In this document: positions 1 to 64,000 of the stretch, in pieces
Layout of the letters: each line of letters begins with the position of its first letter
Numbering within the stretch: the first letter of the stretch is position 1
Assembly: GCF_013415885.1 (NCBI RefSeq)
Contig: NZ_CP058910.1
Location: forward strand, 4,278,001 to 4,342,000
Source of the DNA: Halosimplex rubrum
Lineage (GTDB): Archaea > Halobacteriota > Halobacteria > Halobacteriales > Haloarculaceae
Direction: 5' to 3'
DNA length: 64,000 nt
The notes under the pieces: generated by a model
Told to the model about the DNA's origin: nothing
Databases searched by the model: none
Seen by the model: only the letters and a program-made list of their open reading frames with translations
Translations under genes and position numbers: made by a program

Positions 1-100
1 TGTCGCCCGACGTGAGGTCGAACTCCTCGCGGTCCTTGAACACCATGTTCACTCGCCTGCGGACGCCGGCGACGAGGCGGTCGAGCCCGGAGTCGGCCAT
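1..100 (-). CDS. N-terminus of a probable MATE-family efflux transporter (cut by window edge)
   Basis: Only the first 33 codons are in the window, starting at the ATG read from 100 to 98. They encode a short basic and amphipathic segment that ends in a stretch reading FKDREEFDLTSGD. From memory, haloarchaeal MATE multidrug/Na+ antiporters begin with this kind of leader before the first membrane helix; no membrane helix is visible yet, so the assignment rests on that resemblance. The ATG shares its A with the stop codon of the upstream TetR-type gene, so the two are almost certainly co-transcribed and translationally coupled. That fits a local repressor controlling its own efflux pump. Confidence 0.5.
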   Translation of the reverse strand, partial: MADSGLDRLVAGVRRRVNMVFKDREEFDLTSGD

Positions 101-915
101 CAGTCGTCGCCTCCCGCGGCCGCCCGGCCGTCGGCGGCTCCGGTCGCGTCGCCGTCGGTGTCACGGTCCGCATCGCTCCCCGGGTCGAGGTCGACCGCCA
201 CGTCGGCGCCGGGGGCGACGAGGTTCTCGCGGACGTACGCGAGGAAGGTGTTGCGGACGCTCCCGTCGGTCTCCCCGAGGGCGACCCGGCGGGTGTTCAC
301 GCCGTCGACGAGCGTCGCGACGAAGGCGGCGGTGTCGTCGGGGTCCACGTCGGCGCGGATCGTCCCCTCCTCGATCCCGTCGGCGACGATCGACCGGACG
401 CGACCGCGGACGAACGCGTCGACCCGCTCCAGCTGCTCGCGATAGGCCTCGACGTAGGGCCCCTGGGCCTTGATCTCCAGCAGCGCCGTCTGGAACTCCT
501 CGAACTCGTCCGTCCCGGCGCCGTCGTTCGGATCGTCGCCACCCGTCCCGTCGTCATCCGTCCCGTCGTCGCTCGGTCCGTCGGGGCTCGACTCCGCTCG
601 CGGCTCGTCCGTCCGCTCGGCCGGGCAGAGCAACTCGTCGACGAACCGAACCAGCCGCTCGACGGCGTCGTCGCCGTCGGTCGTCCCGACGTCGTCGGTG
701 AACGCGTCGTAGAGGTGGTCGAGGAAGGCCAGCAGTAGCTCCTCCTTGGTGTCGAAGTGGTAGTGCAACGAGGCCTTGCTCTTGTCCGATTCGTCCGCGA
801 TGTCCTGCATCGTCAGATCCGCGTAGCCGTGTTCGCACAGCGCCCGGTAGGTGGCCCCCATGATAGCTTCCGGGGTGGAGCCGCCGGCCGCGGCGCTGTC
901 CGTCGTTCCGGTCAT
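100..915 (-). CDS. TetR/AcrR-family transcriptional regulator
   Basis: Residues about 15-65 form a typical TetR helix-turn-helix: an ALCEHGYADLTMQDIADES helix pair followed by KASLHYHFDTKEELLLAF, the canonical recognition helix and family signature. The C-terminal half is the usual ligand-binding/dimerisation helical domain. Two features are typical of halophiles rather than of the family: a Gly/Asp/Ser-rich insert at about residues 105-135 and an acidic disordered tail of about 30 residues. At 271 residues it is longer than most TetR proteins (about 200), mainly because of these two segments. It overlaps by one base with the downstream transporter gene and has two operator-like palindromes just upstream of its start, so autoregulation and control of the pump are likely. 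The inducing ligand cannot be told. Confidence 0.9.
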   Translation of the reverse strand: MTGTTDSAAAGGSTPEAIMGATYRALCEHGYADLTMQDIADESDKSKASLHYHFDTKEELLLAFLDHLYDAFTDDVGTTDGDDAVERLVRFVDELLCPAERTDEPRAESSPDGPSDDGTDDDGTGGDDPNDGAGTDEFEEFQTALLEIKAQGPYVEAYREQLERVDAFVRGRVRSIVADGIEEGTIRADVDPDDTAAFVATLVDGVNTRRVALGETDGSVRNTFLAYVRENLVAPGADVAVDLDPGSDADRDTDGDATGAADGRAAAGGDD

Positions 916-926
916 TACCGATCTTA

Positions 927-973
927 ACTGACCGGTCAGTCAAAAGCGTTCCGAACTGACTGACCGGTTAGTC
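927..973. promoter_or_regulatory. Paired TetR-type operators
   Basis: A perfect 14-bp palindrome, ACTGACCGGTCAGT, lies at 927-940. A second copy with one mismatched pair, GACTGACCGGTTAGTC, lies at 958-973. Their centres are 32 bp apart, about three helical turns, so both dimers would sit on the same DNA face. The first is 12 bp upstream of the TetR-type start at 915, and the pair lies between that gene and the divergent small heat-shock gene. Confidence 0.8.
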
Positions 974-1059
974 AACGACTGTCACGGGGCTCCCGCCGAC
1001 CGGGAATCGACACGGAGATTGAAACGGCTCGGCGCCGTCGGTTCGAGTGGAGGCAACCC

Positions 1060-1368
1060 GTGACACACCACCCGGACCACGAGGTCGAACTGTTCAAAGA
1101 CGAGGGCGCCTACGAGGTGTACGCCGACCTGCCGGGGTACGGCAGCGCGGACGTCGACCTCCGCTGGCACGACGGCCGGCTCCACGTCACCGCCGAACAC
1201 CGGACCGACGAGGGGGAGACCCGCGTGTTCAACCGCCACGTCTCGGTGCCGCGACGGGTCGACGCCGACGCGATCTCGGCGACCTACAGCGACGACGTGC
1301 TGAAGGTGCGACTCCCGGTTTCCGACGACGACGCCCGACCCGGCACGCGGATCGAGGTCGGCGAGTAG
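1060..1368 (+). CDS. Hsp20/alpha-crystallin small heat-shock protein
   Basis: A 102-residue protein that is almost entirely an alpha-crystallin domain. The strands EVYADLPGYGSADVDLRWHD and RLHVTAEH match the Hsp20 fold, and the RVFNRHVSVPRRVDADAISATYSDDVLKVRLPV segment is the conserved core containing the A-x-x-x-n-GvL-type motif (here ATYSDDVLKV). Members are ATP-independent holdases that bind unfolding proteins. It is short: the N-terminal arm is nearly absent and there is no clear C-terminal I-x-I motif, so assembly into large oligomers is uncertain. The start is a GTG at 1060. It is divergent from the TetR-type gene, and the operators at 927-973 could affect it too. Confidence 0.9.
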   Translation: MTHHPDHEVELFKDEGAYEVYADLPGYGSADVDLRWHDGRLHVTAEHRTDEGETRVFNRHVSVPRRVDADAISATYSDDVLKVRLPVSDDDARPGTRIEVGE

Positions 1369-1424
1369 ACGGCGACCGCCGACCGCCCGGTGACTCCGTC
1401 CCGCCGGCGGCCCCGCCGGGGCGC

Positions 1425-2387
1425 TCACACCCAGTCCAGCTCGGGGTCGATCCGGTCGGGAGGCGTCTCATCGGCCAGCGCCGCCCGGACGTTCGCTGCG
1501 ACGGTCTCGTGGAGGTCCGCGCGGGCCTCTTCGGAGTACCACGCGGCGTGAGGGGTCAGGATCGCGTCGTCGCGATCGAACAGCGGCGACCCCTCGGGCG
1601 GCTCCTCGGCGAACACGTCCAGCCCGGCGGCCGCGACCTCGCCCGCTTCGAGCGCGTCGGCCAGCGCGGCCTCGTCGACGACGCCGCCGCGGCCGGTGTT
1701 GACGACGACCGCGTGGTCGACCAGCCGCTCGAACGCGGCGGCGTCGACCGCGTCACGGGTCTCCTCGGTCAGCGGCGCGTTCACAGAGAGGAGGTCGGTC
1801 CGGTCGAGTAGCTGGTCGAAATCGACCTTCTCCACCTCGTCGGCGGCCATCTCCTCGGCGTCGACGTAGGGATCGTAGGCGACGGCGTCGACGCCGAACC
1901 CCGCGACCAGTTCGCGAACGCGACGAGCGATCGGTCCGTAGGAGACGAACCCGAGCGTGAGCCCCGAGAGGCGGTGGATCTCGCCGCCGGCCCGCCAGTC
2001 CCAGCCGCCGGTTTTCACGTCGCGGTCGTACCGGCCCAGCGAACGGAGACAGGCGAGCAGCAGCGCCACGGTGTGAGTCGCCACCTCCTCGGTGCAGTAC
2101 TCGGGGACGTTCGTCACGACCACGTCGCGCTCGGCCGCGGCGCCCACGTCGATGGTGTCGACGCCGACGCCCGCTCGCGCGACGATCCGCAGGTCCGGGC
2201 ACGCGTCCAGCACCTCGGCGGTCACCGGCGTCGACACGTCCGCGACGAGCGCGTCGGCGTCGGCCGCGGCCTCGCGGACCGCGTCCACGGTGTCGGTCTC
2301 GGCGACGGTGACGGTCGCGTCCGGCCCCAGGCGCTCGCCCAGCAGTTCCGCGTCGATCATCGGGTCGTCGCTCGCGACGGCTTCCAT
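1425..2387 (-). CDS. D-2-hydroxyacid dehydrogenase family (CtBP-like) oxidoreductase
   Basis: A 320-residue NAD(P)-dependent D-isomer 2-hydroxyacid dehydrogenase. The catalytic triad positions are present: Arg in NTGRGGVVDE, Glu in GLDVFAEEP, and His in TPHAAWYSEEA. The last segment, with W-Y-S-E, resembles the CtBP subgroup rather than classical lactate or phosphoglycerate dehydrogenases. The Rossmann loop is unusual: LGFVSYGPIARRV replaces the second glycine of G-x-G-x-x-G by serine and the final G by A. I chose the ATG at 2387 (MEAVASDD); an in-frame upstream extension is open but low-complexity and unlike the family. Substrate unknown. It is divergent from the epimerase gene at 2533, with 145 bp between them. 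Confidence 0.85.
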   Translation of the reverse strand: MEAVASDDPMIDAELLGERLGPDATVTVAETDTVDAVREAAADADALVADVSTPVTAEVLDACPDLRIVARAGVGVDTIDVGAAAERDVVVTNVPEYCTEEVATHTVALLLACLRSLGRYDRDVKTGGWDWRAGGEIHRLSGLTLGFVSYGPIARRVRELVAGFGVDAVAYDPYVDAEEMAADEVEKVDFDQLLDRTDLLSVNAPLTEETRDAVDAAAFERLVDHAVVVNTGRGGVVDEAALADALEAGEVAAAGLDVFAEEPPEGSPLFDRDDAILTPHAAWYSEEARADLHETVAANVRAALADETPPDRIDPELDWV

Positions 2388-2532
2388 ACGCCGAGTCGGG
2401 ACCGACCCGGCATAAAGGCGGCCGGCCGTTCCCGCTCGCCGGGGTCGCCCGCGCCGCCCACGGGGACAGTCGCCCGCGCCGCTCGCTTCCGCGTTGAGAG
2501 CGTTCAAGTACCGGCCGGGAGAACGCGGGAGC

Positions 2533-3807
2533 ATGTCACGCGACCCCGCCGCTCTCGCCGAGGCGTACCTGCCCCGACTGCGGGAGAACCTCCGCGAGAC
2601 GGTGATCGACTTCTGGTACCCCCGCGCCGTCGACACCGAACACGGCGGCTTCCGCACCAGCTACGACGCCGAGGGGGCGTTCGCCGGCAACGACCGCAAG
2701 ATGATCGTCACCCAGGCGCGGATGCTCTGGTTCTCCGCGCGGCTCTACCGCGCCGGCTACGGCGACGAACTGCTCGACGCCGCCGAGCGCGGCTTCGACT
2801 TCCTCACCGGGGAGATGCGCGACGACGACCACGGCGGCTACTACTGGGAGGTCGAGCGCGACGGCGAGGTCGTCAAGCCGAACAAGCACATGTACGGCCA
2901 GTCGTTCGTCCTCTACGGCCTCGCCGAGTACTACCGCGCCAGCGACGACGAGGCCGCCCGCGAGGCCGCCGTCGACCTGTTCGAGCGCTTCGAGGACGAA
3001 GCCTACGACGAGGACAACGGCGGCTACGTCGAGTACTTCGAGCCCGACTGGACGCCGATCACCGACGGGGGCACCTACCTCGACAACATCGAACCCGACT
3101 GGTCGCCCAAGGAGGACGTCGACGCCGAACTCGACCCGACGACGAAACTGATGAACACCCACCTCCACCTCATGGAGGCCTTTACCACCTTCTACGAGGT
3201 CACCGGCCACGACCTGGCCGGCAAACGCCTCTCGGAACTGCTCACTATCAACACCAACACGGTCGTCCGGAAGAAGCTGGGCGCCTGCACCGACAAGTAC
3301 GCCCCCGACTGGCAGCCCCTGCTGGACGACGAGAACTACCGGATCGTCTCCTACGGCCACGACGTGGAGAACGTCTGGCTGACGATGGACGCCGCCGACG
3401 CGCTGGACACCTCGCTGAACTACTACCGCGATCTCTACGAGACGCTCTGGGACTACTCGCTCGAATACGGCTACGACGACGACCACGGCGGCTTCTACTT
3501 CTACGGCCCCTTCGAGGAGCCCGCCACGAGCCGGATCAAGGCCTGGTGGGTCCAGGCCGAGGCGCTGACCAGCGCCCTGCGGATGTACGAACTCACCGGC
3601 GAGGACCGCTACGCCGACGTGTTCGCCGAGACGTACGACTTTATCGACGAGTACCACGTCGACCGCGAGGTGGGTGAGTGGCACTCCGGCGTCACCGAGG
3701 ACCTCGAAGCCGTCGGCCGCAAGGGCGCGATGTACAAGGGCGCCTACCACAACGGCCGCGCGCTGATCGAGTGCATCGAGGCGCTGGAGCGGTTGCGGGA
3801 CGCCTGA
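2533..3807 (+). CDS. AGE-family sugar epimerase/isomerase
   Basis: A 424-residue (alpha/alpha)6-barrel protein of the N-acylglucosamine 2-epimerase superfamily, which also contains cellobiose 2-epimerase and mannose/glucose isomerases. Visible family marks are the QARMLWFSARLY helix with the substrate-binding Arg, repeated D-x-HGG-F/Y turns at barrel openings (EHGGF, DDHGGYYWE, DDHGGFYFYG), the catalytic-type His in VSYGHDVEN near residue 275, and the second His in AYHNGRALIECIE near the end. The ATG at 2533 is preferred because the longer frame adds only low-quality residues. The substrate cannot be deduced; a sugar 2-epimerase acting in the cytoplasm is most likely (no signal peptide). Confidence 0.88.
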   Translation: MSRDPAALAEAYLPRLRENLRETVIDFWYPRAVDTEHGGFRTSYDAEGAFAGNDRKMIVTQARMLWFSARLYRAGYGDELLDAAERGFDFLTGEMRDDDHGGYYWEVERDGEVVKPNKHMYGQSFVLYGLAEYYRASDDEAAREAAVDLFERFEDEAYDEDNGGYVEYFEPDWTPITDGGTYLDNIEPDWSPKEDVDAELDPTTKLMNTHLHLMEAFTTFYEVTGHDLAGKRLSELLTINTNTVVRKKLGACTDKYAPDWQPLLDDENYRIVSYGHDVENVWLTMDAADALDTSLNYYRDLYETLWDYSLEYGYDDDHGGFYFYGPFEEPATSRIKAWWVQAEALTSALRMYELTGEDRYADVFAETYDFIDEYHVDREVGEWHSGVTEDLEAVGRKGAMYKGAYHNGRALIECIEALERLRDA

Positions 3808-3908
3808 AGGCGGTCGTCGGCCGGGCCGGCGGTGCGTCCCGCCGATCCGAGGTGCTTCGAAACGGGAGGCTCATGTGCGAGCGTCCGATAGAGTCGCCCA
3901 TCCCAGAG

Positions 3909-3943
3909 GGGAGGCTACTATGACACGCGAGGGACACTCATGA
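3909..3943 (+). promoter_or_regulatory. Seven-codon upstream frame overlapping the gcvPA start
   Basis: An ATG at 3920 opens the frame MTREGHS and stops with TGA at 3941-3943, which overlaps the gcvPA ATG at 3940 as ATGA. Both ATGs have a purine-rich ribosome-binding-like sequence five bases upstream: GGAGG at 3910-3914 and GAGGGA at 3929-3934. Both frames also begin ATGACACG. The arrangement is seen directly; a role in translational coupling or attenuation is inference. Confidence 0.45.
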
Positions 3944-5271
3944 CACGGCAGACGAGCGGGAGTCCGTACGCCCCGGGCGACGCGGCCGACACCGAAGCGA
4001 TGCTGGACGCGGTCGGTGCCGACGGCGTCGAGGACCTGTTCGACATTCCCGAACCCGTCCGATTCGACGGTGAGTTCGGCATCGAGGCGCACAGCGAGCG
4101 CGACGCGCGCCGGCTGGTCGAGCGGACGCTGGGGCGCAACGACGAGTTGACGGAGTTCATGGGCCGGGGCCACTACGACCACTACGTCCCGGCGCTGGTC
4201 GAGGACCTGGCGAGCCGCCAGGAGTTTCTCACCTCCTACACGCAGTACCAGCCCGAGGTCGCCCAGGGCTTCCTCCAGGCGCTGTTCGAGTACCAGTCGA
4301 TGCTCGTCGAGCTCACGGGGCTGGACGTGGCGAACTGCTCGATGTACGACGCCGCGACGGCGCTGGGGGAGGCCGCGACGCTCTCCCAGCGGGTCCGCTC
4401 GGTGTCGGGCGACCGGATCCTGGTGCCCGACCAGCTGCGCGAGGGCAAACGCGACGTGCTGGCCGCTTACGCCGACGGTCCCGACCTCTCGGTCGAGACG
4501 TACCCGACCGACGAGGGGACCGTCGATGTCGAGGGGCTGGCCGACGCGCTCGACGGCGACGTGGCGATGGTCTACGCCGAGAACCCGACGGTCTCCGGCG
4601 CCATCGAGCCCGAGCTGGGTGCGGTGGGCGACCTCGCAGACGAGCGCGACGCGCTGTTCGTCCTCGGGTCGGACCCGGTCGCGCTCGCGCTGCTGGAACG
4701 TCCCGCGGACGTGGGCGCCGACGTGGTCGTCGGGGAGGCCAGCGCGCTCGGCGCCGGCACCGCCTACGGGATGGGCGCGGGCCTGTTCGCCACGCGCGAG
4801 GCGTACCTCCGGCAGGTCCCGGGCCGCCTCGTGGGGGTCGGCGAGGACGCCACCGAGCGGCGGGCGTTCACGCTCACGCTCCAGACCCGCGAACAGCACA
4901 TCCGGAAGGAGCGGGCGACGAGCAACATCTGCACGAACCAGGCGCTTTTGGCGCTGCGGACGGCGATCCACGTCGCGACGCTCGGACCGGACGGACTGGT
5001 CGACCTCGCGGAGGACTGCGTGGTCCTCGCGCGGGACCTCGCCGCCAGGCTGGACGAGGTCTCGGGCGTCCGCGCGCCGGTGAACGACCGCCACCACTTC
5101 CGGGAGTTCCAGGCCCGCACCGACCAGCCCGCCGCGGCGGTGGCGAGCGACCTCGAATCGGCGGGGTTCGCCGTCCACGTCGTCGGCGAACACCGGATCC
5201 AGGTCTGCGTGACCGACGCCAACGAGCCCGCCGTCGACCGGTTCGTCGACGCGGTGACGGAGGTGGCCTGA
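3940..5271 (+). CDS. gcvPA: Glycine dehydrogenase (decarboxylating) subunit 1
   Basis: A 443-residue GcvPA subunit of the split, two-subunit P-protein found in archaea and many bacteria. P-protein decarboxylates glycine with PLP and passes the aminomethyl group to lipoylated GcvH. Conserved blocks include [55 protein letters not shown] and, towards the end, [14 protein letters not shown]. The PLP lysine is in the partner subunit, as expected. One base separates its stop from the gcvPB start, so they form an operon. The start at 3940 overlaps a seven-codon upstream frame. No gcvH or true gcvT lies in this window. Confidence 0.96.
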
Positions 5272-5272
5272 G

Positions 5273-6790
5273 ATGAGCGACGAGACGCCCGACGACGCCG
5301 CTCCCGACGGCGGGGCGCCCGAGCCGGAGGCCGGCGGTGACGCCGAGGACCACGCCCCCGAGGCGGGGACGCTGTACGACCAGGCGCGCTGGACCGACGA
5401 CGGCGAGTACGAACCCCTGCTGGCCGAGAAGGACTCCACCGAAGTCGAGATCGGCGACGACTCGCCGCTGCCCGACGACCTGACGCGGGACTCGCTGGAA
5501 CTCCCGGCCCTCGCCGAACCCGAACTCGCCCGCCACTACACGCGGCTGTCGGGGATGAACTACGGGGTCGACAGCGGGCCGTTCCCGCTCGGTTCCTGTA
5601 CCATGAAGTACAACCCCAAGTTCACCGAGCGGGCCGCGGCGCTGCCCGAGGCGGCGGTCCACCCCGACCGCTCGGCGGCGAGCGTCCAGGGCACGCTGGA
5701 ACTGCAGGCCGAGCTACAGGACTACCTCGGACGGATCGGCGGGATGGACGCGGTGACGCTCCAGCCGCCCGCGGGCGCCGCGGGGGAGTTCACCGGCATC
5801 CGCATCGCCGCCGCCTACCACGAGGCCAACGGCGACGACCGGACGGAAGTGGTCATCCCGGACAGCGCCCACGGGACGAACTTCGCGACGGCGGCGATGG
5901 CCGGCTTCGACGTGGTCGAACTCCCCAGCGCCGAGGACGGCCGCGTCGACATCGACGCGCTGGAGGCGGCCGTGGGCGAGGACACCGCGGCGCTGATGCT
6001 CACCAACCCCAACACGCTCGGGCTGTTCGAGCGCGACATCGAGCGCGTCGCCGAGATCGTCCACGACGCGGGCGGGCTGCTGTACTACGACGGCGCGAAC
6101 CTCAACGCCCTGCTCGGCCGGGCGCGGCCGGGCGACATGGGCTTCGACGTGATGCACTACAACGTCCACAAGACGTTCGCGACACCCCACGGCGGCGGCG
6201 GCCCCGGCGCCGGCCCCGTCGGCGTCACCGAGGAGCTCGCCGAGTTCCTGCCGACGCCGCACGTCAGAGAACAGGGGGACGACAGCGGCTACGAGCGCTA
6301 CGAGCCCGACCGCTCGATCGGCAAGGTCCACGGCTTCTCGGGCAACTGGCTCGTCCTCGTGCGCGCGTTCGCCTACATCGCCCGCCTGGGCGACGCGGGG
6401 CTGGCCGACGCCAGCGCCCGGGCGGTGCTCAACGCCAACTACCTCGCCTCGCAGATCGACTACGAGGTGCCCTACGGGCCGTTCCACCACGAGTTCGTCG
6501 CGAGCGCGGGCGAGCAGGACGCCGCCGACGCCGCCAAGCGGATGCTCGACTACGGCGTCCACCCGCCGACGACGAAGTGGCCCGAGATCGTCGACGAGGC
6601 GCTGATGACCGAGCCCACCGAGGCCGAGTCCAGGGGCTCGCTCGACGACCTCGCGGCCGCGTTCGACGCGGTCGCCGCCGAGGACGACGCGACGCTCGAA
6701 GCCGCGCCCGAGCGGACCGCGGCCCGGCGGATCGACCAGGTGACCGCGGCGCGCGACCCGCGGCTCTCCTGGCACGCGCTCGAGGACTGA
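5273..6790 (+). CDS. gcvPB: Glycine dehydrogenase (decarboxylating) subunit 2
   Basis: A 505-residue GcvPB subunit carrying the PLP site. The Schiff-base lysine is in NVHKTFATPHGGGGPG (Lys near residue 299), followed by the glycine-rich loop characteristic of P-protein. Other family blocks are GSCTMKYNPKF, LQPPAGAAGEFTG, DSAHGTNFATA and FHGFSGNW-type KVHGFSGNWLVLVRA. The N-terminal 50 residues or so are an acidic, low-complexity extension common in halophiles. It follows gcvPA by one base. Together they give glycine decarboxylase activity, feeding one-carbon units into tetrahydropterin/folate metabolism. Confidence 0.96.
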   Translation: MSDETPDDAAPDGGAPEPEAGGDAEDHAPEAGTLYDQARWTDDGEYEPLLAEKDSTEVEIGDDSPLPDDLTRDSLELPALAEPELARHYTRLSGMNYGVDSGPFPLGSCTMKYNPKFTERAAALPEAAVHPDRSAASVQGTLELQAELQDYLGRIGGMDAVTLQPPAGAAGEFTGIRIAAAYHEANGDDRTEVVIPDSAHGTNFATAAMAGFDVVELPSAEDGRVDIDALEAAVGEDTAALMLTNPNTLGLFERDIERVAEIVHDAGGLLYYDGANLNALLGRARPGDMGFDVMHYNVHKTFATPHGGGGPGAGPVGVTEELAEFLPTPHVREQGDDSGYERYEPDRSIGKVHGFSGNWLVLVRAFAYIARLGDAGLADASARAVLNANYLASQIDYEVPYGPFHHEFVASAGEQDAADAAKRMLDYGVHPPTTKWPEIVDEALMTEPTEAESRGSLDDLAAAFDAVAAEDDATLEAAPERTAARRIDQVTAARDPRLSWHALED

Positions 6791-6928
6791 CACGCCGTCG
6801 CGCCGCGCGGCGCAGTTCGTCACTGCGCGACCCGCTCCGGGCGCGTCCGCCGCTCGCGGCTCGCGCCTCAGTTTCGATAATCGGGGGGAAGCGGATATAT
6901 GCGGGGCTTTCGTTGATTCGGGTCACGA

Positions 6929-9900
6929 ATGGGAGCGAGGGTGCTGGCGGTCGGTCCGGAGCGCGACCGTCCCTGGGTCGACGACCTCGAGGCCGACGGG
7001 TGGGACGTAGTGTCGGCCGCGTCGACGCGGGCGGCGGTCTCGGCGCTCAGAACGGGAGACGTGGCCTGCGTCGTGATCGAACGGGCGGGCGACGCCGGAG
7101 CCGACGGCGGCGTCGACCCGCTGGACGCGCTCGCCGGCGTCCGCGAGTTCGGGTACGACCAGCCGGTGCTGGTGACCACTGCGGAACCGGACGGGGACCT
7201 CGCCGCGGGCGCGACCCGACTCGGCGTCACCGAGTACGTCCCGCGGTCGACGGTCGACGAGTCGCTGGCCGACCGCGTCCGGGCGCATCTGCCGGACCCC
7301 GACGCCGCGACCCGCCGAGCGACCGAACCCGACGGCGAGCCGAGCGAGGTGACCGGGGGTCCCCGGAGCGACGCGGCCCGGGGCACCTCGACGGCCGCCA
7401 TCGAGGAGACGGCGGAGGCGCTCGACGCCGTCAGCGACGGGCTGTACGTCCTCGACCTCCAGGGCAACTTCGCCGTCGTCAACGAGTCGCTGGCGGCGAT
7501 GGCCGGCCGCGACGCCGACGCGCTGGTCGGCGAGCACGTCTCGTCGATCACGACCGAAGCGGCCGCCGAGCGGGTCTTCCCGGCCGTCCGACGAGTGGTC
7601 CGCGGGGAGACGACCTCCGAGACCATCGAGACGACGGTCGTCCCCGACGACGGCGAGCCGTTCCCGGCGGAGGACAACCTGACGGCCGTCGAGGAGGGCG
7701 GTGAGGTGGTCGGCGTCGCGGGGGTGCTCCGGGACGTGACCGACAAGCGCGAGCGGACCCGCGAGCTCGAACGCTACGAGTCGATCATCGAGGCGGTCGA
7801 CGACGGCGTCTACGCGCTCGACGACGAGGGCCGCTTCGAGGTGGTCAACGACGCGCTGGTCGAGTTGACCGGCTACGACCGCGAGGAGTTGCTGGGCGAA
7901 CACACCGCGATCGTCAAAGACGACCAGACCGTCCAGCGCGCGGAGAACAAGCTCCGGGACCTGATCCACGGCAACGCCGTCGAGACGACCTTCGACCTGG
8001 ACCTGGTCCGGGAGTCGGGGGAGCCGGTCGACGCGGAGGACCACATGGTGATGCTGTCCGACGAGGACGGCGAGTTCGCCGGGACCGCGGGCGTCATCCG
8101 CGACATCACCGACAGGAAAGAACGCGAACGCGAACTCCGCGCGGCCCGCGAGCAGTTCGCCGAGCTGCTCGACACGTCGCGAGCGTTGCTGGGCGCCCAC
8201 AGCACCGAGCGCGTCGGCGAGATCGTCGTCGACGCCGTCGCACACACGCTGGGGTTCGACATGAACGTCGTCCGCATCTACGACGGCGAGCGCGACCGCC
8301 TCGTCCCGCTCGCGGCCTCTGACAGCGACGCCGTCGCGGTCGACGACCGGCCGGACTACGCGGTCGGCGAGGGCGGCCCGGGGCGGGCGTTCGAGACGGG
8401 CGAGATCCGACACGCGCCCGACGACCTGGCCATCGCTCCGCCGGAGATGCCCGGCGGGGCCGTCGAGGTGCTGTACGTCCCGCTGGGCGACCAGGGGGCC
8501 GTGAGCATCGGCGCGACCGAGCCCGGCGCCTTCGACGGGCGCGCGCGCGAGCTGGCGGAGATCCTCGCCGCGAACGCGGCGGTCGCGCTCGACCGCGTCG
8601 CCTACGAGTCGGAACTCGTCCGCTACCGGACGGTCATCGAGAACGTTCAGGACATGGTGTACGTCGCCGACGACGAGGGGCGCTTCTCGCTGGTGACCGA
8701 CCCGCTGTCGACGTGGCTCGGCGTCGACCGCGCGGACCTGGTCGGCCGGCCGGTCGCCGCGGTGCTCGCCGACCCCACCGCCCTCGACGCGGCGGCCGAC
8801 GCGGTGAGCGACGGGGCGGACAGCCGCGTGCTGGAGGTCGACTTCGAACGGGTCGACGGCGCGTCGCTCCCGGCGGAGATCGAGGTGTCGCCGCTCCCCG
8901 CCGAGGAGACCGCGGGCACCGTCGGCGTGGTCCGCGACCGGACCGAGCTCGTCGAGACCCGCGAGCGACTGGAGACCCAGCGCGACCGGTTCACCTACCT
9001 CTTCGACAACCTCCCGGACGCCGTCGTCGAGTCGGCCCACGTCGACGGCGAGCCGGTCGTCACCGCCGTCAACGACGCCTTCACCGACGTGTTCGGGTAC
9101 GACGCGGCGACGATCACCGGCGAATCGCTCAACGAGTTCGTCCTCCCGGGAGACGAGTACGAGAGCGGCCGCGACCTCGACCGCCGGGCCGCCGAGGGCG
9201 AGACCGTCCAGAGCGAGGTCCGCCGCCGGACCGCCGACGGCTACCGCGACTTCCTCTTCCGGGGGATCCCCTACGACACCGGCGACGAGACGATCAACAG
9301 TTTCGGCATCTACACCGACATCACCGACCAGAAAGAGCGCGAGCGCCGACTGCAGGTGCTCAACCGCGTCCTCCGGCACAACCTCCGCAACGACATCAAC
9401 GTCGTGCTGGGCTACGCGGAGATGATCGCCTCGCGGGTCGACGACGAGACCGTCGACGAGTGGGCCGAGACGCTCATCGACACCGCCTCCGAGGTGGCCT
9501 CGCTCGGCGACCGCGCGCGGTCGCTCGACCGCACGATGCGCGAGGGGGCGCTGCGTGACCACGAGGTCGGCGTCGGGTCCGTGGTCGACGCCGTCGTCTC
9601 CGAGTACCGTCGCGAACACGCCGAGGCCCGGATCGAGACCGACGTGGACGACGCCCGGGTCGTCGGCGACGGCCGGATCGAGCTCGCGCTGACGGAACTG
9701 ATCGAGAACAGCGTCGAGTACGGCGGCGAGCGCGTCCACATCCGCGTCGAGACCGACCGGACGGAGGGGCGAGTCGACCTCCGCGTCGACGACGACGGCC
9801 CCGGGATCCCCGACTACGAGCGCACCGTCGTCGACGAGTCGTCGGAGATCACGCAGCTCGAACACGGCAGCGGACTCGGACTCTGGATCGTCCGCTGGGT

Positions 9901-10000
9901 CGTCGACTCCTGTGGCGGCCGCCTGCGATTCGAGGAGAGCGACCTCGGCGGGACCGCCGTCGTCCTCTCGCTGACGCCGGCCGAGTCGTCCGACGCGTGA
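6929..10000 (+). CDS. PAS/GAF sensor histidine kinase with degenerate receiver domain
   Basis: A 1023-residue soluble multi-domain sensor. In order: a receiver-like domain (about 1-115), two PAS domains with PAC-type ends (about 150-400), a GAF domain (about 410-555), two more PAS domains (about 560-805), a HisKA-type helix with the phosphoacceptor His in VLRHNLRND near residue 816, and an HATPase_c domain with N box ELIENSVEY, G1 DDDGPGIP and G2 GSGLGLWIV. The receiver lacks the usual Asp (it reads ACVVIERAGD) and the usual Lys (YVPRST), so it is probably not phosphorylated. There are no membrane segments. A TATA box (GATATATG at 894-901 of the 6 kb block, i.e. 6894-6901) sits about 30 bases before the start. 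The signal is unknown, and no response regulator is adjacent. Confidence 0.93.
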   Translation: MGARVLAVGPERDRPWVDDLEADGWDVVSAASTRAAVSALRTGDVACVVIERAGDAGADGGVDPLDALAGVREFGYDQPVLVTTAEPDGDLAAGATRLGVTEYVPRSTVDESLADRVRAHLPDPDAATRRATEPDGEPSEVTGGPRSDAARGTSTAAIEETAEALDAVSDGLYVLDLQGNFAVVNESLAAMAGRDADALVGEHVSSITTEAAAERVFPAVRRVVRGETTSETIETTVVPDDGEPFPAEDNLTAVEEGGEVVGVAGVLRDVTDKRERTRELERYESIIEAVDDGVYALDDEGRFEVVNDALVELTGYDREELLGEHTAIVKDDQTVQRAENKLRDLIHGNAVETTFDLDLVRESGEPVDAEDHMVMLSDEDGEFAGTAGVIRDITDRKERERELRAAREQFAELLDTSRALLGAHSTERVGEIVVDAVAHTLGFDMNVVRIYDGERDRLVPLAASDSDAVAVDDRPDYAVGEGGPGRAFETGEIRHAPDDLAIAPPEMPGGAVEVLYVPLGDQGAVSIGATEPGAFDGRARELAEILAANAAVALDRVAYESELVRYRTVIENVQDMVYVADDEGRFSLVTDPLSTWLGVDRADLVGRPVAAVLADPTALDAAADAVSDGADSRVLEVDFERVDGASLPAEIEVSPLPAEETAGTVGVVRDRTELVETRERLETQRDRFTYLFDNLPDAVVESAHVDGEPVVTAVNDAFTDVFGYDAATITGESLNEFVLPGDEYESGRDLDRRAAEGETVQSEVRRRTADGYRDFLFRGIPYDTGDETINSFGIYTDITDQKERERRLQVLNRVLRHNLRNDINVVLGYAEMIASRVDDETVDEWAETLIDTASEVASLGDRARSLDRTMREGALRDHEVGVGSVVDAVVSEYRREHAEARIETDVDDARVVGDGRIELALTELIENSVEYGGERVHIRVETDRTEGRVDLRVDDDGPGIPDYERTVVDESSEITQLEHGSGLGLWIVRWVVDSCGGRLRFEESDLGGTAVVLSLTPAESSDA

Positions 10001-10083
10001 GCGGGGCGGCGACCGTCGAAGCGCGGGGACGGCCGCGGCTCCAGGCGGCTCGTGGGCTCGAAAGAAACGACCGGACGGGCGGT

Positions 10084-10257
10084 CTACGCCGGCGTCTCGC
10101 TGGTGTCGACGGTGTGGTCGATGCGGACGAAGCCGTAGTCGCACTCCCAGCAGTGCCACTTGACCTTCTCGCCGATGTGGACTTTCATGCTGGCCGCCTG
10201 GTAGAACTCCTGCTCGCTCTCACAGACCGGACACTCGTGGGTGATGGTCTCGCTCAT
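10084..10257 (-). CDS. Small double-CxxC zinc-ribbon protein
   Basis: A 57-residue protein with CPVC near residues 9-12 and CWEC near residues 36-39, spaced as in a zinc ribbon. It opens MSETITHECP and has a central amphipathic segment. I recall this as a conserved haloarchaeal family of unknown function (possibly DUF7838). The ATG at 10257 is preferred because the longer open frame upstream is antisense to the adenosyltransferase gene. A TATA-like GGTAATTTAA stretch read from the minus strand lies just upstream. Its role could be nucleic-acid or protein binding; nothing in the neighbourhood decides. Confidence 0.8.
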   Translation of the reverse strand: MSETITHECPVCESEQEFYQAASMKVHIGEKVKWHCWECDYGFVRIDHTVDTSETPA

Positions 10258-10419
10258 ACCCCCGTGTTCTGGGCCGTGGTAATTTAACGTCCCGATTTTC
10301 ACCCGGAACGACGCGGTCGGCGGCCGCCCAGGCGTCCCGGTCGGCTCTCGCCGGCCGAGGGGTCGGTCCCGCGGCCGTTCGGACACGGAGTTAAGACGCT
10401 GGCCCCCCGAGCGGGGCGT

Positions 10420-10956
10420 ATGAAGATATACACGGGCCGCGGCGACGAGGGACAGACGGACCTGCGGGACATGTCCCGCGTCTCGAAGGCCAACCCGCGC
10501 ATCGAGGCCTACGGCACCGTCGACGAGGTCAACGCGACGGTCGGGTCGGTCCGGCCGACCGGCCACGACGACGTAGACGACCTGCTGCGCGAGGTGCAGA
10601 ACCACCTCCACGTCGCCCAGGCGGACTTCGCCAACCCCGACCCCGACGAGGACGACCCCCGCGTCCGCGAAGACCACGTCGCGGCGGTCGAGGACAGCAT
10701 CGACGAGTTCGACGCGGAACTCGACCCGCTGGAGCACTTCGTCCTCCCCGGCGGCTCCGAGGCGGGTGCGCGACTCCACCGGGCGCGCGCCGTCTGCCGA
10801 CGCGCCGAGCGCCGCGCGGTCGCGTTCGCCGACGCCGAGGACGGCGTCAACGAGCGCGCGCTCGTCTACCTCAACCGCCTCTCCGACCTCCTCTTCACGC
10901 TCGCCCGCGTCGTCAACCGGCGCGAGGGCGTCCCCGAGGAGCAGCCGACGTACTGA
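10420..10956 (+). CDS. pduO: ATP:cob(I)alamin adenosyltransferase, PduO type
   Basis: A 178-residue PduO/MMAB-type enzyme that transfers the adenosyl group of ATP to cob(I)alamin, making adenosylcobalamin. The ATP-binding N-terminus MKIYTGRGDEGQTDL, the RIEAYGTVDE block, FVLPGGSEAGARLHRARAVCRRAER and the C-terminal YLNRLSDLLFTLAR are all present, matching the family along its length. It stands alone in this window. The likely use is for adenosylcobalamin-dependent methylmalonyl-CoA mutase or class II ribonucleotide reductase, both common in haloarchaea but not seen here. Confidence 0.95.
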   Translation: MKIYTGRGDEGQTDLRDMSRVSKANPRIEAYGTVDEVNATVGSVRPTGHDDVDDLLREVQNHLHVAQADFANPDPDEDDPRVREDHVAAVEDSIDEFDAELDPLEHFVLPGGSEAGARLHRARAVCRRAERRAVAFADAEDGVNERALVYLNRLSDLLFTLARVVNRREGVPEEQPTY

Positions 10957-10983
10957 TCCGTCCCGGCTCGATTCGAGCGCGGG

Positions 10984-11934
10984 TCAGTCCGTCCGCTCGT
11001 AGACGATGTCGCCGTCGCGCTCGCTCGCGGTCGCGCGGCCCGCGGCTTCGAGCACGTCGAGGTGGCCGACCGCCTCGCTCATCCCCGGGAACTGCTCGGT
11101 GACCGGCAGGTCGCCGAACAGCTCGTCCATGACTTCGACCGGCGTCGTGGGCTCGTCCAGCAGGCCGGCGACGCGCTCGGTGCGGTCGTCGTGTTCGGCG
11201 AGGATGTCGTCGATCCGTCCGGAGGGGTCGTCGATCCGACCGCGGTGACCGGGGTGGAGGCGGTCGTAGTCGGCGTCGCGCAGGTCGGCGAGACAGTCGT
11301 TGTACGCCGGGAGCACCCGCGGGCGGTCGGCGTCGGGCTCGGGCGGCGGCTGGAGGAACGGGTTGGGCGTGATCTCCGCGAGGACGGTGTCGCCGACGAG
11401 CGCCTCCCGACCCGCGGGACCGTCGAACGCGAACCCGACCTCGCCGACGGCGTGGCCCGCGAGTTCGACGACGCGCAACTCCGTCCCGTCGACGGTGACG
11501 CGGTCGCCCGCCGCGACCTCGCGGTCGACGGGCACGCTGGGGGCGTAGTGGACGAACGCGCCGGGGAGTTCCGTGACCGTGTCGGCCGTCGAGGGCGCCA
11601 TGCCGCAGCGCTCGAAGAAGTCGCGGAAGAAGGCCTGTTCGGCGTCAAGTCGGCCGGGGAAGTCCGCCATGATCGACGCCGCGTCGGGGTGGGCGACGAC
11701 CGTCGCGCCGCGCTCGCGGAAGCGCTCGGCGAGCCCGAAGTGGTCGGGGTGGGGATGGGTGATCAGTAACTGCTCGATGTCCTCGGGAGCCAGGTCGCGC
11801 TCGGCCAGCGCGTCCGTGAGGTGCGACCAGGCCTCGTCGCTGTCGGGACCGGGGTCGACGAGCGTCCGACCGGTCAGGTAGGCGTTGATCGGCCCGACCT
11901 GGAACGGCGTCGGCACCGGTACCTGCTCGAACAT
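10984..11934 (-). CDS. Metallo-beta-lactamase-fold hydrolase
   Basis: A 316-residue MBL-fold protein. The metal site THPHPDHFG (H-x-H-x-D-H) is near residue 80, a further His is in LAGHAVGEVGF, an Asp in LVGDTVL and a His in LHPGHRG near the end of the fold, so all ligands of a dinuclear site are present. The C-terminal 60 residues form a winged-helix-like extension seen in the LACTB2/glyoxalase-II-like branch, whose members hydrolyse thioesters or cleave RNA. I chose the ATG at 11934; the frame extends upstream with arginine/proline-rich sequence that looks non-coding. Substrate unknown. Confidence 0.9.
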   Translation of the reverse strand: MFEQVPVPTPFQVGPINAYLTGRTLVDPGPDSDEAWSHLTDALAERDLAPEDIEQLLITHPHPDHFGLAERFRERGATVVAHPDAASIMADFPGRLDAEQAFFRDFFERCGMAPSTADTVTELPGAFVHYAPSVPVDREVAAGDRVTVDGTELRVVELAGHAVGEVGFAFDGPAGREALVGDTVLAEITPNPFLQPPPEPDADRPRVLPAYNDCLADLRDADYDRLHPGHRGRIDDPSGRIDDILAEHDDRTERVAGLLDEPTTPVEVMDELFGDLPVTEQFPGMSEAVGHLDVLEAAGRATASERDGDIVYERTD

Positions 11935-12092
11935 GGCTCCCGCTACAGGGTGCGAGCGTAAGGGTGTGGCGGGTGGACGGTCCCGTTTGACCCCGAAAAC
12001 CGGCCGCACACGGCGATGCCCACCGTCGCGTGCAAGCCTGACAGTATGGGACAGACAGCGGCGCGGGCCGTGGCGGCCCTGCGCCGACGTAT

Positions 12093-12108
12093 TTTAGGTT
12101 GGCCTAAA
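12093..12108. promoter_or_regulatory. DtxR/IdeR-type iron-box palindrome
   Basis: TTTAGG (12093-12098), a four-base spacer TTGG, and CCTAAA (12103-12108) form a perfect inverted repeat. It matches the TTAGGTTAGCCTAA-like box of DtxR-family iron regulators (Idr/SirR in haloarchaea) and the box found at 56217 before the siderophore-binding gene. It lies about 30 bases upstream of the TATA box of the gene at 12168, and 159 bases upstream of the divergent hydrolase gene. Confidence 0.6.
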
Positions 12109-12167
12109 CATTGATAAACGTTGCGGTGGGGGAAACGCATATATCTGTTGGCTGCGTAAGGACAGAT

Positions 12168-12416
12168 ATGAACAGGCACTTCCAAGACACCCTGTACTAC
12201 CTGAAGCGAGCGGGCGAGACGGCCAGGAAGGGCGTGAGCGAGGAGTTGGCGCCCGTCGAGAAGCGGGTCAGGGGCCTGACCGGACGCGAGCGCGAGCCGG
12301 AACCGGGACGTGTCGAGGCGGTCCGGGAGCGAGTCGCGGGTGAAGCGAACGCGGCGGTCGGCGACGTACGCGAGGCGGTCGGCCGGCGCCGGAGCCGGGA
12401 CACCGGGTCGCAGTAG
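12168..12416 (+). CDS. Small conserved haloarchaeal protein (DUF7553-like)
   Basis: An 82-residue, highly charged, helical protein beginning MNRHFQDTLYYLKRAGETA. I recall haloarchaeal proteins with this opening and the GREREPEP turn as a family of unknown function (DUF7553, from memory). It has no membrane segment and no catalytic motif; repeated Glu/Arg/Ala heptad-like spacing suggests a coiled coil. The start at 12168 is supported by a TATA box (ATATATC at 12139-12145) 25-29 bases upstream, so the mRNA is probably leaderless. An iron-box palindrome lies further upstream. tRNA-Val follows 52 bases after the stop. Confidence 0.8.
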   Translation: MNRHFQDTLYYLKRAGETARKGVSEELAPVEKRVRGLTGREREPEPGRVEAVRERVAGEANAAVGDVREAVGRRRSRDTGSQ

Positions 12417-12468
12417 CGACCGCGGAAAGCAATTCTTAAGGGCGGTGCTGGATTACCGACGAGTGTCC

Positions 12469-12543
12469 GGGTTGGTGATCTAGTCCGGTTATGATACCTC
12501 CTTCACACGGAGGAAGTCGGCGGTTCAACTCCGCCCCAACCCA
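12469..12543 (+). tRNA. tRNA-Val (anticodon CAC)
   Basis: The acceptor arm GGGTTGG (12469-12475) pairs perfectly with CCAACCC (12536-12542), followed by discriminator A. The anticodon arm CCTCC/GGAGG encloses the loop TTCACAC with anticodon CAC. The T arm GGCGG/CCGCC encloses TTCAACT. The D loop contains the AGTCCGGTTA segment. No CCA is encoded and no intron is present. A TATA-like CTTAAG lies about 35 bases upstream. Confidence 0.97.
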
Positions 12544-12867
12544 CTTCTGATGGCGCAATCTGACGAGTGGTGCGAGCGGCATCGCCGCTCGCCCGTGAGT
12601 CAGCGCGCCGAGCGTGGGTAGTTGGAGTCGAACCCTGGAAGACGAGCGCAGCGAGTCTTCCTCCGGTTCAACTTCGTTTCAAGCCATGTGCGGTCCTGAC
12701 CGTTTGGAAAATCCCGTATTATCAGTTTCCAGGCACTGGAGAGTACTATTCTGAAGTCTCCGTGGATACCGGTCTGAACACCGGTGAATGTATCAAAAAA
12801 CAGGTGCGGTGTATCTCGCTACACCTACGTATCAGATAAATTGATATCGGACTGCGAGTTTAGCTGG
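12544..12867. other. Intergenic region after tRNA-Val with hairpins; no gene seen
   Basis: Just after the tRNA there is a strong hairpin, GCGAGCGGC-ATC-GCCGCTCGC (12572-12592), and then a second stem, GAAGAC (12638-12643) with GTCTTC (12655-12660). From about 12670 the sequence becomes visibly AT-richer than the surroundings. No convincing coding frame, tRNA copy or integrase is present. A segment near 12655-12685 looks faintly like a tRNA T arm but does not fold as one. Confidence 0.6.
12795..12825 (-). terminator. Terminator-like hairpin with T tract after the HNH gene
   Basis: Read on the minus strand downstream of the HNH stop codon at 12868, GGTGTA (12825-12820) pairs with TACACC (12813-12808) around a six-base loop, and a run of six T follows at 12800-12795. 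This resembles an intrinsic or T-rich archaeal terminator. Confidence 0.5.
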
Positions 12868-14019
12868 TCACTCCCACTCGTAGGCCGATTCGTACTTAGC
12901 GTGTACCTCGAGGATGCGTCGAACACTCTCGGACGGATCTCCCCTCCGAAGCTCTTCGTATGTTTCTACTTCCTCTCTGACTATCTCGCGTGTTACGTCG
13001 GCATCGGCCATCATAATCTCCACCCACACCCGCGTCTCCTTGACTGTAAGTGGGTGTCCTGTTTCGATGATGCAATCGTACGCGACTCGGATATCGTCCG
13101 TACTGTCGAACACTCGTTGTAGTTCAGCGATAGCAGAATACGAGAGTCCGTCTTCCTCGAACTCCCGTTCAGGAAACATCTCGTAAACTCTCTCTGAACG
13201 CTCGATTTGAAGCCCGCTTGCCCCCTCGAGATCGATCTTTTCGGCGATCTCCTCATAGGAGAGTCCGGACTTGATCCGTGCTTTGCGGAAGATCCGTCCC
13301 CACTCCCACTTCTGCGTGACGCCCACGTAATCGTCTTTGAGTTCCTGAATCCGGTTCGACAGTTCATCGAACGAGACCTCTGTGGTATTGTCGAACGGAG
13401 TGTCAGGAATTTCCGGGCCAGTGGCCGGTCGTGTTTCCAGTGTTCGGTGATGGGCACAACGAACTTGCTCCGATCCGACAGCTGTGACAGTACAGTTTAC
13501 AACGAGCGCTTCGTCTGGAGCCCCTTCGATACAGACACGCCGCCCATCGGCCAGGCTCAATTCACCGCTTCGCAGTCCACCGATGGTTAATCGGTCCCCT
13601 CTCTCGATTGGCTCAAAGCCGAACAGTTTCCGATGCACCTCGATGAAGCGCTCCGCTGGACGAAGGTCCGCTGTACTGGGTGTGAGCAGAGATTGATCGC
13701 GAAACTGGTTGAAGTAGTCATAGCCCGAGACAGTCTCGTCGCCCGCGACGACGATCCGGCGGTCGCCGTCGAGACTTAACCAGCCAGAATCGAACCCCCA
13801 GTGACAGCGTCGGCACAGCAGTAATCCATTTGTCTCCCTATCTGGTCCCCCGTGCTGGGCTGGATGGATATGAGCCGCTTCGGTCTCCGGATGCCCGAAC
13901 GGAGATTCGTACCGTTGGCGACATATCGCACAACGATTCGAGTAGAGGTCCCGAAGGTTCTGCTTCGTATCGGCAGAGAACTCCCCTGAAAACCTGCTAG
14001 CCGTCCAGTCGCCAGCCAT
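12868..14019 (-). CDS. HNH endonuclease with C-terminal helix-turn-helix-like region
   Basis: A 383-residue protein. Residues about 20-75 are an HNH nuclease domain: two CxxC zinc knuckles (CAICRQRY and LCRRCHWGFDSG) around the catalytic AAHIHPAQHGG...TNGLLLC core, so the metal-binding His, the H of the motif and the Asn are all present. The middle (about 80-220) is of unknown fold. The C-terminal third contains a segment, SGLSYEEIAEKIDLEGASG, that looks like a helix-turn-helix, followed by a second related DGLSYSAIAELQ helix. Base composition is lower in GC than the neighbours and uses rarer codons, suggesting transfer. The ATG at 14019 is supported by a TATA box (minus-strand TTATATC around 14045-14051). 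A self-defence or restriction role is possible but unproven. Confidence 0.8.
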   Translation of the reverse strand: MAGDWTASRFSGEFSADTKQNLRDLYSNRCAICRQRYESPFGHPETEAAHIHPAQHGGPDRETNGLLLCRRCHWGFDSGWLSLDGDRRIVVAGDETVSGYDYFNQFRDQSLLTPSTADLRPAERFIEVHRKLFGFEPIERGDRLTIGGLRSGELSLADGRRVCIEGAPDEALVVNCTVTAVGSEQVRCAHHRTLETRPATGPEIPDTPFDNTTEVSFDELSNRIQELKDDYVGVTQKWEWGRIFRKARIKSGLSYEEIAEKIDLEGASGLQIERSERVYEMFPEREFEEDGLSYSAIAELQRVFDSTDDIRVAYDCIIETGHPLTVKETRVWVEIMMADADVTREIVREEVETYEELRRGDPSESVRRILEVHAKYESAYEWE

Positions 14020-14177
14020 ACCCCACCCCAAGAACCCGATAGGTGATATAATGCTCGAGGACGTTCCCGAACAACGATCCTCTCAGTGACGAGCCCCAGC
14101 CGCAAGCACGCGGTGTAGACCGGTGGATCGGTCCCCGTGGCCCCAACACGTAATCGGCTGGCACCGAGTACCGTGGT

Positions 14178-14741
14178 ATGGGCGAGGAGCCACTGCACGA
14201 GCGGATGGCGGAGTACGAGCGGCTGGCGACCGAGGCCGCACAGACGGCACGAGAGCGCGACGCGGTCGGCGACGCGGTCGCCGAGCGGCTGGCGGGGACG
14301 GTCGCGGACGTGGCCACACAGGAACGGATCAACGTCGAGGCGGCAGGTCGGTCGGACGACGGGAACCGCCATCGGATCACCGCACGGCTGGACCGGGCGG
14401 CGCTGGTTGCGGCGGTGACCGAGGCGCTCCCGAACGGGTTCGTGGTGTCACACGTCAACGACGACGGGTCGCTGAGTATCGAGTGGACGGGCGAGCGGGA
14501 GACGCCGTCGAAGCGCGCTCGCGGTGCGGTACTGAAGGCGATCGTCGCCGAGGAAACCGTCAGCGACGACGACGGCCTCATCGAGTCGGTCCCGTCCCGC
14601 GAGCGGGTCCTCGAACGCGCGGTCGAGCTGGGGATCGACGAATCGGACGCGGCGGCCCGTCTCGACCGACTGGCGACGCTCGACGTGGTCGATATCGCCG
14701 ACGGGCGAGTGTACCCCGATACGAACTTCTCGCGGTACTGA
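14178..14741 (+). CDS. Conserved-looking haloarchaeal protein of unknown function
   Basis: A 187-residue acidic protein I do not recognise. The first 70 residues are an Ala/Glu/Arg-rich helical region that could form a coiled coil. The last 50 residues (SRERVLERAVELGIDESDAAARLDRLATLDVVDIADGRVYP) have the length and pattern of a winged helix, with the VVDIADGRVYP turn as the wing. No membrane segment, signal or catalytic motif is present. Codon use is normal for the genome, unlike the HNH gene next to it. It is divergent from the HNH gene, with 158 bases between the starts. A DNA-binding role is inference only. Confidence 0.7.
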   Translation: MGEEPLHERMAEYERLATEAAQTARERDAVGDAVAERLAGTVADVATQERINVEAAGRSDDGNRHRITARLDRAALVAAVTEALPNGFVVSHVNDDGSLSIEWTGERETPSKRARGAVLKAIVAEETVSDDDGLIESVPSRERVLERAVELGIDESDAAARLDRLATLDVVDIADGRVYPDTNFSRY

Positions 14742-14840
14742 GACGCCGGCCACGGTGGTGGACCGACCGATATCGGCCGCCGGTCGTCGACGCTCGGGAC
14801 CGGTCCGGGGCGAGACAGCAGAAATCGACGGCTGGAGGCG

Positions 14841-15017
14841 CTATCGCATCTGGTCGAGCGCGACGACGGTATCGGACATCAGATAGGCGGTGTCGCTGTC
14901 CTCGCGCTCGATGCTGAGCGCGTAGAACGAGTCACGTCCGCCGTCGACGGTGACGTGGTAGGCGGCGGTCGTCAGCGGATCCAGCGTCGACGGATCCTCG
15001 GTTTCGGAGGAGGTCAC
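14841..15017 (-). CDS. Small haloarchaeal protein (DUF7511-like)
   Basis: A 58-residue protein from a GTG at 15017: the body reads YHVTVDGGRDSFYALSIERED and ends TVVALDQMR. The pattern of two beta strands, a charged turn, and a terminal V-x-L-x-x-M/C-R reminds me of a haloarchaeal family I recall as DUF7511. I prefer the GTG because a TATA-like GGTTATC (minus strand, 15047-15041) lies about 27 bases upstream, giving a leaderless start. An ATG at 15107 would add 30 residues of unlikely sequence. Function unknown. Confidence 0.5.
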   Translation of the reverse strand: MTSSETEDPSTLDPLTTAAYHVTVDGGRDSFYALSIEREDSDTAYLMSDTVVALDQMR

Positions 15018-15357
15018 ACCACTTCTCACCGATGGCCACGGATAACCGACTCGATCTCTGTTTTCTCGCCCGTGTCGACAGACATATTGGAACGAGAGGA
15101 TAGACATGGATCCGACATTCGAACGACAGCCGCGATCGCTTCGATTAGAATCGCTGTCTCCGGGTCATTCCGTGCGGATACGTCGACCACCGATATCGCC
15201 ATCAGTGGACATCGGTCTCCGAGAGACACACGTAGATCGCCTCTCGGGGGCTGAAACACATGCTCGCGTCTCGAGATGAATCGGAGCCGTGTTCGTTCAC
15301 TCTCAGGTCTATTTCCTCGTATTTAGCAGAAACGATAGCAGTGTTTCAGGACGACAG
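15018..15357. other. Intergenic region, no supported gene
   Basis: Both strands carry open frames of 77-99 codons here, but none has family resemblance, a promoter at the right distance, or the acidic composition of real genes in the window. The stretch is AT-richer than average. The HNH gene, the two unknown genes and this gap together form an accessory-looking block between tRNA-Val and the MFS gene. Confidence 0.5.
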
Positions 15358-16578
15358 TTAATCGCCGGAGAGCGTCGCCGTCCGGGGATTGAGGCTGCCG
15401 GTCTGGGAGTAGATGCCGGCGACGAGCAGACCGCCGGCGACGAGTGGTATCAGGGCACAGGCTGCGTAGACGGGGGCGAAGCCGACCGCTTCGACGAGAG
15501 GGAGCGAGATCATCGGGCCGAGACCGCCGCCCAGGTCGCCGAGGACGTTGTTGGTGGCCATCGCCCGGCCCGTGCGGCCGTTCGGCGTGAGATCCGCCAG
15601 CAGGGCCATCAGCGGGCCGTTAGCGCCGCCCTGGCCGGTACCGATGAGGACGCAGGCGGCGACGAGCCGTTCCAGACTGGCGGCCGTCGAGAGGGCGGCG
15701 AATCCGACGAAGGAGACGACGAGGAAGGCGAGCAGGGTGGGAACGCGGGCGCCGAGGTCGTCGCTGATCTTGCCGCCGGCGAGGGTGAACACCGAGGCCG
15801 CGAGGACGGTCACGGCCATGAGCAGGCCGGACATGCCCTGTGGGCCGTAGCCCCAGACCGCGATGTCCTTCGCGTCGACGAAGAGGACGAGCGTGGCGAA
15901 CAGCGCGCCGAGGTAGGCGAAAAAGAGGCCGAAGTTGACGAGGCCGACGGTCAACGTGGGCAGTGCGGTGTCGATCTCCCAGGGCTTGACGGCGGTGCGC
16001 TCCTCCTCGACGTGGGTTTCGGGGATGGTGCGGTAGGCGACCGCGCTGGCGAGCAGTCCGAAGCCGGCGGCGAGGGCGAAGGCGGCGAACACGGAGTAAG
16101 CGTCGCTGACGACCCCGCCCATGACGAGGCCGGCGGGGAAGCCGAGCGTGATGCCGCCGCGGACGACGCCCATGTTCGTGCCGCGGTCGCCGCCGTCGCT
16201 CACGTCGGCGGCGATGGTGTAGGCGGTGGCGAACACCAGCGCGCTGCCGATCCCCCAGAGGACGCGAGCGAGGAGGAACCACGCTTCGGGCAGCGGCGCG
16301 CGGAGCGCGACGACGTAGCCCGTCGTCGCCAGCCCCTCGACGAACAGGCCGACGACGAAGGGCGTCCGGGTGCCGACGCGGTCGACGATCGACCCCGCCG
16401 GCGCGTTGGCGAGGATGCGGGTAAAGCGGTTGGCACTGAGGATGAACCCGACGAGGAACGGCGAGATACCGAGTACGGCGCCGAGGTTCGGCAGGATCGG
16501 GAAGACGACGCCGCCGCCGAGCCCGACGAGGAACGTGCTGACGATGACCGACGCGACGACCGTCCGGCGGCGTTCCAT
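15358..16578 (-). CDS. MFS transporter
   Basis: A 406-residue major facilitator with 12 predicted membrane helices. The MFS signature between helices 2 and 3 is visible as AGSIVDRVGTRTPFVVGL, with the repeat-half counterpart GGKISDDLGARVPTLLAF. It opens MERRRTVVASVIVSTFLVGLGGG, a short cytoplasmic tail then helix 1. The ATG at 16578 is preferred over the longer frame because the upstream codons are Pro/Arg-rich and a TATA-like TTCTTATTC lies about 25 bases before it. Substrate unknown; the pattern is that of drug/metabolite exporters. No neighbour suggests a partner. Confidence 0.9.
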   Translation of the reverse strand: MERRRTVVASVIVSTFLVGLGGGVVFPILPNLGAVLGISPFLVGFILSANRFTRILANAPAGSIVDRVGTRTPFVVGLFVEGLATTGYVVALRAPLPEAWFLLARVLWGIGSALVFATAYTIAADVSDGGDRGTNMGVVRGGITLGFPAGLVMGGVVSDAYSVFAAFALAAGFGLLASAVAYRTIPETHVEEERTAVKPWEIDTALPTLTVGLVNFGLFFAYLGALFATLVLFVDAKDIAVWGYGPQGMSGLLMAVTVLAASVFTLAGGKISDDLGARVPTLLAFLVVSFVGFAALSTAASLERLVAACVLIGTGQGGANGPLMALLADLTPNGRTGRAMATNNVLGDLGGGLGPMISLPLVEAVGFAPVYAACALIPLVAGGLLVAGIYSQTGSLNPRTATLSGD

Positions 16579-16987
16579 GGCCGCAGTGGGGTCGCCGGGC
16601 GAATAAGAACTGCGAGTCCGTCCGAGCGGTCGTCCCGGGTTCGTCGGGTCGGTCGAGAGCGCGGTCGCTCGGGAGCGATTCGGCGGGCGCAGAATGGGTG
16701 TCCGGACCCGCGGGCGACGGGTCCGAACGGGCGAACGGGCCGCCCCGCGGGCGACGGGACGGCCGGGCACGGGCGGCGGGCGGCCGCCCGGCCGTGTCGG
16801 GTCGCGGGTGGGGTTTTCGGGTACGCGGTTGGCCCGCCAGGTGGAGGGCGCGCCGACCGCATCCGAAGCGTGGGCCCCCGCCACAATAACCCCTCGCGAG
16901 ACTAAAACAGCGATTTAACGTTTCACTCGGAAGCCCGAACCCGGGCCGGTCCCGGGAATAGACCCTTCGCGACGGCGTCTCGCCGGC
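16579..16987. other. Intergenic region with GC-rich hairpins
   Basis: No gene is supported. Two strong inverted repeats are present: CGGACCCG/CGGGTCCG (16703-16710 and 16718-16725) and a perfect 10-bp pair ACGGCCGGGC/GCCCGGCCGT (16759-16768 and 16786-16795). They lie downstream of the gene ending at 16988 (minus strand) and upstream of the MFS promoter, so they may terminate the former. Confidence 0.5.
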
Positions 16988-17425
16988 TCACTCGCAGTCG
17001 TTGCGCTCGTCGCCGTCGGGCGTCGGGGCCGAGACCGGGTCGTCGGCCCGCACGGAGTCGTCGTCGGCCGCCGCGTCGTCGAACGCACGGTCCGATTCGA
17101 GGTCGGCCTCGACGGGGTCCTCGCCGCGGCCGGCGACCCGGCGGGCGACGACCGTCGCGACCGCGGAGACGACGACGCTCGCGACCGCCAACTTGACGAA
17201 CCGACCGCGGCCGTCCGACGACTCCGTCCCGCGGCCGTCGAGGTCCGATTCGGCGTCGGCGACCGTCTCGGCGTCGGCGACCGTCCCGTGGCCGTCGACC
17301 GGTTCGCCGTCGGGCGCCCGCCGGCCGTCCGCGTCGGCTCGTCGACCGTCGGATCGACCGGCGTCGGCACTGAACTGGGCGTCGTCGAGGTGGACTTCGA
17401 ACAGGGTGACGTTCTCGAATACCAT
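16988..17425 (-). CDS. Single-span acidic membrane protein of unknown function
   Basis: A 145-residue protein opening MVFENVTLFEVHLDDAQF, then about 55 residues of acidic, repetitive sequence (Asp/Gly/Arg-rich, with repeats of TVADAE), one membrane helix (FVKLAVASVVVSAVATVVARRVAG, about residues 76-99), and an acidic tail. I recall the N-terminal EVHLDDAQFSA motif from other haloarchaeal membrane proteins, but know no function. The low-complexity middle probably varies in length between strains. Start ATG at 17425. Confidence 0.75.
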   Translation of the reverse strand: MVFENVTLFEVHLDDAQFSADAGRSDGRRADADGRRAPDGEPVDGHGTVADAETVADAESDLDGRGTESSDGRGRFVKLAVASVVVSAVATVVARRVAGRGEDPVEADLESDRAFDDAAADDDSVRADDPVSAPTPDGDERNDCE

Positions 17426-17619
17426 GGAGACACCGACGACCGCTGATGACTTAACGACCCATTGAGCCGTGCTGACAGCGCGACCGGAGTCGCAGTGGCG
17501 GGCGAGCGGCGGTTCGAGGGGTCGGGGAACGGTCCGTGACGCCGCCCGCGGGGCCCGCGGCGGTCCTGTCGTCGGATCGACCAGAACGGTTAACCGCGCG
17601 ATGGCCCAACTCCCGGGCG

Positions 17620-18747
17620 ATGAACCGACGGAGATTCCTCCACTCCGCGACGGGCGCCGCGGCGGTCGGCCTCGCCGGCTGTCTCGGCGACGGCGGCGGT
17701 GACGCGACCGACACCGCCGCGACCGACACCGGATCGACGCCCACTCTGACCCGGTCCCCGACCGACGGCCCGGCGCCCACCTCGACTCCCCAGGGGCCCA
17801 GCGGCGTCTACGTCCAGTCGTTCCGCGAGACGATGGTGATGCCGGGGACCGCGACCGCCGGCGCGGGCGACTACCGCTTCGCCCTGTTGCTCGCGGTCCC
17901 CCATCGGTTCTGGACGGTCAACCTCGACGAGCGCTCGGTCACCGAGATCGAAGACGGGGACGACCTCCACCTGATGGCGACCGTCTGGGACCCCGAGACC
18001 CGGACGGTCCTCCCGGACTCGAACCTCTCGGTGGAGATCACCCGCGACGGCGAGTTGGTCACCCAGGAGGTCATCTACCGGATGCTCTCCCAGCGGATGG
18101 GGTTTCACTACGGCGCGAACTTCCCGCTCGACGGCGACGGGACCTACACCGCGCGGCTCAGCGTCGGCGGCGTGAGCGCCCGCAAGACCGGCGCCTTCGA
18201 GGGCCGCTTCGAGGACGGCGCGACCGCGACCGTCGAGTTCGAGTGGTCCAAACGGGTGCGCGAACGGCTCAAGACCGAACAGCTGGACCAGGCGGGCCAG
18301 CGCGGTGCGCTGCGGCCGATGGAGATGGGCGAGGTGCCCCAGCCCCGCGCGCCGAAGCCCGCCAACCTCCCCGGAACCGTCCTCGGCACCGGCCGCAGCG
18401 ACGGCGCCAAACTCGTCACGACCCGGCTCCCCGCGGCCGACGCCGACCGGTTCACCGACGGGGCGCCCTACCTCGCCGTCTCGGCGCGGACGCCGTACAA
18501 CCGGCTTGTCCTCCCGGCGATGGGGCTGTCGGCGGCGGTCGCCCGCGACGGCGAGACCGTCTTCGAGGGACCGCTCGAACCCACGCTCGACCCCGAACTC
18601 GGCCACCACTACGGCGCGGCGCTGCCCGAGCCGGTCCGGTCGGGCGACGAGGTGACCCTCCGGGCGGGGACGCCGCCGCAGCTGGCCCGCCACGAGGGCT
18701 ACGAGCGGGCGTTCCTGAAGATGGAGCCGGCGACGATCACCGCCTGA
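17620..18747 (+). CDS. Exported P19/Tp34-like iron-transport lipoprotein (DUF7350-like)
   Basis: A 375-residue exported protein. MNRRRFLHSATGAAAVGLAGCLG is a Tat signal (RRRFL) with a lipobox (LAGC), so it is probably a lipid-anchored surface protein; a Thr/Pro/Ser-rich linker follows. Residues about 70-215 resemble the P19/Tp34 iron-transport family: FALLLAVPHRFW, HLMATVWDPETR and the metal-site-like MGFHYGANFPLDGDGTYT. A second domain (about 270-375) contains another HHYGAALPEP motif, so the protein may hold two related metal-binding modules. It is followed one base later by a DUF7282-like membrane gene. The start at 17620 has a TATA-like GGTTAACC about 28 bases upstream. P19 proteins hand iron or copper to membrane permeases in bacteria; here this is inference. 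Confidence 0.75.
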   Translation: MNRRRFLHSATGAAAVGLAGCLGDGGGDATDTAATDTGSTPTLTRSPTDGPAPTSTPQGPSGVYVQSFRETMVMPGTATAGAGDYRFALLLAVPHRFWTVNLDERSVTEIEDGDDLHLMATVWDPETRTVLPDSNLSVEITRDGELVTQEVIYRMLSQRMGFHYGANFPLDGDGTYTARLSVGGVSARKTGAFEGRFEDGATATVEFEWSKRVRERLKTEQLDQAGQRGALRPMEMGEVPQPRAPKPANLPGTVLGTGRSDGAKLVTTRLPAADADRFTDGAPYLAVSARTPYNRLVLPAMGLSAAVARDGETVFEGPLEPTLDPELGHHYGAALPEPVRSGDEVTLRAGTPPQLARHEGYERAFLKMEPATITA

Positions 18748-18748
18748 C

Positions 18749-19807
18749 ATGTCGGGGACCGCTTCCCGTCGGGTCGCCGTCGCCGTCGCGCTGGCGCTGG
18801 CGCTCACCACGCCGCTGGCGGTCGCGACCGTCCAGGCCCACGGCGACCACGTCGCGGCCGATTCGCAGGTGACCGACGACGGGACCGTCGTCGTCGAGGC
18901 GGTGTCGGCGCTGCGGCCCGGGTTCGTCGTCCTCCACGCGGACGACGGCGGGCGTCCCGGCGCCCCGATCGGACACGAGTACGTCGGCCGGACGCCGGAC
19001 CTGACCTACCTGACGAGCGTGCCGGTCCGGATCGACGACTCGACCTGGAGGGACTGGTCGGGCAATCGGACGGTCTGGGCGGTGCTGCACAACGACGTCG
19101 ACGGCGACGAGACGTTCGACCCCGGGACCGACGTGTCGGCCGCGCGGCTCAGCCCGGCCGCCCGGACGGAGATCACGGTCCGAAAGAGCGATTCGGTGGC
19201 CCGGGTCCTCGGCATGCGGTTCGAGGCCCAGTCCGTCGCCGACGGGACGCTCACGGTCCGACGGGTCGACCTGTCGGCGCCCGGTCACGTCGCGGTGTAC
19301 CCGCTCGGACGGAACGCCAGTATCGGGTCGCGCTCGCTGGCAGCGGGCGTCCACCGCAACGTCACGGTCGCGCTGAACGAGTCGTTCGTCGCCGAGCGCG
19401 AGCGCGACTTCCGGGTCCGCGTGGTCGCGCATCGCGACGACGGCGACGGCGCGTTCGGCCCCGCGGACCCGCAGATCGCCGCGGGCGACCGGCCGGTCGG
19501 GACGTATCTGACCGTCGCGCCCGGGAACGGCACTGACGACGGTCCCCTGATCAACACGCCGACGGTGACGACCGCCCCCGAGGCATCGCCCACGGCCTCA
19601 CCGACCGGCGGACCGACAGCCGGCGGTTCCGGAACCGCCACGACCGCCCCGACGAGCGCACCGGCGGGCGGAGTGACCGACGGTGGCTCCGGCGCGACCG
19701 ACGGTACCGCCGAATCCGGCGCCGGCTTCGGCGCCGCGCTCGCCGCGCTGGCGGTCGCCCTCGCCGCGCATGTCGCCGTCGCACGCTCCCGTCGGGCGGA
19801 GCGCTGA
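18749..19807 (+). CDS. DUF7282-like exported membrane-anchored protein
   Basis: A 352-residue protein with a Sec signal peptide (about residues 8-30, ending QAHGDH), two copies of a beta-rich module (about 38-150, with GFVVLHADDGGRPGAPIG; and about 155-265, with GHVAVYPLG), a Thr/Pro/Gly/Ser stalk, and a C-terminal membrane helix with an Arg-rich end. The modules resemble DUF7282 as I recall it from haloarchaeal surface proteins. The tail GAGFGAALAALAVALAA resembles a PGF-CTERM archaeosortase signal but with AGF instead of PGF, so it may simply be a membrane anchor. It is one base after the P19-like gene, so the two are co-expressed and probably meet at the cell surface. Confidence 0.75.
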   Translation: MSGTASRRVAVAVALALALTTPLAVATVQAHGDHVAADSQVTDDGTVVVEAVSALRPGFVVLHADDGGRPGAPIGHEYVGRTPDLTYLTSVPVRIDDSTWRDWSGNRTVWAVLHNDVDGDETFDPGTDVSAARLSPAARTEITVRKSDSVARVLGMRFEAQSVADGTLTVRRVDLSAPGHVAVYPLGRNASIGSRSLAAGVHRNVTVALNESFVAERERDFRVRVVAHRDDGDGAFGPADPQIAAGDRPVGTYLTVAPGNGTDDGPLINTPTVTTAPEASPTASPTGGPTAGGSGTATTAPTSAPAGGVTDGGSGATDGTAESGAGFGAALAALAVALAAHVAVARSRRAER

Positions 19808-19896
19808 CCGGGACAGCCGCGGACCGTCAGGGCTCGCCGACGGAGCCCCAGCCGTCCGGACAGAGAACACCGAAAACCGAACTGGCGACCGACGAG

Positions 19897-22125
19897 TTAG
19901 AGGTAGTCGCCGTCGACGGTCACCGTGACGGACTCGTCGCCGACGACCAGGTCGTAGTCGCCGGCCTCGACGCGGTGGCCGTCACCGGGCGCGTAGACGC
20001 CGAGGTTCTCGACGGGGACCTCGACGGTGACGGTCGCCCGTTCGCCGGCGTCCAGCTCGACGCGCTCGAACGCCTGGAGGCGCCGCTCGGGCATGACGAG
20101 CGTCTTCGACTCCGTCTCGCTGTACGCCTGGACCACCTCGGACCCGGGGCGGTCGCCGACGTTCTCTACCGTCACGTCGAGTTCGACGGTGTCGCCGGGC
20201 CTGACGACCGCCTCGTCGACCGAGAGGCCGCCCGTCTCGAAGGCCGTGTAGGAGAGCCCGTGGCCGAACGGGTAGAGCGGGTCGTAGGAGTCGGGGTGTT
20301 CGGAGTCGCCGATGGGGCGGGGCTGGTGGAGGTGGTCGTGATGCACGTCGACCTGCGTGCCCGAGCGCGGAACCGTGACCGCGAGTCGACCGCTCGGGTT
20401 GTTCTCGCCCACCAGCGTCTCGGCGACGGCCTTCCCGCCCATCGTCCCCGGGAAGTACGCCATCAGCACGGCCTCGGCCCGCTCGTCGAGGTGCTCGACC
20501 GCGAGCGGGCGGCCGGTGACGAGGACGCCGACGACCGGGGTCCCGGTCTCGGCGACGGCCTCGACGAGCTCCTGCTGGGCCTCGCCCAGCGCGATCCGCT
20601 CGCGGGTGGGGAACTCGCCGGTCTCGGTTCGGGGGTCGCCCGCGCCGAACTCGTGGAGGTACCACCCCTCGCCGAGCGCGAGGACAGCCACGTCGGCCTC
20701 GGCGGCTTTCTCGGCCGCCGCGTCGACGTCCAGCCGGTCGCTGTGGGTCGTCCCCTGCTCGTAGGTCACCTCGCCGTCGACGTGGGCGCGGATCTCCTCG
20801 GCGATCGTCGTCCCGTCGACGTGTTCCTCGCGCTCGACGGACCACCCGCCGACCTGGCTGACCAGATCGTCGGCGTTCGGTCCGCCGACAAACACGTCCT
20901 CCTCGCCCGAGAGCGGCAGGCAGTCGTCGTTTTTCAGCAGCGTCATCGCCTCGCGGGCGGTCTCCAGGGCGGCCCCCTGGTGGTCGTCGGACCCGACCGT
21001 CTCCAGCGCCGCCTCTTTCTCGACGTAGGGGTCCTCGAACAGTCCCATCCGGAACTTGCGTTCGAGGACGCGCTCGACGCTCGAATCGAGGACCGACTCG
21101 GACAGGTCGCCCGACTCGACGAGGTCGACCAGCTCTTGCTGTTCGAGGTCGTTACCGACCGAGGCCACGTCCAGCCCCGCGGTGCGGGCGTCGTAGGTCG
21201 CCTCGCGCAGGTCCGCCGCGGTCTTGTGGTCGTCGGTGAGGTGGCGGACGCCGCCCCAGTCCGAGACGATCGTTCCGTCGAAGCCGAGGTCGCCGCGGAG
21301 CAGGTCGGTCAGCCAGCGCTCGGAACCGTGGACGGGTTCGCCGTTGATGGAGTTGTAACACGGCATCACGGACTCGACGCCCTCGTCGAGAGCGGCCTCG
21401 AACGGCGGGACGAACGTGTTCCGAAGTTTGTACTCCGAGACGTCGACCGGCGCGGCGTCCTCCCCGCGCTCGGGCTCGCTGTAGGCCGGGAAGTGTTTCG
21501 CCGTCGCGACGACGGTGTCGTCGGCCTCGAGCCCCTCGCCCTGGTAGCCCCGCACCTTCGCGGCGGCCATCTCAGCGACCAGTCGCGGGCTCTCGCCGAA
21601 GGTCTCGAACACGCGGCCCCAGCGCGGGTCCCGGCCCACGTCGCAGGTCGGCCCGTAGTTCTGGTGGGCGCCGGTGGCCGCGACTTCCGTCGCGGTGACC
21701 CGCGCGCCGGCCTCGACCAGTTCGGGGTCCCAGGTCGCCGCCGCGCCCAGCCCGTTCGGGAACACCGCCGACCCGGCGACGTAGGCGTGACCGTGGACCG
21801 CGTCGACGTTGAAGAAGAGGGGGATCCCGAGTCGCGTCTCCTCGGTCGCGACCCGCTGGAGGTCGTTGACGATGTCGACGATCTCGCCGACTTCCGTCCC
21901 CGCCGAGCCGCCCCAGCCGAAGGGCGCCGCACAGCCGAGGTGGTTCTCGCGGACGAGCTCCGCGACCTCTTCGACGTCGACGTCTCGGTGCATCTGCCCG
22001 GCCCACGTTCCGACTAGCTGACCGGCCTTCTCTTCGACCGTCATCCGATCGAGCAGATCCGAGACCCGCCGCGATACCGGGAGATCCGGGCGTTGATACT
22101 CGGGATCCGCGTCATTCGATGGCAT
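19897..22125 (-). CDS. bglX: Glycoside hydrolase family 3 beta-glucosidase/xylosidase
   Basis: A 742-residue GH3 enzyme with the full domain set: (beta/alpha)8 barrel, alpha/beta sandwich and C-terminal fibronectin type III-like domain (TVELDVTVENVGDRPGSEVVQ). The catalytic nucleophile is the Asp of TIVSDWGGV near residue 288. Other blocks are FNVDAVHGHAYV, the KHFPAYSEPERGED loop and MPCYNSINGEPVHGSE. No signal peptide is present, so it acts in the cytoplasm on imported oligosaccharides. The ATG at 22125 has a TATA box (minus-strand TTTAT at 22155-22151) 26-30 bases upstream. It is similar in size to bacterial BglX, which is periplasmic; substrate specificity is not visible. Confidence 0.95.
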   Translation of the reverse strand: MPSNDADPEYQRPDLPVSRRVSDLLDRMTVEEKAGQLVGTWAGQMHRDVDVEEVAELVRENHLGCAAPFGWGGSAGTEVGEIVDIVNDLQRVATEETRLGIPLFFNVDAVHGHAYVAGSAVFPNGLGAAATWDPELVEAGARVTATEVAATGAHQNYGPTCDVGRDPRWGRVFETFGESPRLVAEMAAAKVRGYQGEGLEADDTVVATAKHFPAYSEPERGEDAAPVDVSEYKLRNTFVPPFEAALDEGVESVMPCYNSINGEPVHGSERWLTDLLRGDLGFDGTIVSDWGGVRHLTDDHKTAADLREATYDARTAGLDVASVGNDLEQQELVDLVESGDLSESVLDSSVERVLERKFRMGLFEDPYVEKEAALETVGSDDHQGAALETAREAMTLLKNDDCLPLSGEEDVFVGGPNADDLVSQVGGWSVEREEHVDGTTIAEEIRAHVDGEVTYEQGTTHSDRLDVDAAAEKAAEADVAVLALGEGWYLHEFGAGDPRTETGEFPTRERIALGEAQQELVEAVAETGTPVVGVLVTGRPLAVEHLDERAEAVLMAYFPGTMGGKAVAETLVGENNPSGRLAVTVPRSGTQVDVHHDHLHQPRPIGDSEHPDSYDPLYPFGHGLSYTAFETGGLSVDEAVVRPGDTVELDVTVENVGDRPGSEVVQAYSETESKTLVMPERRLQAFERVELDAGERATVTVEVPVENLGVYAPGDGHRVEAGDYDLVVGDESVTVTVDGDYL

Positions 22126-22258
22126 GTTCGGATGGATTTCCGACGCCCACATAAACATTGCGAGGTGAATGTCCGATCGAGCCGTCCGCGTGAGTCGAAC
22201 GGTCACCCGTGGTATCGATATCCACACGTATTTGTCGCTCGGCGGGCTGGACTCCGGT

Positions 22259-23164
22259 ATGACCGACGAGGAGTCCGCGCCACTGGAAGGAGCCGATATC
22301 GGTTCGGAAGCGCTCGACGACGAGGACCGCGACCAGATCCGTGAGGCGCTCACCTCGGAGACGAACATCAGGCGAAACGAGGCCGCACAGGCGCTGTCGC
22401 AGCTCGCCGAACGGGACCCCTCGACGGTGCGTCCGTTCGTCGACGACTTGCTCCCGCTGCTCGCCGACGAGCGCAACGCGGTCGCACAGCAGGCCGGGAC
22501 GGCGCTGCTGGGCGTCGTCCGGGAGTACCCCGAGGACCTCGCCGGCTCGGTGCCCGCGGTCTTCGACCTGATCGATCGGGACCTCAACTCGCTGGAGCTG
22601 CTCGGGACCCAGGTCGTCGTCCAGGTCGTGCTGGAACACCCGGAGGAAGTGGCGCCGCACCTCGACCGCATCGTTGCGGTGCTCGACGGTCGCTCGCCGG
22701 CCTACGAGACCACGGACGGTATCGACATGGTCGACGACGAGGAGGCCCGCCAGACCATGCTCGAACACGACAAGCAGGAACACCAGCTGCTGGTCCAGTC
22801 ACAGGGCCGGCTGGCCAACGTGATCACCGCCGCCGCCGAGGGCGACCCGGAGTCCGCCGCCGACCACGTCGACGCGCTCGTCGGACTGTTCGACACGCCC
22901 GACGTGACGGTCGTCGGCGCGGCCATCGACGCCGTCGCCGAGATCGCGCAGGCCGACCCCGACGCGGCCGCCGAGGCCTACGACCCGCTGGTCGCCTGTC
23001 TCAACCACACAAACGACACCGTTCGGGCCCGCGCCATCCAGGCCCTCGGCTACCTCGGGGACGACCGGGCGGTCGGACCGCTCGAGGACCGCGCGCGCGT
23101 CGAAACCGACGAAGACCTCGCCGACCTCGCCGCGGAGACCGCCACGTTCCTCGACGAGTCCTGA
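22259..23164 (+). CDS. HEAT-repeat protein
   Basis: A 301-residue all-helical protein. Repeats of about 37 residues are visible, for example IRRNEAAQALSQLAERDPSTVRPFVDDLLPLLADE, NAVAQQAGTALLGVVREYPEDL and the C-terminal DTVRARAIQALGYLGDDRAVGPLEDRA, which is the PBS-lyase-like HEAT form. A linker around residues 150-175 contains acidic and polar residues. No catalytic motif or membrane segment is present; HEAT proteins are protein-protein scaffolds. The ATG at 22259 is chosen because the upstream frame lies in the promoter region shared with the divergent glycosidase gene. Partner unknown. Confidence 0.85.
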   Translation: MTDEESAPLEGADIGSEALDDEDRDQIREALTSETNIRRNEAAQALSQLAERDPSTVRPFVDDLLPLLADERNAVAQQAGTALLGVVREYPEDLAGSVPAVFDLIDRDLNSLELLGTQVVVQVVLEHPEEVAPHLDRIVAVLDGRSPAYETTDGIDMVDDEEARQTMLEHDKQEHQLLVQSQGRLANVITAAAEGDPESAADHVDALVGLFDTPDVTVVGAAIDAVAEIAQADPDAAAEAYDPLVACLNHTNDTVRARAIQALGYLGDDRAVGPLEDRARVETDEDLADLAAETATFLDES

Positions 23165-23207
23165 CCGACGCGGCGCCCTTCTCCGCGGGACCGCTCGGTG
23201 GGACCCG

Positions 23208-23441
23208 CTAGTCGTCCATCGCGCGCCTCGTACAGTAGTAGTACGTGACGAGGAAGAAAGCCGTCGAGCCGACGATCAGCACCGCGTCGATGACGAGGAC
23301 CGTGAACGCCTCGTCACCGGGTGAGACGAAGAGGAACGAGAACGCGAGCAGAATCCCCATCGATATCATGACCGCCAGTCCCACCGGGATGTTGTCGCGC
23401 TGAGCACAAACGAGGTCGACCGCGCTCGTTCCTCCGGGCAC
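23208..23441 (-). CDS. Small two-span membrane protein
   Basis: A 77-residue protein from a GTG at 23441. Two hydrophobic helices are clear: about 19-40 (VGLAVMISMGILLAFSFLFV) and about 46-68 (FTVLVIDAVLIVGSTAFFLV), followed by the tail YYYCTRRAMDD. A TATA-like TTGAATACC about 22-28 bases upstream supports the GTG. I do not recognise the family. It lies between a HEAT-repeat gene and the end of the ABC operon, and is transcribed like the latter, but 160 bases separate them. Confidence 0.6.
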   Translation of the reverse strand: MPGGTSAVDLVCAQRDNIPVGLAVMISMGILLAFSFLFVSPGDEAFTVLVIDAVLIVGSTAFFLVTYYYCTRRAMDD

Positions 23442-23604
23442 GTTCGAACCTGTCGACCGACGGTATTCAACCTCCCGGTTCCGCGCCTCGTCGCGAGCGC
23501 CCGCCGCGCGACGAGCGGCGCGCTACGTGAACCGGCTCCGCGAACCCGTGAAAACCGAGGAGACGCGTCCGATCGACTCGGTGAGACCGGTCGGGCGGCG
23601 GTGG

Positions 23605-25848
23605 TCAGTCGCCGGCGGTCTCGGCGCCGAAGTCGTTCGAGACGTCGTCGGTGTCGAACTCCTCGTCGGGGCCGATCCGCTCGGCGCCTTCGAGGGGTTC
23701 GCTGTCCCAGTACTCGTGGTCCGGGTCCTCCCGGAAGCACGCGGCGCCGTTGCCTTCGCCGCCTTCGACGTCGTACAGCGGCGGCTGCTCCTCCGTACAG
23801 GCCTCCCTGGCGACGGGACACCGGGTGTGGAACCGGCAGCCGCTCGGCGGGTCGACCGGGTCCGGCACGTCGATCGACCGCATCGGCGGCTCGCCCGCCT
23901 CCACCGCGTCGAGCTGGAGGGTCGGGGTGGCCCAGCGCAGCACCTTCGTGTAGGGGTGGCGCGGGTCCTGGATGAGCCGCTCGGCGGTGCCGACCTCGAC
24001 GATCTCGCCGAGGTACATCACCGCGATGCGCCCGTCACCGTGCTCGGTGAAGTAGCGGGCGTTCGAGAGGTCGTGGCTGATGAACAGGAACGAGGTGTCG
24101 AACACGTCCTGCAGTTCGAGCATGAGGTCCATCAGCTCGACGCGCAGACTCACGTCGACGGCGCTGATGGCCTCGTCGGCGAGGATCGCGTCCGGATTCA
24201 TCAGCAGGGCGCGGGTCAGCGCGACCCGCTGTTTCTCCCCGCCGCTCAGCTGATGGGGGTACCGGTCGGCGAAGTCGCCCGGCGGGTTCATGCCGACCCG
24301 GTCCAGCAACGAGTAGATCCGGTCGCGCCGTTCGTTGGGGCTGATGTTCGGGTGGGTGTGGTGCAGCGGCTCCGAGAGGATGTCGATGATCCGACGATTC
24401 GGGTTCAGCGACGCGCCGGGGTCCTGGTGGATGATCTGCAGCGCCTGGCGGATCTCGTCGTGCGAGATGTCGCCGTCCCCGTCTTTGGCCTCCCAGATGT
24501 CCTGCCCGCGGTATTTGACGCTCCCACCGGTCGGCCGCTGCAGGCCGATGGCGGTCTTGCCCAGCGTCGTCTTCCCGCAGCCGGACTCGCCCAGCAGCGC
24601 GACGACGTCGTTCTCGTAGATGTCCAGGTCGACGCCGTCGACCGCCTTGACGACCTCGGGGTCGTCGCCGAAGATGTCGAACAGGCCCTGGTCCTCCTCG
24701 AAGTGGACCTCGACGTCGTCGAGTCCGAGAACGGGTTCCTCGTCGGTCCGCGCGGTCACGTCGCGGCCCGAACCCGCCTCGTACTCGGGGTCGGCCGTGC
24801 TCTCGCCGTAGTTGAGGGTGATCTCCTCGCGGGCCTGCTCCCAGTGGTGACAGGCCGTCTGGTGGTCCTCGTCGATGTTCTCGAGGGGCGGGTCGTCGCT
24901 GACGCACTCCTCGGTCGCGAGCGGACACCGCGGGTGGAAGCTACACCCCTCCGGGACGTTGACCGGCGCGGGACCCTCGCCCTCGATGGGCTGCATCTCC
25001 GACAGCGGCGCGTCGAGGTTCGGCGTCGCGTTCAACAGCGCCCTCGTGTAGGGGTGGCCCGCGTCCGCGATGATCTGGTCGCGGGTGCCGACCTCGACGA
25101 ACTGGAACGCGTAGATGATGCTCATCCGGTCGGCCAGCGCCGTGATCAGCGGCAGGTCGTGCGTGATGAACGCGAGCGTCAGGTCGTAGGTCTTCTGGAG
25201 GTCGTTCAGCAGCATCAGGATCGACCGCTGCATCAGCAGGTCCAGTGCGGCGGTCGGCTCGTCCATCACCAGTACCTCGGGTTCGAGCACCAGCGACAGC
25301 GCGATGAGCGCGCGCTGCTGCATGCCGCCCGACAGCTCGTGTGAGTAGGAGTCGAGGACGCGCTCCGGTTCGAGATACAGGTCCTCGAGCAGCTCGCGAG
25401 CGAACTCCATCCCCTCGTCGACGTTCGCGTCGTGGGCCTTCAGCGTCTCCTTGAAGTGGGTCCCGACCTTCATCGTCGGGTTGAACGAGGACATCGCCCC
25501 CTGGAAGACCATCGAGATCTCCTCCCAGCGGAACTGCCGGAGTTCCTCGTCGCTCTGTTCGAGCACGTCGATCGTCCGGCCGTCCTCGGCGTGGTAGAGG
25601 ATCTCGCCGCTGAGAACCCCGGGGTCGGGGATCGAGTCGAGCAGCGCCGACGCGAACATCGACTTGCCCGACCCGGACTCGCCGACGATCCCCAGCACCT
25701 CGTCGCGTTCGATGTCGAGGCTCACGTCGTCGAGGACGTACGTGTCGCCGCCGTCGAATGTCACCTTCGCGTCGGTCACCTCGACGATCGGGTCCTCGAC
25801 GGTGGACTGTACCGCCGCGTTCGAGCCGGATCGTTGATCGGTTGCCAT
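23605..25848 (-). CDS. Fused double ATPase of dipeptide/oligopeptide ABC importer (DppD-DppF fusion)
   Basis: A 747-residue protein with two complete ABC ATPase domains in tandem. Domain 1 has Walker A GESGSGKSM, signature LSGGMQQR and Walker B VLVMDEPTAALD, and ends with the oligopeptide-transporter C-terminal motif GCSFHPRCPLATEEC. Domain 2 has Walker A GESGCGKTT, signature LSGGEKQR, an altered Walker B/D-loop ADEAISAVD, and its own GCRFHTRCPVAREAC motif. In most organisms these are separate DppD and DppF (or OppD and OppF) subunits. Each Cys-containing tail can bind an iron-sulfur cluster in some family members. The ATG directly follows the stop of the permease gene upstream, completing an importer operon of four genes. 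Confidence 0.95.
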   Translation of the reverse strand: MATDQRSGSNAAVQSTVEDPIVEVTDAKVTFDGGDTYVLDDVSLDIERDEVLGIVGESGSGKSMFASALLDSIPDPGVLSGEILYHAEDGRTIDVLEQSDEELRQFRWEEISMVFQGAMSSFNPTMKVGTHFKETLKAHDANVDEGMEFARELLEDLYLEPERVLDSYSHELSGGMQQRALIALSLVLEPEVLVMDEPTAALDLLMQRSILMLLNDLQKTYDLTLAFITHDLPLITALADRMSIIYAFQFVEVGTRDQIIADAGHPYTRALLNATPNLDAPLSEMQPIEGEGPAPVNVPEGCSFHPRCPLATEECVSDDPPLENIDEDHQTACHHWEQAREEITLNYGESTADPEYEAGSGRDVTARTDEEPVLGLDDVEVHFEEDQGLFDIFGDDPEVVKAVDGVDLDIYENDVVALLGESGCGKTTLGKTAIGLQRPTGGSVKYRGQDIWEAKDGDGDISHDEIRQALQIIHQDPGASLNPNRRIIDILSEPLHHTHPNISPNERRDRIYSLLDRVGMNPPGDFADRYPHQLSGGEKQRVALTRALLMNPDAILADEAISAVDVSLRVELMDLMLELQDVFDTSFLFISHDLSNARYFTEHGDGRIAVMYLGEIVEVGTAERLIQDPRHPYTKVLRWATPTLQLDAVEAGEPPMRSIDVPDPVDPPSGCRFHTRCPVAREACTEEQPPLYDVEGGEGNGAACFREDPDHEYWDSEPLEGAERIGPDEEFDTDDVSNDFGAETAGD

Positions 25849-26877
25849 CTAGAGCGTTCCTCCCGTTATCGTCTCGTCTTCTTCCGCGGTCGATTCGGAC
25901 TCGCCGGCCATCCGGGTGCGGACCCGCGGGTTGAACACCCGGTCGAGGCCCTGACCCATGAGGATCAGCGCCAGCGCCAGGCCGACGATGAAGATCATCG
26001 GCGCGATCAGCCAGTGGGCCGCCTCGGGCACGAACAGCGCGCCGTTCTCCTGGGCCCGCGCCAGCGTCACGCCCCACGTCGGCTGGCTGTAGGGCAACAC
26101 GCCCAGGAAGAACAGCCCGACCGACGCGAAGATGGTGTATCGGGCGGCGAACACGAAGTTCACCGTCACGTACGGCATCAGGTTCGGGATCACGTCCTTC
26201 CGGAGGATCCGGAAGGTGCTCGTCCCCATCGTCCGGGAGGCCTCGACGTAGCTGTCCTCGCGGATGGTCAGCACCTGCGAGCGCAGCGACCGGCCCAGCC
26301 CGGCCCAGTAGTTGATCGTCAGGATGACGCCGACGAAGATCGGGTTCTCCGGACTGAACGTGATCGCGAGGATGATCACCAGCGGGAGCCCGGGGATCGC
26401 CATGAAGAAGTCCGAGATGGACATCAGGACCCTGTCGACCCGCCCGCCTTTGTACCCCGCGACCGTCCCGACGAGGACCGCGAGACCGGTCGCCCAGACG
26501 CCGCCGGCCAGCACCATCAGCATGATGTCCGGCGTCGCGTGGACGAGTTCGGCTGTCAGGTCGACGCCCGCGGAGGTCGTCCCGAGCGGGTACGACCAGT
26601 TCTCGAACATCCCCAGGAGTCGCGGCGCCTGGCTCGACGACGGTTCGCGCCACAGTCCGAAGACGGCGACGGCCGTTATCGCCAGGTAGACGCTGAGCAT
26701 CAGGAGCCCCACGCGGGTCCGCATGTCGGCCCACGCGACGACGGCGGGCTCGTAGATGCTCCGCTCGTAGAACTCACGGATCCGGTCTCCCCTGGTCATG
26801 TCCGCGCCGGTGCTCTCGGTCTGCCAGTCGAGCCCCTCGGTGGAGGCGTCGGATTCAGTATGCTTCACTGGAATCAC
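25849..26877 (-). CDS. dppC: Dipeptide/oligopeptide ABC transporter permease (DppC type)
   Basis: A 342-residue inner-membrane permease with six predicted helices. The EAA loop that contacts the ATPase reads YVEASRTMGTSTFRILRKDVIPN, and the N-terminal cytoplasmic tail and long first loop are as in DppC/OppC. The track from the GTG at 26877 overlaps the end of the DppB gene by 23 bases, the usual coupling; an internal ATG at about 26799 (MTRGDRIREF) is an alternative start. The stop abuts the ATPase gene. Substrate class (peptide, nickel, sugar) cannot be fixed from the permease. Confidence 0.94.
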   Translation of the reverse strand: MIPVKHTESDASTEGLDWQTESTGADMTRGDRIREFYERSIYEPAVVAWADMRTRVGLLMLSVYLAITAVAVFGLWREPSSSQAPRLLGMFENWSYPLGTTSAGVDLTAELVHATPDIMLMVLAGGVWATGLAVLVGTVAGYKGGRVDRVLMSISDFFMAIPGLPLVIILAITFSPENPIFVGVILTINYWAGLGRSLRSQVLTIREDSYVEASRTMGTSTFRILRKDVIPNLMPYVTVNFVFAARYTIFASVGLFFLGVLPYSQPTWGVTLARAQENGALFVPEAAHWLIAPMIFIVGLALALILMGQGLDRVFNPRVRTRMAGESESTAEEDETITGGTL

Positions 26878-27859
26878 CCGAGCTGATCCGCGGGTCGATC
26901 ATGCTGTAGGTCAGGTCGGCGACGTACACCCCGATGACCAGTGCCACCGTGATGACGAGGAAGGTCCCCATCATCATCGGGTAGTCGTTGGAGTTGACTG
27001 CGTCCAACAGGTACAGCCCCAGTCCCGGATAGTTGAATATCTGCTCCAGAATCACCGTGCCGCCCAGCCGGAAGCCGAGCAGGAGCAGGAACCCGGTGTA
27101 CATCGGCAGGATCGCGTTGCGCGCGACGTACCGGGTCGCGATCCGACCGTCGGACAGTCCCCGAAGCCTGGCGACCTCGACGAAGTCCTCGCCCAGCACC
27201 TGGATGCTGTTCCCGCGCATCGCCAACGCCTGTCCGCCGATCCCCACGATCGTGTACGACAGTATCGGTAGCGCGCCGTGGAGAACCACGCTGATAGCGT
27301 AGTCCAGGCTCCAGTGGTTCTCGATGTTGGGGTTGGCCGTCCCCGACGCCGGGAGCAGCCCCCAGCGGTACGACACGAACAGCAGCAGCAGGATCGCCGC
27401 CACGTAGAACGGGATCGACATCCCCACGATCGACAGCGAGGAGGCGATGGTGTCGAACTTCGACCCCTCCCAGTAGGCCTGGATCGCGCCCAGAAGGATC
27501 CCGAACACGAACATCAGTATCGTCGACGCGACGACGATGAAGATCGTCCACGGCGCCGCCTGGGCGACCACCTCCGTGACGGGACGGCTGTACTGGATCG
27601 ACGTCCCCAGGTCGAGCTGGACCGCCGATATCATGTAGTCGATGTACTGTTGCCACAGCGGCGCGTCCGGCCGAACGTTCTGCAGGTTCCTGATCTGCTG
27701 GTTGACTTGCTCTGGCGGAATGCCTTGTTGAAGCAATTGCGTCCGCAGTAGCGTGAACGGTCCTCCCGGGAGCAGGCGGATCAGCCCGAAGGTGAGCGAC
27801 ATGACCCCGAAGATCGTGACGAACACCCGTGCTGTCCGCCGCACGTAGTAGTTAACCAT
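26855..27859 (-). CDS. dppB: Dipeptide/oligopeptide ABC transporter permease (DppB type)
   Basis: A 334-residue permease with six helices and the DppB/OppB layout: the opening MVNYYVRRTARVFVTIFGVMSLTFGLIRLLPGG, a periplasmic-side loop, and the EAA motif FVEVARLRGLSDGRIATRYVARNAILP. It is the second gene of the operon, 115 bases after the substrate-binding gene, and overlaps the next permease. DppB and DppC form the heterodimeric channel. Confidence 0.94.
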   Translation of the reverse strand: MVNYYVRRTARVFVTIFGVMSLTFGLIRLLPGGPFTLLRTQLLQQGIPPEQVNQQIRNLQNVRPDAPLWQQYIDYMISAVQLDLGTSIQYSRPVTEVVAQAAPWTIFIVVASTILMFVFGILLGAIQAYWEGSKFDTIASSLSIVGMSIPFYVAAILLLLFVSYRWGLLPASGTANPNIENHWSLDYAISVVLHGALPILSYTIVGIGGQALAMRGNSIQVLGEDFVEVARLRGLSDGRIATRYVARNAILPMYTGFLLLLGFRLGGTVILEQIFNYPGLGLYLLDAVNSNDYPMMMGTFLVITVALVIGVYVADLTYSMIDPRISSGDSSEAY

Positions 27860-27974
27860 GCGTCTTGATAGTCGTATTCTCTGCCGGCACTCTAAGGTCT
27901 AACGACTCGCGTCGTGAGAAGCGGTTCGGTGCGAGACCGATCGATACTCCCCCCATCGACTTGGTAGGAGTCCG

Positions 27975-29819
27975 TTACTCCTGAGCCGTCAGCTTACCCG
28001 TGCGGGGCAGCCAGAACGGCGGCCACTTGATCCCGCGCTCGGGGTCGCCTTCCTCGAGGTCGACGTTCCACTCGTCGGTGGTGAGCCACGACTGCTCGAA
28101 CTTCGAGACCAGCGAGAGCATCGGCAGATCGTAGTTGTTGTGCCAGGCGGCTTCCTGAACGATCGGCCGCGCCTCCTCGTTGGTGGACTTGGTCGCGATC
28201 TCGTCGACCTTGGCCAGCGGACTGACCGTCATCTCGCCGTCGCCGCTCATGGCCGGGATGGTCTGCTCGGACTCGCCGTCGTAGTTGTGTCCGCCGTTGA
28301 ACGCCTCCAGCGCGATCTGGTGTCGCAGCGGGAAGTACGGGAACGACGACCGGGCCTGGCCGGGCAGCCAGTACAGGGTCCCGACCTTGAAGTTGCCGTC
28401 GATGAACGCGCCCTGCCAGTCACTGGTCGGCCGGCTGGCGACCGAGAGATCGAAGCCGAACTCGTTGAGGCGGTCGACGATCGTCTCGGTCATCGTCGTG
28501 AAGTCCGTCCACCCGCCGGGCGTCAGGTAGTCGGCGCTGATGGGCTCGCCGTCGGGGCTCGTCCACGTGCCGTTCTGCATCGAGTACCCGGCGTCCTCGA
28601 GGATCTGTGTCGCCTCCTCGGTGTTGGTCGAGCCGACGCCGTAGTCCTCGAAGTTGCTCTGGGTATCGCCGAGCCAGTTCTCGATGTCCCGCGGGGCGAT
28701 CCCGCAGGGGACCGACGCCGGGAACTTCGTGCGCGGACCCGCGTTCGCGACGAGTTCCTCGCGGTTGACGACGTGAGCGATCGCCTGGCGGACCGCGCGG
28801 TCGCCGAAGATGGGGTCGTCGTGATTGAAGATCATCCCGTAGCCCCACTTGGCCGGGATGGACCGGATCTCCATGACGTAGTCCTGGAAGGCGTTGACCG
28901 TCTCCGGCGCGGCGAACATGCTCCACTGGCTGTCGAAGCGCTTGCCGCCCGTGGTGAAGTCCTGCTGGGGGACCGAGGCCTCCTGGTAGGAGTCGAACCG
29001 GAAGTTCGAGAAGTTGACGTTGTCGATGCTGTGGAACTCCTCGTTGCGCTCGAAGTTCCACTGCTGCTGGTTCTTGTCGACGTAGGCCCACGCGCCGCTC
29101 GTGATGACCTCGGTGTCGCTGTCCTCCCAGTTCCACTGCTGGACCTCGGCGGCGTCGGCGTCGAGGAACTGCTCGAAGGCCGCCGCCGGCGTGTCGATCC
29201 ACATGTTCCCCAGCTGGTGTTTGACCATCACGGGGTTGGTCGGGCCCGTGAGGTTCAGCTGGTACGTGTAGTCGTCGACGACTTCGGTGCTCTCGACGTA
29301 GCCCCAGATGGCGCTGCCGACCTTCTCGAGGATCTGGAACTGCACGTCGATGTCCTCGGTGGTCACGTCGCTGCCGTCGGACCACGAGAGGTCCTCGCGG
29401 AAGGTCAGCGTGACCGTCTCGCCGTCGAACTCCCAGTCGTCCAGCGCCGCGAGCTGGAACTCTCGGGTCTCGAAGGAGTACGCGGCGAACCGGTCGAACG
29501 CCAGCCGGCGTGCCGGTTCCGAGGAGATCTGCGTGTTGTGCGTGTTGAGTGTGCGGTTGGTCGGGTCGGCCTGGAGGGCACTTACGTGGGTCTTGTCGAC
29601 GACGTTCGTGCTACCGCCGTCGGAGCCGTCCGAACCGTCACTGCCGTCGGAGCCGTCCGAGCCGTCCGAGCCGTCACTACCGTCGGAGCCGGACCCGTCG
29701 GTCGGTGTCCCGTCCCCGCCACCACACCCTGCGAGTGCCGCGGCACCGGACGCTCCTGCGAGTGTCAGGAACTTCCGGCGGTCTACGACATCGCTGTACT
29801 CATTGGTACTGTCAGACAT
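27975..29819 (-). CDS. dppA: Family 5 (dipeptide-type) ABC substrate-binding lipoprotein
   Basis: A 614-residue solute-binding protein. The signal DRRKFLTLAGASGAAALAGCGGG combines a Tat motif and lipobox, so it is exported folded and lipid-anchored. A run of about eight Gly-Ser-Asp triplets forms the linker (about residues 45-70). The mature part shows SBP family 5 features: LTFREDLSWSDGSDVTTEDI, NHDDPIFGDRAVRQAIAHVVNREELV and the ATQILEDAGYSMQNG block. A TATA box (minus-strand TTTATTA, 29852-29846) lies 27 bases before the ATG at 29819, so the operon mRNA is probably leaderless. The GSD linker is encoded by a near-perfect DNA repeat, so its length may vary. Confidence 0.93.
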   Translation of the reverse strand: MSDSTNEYSDVVDRRKFLTLAGASGAAALAGCGGGDGTPTDGSGSDGSDGSDGSDGSDGSDGSDGSDGGSTNVVDKTHVSALQADPTNRTLNTHNTQISSEPARRLAFDRFAAYSFETREFQLAALDDWEFDGETVTLTFREDLSWSDGSDVTTEDIDVQFQILEKVGSAIWGYVESTEVVDDYTYQLNLTGPTNPVMVKHQLGNMWIDTPAAAFEQFLDADAAEVQQWNWEDSDTEVITSGAWAYVDKNQQQWNFERNEEFHSIDNVNFSNFRFDSYQEASVPQQDFTTGGKRFDSQWSMFAAPETVNAFQDYVMEIRSIPAKWGYGMIFNHDDPIFGDRAVRQAIAHVVNREELVANAGPRTKFPASVPCGIAPRDIENWLGDTQSNFEDYGVGSTNTEEATQILEDAGYSMQNGTWTSPDGEPISADYLTPGGWTDFTTMTETIVDRLNEFGFDLSVASRPTSDWQGAFIDGNFKVGTLYWLPGQARSSFPYFPLRHQIALEAFNGGHNYDGESEQTIPAMSGDGEMTVSPLAKVDEIATKSTNEEARPIVQEAAWHNNYDLPMLSLVSKFEQSWLTTDEWNVDLEEGDPERGIKWPPFWLPRTGKLTAQE

Positions 29820-30335
29820 GCCTCTGATTGGTTTACAATAACGAGTAATAAAGGTTTTGGAAGGAGGCGGACGTGTTCGGCCGATTTCAAACCGGCGACC
29901 GGCGGAGAACGCCCCCTCTGACACCCTAGACCCACGATATCGAGCGGTTACTGTTCGGGTGTTCGACCGCTCTCGACCCAGAGCTTCGCAGACGGGCGAT
30001 ATCGGACGCGTTTCGGAGAACGGAACCGATTCGGCGTCGGCTCCGCACCGTACGGTCGTAACTGACATCGTCTATCATCCGAATTTTCCGTCGCGAAGCC
30101 CGACAGTCCGATGCCGGACGGACCGGCCGACCCTCGAACTCGAGGAACGGTCGTTCGGAATAGCTGAACAAAACAGTGTCACGGGTAAAGAAGTTTTCGT
30201 CGGACACGCTCGCGCGCGGGCGCCACCGAAAGGTGTACGCAGTCGCTTCGACCGGGGAAACCCCGTAGGAGACGTGCCGGTCGGCGCGACCGTTCGTAGA
30301 AGGGTTTTTCACCCGGACCGACTAACCCTGTGCAA
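29820..30335. other. Divergent promoter region between ABC operon and DyP-like operon
   Basis: The left end carries the ABC operon TATA box (29846-29852). The rest has no supported coding frame; several frames of 60-130 codons are arginine-rich and unlike real genes here. Near 30225-30275 there are short stems (CACCGAAAGGTG; GGGGAAACCCC) that could fold, but I recognise no riboswitch. A T-rich stretch (GGGTTTTTCACC near 30303-30313) precedes the right-hand gene. Confidence 0.5.
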
Positions 30336-31697
30336 ATGTCACCGGACAACGAGCGTGGCATCGGTCGTCGCGAGTTCGTCGCGGCGGCCGTCGCTATCGG
30401 TGGGGCGAGCGCGCTCTCTGCGTGTCAGGAACGGGAACGGGAGCTGGTGGGGACCGCCTCCGACGCGACCGAGGGAACCGAAGGGGGCGAGCGCCCCCGT
30501 CCGGGAACGGACACGGAGTTCGACCTGTCGGTCCCGTCGGGCGAGCCCGACGCGCTGTCCGAGCGCCAGCACGCCTGGAACTACGCCGTCGTCCACGACG
30601 CTCACGGCAACACCGTCATCCCCCAGCAGCAGCTGATCCTCGGGCTCTCCTACGAGGGGTCGAGCCCGCCGACCGAAGCCGAGCGCGACCAGGTCGAGGG
30701 CGCTCTTCGGACCCTCGAAACCGCCTTCCAGTGGGGGACCGGCGGGAACCCCTCGGCGTCGTTCACGCAGGGACTGCTGTTCATGCTCGGCTACTCGGCG
30801 ACGTACTTCGAGCGGACCGGCGGCGTCCCCGAGCGGCTCGTCCCGGCCGAGGACGTGCTCCGCGAGGTCGGCGAGGACCCCGACAAGGCCGACGACTTCG
30901 ACGCCGTCCTGCTGATGAACAGCGACATCGGCTCGGTCGTCATGGCCGCCGAGGCCGCGCTGTTCGGCGAGATCGAGACGGTAAACGGCGTCGAGGTGAC
31001 CGACACCTTCGAGGGCGTCTTCTCGAAGGCCGACCGGCGGGCCGGCATGGTCGGCAAGGGCATCCCCGCGGACGTGCTGGACAACGACTCGATCCCGGAG
31101 TCGGCCCCGCTGTCGATGGGGTTCAAGTCCGGCTATCGCGACAGCCAGCCATCCGAAGACGGGATCACCATCCGCGAGGGGCCGTTCGCCGGCGGGACCA
31201 CGATGGCCGTCTCGCGGCTGGGCATCGACCTCGACCGCTGGTACGACCAGTCCCACGAGGAGCGGGCCGCCGAGATGTTCTGTCCCGCCCACGACACCGA
31301 CGAGATCGGCGAGATCGGCGAGAAACTCGGCGCCGAGAGCGGCATCACCGAGGAGAACGCCGAGAGCGTCGAGGAGTTCGCCGAGGAGTACGGTCGTGTG
31401 GGTCACACTCAGAAGGTCGCCCGCGCACGCGACGACGAGTTCGTCCCGACGATCCTCCGGCGTTCGGAGGGGGTCGCCACGGACGCCGCCCAGGGGACGG
31501 AGTTCAACTTCACCGGTCTCCAGGGCCACGTCGAGGACTTCGTCGAGACCCGCAAGGCGATGAACACCGACGAGTACGACGACGACGTGGCCGCCGAGGA
31601 CCACGGGATCATCGACTACCTGGAGACGCACCATCGCGCGACGCTGCTCGTGCCGGCCCGCCCCCAGCGGGCGCTCCCGACCGGGACCGACGCATGA
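30336..31697 (+). CDS. Tat-exported DyP-type-peroxidase-like protein (DUF7405-like)
   Basis: A 453-residue protein with a Tat signal (GRREFVAAAVAIGG, then a lipobox-like LSAC). I recall it as haloarchaeal DUF7405. Its layout follows dye-decolourising peroxidases: the end of the first ferredoxin-like half reads DFDAVLLMNSD (compare D-x-L-L-Q-x-x-A-D-D), then GFKSGYRDS at the place of the GxxDG motif, GPFAGGTTMAVSRLGIDLDRWYDQSHEERAAEMF, VGHTQKVARARDDEF with the likely proximal heme His357, and TILRRSEGVATD matching ILRRGYSY. The distal Asp of GxxDG is Ser265, so classical peroxidase activity is doubtful. ATG at 30336 chosen over a GTG two codons upstream. Its stop overlaps the next start (ATGA). 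Confidence 0.7.
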   Translation: MSPDNERGIGRREFVAAAVAIGGASALSACQERERELVGTASDATEGTEGGERPRPGTDTEFDLSVPSGEPDALSERQHAWNYAVVHDAHGNTVIPQQQLILGLSYEGSSPPTEAERDQVEGALRTLETAFQWGTGGNPSASFTQGLLFMLGYSATYFERTGGVPERLVPAEDVLREVGEDPDKADDFDAVLLMNSDIGSVVMAAEAALFGEIETVNGVEVTDTFEGVFSKADRRAGMVGKGIPADVLDNDSIPESAPLSMGFKSGYRDSQPSEDGITIREGPFAGGTTMAVSRLGIDLDRWYDQSHEERAAEMFCPAHDTDEIGEIGEKLGAESGITEENAESVEEFAEEYGRVGHTQKVARARDDEFVPTILRRSEGVATDAAQGTEFNFTGLQGHVEDFVETRKAMNTDEYDDDVAAEDHGIIDYLETHHRATLLVPARPQRALPTGTDA

Positions 31698-33421
31698 CAG
31701 GTGACTCGCTTCGGCGGGCTCTCCTCACCGTCGCCGTCGCCGCCGCCCTCGTCGTCTCCGGCTGTGCCGTCGCCCCGGGTAACGACGACGGGGCGGGCGC
31801 CGACCGCGCGAGCGCCGAGATCGGGTTCGTCGACGCCACCGCCGAGGCCGGCCTCGCGTACAACGGGACCGGCACCGGCGCCGCCGGCAACGGCAACAAC
31901 GGCGTCTACGTCGCCGATATCGACAACAACGGCTGGGAGGACATCCTCGCCGTCGGCGGCGAGCATCCCGCTCTCTTCCGTAACACCGGCGGCGCTTTCG
32001 AGCGCACGGGCGAACTCGACGGGCTCGAACGCGAGTACAAGAGCGCCGCCTTCGTCGACTACGACGGCGACGGCTGGCGCGACCTGCTCCTGCTCGCCAA
32101 GGACGGCCCCGCCGCCGCCTTCCACAACGACGAGGGGAGCTTCGAGCGGACCGACATCGGCCTCGGTAACTTCACGCACCCGCTCGGGGCGTCCGCCGCC
32201 GACTACGACGGCGACGGCGACCGCGATCTCTTCGTCTACCAGTCGGGCGACTGGGCCGACGAGCGCCCCGACGGGTACTTCTCGCCCAACAAGTCCATCG
32301 CCGACGACAACGGCAACCCCAACGTCCTCTTCGAGAATACGGGCGAATCGGGCGAGGACCGCTTCGAGCGCGTCGACGCGCCGGGTATCGCGGGCGACCG
32401 CTGGAGCCTCGCGGCCAGCTTCGTCGACCTGACCGGCGACGGGCGCCCAGACATCCACGTCGCCAACGACTACAACAACGACACCGTCTACCTCAACCGG
32501 GGCGACGGCTCCTTCCGGCAGATCCAGCTCGGCGGCGCCACCGCCCGCAACGGCATGGCCTCGGAGGTCAACGACATCAATCGCGACGGCCGCCCCGACG
32601 TGTTCGTCACCAACATCGACATCCCGGCCTCCCGGGAGACGCTCTCTCCGGACCGCTACGAACGGCTCAAGCGGTTCCTCCAGTACGTCATCCACTCCGG
32701 CCGGACGAAGGGCAACACCATGCTCGTCAACCAGGGCGACGGCGAGTTCGTCGACCGCGCCGGCGCCTACGGCGTCCGCGAGGGGGGCTGGGGCTGGGCC
32801 GCCAGCGTCACTGACCTCGACAACGACGGCGACCGTGATCTCATGCACACCACCCAGAACGTCGTCGCGCTCAACCAGTCCGACCCCGTCTTCACCCTCC
32901 CGATGGTCTGGGAGCGGGGCGGCGACAACTTCACCCGCCTCGACGCCGCCGACCGCGGCCTTGCCGAACAGGACGGCCGCGGGATGGTCACCGTCGACTA
33001 CGACCGCGACGGCGACCGCGACGTGATCATCGCCGACTACCACGGCCCCTACGCCGTCTACGAGAACACCGTCCGGTCGCCCGGCACCGAAGGGGGCGCC
33101 GACGCGTCGGCCCCCGCCGGCGCCGTCCAGTTCGAGGTCGTCGACGGGAATGGCGCGGTCGCCATCGGCGCGAACGCGACGGTCACCGTCGACGGCCGGG
33201 AGACCGCGGTCTGGCAGAACTCCCGGACGGACTTCATCTCGCAGGGCTCGTCGGTCACCCACGTCGGCCTCGGCGACGCCGAGGGGGCGACCGTCGACGT
33301 GACCTGGCCCGACGGGACCGAGCGGACGGTCGACCTCGACGCCGACCGACGCTATCGGGTCGGTCCCGACGGCGTCGAGGTCGTCGCCAACTTCACCAGT
33401 CCAGATGCGGGCGGGGACTGA
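31694..33421 (+). CDS. FG-GAP/VCBS repeat lipoprotein with ASPIC/UnbV domain (CRTAC1-like)
   Basis: A 575-residue exported lipoprotein: the signal ends VVSGCAV. The mature part is a beta-propeller of FG-GAP/VCBS repeats with at least seven calcium-loop motifs of the DxDxDG type (DIDNNGWED, DYDGDGWRD, DYDGDGDRD, DLTGDGRPD, DINRDGRPD, DLDNDGDRD, DYDRDGDRD). The last 90 residues are an ASPIC/UnbV domain, with SRTDFISQGSSVTHVGLGDAEG and VTWPDGTERTV. Such proteins resemble human CRTAC1 and usually bind other surface proteins. Its ATG overlaps the stop of the DyP-like gene, so the two are translated together and exported by different routes to the same side of the membrane. Confidence 0.9.
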   Translation: MTGDSLRRALLTVAVAAALVVSGCAVAPGNDDGAGADRASAEIGFVDATAEAGLAYNGTGTGAAGNGNNGVYVADIDNNGWEDILAVGGEHPALFRNTGGAFERTGELDGLEREYKSAAFVDYDGDGWRDLLLLAKDGPAAAFHNDEGSFERTDIGLGNFTHPLGASAADYDGDGDRDLFVYQSGDWADERPDGYFSPNKSIADDNGNPNVLFENTGESGEDRFERVDAPGIAGDRWSLAASFVDLTGDGRPDIHVANDYNNDTVYLNRGDGSFRQIQLGGATARNGMASEVNDINRDGRPDVFVTNIDIPASRETLSPDRYERLKRFLQYVIHSGRTKGNTMLVNQGDGEFVDRAGAYGVREGGWGWAASVTDLDNDGDRDLMHTTQNVVALNQSDPVFTLPMVWERGGDNFTRLDAADRGLAEQDGRGMVTVDYDRDGDRDVIIADYHGPYAVYENTVRSPGTEGGADASAPAGAVQFEVVDGNGAVAIGANATVTVDGRETAVWQNSRTDFISQGSSVTHVGLGDAEGATVDVTWPDGTERTVDLDADRRYRVGPDGVEVVANFTSPDAGGD

Positions 33422-33460
33422 CGGCGACGGGCTTCGGTCCGGCGAGAGAGACCGCCTCGT

Positions 33461-33823
33461 TCAGACCCGTTCGCTGTGCATGATCACGTCCTCGCCTCGC
33501 CCCGGACCCCACACGATCCGGAGCATCGACCCCTCGCTCGCCTGGACGACCGTGCTGTCGGATTCGGTCACAGGGTCGCTCCAGTCGGCCGCCCGGCGGT
33601 AGCTCTCGACGCGCACCGTGAGGTCGTCCGTTCGGACCGGCTCGCGGCCGGCGTGGGTGATCCGGACGGCCGTGTCGTTGACCCGCTCGACGGTCCAGTT
33701 CACCTCCGGGGCTTCCGTGTCTCCACTCCCGCCCGCGATGTTCAGTCCCACGACGACCAGCCCCCCGACCACGGCCACGACGATGGCCGCGCCAACCAGA
33801 TTCAGCATCGTGTCCCCGTCCAT
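33461..33823 (-). CDS. Short membrane-anchored protein resembling an archaeal pilin-type protein
   Basis: A 120-residue protein opening MDGDTMLNLVGAAIVVAVVGGLVVVGLNIAGG, a single N-terminal helix, followed by a small beta domain (NWTVERVNDTAVRITHAGREPVRTDDLTVRVES). The beta part resembles the exposed domain of haloarchaeal type IV pilins, where a VRITHAGGD-like strand recurs, but a clear prepilin peptidase site is not visible. An ATG at 33874 would add 17 residues; I prefer 33823 because the short form begins directly before the helix. It is convergent with the FG-GAP gene. Confidence 0.65.
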   Translation of the reverse strand: MDGDTMLNLVGAAIVVAVVGGLVVVGLNIAGGSGDTEAPEVNWTVERVNDTAVRITHAGREPVRTDDLTVRVESYRRAADWSDPVTESDSTVVQASEGSMLRIVWGPGRGEDVIMHSERV

Positions 33824-34384
33824 GCGCCGAACGTGGGGACCGAACGGTATGAGCGTGTGGGCCGATTCGATCATCGTGGTCCGTTCGTGTCTCAGTTGTG
33901 CCGGCTGTTTCTGTTCGATTCGGTGTGGACGGAAGTCGAGCGGCGCTCGCGGACGACGGTTAGCGCTGAAAGCCCTCGACCCGCTTGCGGTCGCTGAGGC
34001 GGGATATCCGCGCTCTTCGCACGGCCCGCGCGGATAGTACCCGCTCAGGCGACTGAATAAACGCAAGCGCGCCTCGCCCTTTCAGTCCGCCAGGGACAGC
34101 ACCACACCGCAATCACCCCGCACAGCACCGCGGCCGGCCACGAGCCTCCCCAGCCGATTCGGTGCTCGTCGCAAGCTCCTGCGCGCCTCATCCCTCGCGC
34201 GGCTGTTTCGAGCGGCTCTCACAGGGTTCGAGCACGCTCGACAGCACGCGCCGACCGCACCGCTAGCTCCACTACCTCTACTGAACGCCGCCAATTCGTG
34301 CGAACGTCTCGCGTTCGGTCGCCATCGCCGTGACACAGACCATCCGCAGGCAAGCGTTTTCACGCGCCCACACCGAGATCCGAT
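33824..34384. other. 561-bp gene-free region with a structured, repeat-like element
   Basis: No coding frame is supported. Positions about 33960-34270 hold a structured sequence with an outer inverted repeat and a long inner hairpin (separate entry), followed by a stretch rich in CGCG-containing words such as CTCATCCCTCGCGCGGC. From memory, sequences of this style recur between genes in many haloarchaeal genomes. The end of the region carries the htpX promoter. Confidence 0.6.
33966..34085. repeat. Structured inverted-repeat element with long hairpin
   Basis: Outer arms CTGAAAG (33966-33972) and CTTTCAG (34079-34085) enclose a small hairpin CCGC-TT-GCGG (33981-33990) and a long imperfect hairpin spanning 33990-34053. 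The two arms of the latter read GTCGC-TGAG-CGGG-TATCCGCGC-like sequences with only single-base bulges; the innermost ATCCGCGC (34006-34013) and GCGCGGAT (34028-34035) pair perfectly around 14 bases. It could be a non-coding RNA, a dispersed repeat or a miniature mobile element. Confidence 0.6.
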
Positions 34385-35338
34385 ATGCGCTGGGTGTTGC
34401 GCGGGCTGATGGCCGTCGTCGGGGTGCTGACGCTGGCGGTGTATCTGGCCGGCGCCTATTTCGCCTACGGACTGGCGCGAGCGGTCTGGTCGATCCGGCC
34501 GTCGCTGGGGACGCTGGCGCTGTACCTGGCGGTGCTGACGGTCGTCTTCGCGTTCGTCAGCTATCGGGTCGGCACCGCCCAGATCCTCCGGAGTCTGCAG
34601 GTGTGGGAACTCCCGGAGGGCCGAGCACCGATGCTCTACCGGCGGCTCGGGGGCTTCAGCGACGCGATGGGCATCCAGCGACCGGACGTGCTGGTCGCGG
34701 AGATGGGGCGGCCGAACGCGCTGGCGCTGGGCGGCGGGTTCGGTCCGGGCCACGTCGTCGTCGACCGGCGGCTGTTCTCGATCCTGACCTTCGACGAGCT
34801 GTCGGCGATCGTGGCCCACGAACTGGCCCACATCGAGCGCAAGGACAGCCTGGTCCAGACGGTCGGATACAGCGTGTTACAGACGCTGTCGGGGCTTGCG
34901 GTGCTTGCACTCGCGCCGGTGCTCGTCGTCGCGGCGGGGCTGGCCCGCGGGGTGGCGTGGATCCGCGGGCGGCCCGAGGCGTGGACGCGGACGGTCCCGG
35001 GCAAGCTTCAGCGGGCGGTCGTCGGCTCCGTGTCGCTCGCCTTCTTCGCGCTGACGCTGGCGCTGCTGGCCCACTCGCGGCGCCGGGAGTTCGCGGCCGA
35101 CGACCGCGCGGCGGCGGTGACCGGCGACCCGCTGGCGCTGGCGCGGGCGCTCCGGAAGATCGAACGCGCGGGCGAGGGACCGTGGTCGCTGCTCTCCCCG
35201 CTGTACGTCGACGGCGAGGAGGAGGGACCGCTGACGCGGCTGCTGTCGACCCATCCCGCGACCGACGAGCGGGTCGAACGCCTCCGAGAACGGGCCGAAC
35301 GCGACCGGGGGATCCGGGTCGAGCGCCGCCGCCCGTGA
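34385..35338 (+). CDS. htpX: M48-family HtpX-like membrane metalloprotease
   Basis: A 317-residue zinc endopeptidase. HELAH (about residues 144-148) supplies two zinc ligands, with the glutamate third ligand in SRRREFAADDRAAAV. Four predicted helices: two at the N-terminus, and two flanking residues about 160-235, as in HtpX, which places the active site on the cytoplasmic face. HtpX-type proteases degrade misfolded membrane proteins. A conserved STHPATDERVERL segment lies near the C-terminus, as in the family. It stands alone; the stop is about 130 bases before the GAPDH start. Confidence 0.94.
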   Translation: MRWVLRGLMAVVGVLTLAVYLAGAYFAYGLARAVWSIRPSLGTLALYLAVLTVVFAFVSYRVGTAQILRSLQVWELPEGRAPMLYRRLGGFSDAMGIQRPDVLVAEMGRPNALALGGGFGPGHVVVDRRLFSILTFDELSAIVAHELAHIERKDSLVQTVGYSVLQTLSGLAVLALAPVLVVAAGLARGVAWIRGRPEAWTRTVPGKLQRAVVGSVSLAFFALTLALLAHSRRREFAADDRAAAVTGDPLALARALRKIERAGEGPWSLLSPLYVDGEEEGPLTRLLSTHPATDERVERLRERAERDRGIRVERRRP

Positions 35339-35430
35339 CCGGCCCCGTCGCGCCCGCACGGCCCGACTGCGGCGGCCGGGACCGCGGTCACCGTGCGTGA
35401 ACGAACGATCCGCCTGTTCCGTATTCGAAA

Positions 35431-35453
35431 ACTCTATACTCGTCTCGGGAGAC
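35431..35453 (+). promoter_or_regulatory. gapI promoter with possible TrmB-like site
   Basis: CTATAC (35434-35439) is a TATA box about 28-32 bases before the gapI ATG. Overlapping it, TACT at 35437-35440, eight bases, then GAGAC resembles the TACT-N7/8-GAGTA site known for the haloarchaeal sugar regulator TrmB, but the right half is imperfect. The inner GTCTC/GAGAC pair is itself an inverted repeat. Confidence 0.35.
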
Positions 35454-35465
35454 TGTGCATTCAGC

Positions 35466-36485
35466 ATGAGTGAATCCGACGAGGGGACCGTACGCATCGG
35501 TCTGAACGGCTTCGGCCGCATCGGACGCAACGTCTTCCGCGCGTCGCTTGGGGACCCGCGCGTGGAGGTCGTCGGCATCAACGACGTGATGGACGACGAG
35601 GACATGGAGTACCTCGCGCGCTACGACACGGTGATGGGGACCCTCGACGGCGTGACCCTCGACGAGGGCGTCATGACCGTCGACGGCACCGATTTCGGCG
35701 CCTCCGTCCACGGGGAGACCGACCCCGCCGAACTCCCGTGGGACGAGCTGGACGTGGACGTGGCCTTCGAGGCGACCGGCATCTTCCGCAACTACGACGA
35801 CGCGAGCAAACACCTCGACGCCGGCGCCGACAAGGTCGTCATCTCGGCGCCGCCGAAGGGGGAGAAGCCGGTCAAACAGATCGTCTACGGCGTCAACCAC
35901 AACGAGTACGACGGCGAGGACGTGGTCTCGAACGCCTCCTGCACGACCAACTCCATCACGCCCGTCGCGAAGGTGCTCGACGAGCAGTTCGGGATCGAGG
36001 CCGGCCAGCTGACGACCGTCCACGCCTACACGGGGTCGCAGAACCTCGTCGACGGCCCCAAGTCCAAGACCCGACGCGGCCGCGCCGCCGCCGAGAACAT
36101 CGTCCCGACCTCCACCGGCGCCGCCCAGGCCGCCACCGAGGTCCTGCCCGAACTGGCGGGGAAACTCGACGGCATGGCCATCCGCGTCCCGGTCCCGAAC
36201 GGCTCGATCACCGAGTTCGTCGTCGACCTGAACGAGGAGGTCACCGAGGCCGACGTGAACGACGCCTTCCGCGAGGCCGCCGCCGGTGACCTGGAGGGCG
36301 TCCTCGGCGTCACCGACGACGAGGTCGTCTCGACGGACATCCAGGGGACCCCCTACTCCTCGCAGGTCGACCTCCAGTCGACCAACGTCGTGAACGGCAT
36401 GACGAAGATCCTCACCTGGTACGACAACGAGTACGGCTTCTCCAACCGCATGCTCGACGTGGCCGAGTTCGTCACCGAGTACTGA
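35466..36485 (+). CDS. gapI: Type I glyceraldehyde-3-phosphate dehydrogenase
   Basis: A 339-residue bacterial-type (class I) GAPDH. The Rossmann motif is GLNGFGRIGRN, the catalytic Cys159 is in SNASCTTNSITP, and the partner His is in TVHAYTGSQNLVDGP. The NAD-specific Asp is in INDVMDDED. It oxidises glyceraldehyde-3-phosphate to 1,3-bisphosphoglycerate, the substrate of Pgk encoded 330 bases downstream. In Haloferax volcanii the type I enzyme is reported to serve glycolysis and the type II enzyme gluconeogenesis; this window encodes both. The start at 35466 follows a TATA box by about 30 bases. Confidence 0.97.
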   Translation: MSESDEGTVRIGLNGFGRIGRNVFRASLGDPRVEVVGINDVMDDEDMEYLARYDTVMGTLDGVTLDEGVMTVDGTDFGASVHGETDPAELPWDELDVDVAFEATGIFRNYDDASKHLDAGADKVVISAPPKGEKPVKQIVYGVNHNEYDGEDVVSNASCTTNSITPVAKVLDEQFGIEAGQLTTVHAYTGSQNLVDGPKSKTRRGRAAAENIVPTSTGAAQAATEVLPELAGKLDGMAIRVPVPNGSITEFVVDLNEEVTEADVNDAFREAAAGDLEGVLGVTDDEVVSTDIQGTPYSSQVDLQSTNVVNGMTKILTWYDNEYGFSNRMLDVAEFVTEY

Positions 36486-36538
36486 TCCTGTCGAACACCC
36501 AACCGCTTTTTGCCGTCCGCGTCTACGCGCCGACAGCG

Positions 36539-36757
36539 ATGTCCCTCCGAGCGAAACTCGGTCGACGGCCGGACGAGTGGAACAGCGCGGGACGACTACA
36601 GTGGGTGGTCCCCAGCGGCGCGGGCCTCGGCGGCGTCGCCGGTGCCCTGCTCGCGCTCGCGGTCCAACCGTGGTCGCTTCCGGGCGGAGCCCTCGCGGGG
36701 CTGGGCGCCGGGTCGGGCGCCGCCCTCGCCGTCGTCCTCGCCGCCGCACTGGACTGA
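36539..36757 (+). CDS. Tiny membrane protein between gapI and pgk
   Basis: A 72-residue protein: a 25-residue basic start (MSLRAKLGRRPDEWNSAGRL) followed by two Gly/Ala-rich helices (WVVPSGAGLGGVAGALLALAV and GALAGLGAGSGAALAVVLAAALD). The composition and start fit a real gene. It lies 53 bases after gapI and 58 bases before pgk on the same strand. As I recall, Haloferax volcanii also has a small uncharacterised gene next to its gap/pgk genes. Function unknown. Confidence 0.7.
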   Translation: MSLRAKLGRRPDEWNSAGRLQWVVPSGAGLGGVAGALLALAVQPWSLPGGALAGLGAGSGAALAVVLAAALD

Positions 36758-36815
36758 GTCCGCCGTGCGAACGGTCGGTTTTTTCTCGTCGCCGGGCGAC
36801 GGTCCGAACAGACAC

Positions 36816-38030
36816 ATGGCCTCGTTCAAGACCCTCGACGACCTCGAAGACGGACAGCGCGTGCTCGTACGGCTCGACCTGAACTCCCCCGTCGAAGACG
36901 GCGAGGTACGGGACAACCGCCGCTTCGACCGCCACGCCGAGACGGTGCGCGAACTCGCCGACCGCGACTGCGCCGTCGTCTGCATGGCCCACCAGGGCCG
37001 CCCCGGTCGCGAGACGTTCGTCTCTCTGGAACAGCACGCCGACATCCTGGGACGACACGTCGGGAAGCCGGTCGGGTTCGTCGCCGACACCTTCGGCGAC
37101 GACGCGCTCGCCGCTATCGAGGACCTCGACGGCGGGGAGATCCTCCTGCTGGAGAACACGCGGATGTGCGACGAGGAGCTGCCGGAGGAGGACCCCGAGA
37201 CGAAAGCCGAGACGGAGTTCGTGCGGGCGCTGGCACCGGCGTTCGACGCCTACGTCAACGACGCCTACTCGGCGGCCCACCGCAGCCACGCCTCGCTCGT
37301 GGGGTTCCCGCTGGCGCTGCCCGCCTACGCCGGCCGCGTCATGGAGACCGAGTACGAGGCCAACACGGCCATCGCCGAGCGGGAGTTCGACGGGCCGGTG
37401 ACGATGGTCGTCGGCGGAACGAAGGCGACCGACGTGATCGACGTGATGACCGCCCTGGAGGAGAAGGTCGACACCTTCCTGCTGGGCGGGATCGCGGGCG
37501 AGCTGTTCCTCCGGGCCGACGGCGTCCCCGTCGGCCGGGACATCGAGGGGATGGATCTCTTCGACGACCAGTGGGCCGAGAACGAGGCGACGATCGGTAG
37601 TCTGCTCGACGACTACGGCGACCAGATCCGGCTGGCGCTCGATCTGGCGTTCGAGGACGACGACGGCGAGCGGGCGGAGATCGAGGTGCTCGATATCGAG
37701 GAGAAAGACCGGGCCTTTCTCGACGTGGGGTCGAACACGGTCTCGGAGTACGCCGCCACTATCGAGGACTCGGAGGCCGTCTTCGTTAAGGGCGCGCTGG
37801 GGCTGTTCGAGGACGAACGGTTCGCCGACGGCACCGTCGGCGTCCTCGAAGCCATCGCCGAGACGGACTGCTTCTCGGTCGTCGGCGGCGGCGACACCTC
37901 CCGGGCCATCGAGCTGTACGGGATGAGCGAGGACGACTTCGGGCACGTCTCGATCGCCGGCGGCGCGTACATCCGCGCGCTGACGGGCGAGCGGCTGGTC
38001 GGCGTCGAGGTACTGCGCGAAGGGGAGTGA
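36816..38030 (+). CDS. pgk: Phosphoglycerate kinase
   Basis: A 404-residue Pgk that transfers the acyl phosphate of 1,3-bisphosphoglycerate to ADP. N-terminal substrate motif RLDLNSP (standing for RVDFNVP), MAHQGRPG, LLLENTRM, the VNDAYSAAHRSHAS loop, the MVVGGTKATDVI hinge and the nucleotide motif VVGGGDTSRAI are all present. The archaeal form lacks some bacterial loops. It forms a natural unit with gapI upstream. ATG at 36816. Confidence 0.97.
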   Translation: MASFKTLDDLEDGQRVLVRLDLNSPVEDGEVRDNRRFDRHAETVRELADRDCAVVCMAHQGRPGRETFVSLEQHADILGRHVGKPVGFVADTFGDDALAAIEDLDGGEILLLENTRMCDEELPEEDPETKAETEFVRALAPAFDAYVNDAYSAAHRSHASLVGFPLALPAYAGRVMETEYEANTAIAEREFDGPVTMVVGGTKATDVIDVMTALEEKVDTFLLGGIAGELFLRADGVPVGRDIEGMDLFDDQWAENEATIGSLLDDYGDQIRLALDLAFEDDDGERAEIEVLDIEEKDRAFLDVGSNTVSEYAATIEDSEAVFVKGALGLFEDERFADGTVGVLEAIAETDCFSVVGGGDTSRAIELYGMSEDDFGHVSIAGGAYIRALTGERLVGVEVLREGE

Positions 38031-38354
38031 GCGGCGTCAGGCGCGGCGACACCAGGCGTGTCGCGCGCTCCAGTCGTCGGCGCGCGGGTCCGCACGGACG
38101 ACCCGCCCGCCGGATCCCCCTCCGTTTTCCGGTGGCGTGCCACCCTGTTTACCCTCCCAGGTGAGCCGTGCGTGCCGCCGCGTCCAGTCTCCGCCGGTGT
38201 CTCCCATGTGTTCCGCTTGGTCCGAGTCAATAAATTTCTTTCTCCGAGACGTGAAATAAAATGACTCGGCGACGAGTTAATCTCTCCCGATCGTCGCCGG
38301 GTCGCAGTCGGCGGGTCGGAGCGGGGTGAGACCGCCGGAGCGGTCCCGCGGCGG
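38031..38354. other. Convergent intergenic region after pgk
   Basis: Lies between the ends of pgk (plus) and the SDR gene (minus). It contains an AT-rich core flanked by a perfect 8-bp inverted repeat (38222-38269, separate entry). A 22-codon frame beginning at 38262 is too short and arginine-rich to support. The rest shows nothing. Confidence 0.5.
38222..38269. repeat. 8-bp inverted repeat around AT-rich spacer
   Basis: CCGAGTCA (38222-38229) and TGACTCGG (38262-38269) are exact inverse complements separated by 32 mostly A/T bases including AATAAATTTC and GAAATAAAA. It lies between convergent genes, so a bidirectional terminator is one reading; a bound operator is the other. Confidence 0.5.
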
Positions 38355-39194
38355 TCAGGACGGCGGGGCGTCCCACTCGTCGGCGGAGTCGCGGGGGTCG
38401 TAGCCGATCACGTCGCGGGCGTGGTCGATGTCGAACCAGCGGTTCTCGTTGTCGCTGACGCCGTAGAACACGTCGAAGGAGACCGAATCGTCGGCGAGAC
38501 AGCGCTCGACCATGTGGGCGATGTCCCGGCGTGACTGCCACATGCAGTGCATCCGGGCGACCTGCTCGTCGTAGGCCGCCGAGTCGGGCTCGAAGCGACC
38601 CCCGTCGACGCCGCGCCGGGCGTCGCCGTAGGGGTGGTCGTACTCGGGGTCGCGGACCGCGCAGATCCGCAGGGCGTACACCGAGAGGTCGGTCGTCTCG
38701 GCGGCGAGTCGGCCGACGCCCTCGCCGTAGACCTTCTCGACGCCGTACATCGAATCGGGCCGCGGCTGGACCGTGTGGTCGACCTCGAAGTCCGAACCGT
38801 AGTAGATGTCGGGGGCGGCCTCGACCTCGTACATCCCGACGGCGTGGTTCGAGGAGGCGTAGACGAAGCTGTCCAGGTCCGCGTCGACGGCCGCCTCGTA
38901 GGCGGTCGCGTGGAGCCGGAGGTTCTCGAGGTGCTCGTCGCTCCAGGCGATCGCCCGGTCGTTCGGACCGCCCTCGTCCATGTGGACCCGCGCGAGGTGG
39001 ACCACCGCGTCCGCCGCTGCGACGTGTTCGCGGACGACCGCCTCGTTGGTCGCGTCGGCGACGACCGAGTCCACGTCGTCGTCCGGGTGTTCAACCACGT
39101 CGAGGCTGGTGAACGAGTACGCCTCGCGGTCGCCGAGTTCGTCGGTGATCGCCGTGCCGATGGTGCCCGCGCCGCCCGTTATCAGTACGTCCAT
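38355..39194 (-). CDS. NAD(P)-dependent extended SDR (uronate dehydrogenase/Azf-like)
   Basis: A 279-residue epimerase/dehydratase-type extended SDR. The cofactor motif is LITGGAGTIGTAI, and the catalytic YxxxK is in SMYGVEKVYGE with the Ser of YASSNHAVGMYE. That SSNHAVG block and the tail VFYGVSDNENRWFDI resemble uronate dehydrogenases and the haloarchaeal NAD-dependent glucose-6-phosphate dehydrogenase Azf. A loop between about residues 190 and 225 (VRDPEYDHPYGDARRG...) is longer than in those, so specificity may differ. It is convergent with pgk and divergent from the phosphodiesterase gene. ATG at 39194. Confidence 0.85.
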   Translation of the reverse strand: MDVLITGGAGTIGTAITDELGDREAYSFTSLDVVEHPDDDVDSVVADATNEAVVREHVAAADAVVHLARVHMDEGGPNDRAIAWSDEHLENLRLHATAYEAAVDADLDSFVYASSNHAVGMYEVEAAPDIYYGSDFEVDHTVQPRPDSMYGVEKVYGEGVGRLAAETTDLSVYALRICAVRDPEYDHPYGDARRGVDGGRFEPDSAAYDEQVARMHCMWQSRRDIAHMVERCLADDSVSFDVFYGVSDNENRWFDIDHARDVIGYDPRDSADEWDAPPS

Positions 39195-39298
39195 GCCGGC
39201 GGTTCGACGGGGAGTCTCTTGAACCCGCGCCTCCCGGAACGCCGCGCCGCGAGCGGGTCGAGGGACACGTTGATGGCGCGACCGGGCGAAGTCCGCCC

Positions 39299-39826
39299 AT
39301 GCGACTCGGTATCGTCTCCGACACGCACGACGACCTGGACGCGGTCGAGGCGGCCGTCGAGACGTTCGAACGCGAGGACTGCGACGTCGTCGTCCACTGC
39401 GGCGACATCGTCGCCCCGTTCTCGGCGACGCCGTTCGCCTCGTCGTTCGACTTTCACGCCGTCCGGGGCAACAACGACGGCGAGTGGGCGCTGGCCGACA
39501 CGGTCGGCGACTTCGGCACCTACCACGGCGAGACGGCCGAACTGACCGTCGACGGCCGGGAGTTCGTCGTCTACCACGGCACCAGCGGCGCCGTCGTCGA
39601 CGCCTTGGTCGAGTGCGGCCGCTACGACTACGTCCTGCACGGCCACACCCACCAGTTCGTCCACGAGGAGTACGAGTCGACCGTCCGGATCAACCCCGGG
39701 GGCGTCCCCTTCGAGGGCGCGCCCGGGCCCCACTACGCCGTCGTCCTCGACACGGGGTCCGACGCGGTCGTCGACACCGACACGGACGACGTCGAGCGGT
39801 TCACGCTCTCGGAAGGGATCGAGTAG
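39299..39826 (+). CDS. YfcE/MJ0936-type metallophosphoesterase
   Basis: A 175-residue calcineurin-like phosphodiesterase. The metal-binding motifs are in order: SDTHDD (D-x-H), VVHCGDIV (GD), VRGNND (GNxD in the form GNND), YHGTSG, and HGHTHQF (GHTH). The length matches the small MJ0936/YfcE branch, which hydrolyses model phosphodiesters and, in some members, 2',3'-cAMP. The ATG at 39299 lies 104 bases from the divergent SDR gene. Physiological substrate unknown. Confidence 0.93.
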   Translation: MRLGIVSDTHDDLDAVEAAVETFEREDCDVVVHCGDIVAPFSATPFASSFDFHAVRGNNDGEWALADTVGDFGTYHGETAELTVDGREFVVYHGTSGAVVDALVECGRYDYVLHGHTHQFVHEEYESTVRINPGGVPFEGAPGPHYAVVLDTGSDAVVDTDTDDVERFTLSEGIE

Positions 39827-39881
39827 GGGCGGCGCTCGGGGAGCATCGAGAACGAGCGGCGATCGAGTGTGAGACGGCGAG

Positions 39882-40967
39882 TCAGTCGTCGTCGCGGCCG
39901 CCGTCGGCGACGGCGGGCGAGCGAGCGACCGGGTCCCGCAGCGTCCCGCCGATCCGGCCGTCGAGGCCGATGGCGTCCTCGGTGAGGGTGGTGCTCTCCT
40001 CGCGGTCGGCGGTGTCGGCGACGGCGCGGACGGCGTCGACGTTCTCCGGGACCACGTCGGCCTCCTGGTGGATGGCCTGAAACAGGTACAGGTCGCGGCC
40101 CTCGACGGTGATCGAGTCGCCCCAGATGCAGTTCTCCCAGCAGTCCCCGCGCGGGCGCCCGGCGTCCTGGGCGAACTCCTTGAGCTTGCCCGCGCCGTCG
40201 ATGTCGAGCTCCGGCGGGAGGACGAACAGGCGGGACTCCGCGTCGAGCAGTTCGCGGACCGACTCGGCGTCGGCCTCGCGCTCCAGGGTCACGTTGACCG
40301 AGTGAGTGTGCATCAGCGTCGCGGGCACCTTCATGCCCATGGTGTCCACGTCCAGGTCCGGGAAGACCGTGTTCAGGTCGGGCCCGTGGTGGGACGGGAT
40401 CTCGACGGGGTCCGGCAGCGTGTCGTTGATCGGTCCGCGGTCGGTCTGGCCGGGGTCGCCCCCGCGACGGACGAGCGTGACGCGGGCCTTCTCGATCCCG
40501 TACGCCTCGGCGATGGGCGCGAACAGCCGCGAGAGTCCGGTCGTGTTGCAGGAGACGACCCGGACGGAGTCGGCGCCGCGGGCGGCCTCGTAGCTGGCGC
40601 GGGCGTTGAAGCTCACCTCGGCCACGTCGGGGTCCTCGCCGCCCTGAAAAATCGCGGGCGTGTCGTGTTCGCGGTACAGCTCGGCGTTCTCCGCGCCGAC
40701 CCCGGCGGGCGTGGCGTCGACCACCACGTCGCTGTCCGCGACGAGTTCGTCGACGGTCCCGGCCAGGTCGAAGCCGGCATCGTCGAACGCCGCGGTCCGC
40801 TCGGCGTCGACCGCGTAGAGCGGGTACCCGCGTTCGAGCGCGACTTTCGCCTCGAAGTTCGGACTGGTCTTGGCGACGCCGGCGACCGCCATGTCCGGCT
40901 GAGCGCGTATCGCGTCCGCGACGCGCTTCCCGATCGTCCCGTATCCGTTGACGCCGACCTGGATCAT
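39882..40967 (-). CDS. gapII: Archaeal type II glyceraldehyde-3-phosphate dehydrogenase
   Basis: A 361-residue archaeal class II GAPDH, unrelated in detail to type I. The Rossmann motif is [17 protein letters not shown], the catalytic Cys140 is in [11 protein letters not shown], and [30 protein letters not shown] and [14 protein letters not shown] are family blocks. Haloarchaeal type II enzymes are reported to work in gluconeogenesis. I chose the ATG at 40967 ([10 protein letters not shown]), which starts the fold directly. Upstream, CGAG-N7-CTCG (41016-41030) and AT-rich TATA-like stretches mark the promoter. It lies 4 kb from gapI and is transcribed in the opposite direction. Confidence 0.96.
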
Positions 40968-41110
40968 ATCCCCTCGTTCTCCGGCGACGGGCATAATTCT
41001 TTTCACGATATTTTACGAGAAATTAACTCGGAAGCGAAAAAGAATCCGGCGTGAGCGGCGCTGACGTGGTGATTGTCAGGGAATACCACGGGACTGGTCG
41101 GCGCGCGGGA

Positions 41111-42037
41111 TCAGTCGCCGGCGGAGGCGTCGGCGACCGTCTCGGGCGGGACGCGAGCGGGGTCGTCGGTGGGCGTCGGCGAGGGGGCGGGCGTGGACTC
41201 GGGAACCCACTCGGGTCGGTCGACGGTCGTCTCGCCGACGCGGTCGTAGGTGTAGCGCCACTCGACGGCGATGCGCTCGTCGATGTTGCGCAGGTCGAAC
41301 TCGTAGTGAACGGCCCGGACGTAGCCCTCGGGGGCGATCCACAGCGTGGCCGCGAAGTCGTGGACCGCGTAGGCGCTGTAGGTCTCGGGGATCTGCGGCG
41401 GGACGTTGCCCGAGACGACCCGCGCGTACTGGCGCCCGCCGCTGGTCACCACGTCGACCGAGTCGTACCCCTCGTTCAGGAACGTGAGAACCTCGAAGGA
41501 GACGGTCTCCGCGTAGCGCTGGCCGACGGGGTCGATGAACTCCACCGACGTGGGTACGGCACCGGTCCCGTTCGGCCCCTCGACGCGCCGGTAGGCGCCG
41601 GTCCGGTCGGCGTAGGTGACCGTCGTGTTCGTCCCGCCGTCCGCGTTGCGGACCAGAACGGTCCCGTCGGCTCCGACGGCGATCCGCCGGTCGTACTCCC
41701 TGGTGATCGTCCCGGACCCGCCGGCCGTCCGCCGCTCCCACTCCAGCGTGTACGAGTGGTCCGAGAGGTACGCGATGTGCGCGGCGTGTAGCCGGCTGAC
41801 GTTGATATCGCCGTCCGCCGAGATCGCCGGGAACGCGCCCAGGCGCTCCCGAGGCGTCGCCGGCGCCGGCGTGTCGGTCGACCCCAGCTCCGGCACCGGC
41901 GCCGGCGTGACCGTCTCCGCCGGCGTCGGCCCGCCCCCGCCGGCGAAGACGCTACAGCCCGCGAGGACGACCAGCAGCGCGACGGCGGCCAGCAATCGAC
42001 CGGATCCGGCCGGCCCCGGGTCGGAGGTGCGGCCCAT
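41111..42037 (-). CDS. Haloarchaeal lipoprotein, second of a tandem pair
   Basis: A 308-residue lipoprotein with signal and lipobox (LLVVLAGCSVF), a Thr/Pro-rich linker, and a beta-rich domain (LSDHSYTLEWERRT; YEFDLRNIDERIAVEWRYTYDRVGETTVDRPEWV). The final YDRVGETTVDRPEWV motif and the Y-V-R-A-V-H-Y-E strand match its upstream neighbour, so they are paralogues. I recall the family as DUF7537; its function is unknown. Its ATG immediately follows the stop (TAG) of the first copy, so they are one transcript. The domain is built like LolA/LppX-type lipid carriers, but that is a structural guess. Confidence 0.8.
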   Translation of the reverse strand: MGRTSDPGPAGSGRLLAAVALLVVLAGCSVFAGGGGPTPAETVTPAPVPELGSTDTPAPATPRERLGAFPAISADGDINVSRLHAAHIAYLSDHSYTLEWERRTAGGSGTITREYDRRIAVGADGTVLVRNADGGTNTTVTYADRTGAYRRVEGPNGTGAVPTSVEFIDPVGQRYAETVSFEVLTFLNEGYDSVDVVTSGGRQYARVVSGNVPPQIPETYSAYAVHDFAATLWIAPEGYVRAVHYEFDLRNIDERIAVEWRYTYDRVGETTVDRPEWVPESTPAPSPTPTDDPARVPPETVADASAGD

Positions 42038-42997
42038 CTATCGCTCCCCTCCGTCTGCGTGCGTCGCGGTCCGCGCCGACGCGTCGGTCGTCGCGGTCGG
42101 CGGGGAGGTCGGCGTCCCCACCGCAGCGGTCGGCGTCGCGGCCGCCGTCGACGGTCGCACCGTCGCCGTCCCGTCGTCACCGGCCGGGTGGGTGACCCAG
42201 CCGGGTCTGGACACCTCGGTGTCGCCGACGGCGCGGTACTCCGACCGCAGCGACACCGCGACGCGGTCGTCGGTGAGGGTGTACTCGTACTCGACGACGA
42301 CCGCCCGGACGAGCCCCTCGGGCGTCACGTAGGCGGTCGCGGCGTAGTCGCGGATCGTCTGTTTCGCGTGCCCCTCCGTCAGGGTCCGCGGCGGACTGGT
42401 GACGTGGACGCGGTAGTAGGTCCGGCCCTCGCGCTCGACCGTCGAGACGGTCGACGCGTCGACCGAGAAGTACCGGCCGAGCGTCTGGCCCGTCCGCAAG
42501 TAGTGGCGATAGTCGGGGTCGCCGCTGGCGACGCGGTACCCGGACCCGTTCGAGCGCGCACCGCGCACGTATCGGCCGGTGTCGTCGGCGTACACGGTGC
42601 CGCCGGCCATCCCGGTCATCCGCCGGGTGAGGCGGTAGGACCCGTCGTCGCCGACTCGCAGTCGCCGTTCTGCGACGTCGACGGTGGCGTTCGACGCCGT
42701 CTCCCCGCCGACGGGCGCCGACCGGTCGATACTGCGCCGGTAGTCGAGGCGCCAGCTGAACGACCGGTCGCCGAGCGCCGCGAAGTGCGCCCGCACCAGC
42801 GCGCCGGGCGAGACGCTCCCGTCGGCCGCGACGCCCGGCGGCGGCGACAGCGTCTCGACGGGGGTGTCGGTCGGGACGGCCATCGGCGTCACGCTGTCGG
42901 TCGCCGCCGGGGCTCCGCCCCCGCCGCCGGGAGCCAGCGCGCTACAGCCGGCCAGCGCCACCGCGAACACCGCGACCAGCGCGAGCCGTCGGTCCAT
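42038..42997 (-). CDS. Haloarchaeal lipoprotein, first of a tandem pair
   Basis: A 319-residue lipoprotein (signal MDRRLALVAVFAVALAGCSA with lipobox ALAGC). The mature domain has the same strand order as the gene after it: DRSFSWRLDYRRS, YVTPEGLVRAVVVEYEYTL, SLRSEYRAVGDTEVSRPGWV. A long Thr/Pro/Ala-rich tail ends the protein. Same family as the downstream copy (DUF7537-like, from memory), about 25-30 percent alike by eye. The pair probably arose by local duplication. Confidence 0.8.
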   Translation of the reverse strand: MDRRLALVAVFAVALAGCSALAPGGGGGAPAATDSVTPMAVPTDTPVETLSPPPGVAADGSVSPGALVRAHFAALGDRSFSWRLDYRRSIDRSAPVGGETASNATVDVAERRLRVGDDGSYRLTRRMTGMAGGTVYADDTGRYVRGARSNGSGYRVASGDPDYRHYLRTGQTLGRYFSVDASTVSTVEREGRTYYRVHVTSPPRTLTEGHAKQTIRDYAATAYVTPEGLVRAVVVEYEYTLTDDRVAVSLRSEYRAVGDTEVSRPGWVTHPAGDDGTATVRPSTAAATPTAAVGTPTSPPTATTDASARTATHADGGER

Positions 42998-43138
42998 TGG
43001 CGAGCGTTAGGACGAGGGACACATAAGCGGCGCGGCGAGGTGCGCGCCCGCCGGGCGATCGCGCCGCGAGGGGCGCCCGCGGACCGAGTCCTCGGGCGGT
43101 CCCGAAAGGGCCAAGACGGCGGGGACGAATCGGCCACT

Positions 43139-43882
43139 GTGCGCATCGAGAACAGCTTCATCCCGGTCGACGGCGTGGGCGAGCAGACCGAGCGGTCGCT
43201 GTGGGAGTCGGGGGTCACCCACTGGGACGCGTTCGACCCGTCGGCCGTCGGCGCCCGGCAGGCCGAGAACATCGAGTCGTTCGTCGCCACGGCCGCCGAG
43301 CGCCTCGACGACGGCGACGCCGCGTTCTTCCGCGAGCGGTTCCCCTCCGGCAGCCACTGGCGGTGTTACGAGAACTTCCGCGAGGAGACCTGCTTCCTCG
43401 ACATCGAGACGACGGGCCTCGACCAGCAACGGCACGACGTGACGGTCGTCGGGCTCCACACCCCCGGCGAGACGACGGCGCTGGTCGCGGACCGGGACCT
43501 GACCGCCGAGCGCCTGCAGACCCACCTCGACGACGCGAAACTGCTCGTGACGTTCAACGGCAAGCGCTTCGACGTGCCGTTCCTCGAATCGGCGTTCGGT
43601 GTGGACGTCGAGGTTCCCCACGTCGACCTGATGTACCCCTGCCGGCGGCTGGGGCTGACCGGCGGGCTGAAACGCATCGAGCGGGAGACGGGCATCGACC
43701 GCGACCGGCCGGACCTCTCGGGCGAGGACGCCGTCCGGCTCTGGCGGGAGTACGAACGGGGCGACGAGTCGGCCCTGGAGACGCTGGTGTCGTACAACCG
43801 CGACGACACGGAGAACCTCCGCGCCCTCGCCGACCGCGTCACCGACCGCCTCGACAGCGACGTGTTCGTCGCGCGGGAGTGA
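43139..43882 (+). CDS. YprB-like RNase H-fold 3'-5' exonuclease
   Basis: A 247-residue protein. Residues about 1-75 contain a helix-hairpin-helix-like segment (IPVDGVGEQTERSLWESGVTHWDAF), and residues about 80-240 are a DnaQ/YprB exonuclease fold: Exo I FLDIETTGLD, Exo II LVTFNGKRFDVPFLE, and Exo III-like VSYNRDDTENLRAL. The acidic catalytic residues are all present. The start is a GTG at 43139, since the longer frame upstream is an arginine-rich shadow. It probably trims DNA or RNA; no operon partner is visible. Confidence 0.88.
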   Translation: MRIENSFIPVDGVGEQTERSLWESGVTHWDAFDPSAVGARQAENIESFVATAAERLDDGDAAFFRERFPSGSHWRCYENFREETCFLDIETTGLDQQRHDVTVVGLHTPGETTALVADRDLTAERLQTHLDDAKLLVTFNGKRFDVPFLESAFGVDVEVPHVDLMYPCRRLGLTGGLKRIERETGIDRDRPDLSGEDAVRLWREYERGDESALETLVSYNRDDTENLRALADRVTDRLDSDVFVARE

Positions 43883-43996
43883 GAAGTATCCGCAGCGCCG
43901 GGACGCTCGGCCGAACGCCGGCGATTCCGGGCGGACGCAACCGACTCGCAAGCGGGATCTAAAGAAACTTAACGGTCCCTTACACACGGGTAGGAC

Positions 43997-45640
43997 ATGG
44001 ACGGCCCCTCCAAACGACTCGCTCGCGCGCTGTTCGCCGCCGTGCTGGTCCTCGCGGCGGGAGCGGTAGCGAGCAGCTACGCGACGGCGGAACCGAACGT
44101 CGCGCGGACACACGGGTCGCTCGCCGACGCGGGCGGGTCCGCGCCCGGCGCGACCGGCGTCGCGGGTCCCGAAGCGTCGCCGACCGGCGTCTCCGCGGGC
44201 CCGGGCGACTCCCGGCTCACCGACCCCGGCGGCTCGCCGGACGGCGCGGCCAGCGACGCCGACGGCCCCGTCCTCGTCGACCCCGCGGAGCACGACCAGC
44301 TCGACCTGACGGTCGTCGGAACCCAGGGGTTCTACGCCTCCGACGAACAGGCCGAGCTGGTCGCGTTCGACCGCTCCGGCGACGTGGCCTACTACGAGGA
44401 CGACTACCGCGTGTACTTCGACGTCGACCCGGTCGAAGGCCGACCCTACACCGTCGAGTACCTCGCCGCCGAACACCGCGACGGCGAGGCGTGTGCGACG
44501 GTTAGCACCGACCGGTGTACGTACAACGTCTTCGAGCGCGTGAACCTGACCACCGGCGAGACCGAGACCGTCTACGGCGAGCTCACGCCGAAGATCTACT
44601 CCGGCCGCTGGCACGACGTGGACCGCATCAACGACACGCACGTCGCCGTCGCGGACATCCTCCGCGACAGCGTCCGCGTGGTGAACGTGACGACCGACGA
44701 GACGGTGTACGAGTGGAACGCCTCCTCGTACTTCCCCGACGACGTGGGCGGCGCCGCCGGCGACTGGACGCACATCAACGACGTGGAGGTGCTCGCGGAC
44801 GGGCGGTTCATGGTTAGCGTCCGTAACATGGACCGGGTCGTGTTCCTCGAGCCCGGCGAGGGCGTCGACGCCAACTGGACGCTCGGCGAAGAGGACAACT
44901 ACGACATCCTCTACGAGCAGCACAACCCCGACTACATCCCGCCCGAGCGGGGCGGCCCCGCCATCACTGTCGCCGACTCGGAGAACAGCCGACTGCTGGA
45001 GTACCAGCGCGTCGACCCCGAGACGGGCGAGGCGACGACGGCGGCCGACGGCGAGTGGCGCCGGTCGTGGGGCTGGCGGGACAGCCGCCTCCAGTGGCCC
45101 CGCGACGCCGACCGCCTCCCGAACGGCAACACGCTGATCGTCGACACGCACGGCGACCGCATCGCCGAGATCAGCCCGGACGGGAGCGTGAACTGGAGCC
45201 ACACCGTCGGCATGCCCTACGACGTCGAGCGACTGGGGACCGGCGACGAGAGCGCGGGCGGGCACAGCATGCGGTCGATCCGGGACGAGCGCGGCACGAC
45301 CGCCGGCGGGTCGAGTTCGCGCTCGGGCGTCGGCGTCCCCCTGTTCCAGCCGGCCAACCCCGACGTCGGGTCCGATACCGTGCCGCCGGCCGGCCAGATC
45401 GTCCACCCCGACCGCGGCCCCGCCGAGACCGTCTGGGTCGCGCTCAAAGAGCTGACCCCGAGTCTCCTCGTCAACGGCGCGCTGTACGCCGCCCCCTCCT
45501 GGGTCCGGTTCACCGACCTGGCCTTCGGCGGGCTCGCCGTCCTGACCGTGCTCGCCTGGACCGGGACCGAGCTGTACTGGTCGCGATACGCCCCCCTCGC
45601 GTCCCTCCGGAACGGACTGCGCCGCGCCCGCGGTTCCTGA
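43997..45640 (+). CDS. Arylsulfotransferase (ASST)-like exported protein
   Basis: A 547-residue membrane-anchored protein: an N-terminal signal anchor (about 12-28), a Ser/Gly/Pro-rich linker, a beta-propeller (about 100-440), and a C-terminal helix (about 510-530) with an Arg-rich tail. The propeller carries ASST-like blocks: WHDVDRINDTHVAVADI, WTHINDVEVLADGRFMVSVRNMD, QHNPDYIPPERGGPAITVADSENSRLLEY and LQWPRDADRLPNGNTLIVDTHGDRI. These resemble arylsulfotransferase family proteins of haloarchaea; the catalytic His expected in the bacterial enzyme cannot be placed with certainty. Substrate unknown. Confidence 0.85.
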   Translation: MDGPSKRLARALFAAVLVLAAGAVASSYATAEPNVARTHGSLADAGGSAPGATGVAGPEASPTGVSAGPGDSRLTDPGGSPDGAASDADGPVLVDPAEHDQLDLTVVGTQGFYASDEQAELVAFDRSGDVAYYEDDYRVYFDVDPVEGRPYTVEYLAAEHRDGEACATVSTDRCTYNVFERVNLTTGETETVYGELTPKIYSGRWHDVDRINDTHVAVADILRDSVRVVNVTTDETVYEWNASSYFPDDVGGAAGDWTHINDVEVLADGRFMVSVRNMDRVVFLEPGEGVDANWTLGEEDNYDILYEQHNPDYIPPERGGPAITVADSENSRLLEYQRVDPETGEATTAADGEWRRSWGWRDSRLQWPRDADRLPNGNTLIVDTHGDRIAEISPDGSVNWSHTVGMPYDVERLGTGDESAGGHSMRSIRDERGTTAGGSSSRSGVGVPLFQPANPDVGSDTVPPAGQIVHPDRGPAETVWVALKELTPSLLVNGALYAAPSWVRFTDLAFGGLAVLTVLAWTGTELYWSRYAPLASLRNGLRRARGS

Positions 45641-46196
45641 CGACGGCCCACTGTTCTCACCGGCGTCCCCCGACCGACCAGCCGTTCGTGCCGTCTATCT
45701 CCGCCAGTCGTATCCGTATCACAGAATACTACGAGATCTGCCCGTTCGGATGAAGTACGAGTTCTTCGCACTTTTCGAAACCTTCGTTCGGATGTTCGAA
45801 ACACTGATTCAAGCACGTATCACCACGCTGTACGGCGATTTTCGGGTATCGGACGCTCCGGTGAAGGCGTCGACAGGTCGTCCAGATAGGATAGTCGAAA
45901 CGTCGAGATCTCTGCCGTGCGTATCTCTTCCGTGTCGTATTTCCGGATCCGACCCGAGACACCGTTCCGGACGCCACGGATCCGGATTGATACCAGAATA
46001 CGTATACGACTTCAGAAGTCTACGATTCTAAATATTCACTACGTATCGAGTAAACATCTGTGGTAACGGAACGGGAACCGGCGCGCTCGGTCCCTGGACG
46101 GACGGTGACAGGACGAGTGGTAGCAGAACGGACAGTGGCGGAGTCGACGATGGTGGAGCGAGCGACGACAGCGGGGGAGGTGACGGAGGAGCGGGC
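45641..46196. other. 556-bp convergent gap with AT-rich island; no gene supported
   Basis: From about 45720 to 46070 the sequence is clearly AT-richer than the genome. Open frames here (for example 93 codons on the plus strand from 45750) lack acidic bias and any family mark. Two TTCGAA palindromes with flanking repeats (CGAAACCTTCGTTCGGATGT and TTCGAAAC) lie at about 45775-45802. Nothing else is recognised. Confidence 0.5.
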
Positions 46197-48140
46197 TCAG
46201 ACTTCGGTGACGCGCTGGTAGTCGTCGTCGAGCGCCTGGGCGTCCTCTTCGAGCAGGGCGACGACGACGTACTCGGCGTACTCGGAGACGTAGTCGACGA
46301 GACGGGAGATGCGGTCGGAGTCGATGGCCTCGATGGAGTCCAGCAGGAGGAACGGGCACGTCTCGTACACGTCGTGGGTGAGATAGCCGGCGAGTGCGAA
46401 GATGAGCCCCGTCACTTCGCGTTCGGACTCGCTGAGGTGGTCGATGGAGTCCTCGTAGGTCGTGCCGTCGTCCGTCGAGCGGACGACGTGGAGGTCGAAG
46501 ACGGACTTCTCGACGCGGCGGCGTCCCTCCTTGACGCGCTCCTGTTTGCGCTCGATCCAGATCCGTTCGAGGTTCTCGTAGCCGAGCATCTCCAGCACCG
46601 ACTCCATGTGCTCGTTGAACTGGTCGACGGCTTCGGTCTCGATGCGGTCGATCCGGGTGCGGAGGTCCTCGATCCGGTCCTGCAGCTCCTCCCGCTCGGC
46701 CTTGAGGTCGTCGCGCCGGTCGAGTTCGGACTCGATGCGCTCGATCTCCTCGGAAACGTCCTCCAGGTCGTCCTGGCGGCGGCTGATCTCGAACTCCAGC
46801 TCGTTGGCCTCGCGGTGCAGGTCCAGCAGGTCGCTCTGGGTCTCGTCCTGGAGCTCGTTGACCTCGCCCTCGAGTTCGTCGATGCGGTCCTCCAGGCGGT
46901 CGCGGTCGGCCTCCAGGTCCTCGACGCGCTCGCGGCGCTGGCTCAGTTCGGACTCGGCGCGCTGGCGTCGGTCCTCGAGCTGCGAGCGCTGGCGCTGTTT
47001 CTCCTGATAGGTCGCCTTCTCGGTCTTCAGGTCGTCTATCTCCGACTGCAGGTCCTGGCGCTCGGAGAGCTTCGACTGGCGCAGGTCGCGGATGCGGTCG
47101 AGCGTCGTCTCCACGTCCGACTGGTCAACCTCGCTGCCGCAGGTCCAGCAGACGACCTGGTCGTCGACGAGCCGCTCGGTCAGCTCCTCGGCGTCGTCCT
47201 CGCCCCGCAGCGCGGCGACCACGTCGGAGCTCGTCCCCTCCAGCATCTCCTCGTTGAACTGGATCACCTTCTGCAGTTCGTTGACCGTCGAGTCCAGCGT
47301 CTGGCGCTGGTCGCGCAGTCGCCCGATACGGTCCTCGACCTCGCTCACGTCGCCCGCCACCTCCTCGGGGAGCTCGGCGAGCTCCGTCTCGACCTCCTCG
47401 ATCTCCGACTCCAGCGCGTCGATGCTCTCGCGCTCGCTGTCGAGGTTGTAGCGCACGTCCTCGAGGTCCGAGCGCGCTTCGCGGAACGACTCCAGCGCGT
47501 CCTCGAGTTCGGCCTTCTGGTCGCGGGTCGTCCCCACGTCCTGGTCGGCGTCGTCGATCTGCTCTTTCTTCTCGGTGAGCTCCTCGCGCTTGTCCTCGAT
47601 CTCACGCTCCAGCTCCTGGCGGCGCTCCTCCAGCTCCGGCAGAGAACTGCGCAGCGACTTGAGGTCGTCGAGGCGCTGCTCGAGCTCGTCGCGCTCGCCC
47701 TGCAACTGGTCGATCTCGGACTCGATGGCGGCGGTGTCCACCGGCCGCATGATGAGCTCGCGCAGGTTCTCGGTGCGTTCGACGGCCCGCCGGGCCTCGT
47801 TTGACTCCAGCAGGAAGACGAACAGATCGGCGATCTCCGCCTCCTCCAGGTAGGGGTCGCCGTTCGTGACGACGGTCCCGTTCTGTCGGGTGAGCGTCCG
47901 CGTGTACGTCTCCTCGCCGACGGTCAACTCGACGCGGCCCTCGTCGGCGTCACCTTTGAGCGAGACGTTGTCGCTCCCGAGGCCCGCCATGATGGCCTGC
48001 AGCAGCGACGTGCGATTCGTCGCGTTGCGACCCGTGAGGATCGTCACGCCCGCGGAAAACGACACGTCGGTCGCGTCGATCCCCCCGACGTTCTCGACGG
48101 CGACGTCTACTGACTTCGTCTTACTATCGGTCGCTCCCAT
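46197..48140 (-). CDS. sph3: Archaea-specific SMC-related protein (Sph family)
   Basis: A 647-residue SMC/Rad50-like protein. Head half 1 has a degenerate Walker A, LTGRNATNRTSLLQAI, with the P-loop lysine replaced by arginine. Long coiled coils (about 130-300 and 345-520) flank a hook with CWTCG (near residue 330), a possible zinc hook. Head half 2 has a signature-like LSESEREVTGL and Walker B-like FLLLDSIEAID. This matches the haloarchaeal Sph proteins. In Haloferax volcanii, Sph3 and its neighbour RdfA are reported to affect rod shape; the same gene pair is present here. A TATA box (CTTTATCC, minus strand near 48172-48165) precedes the ATG at 48140. Confidence 0.85.
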   Translation of the reverse strand: MGATDSKTKSVDVAVENVGGIDATDVSFSAGVTILTGRNATNRTSLLQAIMAGLGSDNVSLKGDADEGRVELTVGEETYTRTLTRQNGTVVTNGDPYLEEAEIADLFVFLLESNEARRAVERTENLRELIMRPVDTAAIESEIDQLQGERDELEQRLDDLKSLRSSLPELEERRQELEREIEDKREELTEKKEQIDDADQDVGTTRDQKAELEDALESFREARSDLEDVRYNLDSERESIDALESEIEEVETELAELPEEVAGDVSEVEDRIGRLRDQRQTLDSTVNELQKVIQFNEEMLEGTSSDVVAALRGEDDAEELTERLVDDQVVCWTCGSEVDQSDVETTLDRIRDLRQSKLSERQDLQSEIDDLKTEKATYQEKQRQRSQLEDRRQRAESELSQRRERVEDLEADRDRLEDRIDELEGEVNELQDETQSDLLDLHREANELEFEISRRQDDLEDVSEEIERIESELDRRDDLKAEREELQDRIEDLRTRIDRIETEAVDQFNEHMESVLEMLGYENLERIWIERKQERVKEGRRRVEKSVFDLHVVRSTDDGTTYEDSIDHLSESEREVTGLIFALAGYLTHDVYETCPFLLLDSIEAIDSDRISRLVDYVSEYAEYVVVALLEEDAQALDDDYQRVTEV

Positions 48141-48266
48141 GTGTACCGGTGGCCGTCAGCGGCGGATAAAGGTATTGCATCGTCGCTCCCGCTCGGATCC
48201 CCCGCCCGTCGAGACCACGCGATCCCAGTGCCGTCGCGGCGGAATTACACACATACGAGTGTAATG

Positions 48267-48887
48267 CTACTCGTCGACACGGCAGCGACAGCCGCCCCGT
48301 TCGATGAGGTCGATCGGGTCGTCCTGGCGGCCGCACTCCTGGCAGACTACCTGTACGTCGGCGATCACGTCGACGGGACCGACGTCCAGTCGCTCGGTCG
48401 ACCGGAGGTTCTCGACGTTGCGCCGGGTGACCGCGTTCAGTCGACTGGTGAGTCGCTGGATGGTCTCGACGGATTTCTCGCGCTGGTCGCCGTCGTCGCC
48501 GCCCTCGTACTCCGCGTTCCGGTAGTCCCGCAGGTAGGTGTGGACGGCGTAGTGGCTCACGAAGTCGTTCTGGAGGTCGTCGACGTCGATCCCCTCCCGT
48601 TCGAGCCGGTTGCGGGCCTGGGTGCGAGCCCCCTCGGTCACGTCGTCGCCGGTGAGCAGGTCGTAGATGTTCTCCAGTTCCCCCTGTAGCGTCACGACGC
48701 CCGCCTCGTCCATGGCGCTCTCCAGCACGCGCCGGTTGAAGAAGTCCGCGAGGTCGCGCAGGCTCTGCCGTTCCCGCCCCTCCCCCGTCCACCGTCGCTC
48801 CAGTTCCCGGCCCAAATCCCCCAGCTCGTACTCGCGGACGACCCGCTCTACCTTGTTGTCCGGGCGCTCGTCCTGTCGATTCGTCAT
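48267..48887 (-). CDS. rdfA: Rod-determining factor RdfA
   Basis: A 206-residue acidic protein matching haloarchaeal RdfA as I recall it: N-terminal helix YELGDLGRELERRWTGEGRERQSLRDLADFFN, middle TLQGELENIYDLLTGDDVTEGARTQARNRLEREGID, and a C-terminal zinc finger VVCQECGRQDDPIDLIERGGCRC. RdfA is reported to be needed for rod formation in Haloferax volcanii. The ATG at 48887 is preferred over a GTG two codons upstream. It lies 126 bases upstream of sph3 on the same strand; sph3 has its own promoter. Confidence 0.9.
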   Translation of the reverse strand: MTNRQDERPDNKVERVVREYELGDLGRELERRWTGEGRERQSLRDLADFFNRRVLESAMDEAGVVTLQGELENIYDLLTGDDVTEGARTQARNRLEREGIDVDDLQNDFVSHYAVHTYLRDYRNAEYEGGDDGDQREKSVETIQRLTSRLNAVTRRNVENLRSTERLDVGPVDVIADVQVVCQECGRQDDPIDLIERGGCRCRVDE

Positions 48888-49014
48888 GCACACCCGCTAC
48901 CACGGACTCGCTGATAGGTCTTCCGTTCGTCGCCCTCCCCACCGACCGCGGCCCGGTCGGCCGGAACCGGACCGCTCCGACGGCCCGAATCTCGACCCGA
49001 CCACTCACCCAGAA

Positions 49015-49098
49015 ATGTCCGATCCCAATAATACAATTATTTTTATGTTTTTGAGTGGTCCTATTCTCGCCCTCGTTTGGTATTTTTGGGGGTTATAG
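49015..49098 (+). CDS. Possible 27-residue single-span membrane peptide
   Basis: The frame reads MSDPNNTIIF followed by MFLSGPILALVWYFWGL and then a stop: a polar start and one hydrophobic helix. It lies in an AT-rich stretch between divergent rdfA and the metal ATPase end. The codons for the helix are Phe/Trp/Leu-rich, unlike random GC-rich sequence here, but so short a frame in AT-rich DNA can be chance. I know no family. Confidence 0.35.
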   Translation: MSDPNNTIIFMFLSGPILALVWYFWGL

Positions 49099-49298
49099 TC
49101 ACTACAGCGCGCTAAATTGCGGAAACATGCGGGCCTATCGGATCGTCGCGACTCGCGCGGAGTTGTTCGTATATCGGCGCTTATAGCCGCTCCGTAGGAT
49201 ATATTCGTGCCCTTCCGTATCGAACGCCGATAGTGCGAGATATGATCGTATTCTGTCTATTAGTATTTCGTAAAATATATCTCATGTTTCGAGCGAGC

Positions 49299-49383
49299 GG
49301 TCGCGGTGTCTCCGGTTCAGACGATCGCGGTGTCCCCGGTTCAGGAGGTCACGGTGTCACCGGTTCAGGCGGTCGCGGGGTCG
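49299..49383. repeat. 24-bp tandem repeat (about 3.5 copies) across a stop codon
   Basis: Units at 49299-49322, 49323-49346 and 49347-49370, plus a partial at 49371-49383, share the form GGTCGCGGTGTC-x-CCGGTTCAGGx. The period is 24 bases, eight codons, so the frame of the metal ATPase is kept. The gene's stop codon (49367-49365) lies inside the third unit, and the two units beyond it repeat a TGA in the same frame. Confidence 0.85.
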
Positions 49384-51815
49384 GGGCGGAGCCGGGCGAG
49401 TCGCATGGCGTTGCCGGTGACGGCGGTGGTCATGCCCACGTCGCCGGCCAGGACGACGAACCAGAGGGGGACGGCGACGAACGGGAGCGGGATGGCGACG
49501 GCCAGCGCGGCCTTCACGAGGAGGCTCCCCCAGACGTTCTGGCGGATGATCCCGTTGCCGGTGCGGGCGAGCCGGTGGAGGTACGGGAGCTTCGAGAGGT
49601 CGTCGCCCATCAGCGCCACGTCGGCGGTTTCCAGCGCGGTGTCGGTCCCCGCGGCGCCCATCGCGACCCCGACGGAGGCGGTCGCCAGCGCGGGCGCGTC
49701 GTTGATGCCGTCGCCGACCATCGCGACGGTGTCGTACTCCTCGCGGAGCGCCTCGACCCGGTCGACCTTCTCGTCGGGGAGCAGGTCGGCGTGGAACTCG
49801 TCGACGCCGACCCGCTCGGCGACCGCGCCGGCGGTCCGCTCGTTGTCGCCGGTGAGCATCACGAGGTGGTCGACGCCCTGCTCGCGCAGGCGCTCGACGG
49901 TCCGGCGGGCCTCCGGACGCACCTCGTCGGCGATGGCGACCACGCCCTCGATCTCCGCCTCGGTGCCGACGAGCACGACCGTCTTCCCCTCCGACTGGAG
50001 TCGGGGGACCGTCTCGACGAGGTCGACGCAGTCGTCGCGGTCCGCGCAGGGCGACTTCGCCGCCTCGACCGCGACACCCCCGTCGGTCACCGCCTCGCCG
50101 CCGGTCAGGTGGACGTGGCCCAGATCGAACCCCAGGTCCGCGAACAGCCCGGGCTTGCCGGCGTAGTGCGTGCGGCCGTCGAGGTCCGCGCGGACGCCCT
50201 TGCCGGTGATACTCTCGAAGTCGGTCACCTCGCGGTCCGCGACACCGCGCTCGTCGGCGTGGGCGACGATGGCGTCGCCGATGGGGTGTTCGCTCCGACG
50301 CTCGATAGCGCGGGCGCAGGCGAGTACGTTCGCCTCGTCGTTACCGTTGAGCCCGACCACGTCGGTCACCGACAGCTCGCCCGTGGTGAGCGTCCCCGTC
50401 TTGTCGAAGGCGACGGCGTCCACCTCGCCCATCGCTTCGAGGTGGTTGCCGCCCTTGATCAGCACGCCGTTTTTCGCCGCGCTCGTGACGCCCGAGACCA
50501 CGGTGACGGGCGTCGAGATGACGAACGCGCACGGGCAGGCGATGACGAGCAGGGAGATACCGCGGACGAACCACGTCGCCCAGCCGCCGCCGAGGACGAC
50601 CGGCGCGACGAACGTCGCCAGCAGGGCGGCGGCGACCACCGCGGGCGTGTAGTAGTCGGCGAAGCGCTCGACGAACTGCTCGCGGTCGGTCTTGTTCGCC
50701 TGGGCGTCCTCGACGAGTTCGACGATGCGGTCGATGGTCGTGTCGCCCGCCGCGGCGGTCGTCTCCACCGCGAGGAAGCCCTGTTCGTTGATCGTCCCGG
50801 CGAACACCTCGTCGCCGACCGCCTTGTCGACGGGGACGCTCTCGCCCGTGATCGGCGCCTGGTTGACCGCGCTCGACCCCTCCGTCACCGTCCCGTCCAT
50901 CGGGATCTTCTCGCCCGGCTCCACGAGGACGGTCTCGCCGACGGCCACGTCCTCGACGGGCACCTCGACGCGCTCGGTCTCGCCGTCGGGGCCGGTCGCC
51001 CGGCGGACCGTGGCGACATCGGGCGAGAGCGTCAGCAGCTCTTCGAGGGAGTTGCGTGCGCGGTCGACGGAATACCGTTCCAGCAGCTCGGCGACGTTGA
51101 AGAGGACGGCCAGCGACGCCGCCTCGACGTAGAAGTGCAGGTCGGGGACCGCCAGCGAGATCCCGGTCGCGCTCAGGATGGCGACCGACATCAGGAAGTC
51201 GATGTCGAGACTCAGGTTCCTCGCGGAGTAGTAGCCGTTGCGGACGATCACCTCGCCGCCCGCCAGCACCGCCAGCAGGTACAGCGCGTCCGCGACGGCC
51301 AGCTCCCGGCCCGCGACCGCGACGAGCGACCCGTTCAGCCCCGCGAGGCCGAACTGGACGAGCAGGCCGAGCCCGAGGAACAGACCGCTGAGCGCGGTCC
51401 TCTTCGCGCGGGCGCTCCGGAAGACGCTCCCGGCCCCGACCGCGGCGTCGTCCGCATCGCCGCTCGCGCTCGCGCTACCGTCGTCGGCGACCGGGTAGCC
51501 GGCGCTCTCGACCGCCGCGACGAGGTCGGCTCGGGTCGTCCGCTCGGCGTCGTAGGTGACCGTCGCCGTCCCCGCCGTCGGCCGCAGGTCCGTCGCGACG
51601 ACGCCCTCGCGGTCCGAGAGCGCCGCGTCGACCTTGCTCGCACAGGACGAGCAGTCCATCTCCGGGACCGAGAAGCGCACCTCCGCCCCCTCGTCGGCGT
51701 CGCCGCTCGCCGCCCCGGCGGCGGTGTCGCAGCCGTCGGACCCGCAGCACGCCTCCCCCGCGTCGGCAGCGTCGTGGTCGCCCCCGTCGGGGCGGTCCGG
51801 GTCGTCGTTCGTCAT
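49365..51815 (-). CDS. zntA: Heavy-metal P1B-type ATPase (Zn/Cd/Pb exporter)
   Basis: An 816-residue P1B-2 ATPase. It begins with a Cys-rich acidic segment (GEACCGSDGCD) and one HMA domain with the metal motif MDCSSCASK. Membrane and catalytic motifs are complete: IACPCAFV in TM6, phosphorylation DKTGTLTTG, ITGESVPVDK, SEHPIGDA, TGDNERTAG and VGDGINDAPAL. In the last helices, the Lys of SLLVKAALA and the Asp of AGDVGMTTAVTGNA fit the Zn2+/Cd2+/Pb2+ class rather than the copper class. The C-terminus RLRPDPATA is followed by a tandem repeat that contains the stop codon. A TATA-like TTAATAC is upstream of the ATG at 51815. Confidence 0.95.
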   Translation of the reverse strand: MTNDDPDRPDGGDHDAADAGEACCGSDGCDTAAGAASGDADEGAEVRFSVPEMDCSSCASKVDAALSDREGVVATDLRPTAGTATVTYDAERTTRADLVAAVESAGYPVADDGSASASGDADDAAVGAGSVFRSARAKRTALSGLFLGLGLLVQFGLAGLNGSLVAVAGRELAVADALYLLAVLAGGEVIVRNGYYSARNLSLDIDFLMSVAILSATGISLAVPDLHFYVEAASLAVLFNVAELLERYSVDRARNSLEELLTLSPDVATVRRATGPDGETERVEVPVEDVAVGETVLVEPGEKIPMDGTVTEGSSAVNQAPITGESVPVDKAVGDEVFAGTINEQGFLAVETTAAAGDTTIDRIVELVEDAQANKTDREQFVERFADYYTPAVVAAALLATFVAPVVLGGGWATWFVRGISLLVIACPCAFVISTPVTVVSGVTSAAKNGVLIKGGNHLEAMGEVDAVAFDKTGTLTTGELSVTDVVGLNGNDEANVLACARAIERRSEHPIGDAIVAHADERGVADREVTDFESITGKGVRADLDGRTHYAGKPGLFADLGFDLGHVHLTGGEAVTDGGVAVEAAKSPCADRDDCVDLVETVPRLQSEGKTVVLVGTEAEIEGVVAIADEVRPEARRTVERLREQGVDHLVMLTGDNERTAGAVAERVGVDEFHADLLPDEKVDRVEALREEYDTVAMVGDGINDAPALATASVGVAMGAAGTDTALETADVALMGDDLSKLPYLHRLARTGNGIIRQNVWGSLLVKAALAVAIPLPFVAVPLWFVVLAGDVGMTTAVTGNAMRLARLRPDPATA

Positions 51816-51914
51816 TACTCGAAGCTAGCCCGCCGGGACGTATTAACCCCGCTGCTACGATACGGGGGTAGATTAATTCATGTTGCTAAAATTATCGCGC
51901 TCGGTTAACAACCG

Positions 51915-52163
51915 CTATCGGTCCGGGTCGGTCTGTTCGTCGTCGGGGCCCCAGAGGTCGGTGTCGTCGGGGTCGCGGGCGCCCAGGTCCATCGGTCGGA
52001 TCCAGACGAACCATGCGGCGAGGACGACGCTGCCGTAGCCGACGGGCCAGACGAGGCTACCGAGCCCCTCGTAGCCCGCCGACTCGACGAGGCCGGCGAT
52101 CTGGCCGGTCAGCGCGACCCCGACGAGCAGTGCGAGCGCGAGCGTGATGTCTCCGCGGTCCAT
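51915..52163 (-). CDS. Small two-span membrane protein
   Basis: An 82-residue protein with helices at about 6-27 (TLALALLVGVALTGQIAGLV) and 36-54 (LVWPVGYGSVVLAAWFVWI), and an acidic tail rich in Asp/Pro (RDPDDTDLWGPDDEQ). The ATG at 52163 is chosen; the longer frame upstream is antisense-like and arginine-rich. Family unknown. It precedes the metal ATPase on the same strand by 99 bases, so co-transcription is possible. Confidence 0.7.
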   Translation of the reverse strand: MDRGDITLALALLVGVALTGQIAGLVESAGYEGLGSLVWPVGYGSVVLAAWFVWIRPMDLGARDPDDTDLWGPDDEQTDPDR

Positions 52164-52301
52164 TACCCGTCGATAGGACCGCTCGGCAGGTAAGCGGATC
52201 GGTCCGGTCGGGCATCGGTCGCCCGGTTCGATGCGGCAGCCGTCGAGTTCGCGGCGACGCCCATCCAAAACGACTTACTCGCCCCCGCCGTGGCTCCGGG
52301 C

Positions 52302-53540
52302 ATGACCGCCGCGCGCGAAGTCGAGTTGGAGGGCCACATCATCGACTCGGGGATGATGCAGGCCTCGTTCGGTATCATCATGGACATGGGCGGCTCCTTC
52401 GAGGTCGAGGAGTTCGCCATCGGCCGCGAGAAGACCGAGGAGTCCTACGCGCGTCTGCTCGTCGAGGCCGACGACGAAGAGACCCTGCAGTCCATCGTCC
52501 ACGAACTCCACCAGAACGGCGCCAACCCCTCCGACCCGAAAGACGCCACGCTCCAGCGCGCCCCGAAGGACAAGGTCGTCCCCTACGGCTTCTACTCCAC
52601 CACGAACCACCCCACCGAGGTCCGCATCGACGGCGAGTGGATCGAAGTCGAGGACATCGAGATGGACTGCGCGGTGATAGTGGAGGACCGCGAGGGCGAG
52701 GACGGCGGCCCGCGCGCCTACACGGAGGTCCTCAGCGGCGTCGAGGAGGGCGACGCCGTCGTCACCGGCGAGACGGGCATCCGCGTCAGTCCGCCCGAGC
52801 GCCCCCGGGATCGGGAGGGCGCCTTCGGGTTCATGCAGGGCGGCGTCTCCTCGGAACGACCCTCCGAGTCGACCATCCGCCAGGTCGGCGACGCCATCGA
52901 GGAGACCAAGCGCGAGGGCGGCGACGTGCTCGCGGTCTGTGGCCCCGCGCTCATCCACTCGGGCGCCCGCGAGGACCTCGCTCGCCTCGTCCGCGAGGGA
53001 TTCGTCGACATGCTCTCGATCGGCAACGGCTTCGCCGTCCACGACCTCGAACGCGACCTCTACGGCACCTCCCTCGGCATGGACACCGAGAGTCTCGACC
53101 ACCCGCGGAAGGGCCACAAACACCACATCTACACCATCTCCGAGGTCATCCGCGAGGGCGGCATCGAGGAGGCCGTCGAGAGCGGGACCGTCGAATCGGG
53201 CGTCATGTACGAGTGCGTCGAGAACGACGTGCCGTTCGTCATCGCCGGCTCGATCCGCGACGACGGCCCGCTGCCCGACACCATCACCGACTCGATGGAG
53301 GCCCAGAACGCCATCCGCGAGCAGGCCCACGAGGCCGATCTGGTCCTGATGCTCTCGACGCTGTTGCACTCCGTCGCCGTCGGGAACTGCCTGCCCTCGA
53401 CCACCCGGACCGTCTGCGTCGACATCAACCCCGCAACCGTCACCCAGTTGCTCGACCGCGGCAGCGACCAGGCCGTCGGGATGGTCACCGACATCGGCAC
53501 GTTCGTGCCGATCCTCGCCGACCACCTGCTCGACGAGTAG
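52302..53540 (+). CDS. TIGR00300-type protein, probable ornithine cyclodeaminase
   Basis: A 412-residue protein of the archaeal TIGR00300/LOR-SDH-related family. The opening EVELEGHIIDSGMMQASFGIIMDMGGSFEVEEF and the C-terminal NAD-binding part (CGPALIHSGAREDLARLV; LPSTTRTVCVDINPATVTQLLDRGSDQAVGMVTDIGTF) are characteristic. A Methanococcus member is reported to be an ornithine cyclodeaminase (ornithine to proline plus ammonia), and the C-terminal domain resembles lysine-ketoglutarate reductase/saccharopine dehydrogenase partners in plants. The ATG at 52302 is used; a GTG at 52290 would add four residues. No arginine-degradation neighbours are present. Confidence 0.85.
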   Translation: MTAAREVELEGHIIDSGMMQASFGIIMDMGGSFEVEEFAIGREKTEESYARLLVEADDEETLQSIVHELHQNGANPSDPKDATLQRAPKDKVVPYGFYSTTNHPTEVRIDGEWIEVEDIEMDCAVIVEDREGEDGGPRAYTEVLSGVEEGDAVVTGETGIRVSPPERPRDREGAFGFMQGGVSSERPSESTIRQVGDAIEETKREGGDVLAVCGPALIHSGAREDLARLVREGFVDMLSIGNGFAVHDLERDLYGTSLGMDTESLDHPRKGHKHHIYTISEVIREGGIEEAVESGTVESGVMYECVENDVPFVIAGSIRDDGPLPDTITDSMEAQNAIREQAHEADLVLMLSTLLHSVAVGNCLPSTTRTVCVDINPATVTQLLDRGSDQAVGMVTDIGTFVPILADHLLDE

Positions 53541-53807
53541 CGAAGGCGAGCGGAGCGAGCCCTCGGAAAACCGAGCGGCGACTGAAAGGAGCCGCGAGTG
53601 GCGCTCGCACCGAGTGAGCCTGATGCAGCCGTGAGCGTCTGACGCCGCTCAAAGCCCGATTTAAGCATCCGCCGGTGATACTTCCCAGTCGACAGTAGCA
53701 GGAGGTGGGATGCACGCAGACCGCCCACCCCGCGACCGAATCGAGACGGACGGCCTCCCGAGGTCCGTCCGTAGACACCCCTCTCGCCGGACAACCGGGG
53801 TGAACCG
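53541..53807. other. Intergenic region with hairpin after TIGR00300 gene
   Basis: Just after the stop there is a hairpin CTCGG-AAAA-CCGAG (53562-53575) that may help termination. The following stretch is made of short GC-rich words such as GCGAGCGGAGCGAGC, a style common between haloarchaeal genes. No gene is seen before 53808. Confidence 0.5.
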
Positions 53808-54956
53808 ATGAATCGCACCTACGGCACGGTCGGCGCCGTCGCCGTCGTCCTCGTGGCCGCCGTCGCCGCGGTGTCGGCCGGCGGCGTCCCGCTCGGCGGC
53901 GACGGCCCCGCGGACGCGACCGGCGCGCCCGGCGCGACGGAGACGCCCGCTGGCGACGGGACGACCGTCGACCGCGAGGGCGCCCACCTCTCGCTCGACG
54001 GAGCGCCGAATCAGACCGTCGCCGGTGAGACCGACCTCGCCCCCGGGACGGAACTCGCGGTGCGGATCGTCTCCGACGACGCCGCGAACCCCTTCCTCGT
54101 CTCGCGGACGACGACCGTCGGCGAGGACGGCGCGTTCGCGGCGACGGTCGACCTCTCGGGCGTCTCCGAGGACGCCGCCGCGCGAGCGACGGTCGTCCGC
54201 GACGGCGCCGAGTTGGCGAACGTGAGCGCCCGCGTCAGCGCCGTCGACGGCGTCACACCCGACGACGACGCCGGGCCCGAATCCGAGCGCGGCACCGCCT
54301 TCGACTACGAGGGCGACCGACTCACGCTCGCCGCGCTCGAAAACGAGACGGTGCGCGGCGAGACGGACCTCCCGTCCGGGACCGAGGTGACCGTCCGGCT
54401 CGCGTCCTCGTCCGGCGCGTCGCCGTTCCTCGTCCAGCGGTCGGTGACGGTCGGCGACGACGGCACCTTCTCCGCCGCGGTCGATCTCGTCGGCGTCGAC
54501 AACGGGACGACCTTCGACGCCAGCGTCCGACACGAAGACGAGACGGTCGCCGCCACCGAGGGCGTCGTCGTCGGCGGGAACAACGACGTGTCGCCGACGG
54601 ACGCGAGCGAGGGCAACTGGACGAAGGTGCCGGTCAACGATACGAGCCCGGTCGCCGACGAGGACCACAACACGACCCTCGACTACGACGGCGACGCGCT
54701 GACCGTCGAGTCCGCGCCCGGGCAGACGATCGCCGGCGAGACGAACCTGTCGGCAGGGACCGAGGTGGAGCTTCGGATCAAGTCCACCACCGACACGAGC
54801 CCGTTCATCAAGTTCACCACGGCGACCGTCACCGACGACGGGCGGTTCAGTACCGCGGTGAACACGAGCGCGGTCGCCCCCGGCGCGACCTTCGAGGTCA
54901 CCGTCCGCCACGACGGCGACACGATCGCACTCGCCGACGGCGAGGTGGTCGCGTAA
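53808..54956 (+). CDS. Exported protein with three BGTF-like repeats
   Basis: A 382-residue surface protein: a signal/anchor helix (about 8-25), then three homologous modules of about 90-95 residues (starting near 50, 155 and 275). Each contains (L/A)-x-N/Q-x-T-V/I-x-GET-(D/N)-L-x-x-GTE, a strand ending (S/T)PF(L/I)V/K, a DDG-x-FS/A turn, and a final VR-x-(D/E)-(D/G) strand. This matches the BGTF surface domain as I know it from haloarchaea. No C-terminal anchor or PGF tail is visible, so it is attached by its N-terminus or released. The modules are linked by acidic spacers. Confidence 0.8.
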   Translation: MNRTYGTVGAVAVVLVAAVAAVSAGGVPLGGDGPADATGAPGATETPAGDGTTVDREGAHLSLDGAPNQTVAGETDLAPGTELAVRIVSDDAANPFLVSRTTTVGEDGAFAATVDLSGVSEDAAARATVVRDGAELANVSARVSAVDGVTPDDDAGPESERGTAFDYEGDRLTLAALENETVRGETDLPSGTEVTVRLASSSGASPFLVQRSVTVGDDGTFSAAVDLVGVDNGTTFDASVRHEDETVAATEGVVVGGNNDVSPTDASEGNWTKVPVNDTSPVADEDHNTTLDYDGDALTVESAPGQTIAGETNLSAGTEVELRIKSTTDTSPFIKFTTATVTDDGRFSTAVNTSAVAPGATFEVTVRHDGDTIALADGEVVA

Positions 54957-55275
54957 CGCCGGCCGACCCGCTCGAACGACTGTCAGGCTTCCACGCTTCC
55001 GTTCCGTTCCGTTCCGTTCTCTCCCTCTGGGTGGCGCCGCTCCGTCACTCACGTTCCGCTTCGACGTACCCGCACTCGGCCGCGACACCGCGGCCACCGC
55101 CCGGGCTCCCGGCGGGTCGCCAGCCGCTCGTCGAACCCGTCGGTCCCGACCGGGGCCATCCGAACGGTGTCGTTCACCGCGACAGCGACCCCCTCGACTA
55201 CCGGGAGAGTATCGTTCCGGGCGGTTCGCTCGCACCACGTATAAATCGCTGGCCGTCGAAGGGAGACCAATCGCG
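54957..55275. other. Intergenic region with TTCCG repeat and panB promoter
   Basis: Four perfect TTCCG units (54997-55016) plus a partial form a short 5-bp tandem array. A clear TATA box, TATAAAT (55240-55246), lies 30-36 bases before the panB ATG. The stretch between holds no supported gene. Confidence 0.7.
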
Positions 55276-56106
55276 ATGTCTCGCACGACGATTCCGGACC
55301 TCTACGAGAAGCACGAGGGCGGCGAGCCGCTGACGATGCTGACGGCGTACGACGCGCCGATCGCCGCCCAGGTGGACGCGGCGGGCGTCGACATGATCCT
55401 CGTCGGCGACAGCGCCGGCGACAACCACCTGGGGTACGACGACACGCTCCCCGTCACCCTCGAGGAAGCCCTGTCGAACGCCGCCGCGGTCGTCCGCGGT
55501 ACCGAGGACGCCTTCGTCGTCGCCGACCTGCCCTTCCTCACCTACGGCACGTCGATGGCCGAGTCCGTCGAGAACGCCGGCCGCTTCCTCAAGGAGGCGG
55601 GCGCCGACGCCGTCAAGCTGGAGACCGCGCCCTACGGCGAGACGACGGTCGAGATCGTCGACCGGCTGACCGAACTCGGCATCCCCGTCCAGGGCCACGT
55701 GGGGCTCACACCCCAGCGGAGAAAGGAGATCGGCGGCGCCTACGTCCAGGGGCGTGACACCGACACCTCCTCTCCGGGCGAGGCGCTGGTGGAAACCGCA
55801 CGGCGGCTGGAGGACGCGGGGGCGTTCTCGATCGTCCTCGAGACGGTCAGCGAGGGGGTCGCCCGGGAGGTGACCGAGGCCGTGGACGTGCCGACGATCG
55901 GCATCGGGTCGGGCCGCTACGTCGACGGGCAGGTACTCGTCGTCTCGGACGTGCTCGGCCTGGGCGGCGAGGGGTACAGCCTCGCCAAGCAGTACGCGGA
56001 CCTCGATTCGGAGATCCGCCGGGCCGTCGAACAGTACGTCGAGGAGGTCGAAACCGGGGAGTTCCCGACGCGGGACAACGCCTTCGACCCCGTCGACGAG
56101 GAGTGA
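55276..56106 (+). CDS. panB: 3-methyl-2-oxobutanoate hydroxymethyltransferase
   Basis: A 276-residue PanB (ketopantoate hydroxymethyltransferase) of the coenzyme A pathway, moving a hydroxymethyl group from methylene-tetrahydropterin to alpha-ketoisovalerate. Family blocks: MLTAYDAPIAAQVDAAGVDMILVGDSAG, the metal-binding DLPFLTYGT, GADAVKLE, GHVGLTPQ and TIGIGSGRYVDGQVLV. The fold is a (beta/alpha)8 barrel and all metal-ligand Asp/Glu positions are present. It is monocistronic with a strong TATA box about 30 bases upstream. Confidence 0.97.
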   Translation: MSRTTIPDLYEKHEGGEPLTMLTAYDAPIAAQVDAAGVDMILVGDSAGDNHLGYDDTLPVTLEEALSNAAAVVRGTEDAFVVADLPFLTYGTSMAESVENAGRFLKEAGADAVKLETAPYGETTVEIVDRLTELGIPVQGHVGLTPQRRKEIGGAYVQGRDTDTSSPGEALVETARRLEDAGAFSIVLETVSEGVAREVTEAVDVPTIGIGSGRYVDGQVLVVSDVLGLGGEGYSLAKQYADLDSEIRRAVEQYVEEVETGEFPTRDNAFDPVDEE

Positions 56107-56215
56107 CCGCCGACGGCTCCATCGCCGACCCATCCCCGAATCGAGTTGCACTGCCGCGGCCGACCGGACCCGCCCCGGGCACCGCTGTCGCCGTTCCGAA
56201 ACTACTATACCCTGA

Positions 56216-56231
56216 ATTAGGCTTACCTAAA
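56216..56231 (+). promoter_or_regulatory. DtxR/IdeR-type iron box before the siderophore-binding gene
   Basis: TTAGG (56217-56221), CTTA, CCTAA (56226-56230) form a perfect inverted repeat that matches the DtxR/IdeR consensus. It starts about 10 bases after the TATA-like CTATAC (56204-56209) and ends three bases before the ATG, so it overlaps the transcription start. A bound regulator would block transcription when iron is plentiful. Confidence 0.8.
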
Positions 56232-56233
56232 AC

Positions 56234-57511
56234 ATGGACGAAGACAACGACTCTCGACTGACGCGTCGGAAGTGTCTCGCCGGCGGGAGCGCGCTCCTCG
56301 GGAGCGCGCTGCTCGCTGGGTGTGCCGGGAACGGCGACGGGACGCCCGGCGAGGGAACCGCGACCGACGGGGCCGCCGGCGGGGAGACTGCCGCCGGCGA
56401 GCCGACGGCGACAGCGACCGAGGCGCCAGCGACCACCGAGCCGTCGATGGCGACCGCGACCGCCGACGGCGGGTACAGCGCGACGCTCTCCCCGGCGGGC
56501 GAGGTGACGCTCGACTCCGAACCGGAGAACGTCTTCACGATGTACAACCAGTTCGCGGACATGCTCGTCGCGCTCGGGTACGGCGACACCGTCAACTCGA
56601 TGTTCGTCCCGGACATGGCCGGGCCGACGATGAACCACTACTACGAGCGCCTCGACGGCGTCTCCTTCGACTGGGAGGGGCTCGCGAACCCCTTCAACGA
56701 CTTCTCGAAGGAGTTCTTCTACAGCCTCGACAGCGACATCCACCTCCTGGACCCGGCCTGGGCGACCACCCAGGACAACTGGAGCCGGGACGACGTCGCG
56801 GAGATCACCGACTCCGTCGGTCCCTTCTTCGGGAACTTCTACAGCGGGACCCACGCCGCGCCCCCCGACTCCTACGGCGAGGACTACCAGTACTACACGC
56901 TCTGGGATCTGTTCGGGCGCGTCGCCGACCTCTTCCGGGAACGCGAGCGCTACGAGCGACTCGACGCCGTCCACGGCGACCTGGTCGAGACGATCGAGGC
57001 CGACCTCCCGCCGGAGGACGAACGCCCGACCGCCGTGCGCGTCACGCTCGGCGACGGGCAGTTCTGGACGTACCACCTGAACAGACCCGGTTTCTGGCTC
57101 GCCGACACCCGGCCGCTCGCCGCCGTCGACGCCTTCGGGAGCGAGCAGTGGGACGGCCTGTGGGGGTCGGTCGGCTACGAGACGATGATCGAGGCCGACC
57201 CCGACGTGATCCTCCACCTCTGGGGGATGACGCCGCGCTACGACATGGCGAACGTCCGCGAGCAACTCCGCTCGGACGACGTCGGCGCGGAGCTCTCTGC
57301 GGTGCAGAACGACCGCGTCTACGCCCAGGGGATGCGCTACCAGGGCCCGCTGATGAACCTCTTCCAGATCGAGATGACCGCGAAACAGCTCTACCCCGAC
57401 ATCTTCGGCGAGTGGCCCGACTACGAGAACGGCAGTCACTACCCCGAGATCCCCGCCGAGGAACAGCTGTTCGACCGCGAGCGCGTCGCCGACATCGTCA
57501 CCGGGAACTGA
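56234..57511 (+). CDS. Iron-siderophore/corrinoid ABC substrate-binding lipoprotein
   Basis: A 425-residue binding protein: a Tat-type signal (TRRKCLAGGSALLGSALLAGC) with lipobox, a Thr/Ala/Glu-rich linker, then a periplasmic-binding class III domain: ENVFTMYNQFADMLVALGYGDTVN at the start of lobe 1, a long central helix, and EADPDVILHLWG with NDRVYAQGMRYQGPLMNLFQIEMTAKQLYPD in lobe 2. These features match FepB/FhuD/BtuF-type proteins that bind Fe3+-siderophores, heme or corrinoids. The iron box favours siderophores. No permease or ATPase gene is nearby, so the partners lie elsewhere. Confidence 0.9.
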   Translation: MDEDNDSRLTRRKCLAGGSALLGSALLAGCAGNGDGTPGEGTATDGAAGGETAAGEPTATATEAPATTEPSMATATADGGYSATLSPAGEVTLDSEPENVFTMYNQFADMLVALGYGDTVNSMFVPDMAGPTMNHYYERLDGVSFDWEGLANPFNDFSKEFFYSLDSDIHLLDPAWATTQDNWSRDDVAEITDSVGPFFGNFYSGTHAAPPDSYGEDYQYYTLWDLFGRVADLFRERERYERLDAVHGDLVETIEADLPPEDERPTAVRVTLGDGQFWTYHLNRPGFWLADTRPLAAVDAFGSEQWDGLWGSVGYETMIEADPDVILHLWGMTPRYDMANVREQLRSDDVGAELSAVQNDRVYAQGMRYQGPLMNLFQIEMTAKQLYPDIFGEWPDYENGSHYPEIPAEEQLFDRERVADIVTGN

Positions 57512-57556
57512 CGCCGCCCGCCCCGCTCGCGGGGGCCGGACTGTCCGCCCCGTCGC

Positions 57557-58669
57557 TCAGGGGAACCGGACCGACCGCTCGTCGGTATCGATCGCGACCG
57601 TCCCCCCCATCGGTACCGGCGCCGTCGGGTTCGTGTGGCCGAACTCGAGGTCGAAGACGAGCGGAGTGTCGGGATTGTACCCGCGGACCCACTCGCCGAC
57701 CGCCGCCCGCTGGGCCTCGCGGTACGCCGTCCGCTCCTCGTCGCTCCGTCGGTCTTCCCGGCTGCGCGTCTGCGGGCGACCGACGAGGACGGCGTCGAAC
57801 CGCGCCAGCAGGCCGCGCTCGCCGAGGACGGTGAGTTTCCGCCGCACGTCCTCGGCGGTGGGGAGTTCCTCGGAGGTCTCCAGCGCGAGGACCGCACCCT
57901 CCAGAGCGTCCGGCTCGGGAACCGCCCGGTCGGCGGCCAGCAGCCACGGCAGGACGGTGAGACAGCCGCCCCAGAGCCTGCCCGTTATCACCTCGCCCTC
58001 GCGGCCGTCGGGCACGTCCCAGCGCCACCCGTCGCCGTCCTCGTATTCGGGCTCGACCGCCCGGAAGTCGTCGCGACCCCACTCGATCGGATCGTCGGTC
58101 CACGTCGCGGCGGGGTCCAGTTCGCCCAGCGACGCCTCGAACAGCGCCCGTCGGAGGTACCGCTCGGTGTACTCGGGGAGGGAACCGGCGGTCGCGACCT
58201 GGTTGAGCAACTGCCCGCCGTACCACGAGACGACCCCCTGCGTCCAGAGGTAGCTGGCGAGGCAGGTGTTGTCGCTCATCCCGAAGAACCGCGTGGGATT
58301 CGCCCGGAGAACCTCGGCGTCGAGGTGTCGCAGCACGCGGACCTGGTCGTCGCCGCCGATGGTGGCGAAGACGGCCGAGATCTCTGGGTCGCGGAACGCC
58401 TCGTGTACGTCCGCGGCGCGCAGTTCCGGGCGTTCGCGAAGCTCGTCGGGGTCGGCTTCGGCGGTCTCGAAGACCACGGGTTCGAGGTCGAACCGCTCGC
58501 GCAAGCGTTCGATCGCCAGTTCGAGCACGTCCGGGAACACCGTCGCCGCGCCGCCGGAGGGCGCGATCACGGCCACCCGGTCGCCCGGCTCCGCGGGCGG
58601 CGGCGTGACGAACCCGTCGGGCGCGCCGGTCTCGCCGGCGCCGCTCTCTCGGCCGCTGCGGTCGCTCAT
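57557..58669 (-). CDS. S66-family LD-carboxypeptidase/MccF-like peptidase
   Basis: A 370-residue serine peptidase. The nucleophile Ser is in FFGMSDNTCL (near residue 131), the Glu in LALETSEE, and the His in LEFGHTNPTAPVPMG, giving the Ser-Glu-His triad of family S66. The N-terminus RVAVIAPSGG and the IGGDDQVRVLRHLD block are also typical. Bacterial members cut L,D-bonds of murein or inactivate microcin C (MccF). Archaea have no murein, so a MccF-like detoxifying or amide-hydrolysing role is more likely. The ATG at 58669 is preferred. Confidence 0.9.
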   Translation of the reverse strand: MSDRSGRESGAGETGAPDGFVTPPPAEPGDRVAVIAPSGGAATVFPDVLELAIERLRERFDLEPVVFETAEADPDELRERPELRAADVHEAFRDPEISAVFATIGGDDQVRVLRHLDAEVLRANPTRFFGMSDNTCLASYLWTQGVVSWYGGQLLNQVATAGSLPEYTERYLRRALFEASLGELDPAATWTDDPIEWGRDDFRAVEPEYEDGDGWRWDVPDGREGEVITGRLWGGCLTVLPWLLAADRAVPEPDALEGAVLALETSEELPTAEDVRRKLTVLGERGLLARFDAVLVGRPQTRSREDRRSDEERTAYREAQRAAVGEWVRGYNPDTPLVFDLEFGHTNPTAPVPMGGTVAIDTDERSVRFP

Positions 58670-58735
58670 GACCGTCCGATCCGGTGCCGAGCGAAAAGCG
58701 TTTGCGCCGCCGTGGGGGGGGGGAGTTGGCACGGG

Positions 58736-59032
58736 CTACCGGCCGCGGCCGCGCCGGTCGGCGAACCAGGGGCGGTGCCACCACTGCCAGAGCCGCTTGG
58801 TGAGTCGCGTCACCGGGAACGGACCGTGGCCGAGCATCGTCGTCGCGAAGCCGACCGCGAGCGTGCCGACGAAGACGACGGCACCCGCCCCGGTCGACAG
58901 AACCCAGGGGTTCGCGGCGTCGACCCACGGGTCCACCGCGAAGAAGAGGACGGTGAGCGCGGCGACGACGGAGGGGACGAGGGCGTCGACGACGCTGAGG
59001 AAGGCGACGCCCACGACGCGGAGGGCCTTCAT
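58736..59032 (-). CDS. Small membrane protein of unknown function
   Basis: A 98-residue protein with two clear helices (about 5-33 and 46-70) and a basic, Trp-rich tail (LTKRLWQWWHRPWFADRRGRGR) that would sit on the cytoplasmic face. I do not recognise the family. The stop lies only a few bases before the S66 gene start region, and it follows the ferredoxin gene by 13 bases, so the ferredoxin and this gene may share a transcript. Confidence 0.7.
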   Translation of the reverse strand: MKALRVVGVAFLSVVDALVPSVVAALTVLFFAVDPWVDAANPWVLSTGAGAVVFVGTLAVGFATTMLGHGPFPVTRLTKRLWQWWHRPWFADRRGRGR

Positions 59033-59045
59033 GGGACGATCCCGC

Positions 59046-59399
59046 TCAGTCGTCGGCGGAGGCCGGGTCCGGATCCGGGTCCGGGTCCGCGCCCGCGGCC
59101 CGGGCCACGTCGTCTTCGATGCTGGGCGGGTACTTGCCGCGGTCGAGGACGAGATCCGACTGCGGGCGGGCCATGCAGGTCAGCGCGTAGTTCTCGGCCT
59201 CCGCCTCGGTGAACCCGCGGGCGGCCGGTTGGGTGACCTCGCCGTCTTCGATCTTCGCCGAACAGGCGAGACACATCCCGACGCGACAGGAGTACTCCTG
59301 GGCGATGCCCTCCTCGATGCACCGGCTGAGGATGGTCTCCGTGTCCGAGACCGTGATCGCCTCGCCGGTCCCAGCGAACTCGACGGTGTACTCGGTCAT
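59046..59399 (-). CDS. 2Fe-2S plant-type ferredoxin
   Basis: A 117-residue ferredoxin. The cluster motif is C-x4-C-x2-C in SCRVGMCLACSAKI, with the fourth Cys in LTCMA. The fold begins YTVEFAGTGEAITVSDTETILSRCIEEG, as in plant-type ferredoxins. Haloarchaeal ferredoxins of the larger type carry an acidic insert; this one does not, but it has a C-terminal DPDPDPDP tail. It is a soluble one-electron carrier; the partner enzyme is not visible. Confidence 0.93.
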   Translation of the reverse strand: MTEYTVEFAGTGEAITVSDTETILSRCIEEGIAQEYSCRVGMCLACSAKIEDGEVTQPAARGFTEAEAENYALTCMARPQSDLVLDRGKYPPSIEDDVARAAGADPDPDPDPASADD

Positions 59400-59436
59400 G
59401 GCCCCCGATTCGACGCTCTCCGCCTAAACTCTTCCT

Positions 59437-59847
59437 CTAGAAGTACTCGTCGACGATGTCGCCGAGCGACTGGCTCTCGCGGTCGAAGGTGAAGACGAGG
59501 CCGGACCACTCGCGGACGGGGAAGTGGGCGACGACGACGGAGTCGTACCAGCGGACGGTGGCGTCGAGCGTCCCGAAGTCGAACAGCGCGCCCTCCTGAG
59601 CGGGGTCGCCCAGTCCCTTCATGACGAGCGTCTCGACGCGCTCTTCGAGTTCGGCGTCGGTGAACTGCGCCGCGATATCCTCCCGGAGGTAGACGACCTC
59701 GTGGTCGTCGCCCCCGTAGCGGGCCGCCGCTCGGAGCGCGCCCTCGTCGCTCTCCCGTATCCCGTCGACGATCTCCCTGCCCTCGTCGCTGGCGTCGGCC
59801 AGGTCGGACTCGATGTCGTCGAGTTCCTCGTCGGGGGAGTCTGTCAT
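59437..59847 (-). CDS. Conserved haloarchaeal protein (DUF7522-like)
   Basis: A 136-residue soluble, acidic protein. An N-terminal helical region (about 1-50) is followed by a mixed domain ending VVAHFPVREWSGLVFTFDRESQSLGDIVDEYF. I recall a haloarchaeal family of unknown function (DUF7522) with this kind of ending. The ATG at 59847 is supported by a TATA-like CTTTATGTCC about 25-30 bases upstream; an ATG at 59874 lies within that box. It is divergent from nth. Confidence 0.75.
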   Translation of the reverse strand: MTDSPDEELDDIESDLADASDEGREIVDGIRESDEGALRAAARYGGDDHEVVYLREDIAAQFTDAELEERVETLVMKGLGDPAQEGALFDFGTLDATVRWYDSVVVAHFPVREWSGLVFTFDRESQSLGDIVDEYF

Positions 59848-59976
59848 GTCCGCTCGATGGGCGGCGACGGACATAAAGCCACCCCGCCGGGACTCGACGG
59901 CGACGGCTCCGCGCGACTCCCTCCCCGGGCCGAGACCGAACCACTCAAGCGCGATTCGACCGATCGATCGGCCACA

Positions 59977-60663
59977 ATGGGCACGCCGCTTCCTTCGCGC
60001 GCGGAGCAGGCCGAGGAGGTCGTCGAACGGCTCTGGGAGGAGTACCCCGACGCCACGATCTCCCTGAACTTCTCGAACCGCCTCGAGCTGCTCGTCGCCG
60101 TCGTGCTGTCGGCCCAGTGTACCGACGAGCGCGTCAACCAGGAGACGGAGGACCTCTTCGAGAAGTACCGGTCCGCCGAGGACTACGCTGAGGCCGACGT
60201 GGACGAGCTCTCCGAGGACATCGGGTCGATCACCTACCACAACAGCAAGGCCGACTACCTCAAGACCTCCGGGCGGATCATCGCCGACGAACACGACGGC
60301 GAGGTGCCGGACACGATGGAGGAGTTGACCGACCTGAAGGGCGTCGGCCGGAAGACCGCGAACGTCATCCTCCAGCACGGCTACGACCTGGTCGAGGGTA
60401 TCGTCGTCGACACGCACGTCCAGCGGCTCTCGCGGCGGCTCGGGATCACCGAGGAGGAGCGCCCCGAGGCCATCGAAGAGGACCTGCTCCCGGTCGTTCC
60501 CGACGAGGAGTGGAAGTGGTACACCCACCTGCTGATCAGCCACGGGCGAGCGGTGTGTACGGCGCGCAACCCCGACTGCGGCGAGTGCGTCCTGGCGGAC
60601 ATCTGCCCGTCGGCGAAGGGCGATTCGGACGTGGACCTCGCGAGCGGCGATCCCTGGGAGTGA
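59977..60663 (+). CDS. nth: Endonuclease III
   Basis: A 228-residue base-excision DNA glycosylase/AP lyase. The helix-hairpin-helix is LKGVGRKTANVI with catalytic Lys126, the Asp is Asp145 in VVDTHVQRLSRR, and the C-terminal 4Fe-4S loop has C-x6-C-x2-C-x5-C (CTARNPDCGECVLADIC). It removes oxidised pyrimidines from DNA. The ATG at 59977 fits the family length. It is convergent with the CheF gene. Confidence 0.97.
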   Translation: MGTPLPSRAEQAEEVVERLWEEYPDATISLNFSNRLELLVAVVLSAQCTDERVNQETEDLFEKYRSAEDYAEADVDELSEDIGSITYHNSKADYLKTSGRIIADEHDGEVPDTMEELTDLKGVGRKTANVILQHGYDLVEGIVVDTHVQRLSRRLGITEEERPEAIEEDLLPVVPDEEWKWYTHLLISHGRAVCTARNPDCGECVLADICPSAKGDSDVDLASGDPWE

Positions 60664-60666
60664 GCG

Positions 60667-60734
60667 GCGGACGCGACCGGACGCGACAGGATCGGACGGG
60701 ACACGACCGGACGGGACGCGACTGGACGCGACGG
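60667..60734. repeat. Imperfect GGACG(C/G)GAC-type short repeat
   Basis: Between the convergent nth and cheF stops the sequence is built of degenerate copies of the five- to ten-base word GGACGCGACC (GGACGCGACC, GGACGCGACA, GGATCGGACG, GGACACGACC, GGACGGGACG and so on). The array fills the whole 72-base gap. Confidence 0.75.
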
Positions 60735-60735
60735 T

Positions 60736-61605
60736 TCAGGCGTTCACGTCTTCGAGGTGGTTCGAGACGACGACGCGGCCCTTGGGCGTGAGCGTCGGGC
60801 CGTCCTCGCCGTCGACGACGAGTTCGTCCTCCCGGAGGTCGTTGAGGACCATCGTCAGCTGACTGCCCTCCATGTCGAGGACGTTCGCCAGCGAGACGCC
60901 CGGGCCCGTCGAGTAGACGGCCACGAGTAGTTCGACCTGTTCCTCCGAGAGGGTCACGTCCTCCAGGTCGGCCATGAGGTCGCTGTACTCCAGGCGGAGG
61001 TAGCGGCCGAGGATCGACATCTTGCGCGGGGACTCCAGGGCGGCCAGCGAGAGGCTCGACTGGCCGCTCGCCAGGTGCCGGACCGCCAGAACCGACCGCT
61101 CGCTGCCGTTGATGTCGCGGGACGACCGCTCGAAGTCGGTGACCGTCGACAGGTCCACGTCGACCGTGTCGTCGGCGCGGCGGAAGCGGACGGTACCCGG
61201 CTTGAGGAACAGTTTCGCGGGCGTGAACTCCTCGTCGGTGACGCGCCCGCCGACGCGGGCGGGGTGTTTGAGAGTCGCGTCGGTACCGTTGAGGACGGCC
61301 TTGAACAGGACCGTCGTGAACTTCTCGATCTTGTCGTCGTCGGCCTCGACGGCGGCGACCATGCGGTCCCCGCCCTTCTCGAAGGCGACCGTCACCGTCG
61401 AGTTGAAAAAGTCGCCCAGGTCGTCGGGGACCTGACCGACGGCGATGTCGAAGATGGCGGACAGGGGGATGGTCACTTTCCCCTCGTCGGCCGCGAGGAC
61501 GAGCCGCTTCTCGCTGAGGAGGATCCGCCCTTTCACCGGCTCGGCTCGGGACGAGGCCTCCGAGTTGAAAGTGGCGACGAAGTCCGCGATGACTGATTCC
61601 GACAT
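60736..61605 (-). CDS. cheF: CheF-family taxis protein linking chemotaxis to the archaellum
   Basis: A 289-residue protein matching haloarchaeal CheF from the start: ESVIADFVATFNSEASSRAEPVKGRILLSEKRLVLAADEGKVTIPLSAIFDIAVGQVP, KFTTVLFKAVLNGTDATLKHPARVGGRVTDEEF, and a C-terminal winged-helix-like tail (SGPGVSLANVLDMEGSQLTMVLNDLREDELVV). In Halobacterium, CheF proteins bind CheY and archaellum proteins. No other che or arl genes are in this window. Confidence 0.88.
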   Translation of the reverse strand: MSESVIADFVATFNSEASSRAEPVKGRILLSEKRLVLAADEGKVTIPLSAIFDIAVGQVPDDLGDFFNSTVTVAFEKGGDRMVAAVEADDDKIEKFTTVLFKAVLNGTDATLKHPARVGGRVTDEEFTPAKLFLKPGTVRFRRADDTVDVDLSTVTDFERSSRDINGSERSVLAVRHLASGQSSLSLAALESPRKMSILGRYLRLEYSDLMADLEDVTLSEEQVELLVAVYSTGPGVSLANVLDMEGSQLTMVLNDLREDELVVDGEDGPTLTPKGRVVVSNHLEDVNA

Positions 61606-61698
61606 GGGCGGCGTTAGCAGTCCCTTCCGCCCCCCGAATATTGAGCGTTTCGTGCCAGTATCACTGGCGAGAACGGTCGAATCCGGTCACACACCCCC

Positions 61699-62196
61699 TC
61701 ACGAGGCGCCCGTGTGCCACGAGCGGCCGAATCGGGCCGCCAGCAGCGATATCCCGACTACCCCGGCCGCGACGCAGCCGCCGTAGACGAGCCCGAACGC
61801 GCCCAGCAGGAACGGGTTACCCGGCAGCGGGAAGAACGGGGTCACGTCGGCGTACAGCGTCGCGTCGAGGAGGACGTGCGACCACGCTCCGACGAGCGCC
61901 CCCGCGGCGACGGCGGCCGGCGTGGCCGTCGCCCCCGGGCGTACGCGGTCGACCAGTCCGTCGAGGCGGGCCGGTAGCGCCAGCACGACGCCGGCTACCA
62001 GGGTCGCGACGACGGTCGCGCCGAGGACCGTCGTGAGGAAGCCGTGAACCGGCCCGCCGAGCGGACCGAAGACGACGAGCGCCGCTCGCACGTCGATCAC
62101 GACGCTGGCGATCAGCAGCGTCGGGAGGTCCAGCCGGCGCGGTGCGAGCGCGCCGAGGAACAGCGCCGGGCCGAGGTGGAAGGGGGTGAGTGGCAT
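61699..62196 (-). CDS. YdjM-like membrane-bound metal-dependent hydrolase
   Basis: A 165-residue membrane protein beginning MPLTPFHLGPALFLG, the mark of the YdjM/metal-dependent hydrolase family. It has four to five predicted helices and conserved His residues (FHLG, PVHGF, WSHVLLD). The catalytic role is known only from family annotation. It is 93 bases upstream of cheF on the same strand. Confidence 0.8.
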   Translation of the reverse strand: MPLTPFHLGPALFLGALAPRRLDLPTLLIASVVIDVRAALVVFGPLGGPVHGFLTTVLGATVVATLVAGVVLALPARLDGLVDRVRPGATATPAAVAAGALVGAWSHVLLDATLYADVTPFFPLPGNPFLLGAFGLVYGGCVAAGVVGISLLAARFGRSWHTGAS

Positions 62197-62239
62197 GGGT
62201 GGTCTGCGGCGTCGAAGCGGAGCGTACCGGAGCCCGACC

Positions 62240-63379
62240 TCACTCGTCGAGGTACCGCGGTCGGCGGACCGACTCGTCGCTGCCCTCGACGAAGGGGAGC
62301 GCGGCGCGGGTCGCGGGGCGTTCCTCGCCGTCGACGCGGACCGCGAGCGAGTCGCCGACCGCCGTCTCGTCGCTGTCGACGGCGGCCAGCGCGACGGGCT
62401 CGTCGCGGGTCGGGCTGTCGGCGGCGCGGGTCACTTCCCCGACGGCGGCGTCGCCGGCGAACACCGCCGCGCCGCCCTCGGGGACGGCGCCCCCCGCGTC
62501 GGCCGTGCCGTCTTCGACAGCCGCGTCGACGACGAGTCCGACGAGCCGCTGGCTCGGCCGCCCGCGGTTCTCGACGCGGGAGACGACCTCCTGGCCGACG
62601 TAACAGCCCTTCTCGAAGTCCAGGGCGTTGCGGACGCCGCAGACGTTGGGGATCCGACCGGATAGCTCGGTCTCGAAGAGGGGGGTGCCGGCCTCTAGCG
62701 TCAGCGTCTCCCAGGTGCGATAGCCGAAGGGCGCGGCTGCCTGGCCGCGGTTCTCCAGGGTGTCGAACACGTCGGCGGCCTCGCTCGCGGCGCAGACCAC
62801 CTCGTAGCCCTCCTCGCCGGCCAGCCCGTCGTCGCGGATCACGGTGACGCCGGCGTCGGCCATCGTCCCGCGAACGAACGAGAGGGGGCGCTCGGGCGAG
62901 GCGGCCTTGTTGAGGACGCTCGCGATCTTCTCGGTGGCCTGGGGGCCGTAGACGCCGAAGACGCCGAAGTCGTCGGAGGCGTCGGTGATCGTCACGTCCT
63001 GGATGAACGTTTTGCCCTGCCAGTCCTCGGCGACGCGCTCGTGCTCGGAGGCCGGGAGGAAGACGAGCAGGCGGTCGCCGGCGGCGGCGTTGTAGACGTA
63101 CATGTCGGTCTCGGCTTTCCCCTGCGGGTCCAGCAGGAGTGCGTAGCAGCCCTCGCCGTCCGCCGTCGGGACGCGGTTCGAGACGGCGTTGTCGACGAAC
63201 TCGACGCGGTCGTCGCCCTCGACGGTGAGGACGCCGTAGCCCCGTTCCGTGACGCCGACGACGTTGCGGACGGCGGCGTGGCTCCGCTCGGGGCGGCCGT
63301 AGTGGGCCACCACCCGGCGGTCGCCCCGTTCTGCGAACGTCGCGCCGTGGTCCGCGTGGACCGACTCGATGACCGTCAT
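62240..63379 (-). CDS. YgfZ/GcvT-like folate-binding protein
   Basis: A 379-residue protein related to the aminomethyltransferase GcvT. It carries the YgfZ signature KGCYVGQE (DFEKGCYVGQEVVSRVEN), with the conserved Cys, and the N-terminal barrel VVAHYGRPERSHAAVRN. GcvT catalytic residues are not conserved, so it is a folate-binding accessory protein for iron-sulfur enzymes rather than a glycine-cleavage T-protein. It is the first gene after a 110-base gap on the minus strand. Confidence 0.88.
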   Translation of the reverse strand: MTVIESVHADHGATFAERGDRRVVAHYGRPERSHAAVRNVVGVTERGYGVLTVEGDDRVEFVDNAVSNRVPTADGEGCYALLLDPQGKAETDMYVYNAAAGDRLLVFLPASEHERVAEDWQGKTFIQDVTITDASDDFGVFGVYGPQATEKIASVLNKAASPERPLSFVRGTMADAGVTVIRDDGLAGEEGYEVVCAASEAADVFDTLENRGQAAAPFGYRTWETLTLEAGTPLFETELSGRIPNVCGVRNALDFEKGCYVGQEVVSRVENRGRPSQRLVGLVVDAAVEDGTADAGGAVPEGGAAVFAGDAAVGEVTRAADSPTRDEPVALAAVDSDETAVGDSLAVRVDGEERPATRAALPFVEGSDESVRRPRYLDE

Positions 63380-63462
63380 TGCCCGATTTGGGGCCGGTGT
63401 CGGGTTACGTCTTGCGGAGCGGGAAACGGTCGGGACCCGCGGCGAGTCGCGAGGGGACCGGG

Positions 63463-63502
63463 CGCGTCACCGCATCACCGCGTCACCGCGTCACCGCGTC
63501 GC
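63463..63502. repeat. 8-bp CGCGTCAC tandem repeat across a stop codon
   Basis: Five units (CGCGTCAC, CGCATCAC, CGCGTCAC, CGCGTCAC, CGCGTCGC) span 63463-63502. The stop codon of the membrane gene (63493-63491) is made by the fourth unit, so the repeat crosses the gene end. Confidence 0.85.
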
Positions 63503-63691
63503 GCCGGCGCGGTACTGTCCGTGCGCGACGCCGATCGCCAGACAGATCAGTCCGAAGACGATCATCGACGGCGCGACCATCATCAGGATCGTATCGGTTC
63601 CCATCGGGATCGGCGCACCGACCAGTCCACCCACGCCGACCGCGATCAGGGCGACGAACGCCACAGCCGTCTTCGGCAAGTCGAGTTCCAT
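63491..63691 (-). CDS. Small two-span membrane protein (DUF7333-like)
   Basis: A 66-residue protein: MELDLPKTAVAFVALIAVGVGGLVG, then TDTILMMVAPSMIVFGLICLAIGV, then the short tail HGQYRAGATR. I recall this pattern (E-(F/L)-D-L-P at the start, ILMMV-P-S-M in the second helix, HG-x-YR at the end) from a haloarchaeal family of unknown function. The ATG at 63691 is preferred over an in-frame start at 63715. The last residues are encoded by the 8-bp tandem repeat. Confidence 0.75.
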   Translation of the reverse strand: MELDLPKTAVAFVALIAVGVGGLVGAPIPMGTDTILMMVAPSMIVFGLICLAIGVAHGQYRAGATR

Positions 63692-63776
63692 AGCGGCCGT
63701 TCGGAACCCTCTCAAATCAGCGTTGCGACGATTCTCACCCGTCCGTTCGAGTCCCGAACTTCAGTCGACTCGGCGC

Positions 63777-64000
63777 TCACCCACGTAACAGCGACTTGAG
63801 CTGGTCGAACGAGAAGACGGTCGTCGGTCGGTCCATGTGGACGCCGATCTCGCCGGCGAACGCCCGGAAGCCGACCCGCTGGACGGGCTCGGGCAGCGAG
63901 TAGGCCCGCCGGACCCAGTGGCCGAGTTCGATCTCGCGTTCGAGGTCGTCGCGCCACGCGGCCTCGTAGGCGGCCAGCGTCGCCGGATCGCGGGGGGCGA
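63777..64000 (-). CDS. C-terminus of a geranylgeranyl-reductase-like oxidoreductase (cut by window edge)
   Basis: The last 73 codons read YEAAWRDDLEREIELGHWV, RRAYSLPEPVQRVGFRAF, AGEIGVHMDRPTTVF and end QLKSLLRG. This matches the tail of haloarchaeal geranylgeranyl reductase family flavoproteins, which reduce isoprenoid chains of lipids or menaquinone. The FAD-binding part is outside the window, so the assignment rests on the tail only. Confidence 0.6.
   Translation of the reverse strand, partial: APRDPATLAAYEAAWRDDLEREIELGHWVRRAYSLPEPVQRVGFRAFAGEIGVHMDRPTTVFSFDQLKSLLRG

Follow-up and report, generated by a model that had tools for sequence, protein, structure and literature searches.

In bacteria, REP sequences and BIMEs are mobilised by RAYT transposases, which are of the Y1 type, and BIMEs bind gyrase or nucleoid proteins. 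In Haloquadratum walsbyi and other haloarchaea, palindrome-associated transposable elements (PATEs) have been described (PMC3119063; see also PMC10544981). The repeat analysed here, of which one copy is located in the window (the whole stretch of 64,000 nucleotides under study), shares several features with PATEs. It is haloarchaeal, non-coding, a few hundred bp long and present in many copies of heterogeneous identity; moreover, it contains palindromes and is a target of small palindromic repeats. Like PATEs, it is too short for a transposase and carries no coding gene, as full copies are about 390-650 bp in size and none of them overlaps a called gene. Terminal inverted repeats, which PATEs lack, are also missing from the ends of copies that are 97-99% identical. 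PATEs have palindromes near both termini; here, about 40 bp separate hairpin 3 from the 3' end, and on the 5' side the palindromic module A starts about 80 bp in, or further in when tandem units are present. As to the PATE feature of no target-site duplication/short target oligonucleotide, the junctions of the repeat are resolved to about 20-60 bp and come only from empty sites in other species. However, the repeat does not qualify as a PATE because the defining kinship with the boundaries and palindromes of IS605-type elements was not found. It also differs from PATEs in that its largest palindrome, module A, is internal, and in having tandem 57-nt units and a module B that occurs across the haloarchaea.

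With REP/BIME sequences the repeat has in common that it is intergenic and non-coding and that it consists of imperfect hairpins with conserved bulges, which are arranged in modular clusters and tandem arrays. In contrast to REP/BIME, the unit is about tenfold longer and archaeal. Furthermore, a RAYT/Y1 enzyme in the same genome is not a constant companion: relative G006 has none and the own Halosimplex genome (G000) has two identical IS605-type copies. The repeat is short, non-autonomous and multi-copy like MITEs, but there are no inverted ends that could be shared with an autonomous transposon. By analogy, the best reading is that the element may behave like a PATE or a REP/BIME sequence.

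Layout of the composite repeat

The repeat is composed of a 5' domain with optional 57-nt units, module A, module B with two hairpins and a short tail; all features are given on the plus strand. It resides in a gap of 561 bp between called genes (33824-34384), which matches exactly the gene-free gap of the preliminary description. The genes were called by a simple codon-position method, which recovered the expected genes around module A. The copy in the window is about 390 bp long and extends from 33888 to 34281, with approximate ends that are based on near-identical copies in relative G002 and on the orthologous flanks in G004, G005 and G006. Matches in the own genome span positions ~33874-34286 (L010, L028). 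The ends were read from the G002 copies L112/L115 and L116/L117/L118/L120 (97-99% identity), which start with (T)GCGAG or (T)GCTTG and terminate in CCTGTAC or a close variant. There is no inverted relationship between the left end, (T)GCGAGTTGAGCAG..., and the right end, ...CATCACCTGTAC; the element copies likewise lack an ORF, a conserved promoter and a match in Rfam. According to copy comparison, the 5' domain (33888-33965) is related to TGCGAGTTGAGCAGTGRTTTCTG....GACCGCA.TCGACAGCAAGCG. In other copies it precedes one to five tandem 57-nt units (arrays in L118 and L007); the window copy has no such array ahead of module A.

Module A (33966-34085) is closed by the outer arms CTGAAAG (33966-33972) and CTTTCAG (34079-34085). 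The preliminary description had placed a nested hairpin with these arms at exactly this position, which is right for the hairpin, but it covers just one module of a bigger element. The 120 nt of module A fold with -57.6 kcal/mol, compared with -42.4 +/- 3.3 kcal/mol for dinucleotide shuffles (z = -4.65), and none of 200 shuffles was equally stable. The long 64-nt hairpin that had been announced was located at 33990-34053 (GTCGCTGAGGCGGGATATCCGCGC...GCGCGGATAGTACCCGCTCAGGCGAC), with about 23 pairs and a helix showing compensatory changes. In the favoured fold, module A forms one nested stem, in which the left arm CGCTTGCG (33982-33989) pairs with the right arm CGCAAGCG (34062-34069). The window copy is the only one among the aligned own-genome copies that has T instead of the consensus C at 33986 and A instead of the consensus G at 34065. 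This long-range helix is supported because the swap hits both partners. The small hairpin of the preliminary description can indeed form by local pairing of GACC..GGTC, but only as an alternative to the long-range helix. In L051 (G013) and L056 (G008), an inverted copy of the right arm of module A (CTGGTGGATCGAAAGGGCGAG) follows, which gives rise to a larger nested palindrome.

Module B lies downstream of module A and has the layout CCTCCCCARCCGAYT-hairpin-CTCRTCCCTCGC-hairpin-CAGCGCGCGCC, or CCCCGCACAGCACCGC...GCCACGAGCCTCCCCAGCCGATT-hairpin-CTCATCCCTCGCRCGG-hairpin-GACAGCGCGCGCC when derived from the aligned copies. Copy alignment and pattern searches delimit its linear core CCCCGCACAGCACCGCGGCCGGCCACGAGCCTCCCCAGCCGATT (34117-34160) and the conserved CTCATCCCTCGC (34187-34198). 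Between them lies the variable hairpin 2 (34157-34192), which is closed by GAY...RTC with Y/R covariation. The variable hairpin 3 (34203-34244), in which the hairpin is kept while the stem sequences differ, is followed by the terminal GACAGCACGCGCC (34240-34252, from copy alignment). The weakly conserved 3' tail GACCGCACCGCTAGCTCCACTACCTCTAC (34253-34281) reaches the ...CCTGTAC end of other copies. Module A is also seen without module B and vice versa, and copies of module A are present on haloarchaeal plasmids as well. Small palindromic insertions inside the modules were observed in L270, L272, L273 and L276 (e.g. GAGAGCAAGCTCTCCTGAGCCCTCGTTCGCTCCGCTCACGAGG), and they resemble the SMR elements that attack PATEs in Haloquadratum. 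The 3' end of the element is frequently bordered by a second Halosimplex repeat, module C, as in L115, L117, L118, L268, L272, L275 and L277. Module C (CTGTACTGAGCATCC-hairpin-GGTTCACCG-hairpin-CGGCCTTTTTCACCCATGTTTTTG-hairpin-CAAAAAGATGG) is very abundant, with 250-620 first-look candidates per genome, and also occupies many other loci; it was not found in the window.

Conservation of the stems

The stems of the element are maintained by compensatory changes. In the inner helix of module A, 8 of 17 pairs vary on both sides among 104 copies, and 1731 of the 1767 cells (98%) are Watson-Crick pairs. By corrected mutual information, the inner-helix pairs are among the highest-ranking of all column pairs. 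Since the loop occurs in two alternative types, some unpaired columns of module A rank high as well. In module B, 99 of 100 distinct copies have a hairpin 3, although its stem sequences are unrelated. The preliminary description had named a unique sequence with no compensatory changes as the outcome that would speak against it; covariation was found, and the sequence is not unique either (see below).

The strand tests do not consistently favour RNA. Mismatches in the inner helix of module A are balanced (10 GT vs 15 AC in 1767 cells), while those of hairpin 3 (6 AC, 0 GT) and hairpin 2 (5 GT, 0 AC) point in opposite directions. For the Y/R closing pair of hairpin 2, TA was observed in 120, CG in 37, CA in 17 and TG in none of 174 copies. 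This strand asymmetry concerns one site, at which window positions 34157-34159 pair with 34190-34192. The minus strand folds more stably in 99 of 102 module B copies and in 112 of 121 module A copies. However, a minus-strand RNA that was argued from these folding energies had to be rejected, since shuffled sequences give an equal strand difference, which is a matter of composition.

Copies within and between genomes

When the gap sequence was used as the query, about 80 matches were obtained in the own genome, of which about 30 are substantial, the best other copy being 84% identical over 290 nt (E 1e-81). Among the matches that were scored, about 25-35 are recognisable copies, the best of which are 70-86% identical; these copy counts come from searches in which the number of candidates scored in each genome was limited. 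The repeat family is present in all seven Halosimplex relatives searched. The gap sequence matches 38 of 40 relatives, and matches beyond the genus are mostly short. The core of module B was searched for by exact pattern in 145 haloarchaeal genomes from 59 genera; 50 of these genomes and 23 of the genera have it, the copy number ranging from 0 to 44 per genome, and a reversed control pattern had no match. The carriers include Halorussus, Haladaptatus, Halolamina, Haloarcula, Haloarchaeobius and Halococcus. The impression that the sequence following the hairpin looks like dispersed haloarchaeal repeats was therefore correct, as it is multi-copy within the genome and module B is class-wide. A literature search by sequence words yielded no description of the repeat. 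Among the matches listed, there is no own-genome copy at ~2.53-3.21 Mb, a region that is rich in cdc6/orc1 genes.

All copies are intergenic: none of 79 copies in Halosimplex and none of 106 in other genomes (0/185 in all) lies inside a called gene. The four orientations relative to the flanking genes are about equally frequent (24/20/18/17). The stable hairpins between genes might suggest a role for adjacent genes, as a cis-regulatory leader, as a transcription terminator or as a 3'UTR structure, but these two results speak against it, and it was rejected on the random orientation. The neighbouring genes are also unrelated, and the element is missing before the orthologous M48 gene in relatives; we regard such a role as highly implausible.

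The repeat has been gained or lost at orthologous sites, as comparison of the genomes indicates. Three genomes (G000, G004 and G007) have a copy upstream of the M48 gene; the copy of G002 is degenerate, G005 and G006 have none at this site, and G003 has another sequence there. L018/L141 is a reciprocal pair of filled and empty sites, and the L120 site is filled in G002 and G003 and empty in five other genomes. All empty sites stem from between-species comparisons. Moreover, G002 harbours copies of 97-99% identity with shared ends at different loci, namely L112/L115 (98.8% over 431 bp), L117/L120 (98.2% over 379 bp) and L116/L118 (98.3% over 344 bp). In at least one relative, these sequence comparisons show recent duplication or homogenisation of copies. 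The near-identity of the G002 copies could partly be produced by gene conversion. The best paralogues (85-99%) are mostly more alike than orthologous copies (74-95%), which would fit turnover or gene conversion. In L106 (G004) and L139 (G003), the sequences on either side of one copy correspond to two separate loci in relatives, and therefore copies also act as rearrangement breakpoints. At the G007 site that is orthologous to L115 (L290), an ORF for a membrane protein of about 70 aa lies between similar end sequences, where G002 has the repeat. The idea of a cassette was rejected as unproven because the shared 3' sequence also starts the independent module C.

A candidate mobile repeat and its rivals

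The search for a mobiliser covered the own-genome TnpA/TnpB loci and the TnpA loci of the genus. Ends shared with IS605-type elements (24 TnpA/TnpB loci, 1.5 kb flanks) were found at chance level only, as in the reversed control, and kinship with IS605 through shared ends was rejected. The same holds for an autonomous element sharing the 5' end, as the recovered loci were ordinary or truncated copies, and for a relation to phage PATEs, as the phage collection contained no halovirus match and chance-level matches only. The own genome has only two Y1 genes, which are identical and are each located beside tnpB as an ordinary IS605 pair. These TnpA copies (L061/L062, G000:C1:107578 and 2014427), with identical scores and tnpB alongside, represent a recently duplicated IS605-type transposon. 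No Y1 match was obtained in G006 or G001, though both carry the repeat. The presence of the repeat in G006 without a Y1 match weakens the case for a present-day Y1 mobiliser acting in cis or in trans.

The element is probably a non-autonomous palindromic mobile repeat. It is multi-copy and strictly intergenic, orthologous sites of relatives lack it, and near-identical copies occur at different loci. Of the three options that the preliminary description had offered, the palindromic mobile repeat and the miniature element are supported, whereas the structured RNA gained no positive support. The hairpins would be recognised as folded DNA, either single-stranded or cruciform, by a putative transposase or recombinase that acts in trans and would not be encoded by the element itself. 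By analogy only, an HUH enzyme (Y1/IS200-like) would be the most natural candidate mobiliser. Copies landing in genes would be purged, and homologous recombination between copies may both homogenise them and rearrange the chromosome. A broader and rather doubtful extension of this reading is that the repeat belongs to a class of mobile elements that are non-coding, structured and modular, occur across the haloarchaea and have a non-IS605 mover, and in which module B could be a minus-strand RNA or ssDNA bound by a conserved haloarchaeal protein.

The copies might instead be structured non-coding RNA genes, or give rise to a processed RNA from one strand, perhaps the purine-rich minus strand. 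Conserved linear cores between variable hairpins look RNA-like, the CA and TG counts at the closing pair of hairpin 2 imply wobble on the minus strand only, and strong expression in the reverse direction has been described for a PATE of a Halorubrum lacusprofundi virus (PMC10544981). We nevertheless consider this unlikely. Composition fully accounts for the more stable folding of the minus strand, and the mismatches are balanced in module A and opposed between hairpins 2 and 3. No AT peak resembling a promoter is conserved at a fixed distance from either end of the element, a search with Rfam covariance models returned nothing at the gathering threshold (only chance matches, E > 1), the orientation is random, and copies at the same site diverge and are lost in relatives. 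A mobile repeat is also distinguished from an element that the host maintains for chromosome organisation or DNA binding and whose spread would be due chiefly to gene conversion and recombination, not to transposition. The latter, which we judge improbable, would agree with the many modular and exclusively intergenic copies, with stems that are almost purely Watson-Crick, with homogenisation within genomes and with copies at rearrangement breakpoints. It would also agree with a weak clustering of strands, as those of the 37 own-genome copies along the chromosome form 13 runs, fewer than in shuffled orders (p = 0.02). However, the patchy spread over genomes and genera fits a selfish element better, the sites differ among species of one genus, and an empty site cannot be filled by gene conversion.

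Overall, one exact core of 27 bases is common to about one third of the sampled haloarchaeal genomes, with up to 44 copies each, and no Rfam family or PATE end accounts for it. The copies of the repeat serve as natural breakpoints for chromosome rearrangement. If the repeat spreads without a visible transposase, a conserved non-coding element would point to an as yet unidentified mobilising enzyme.
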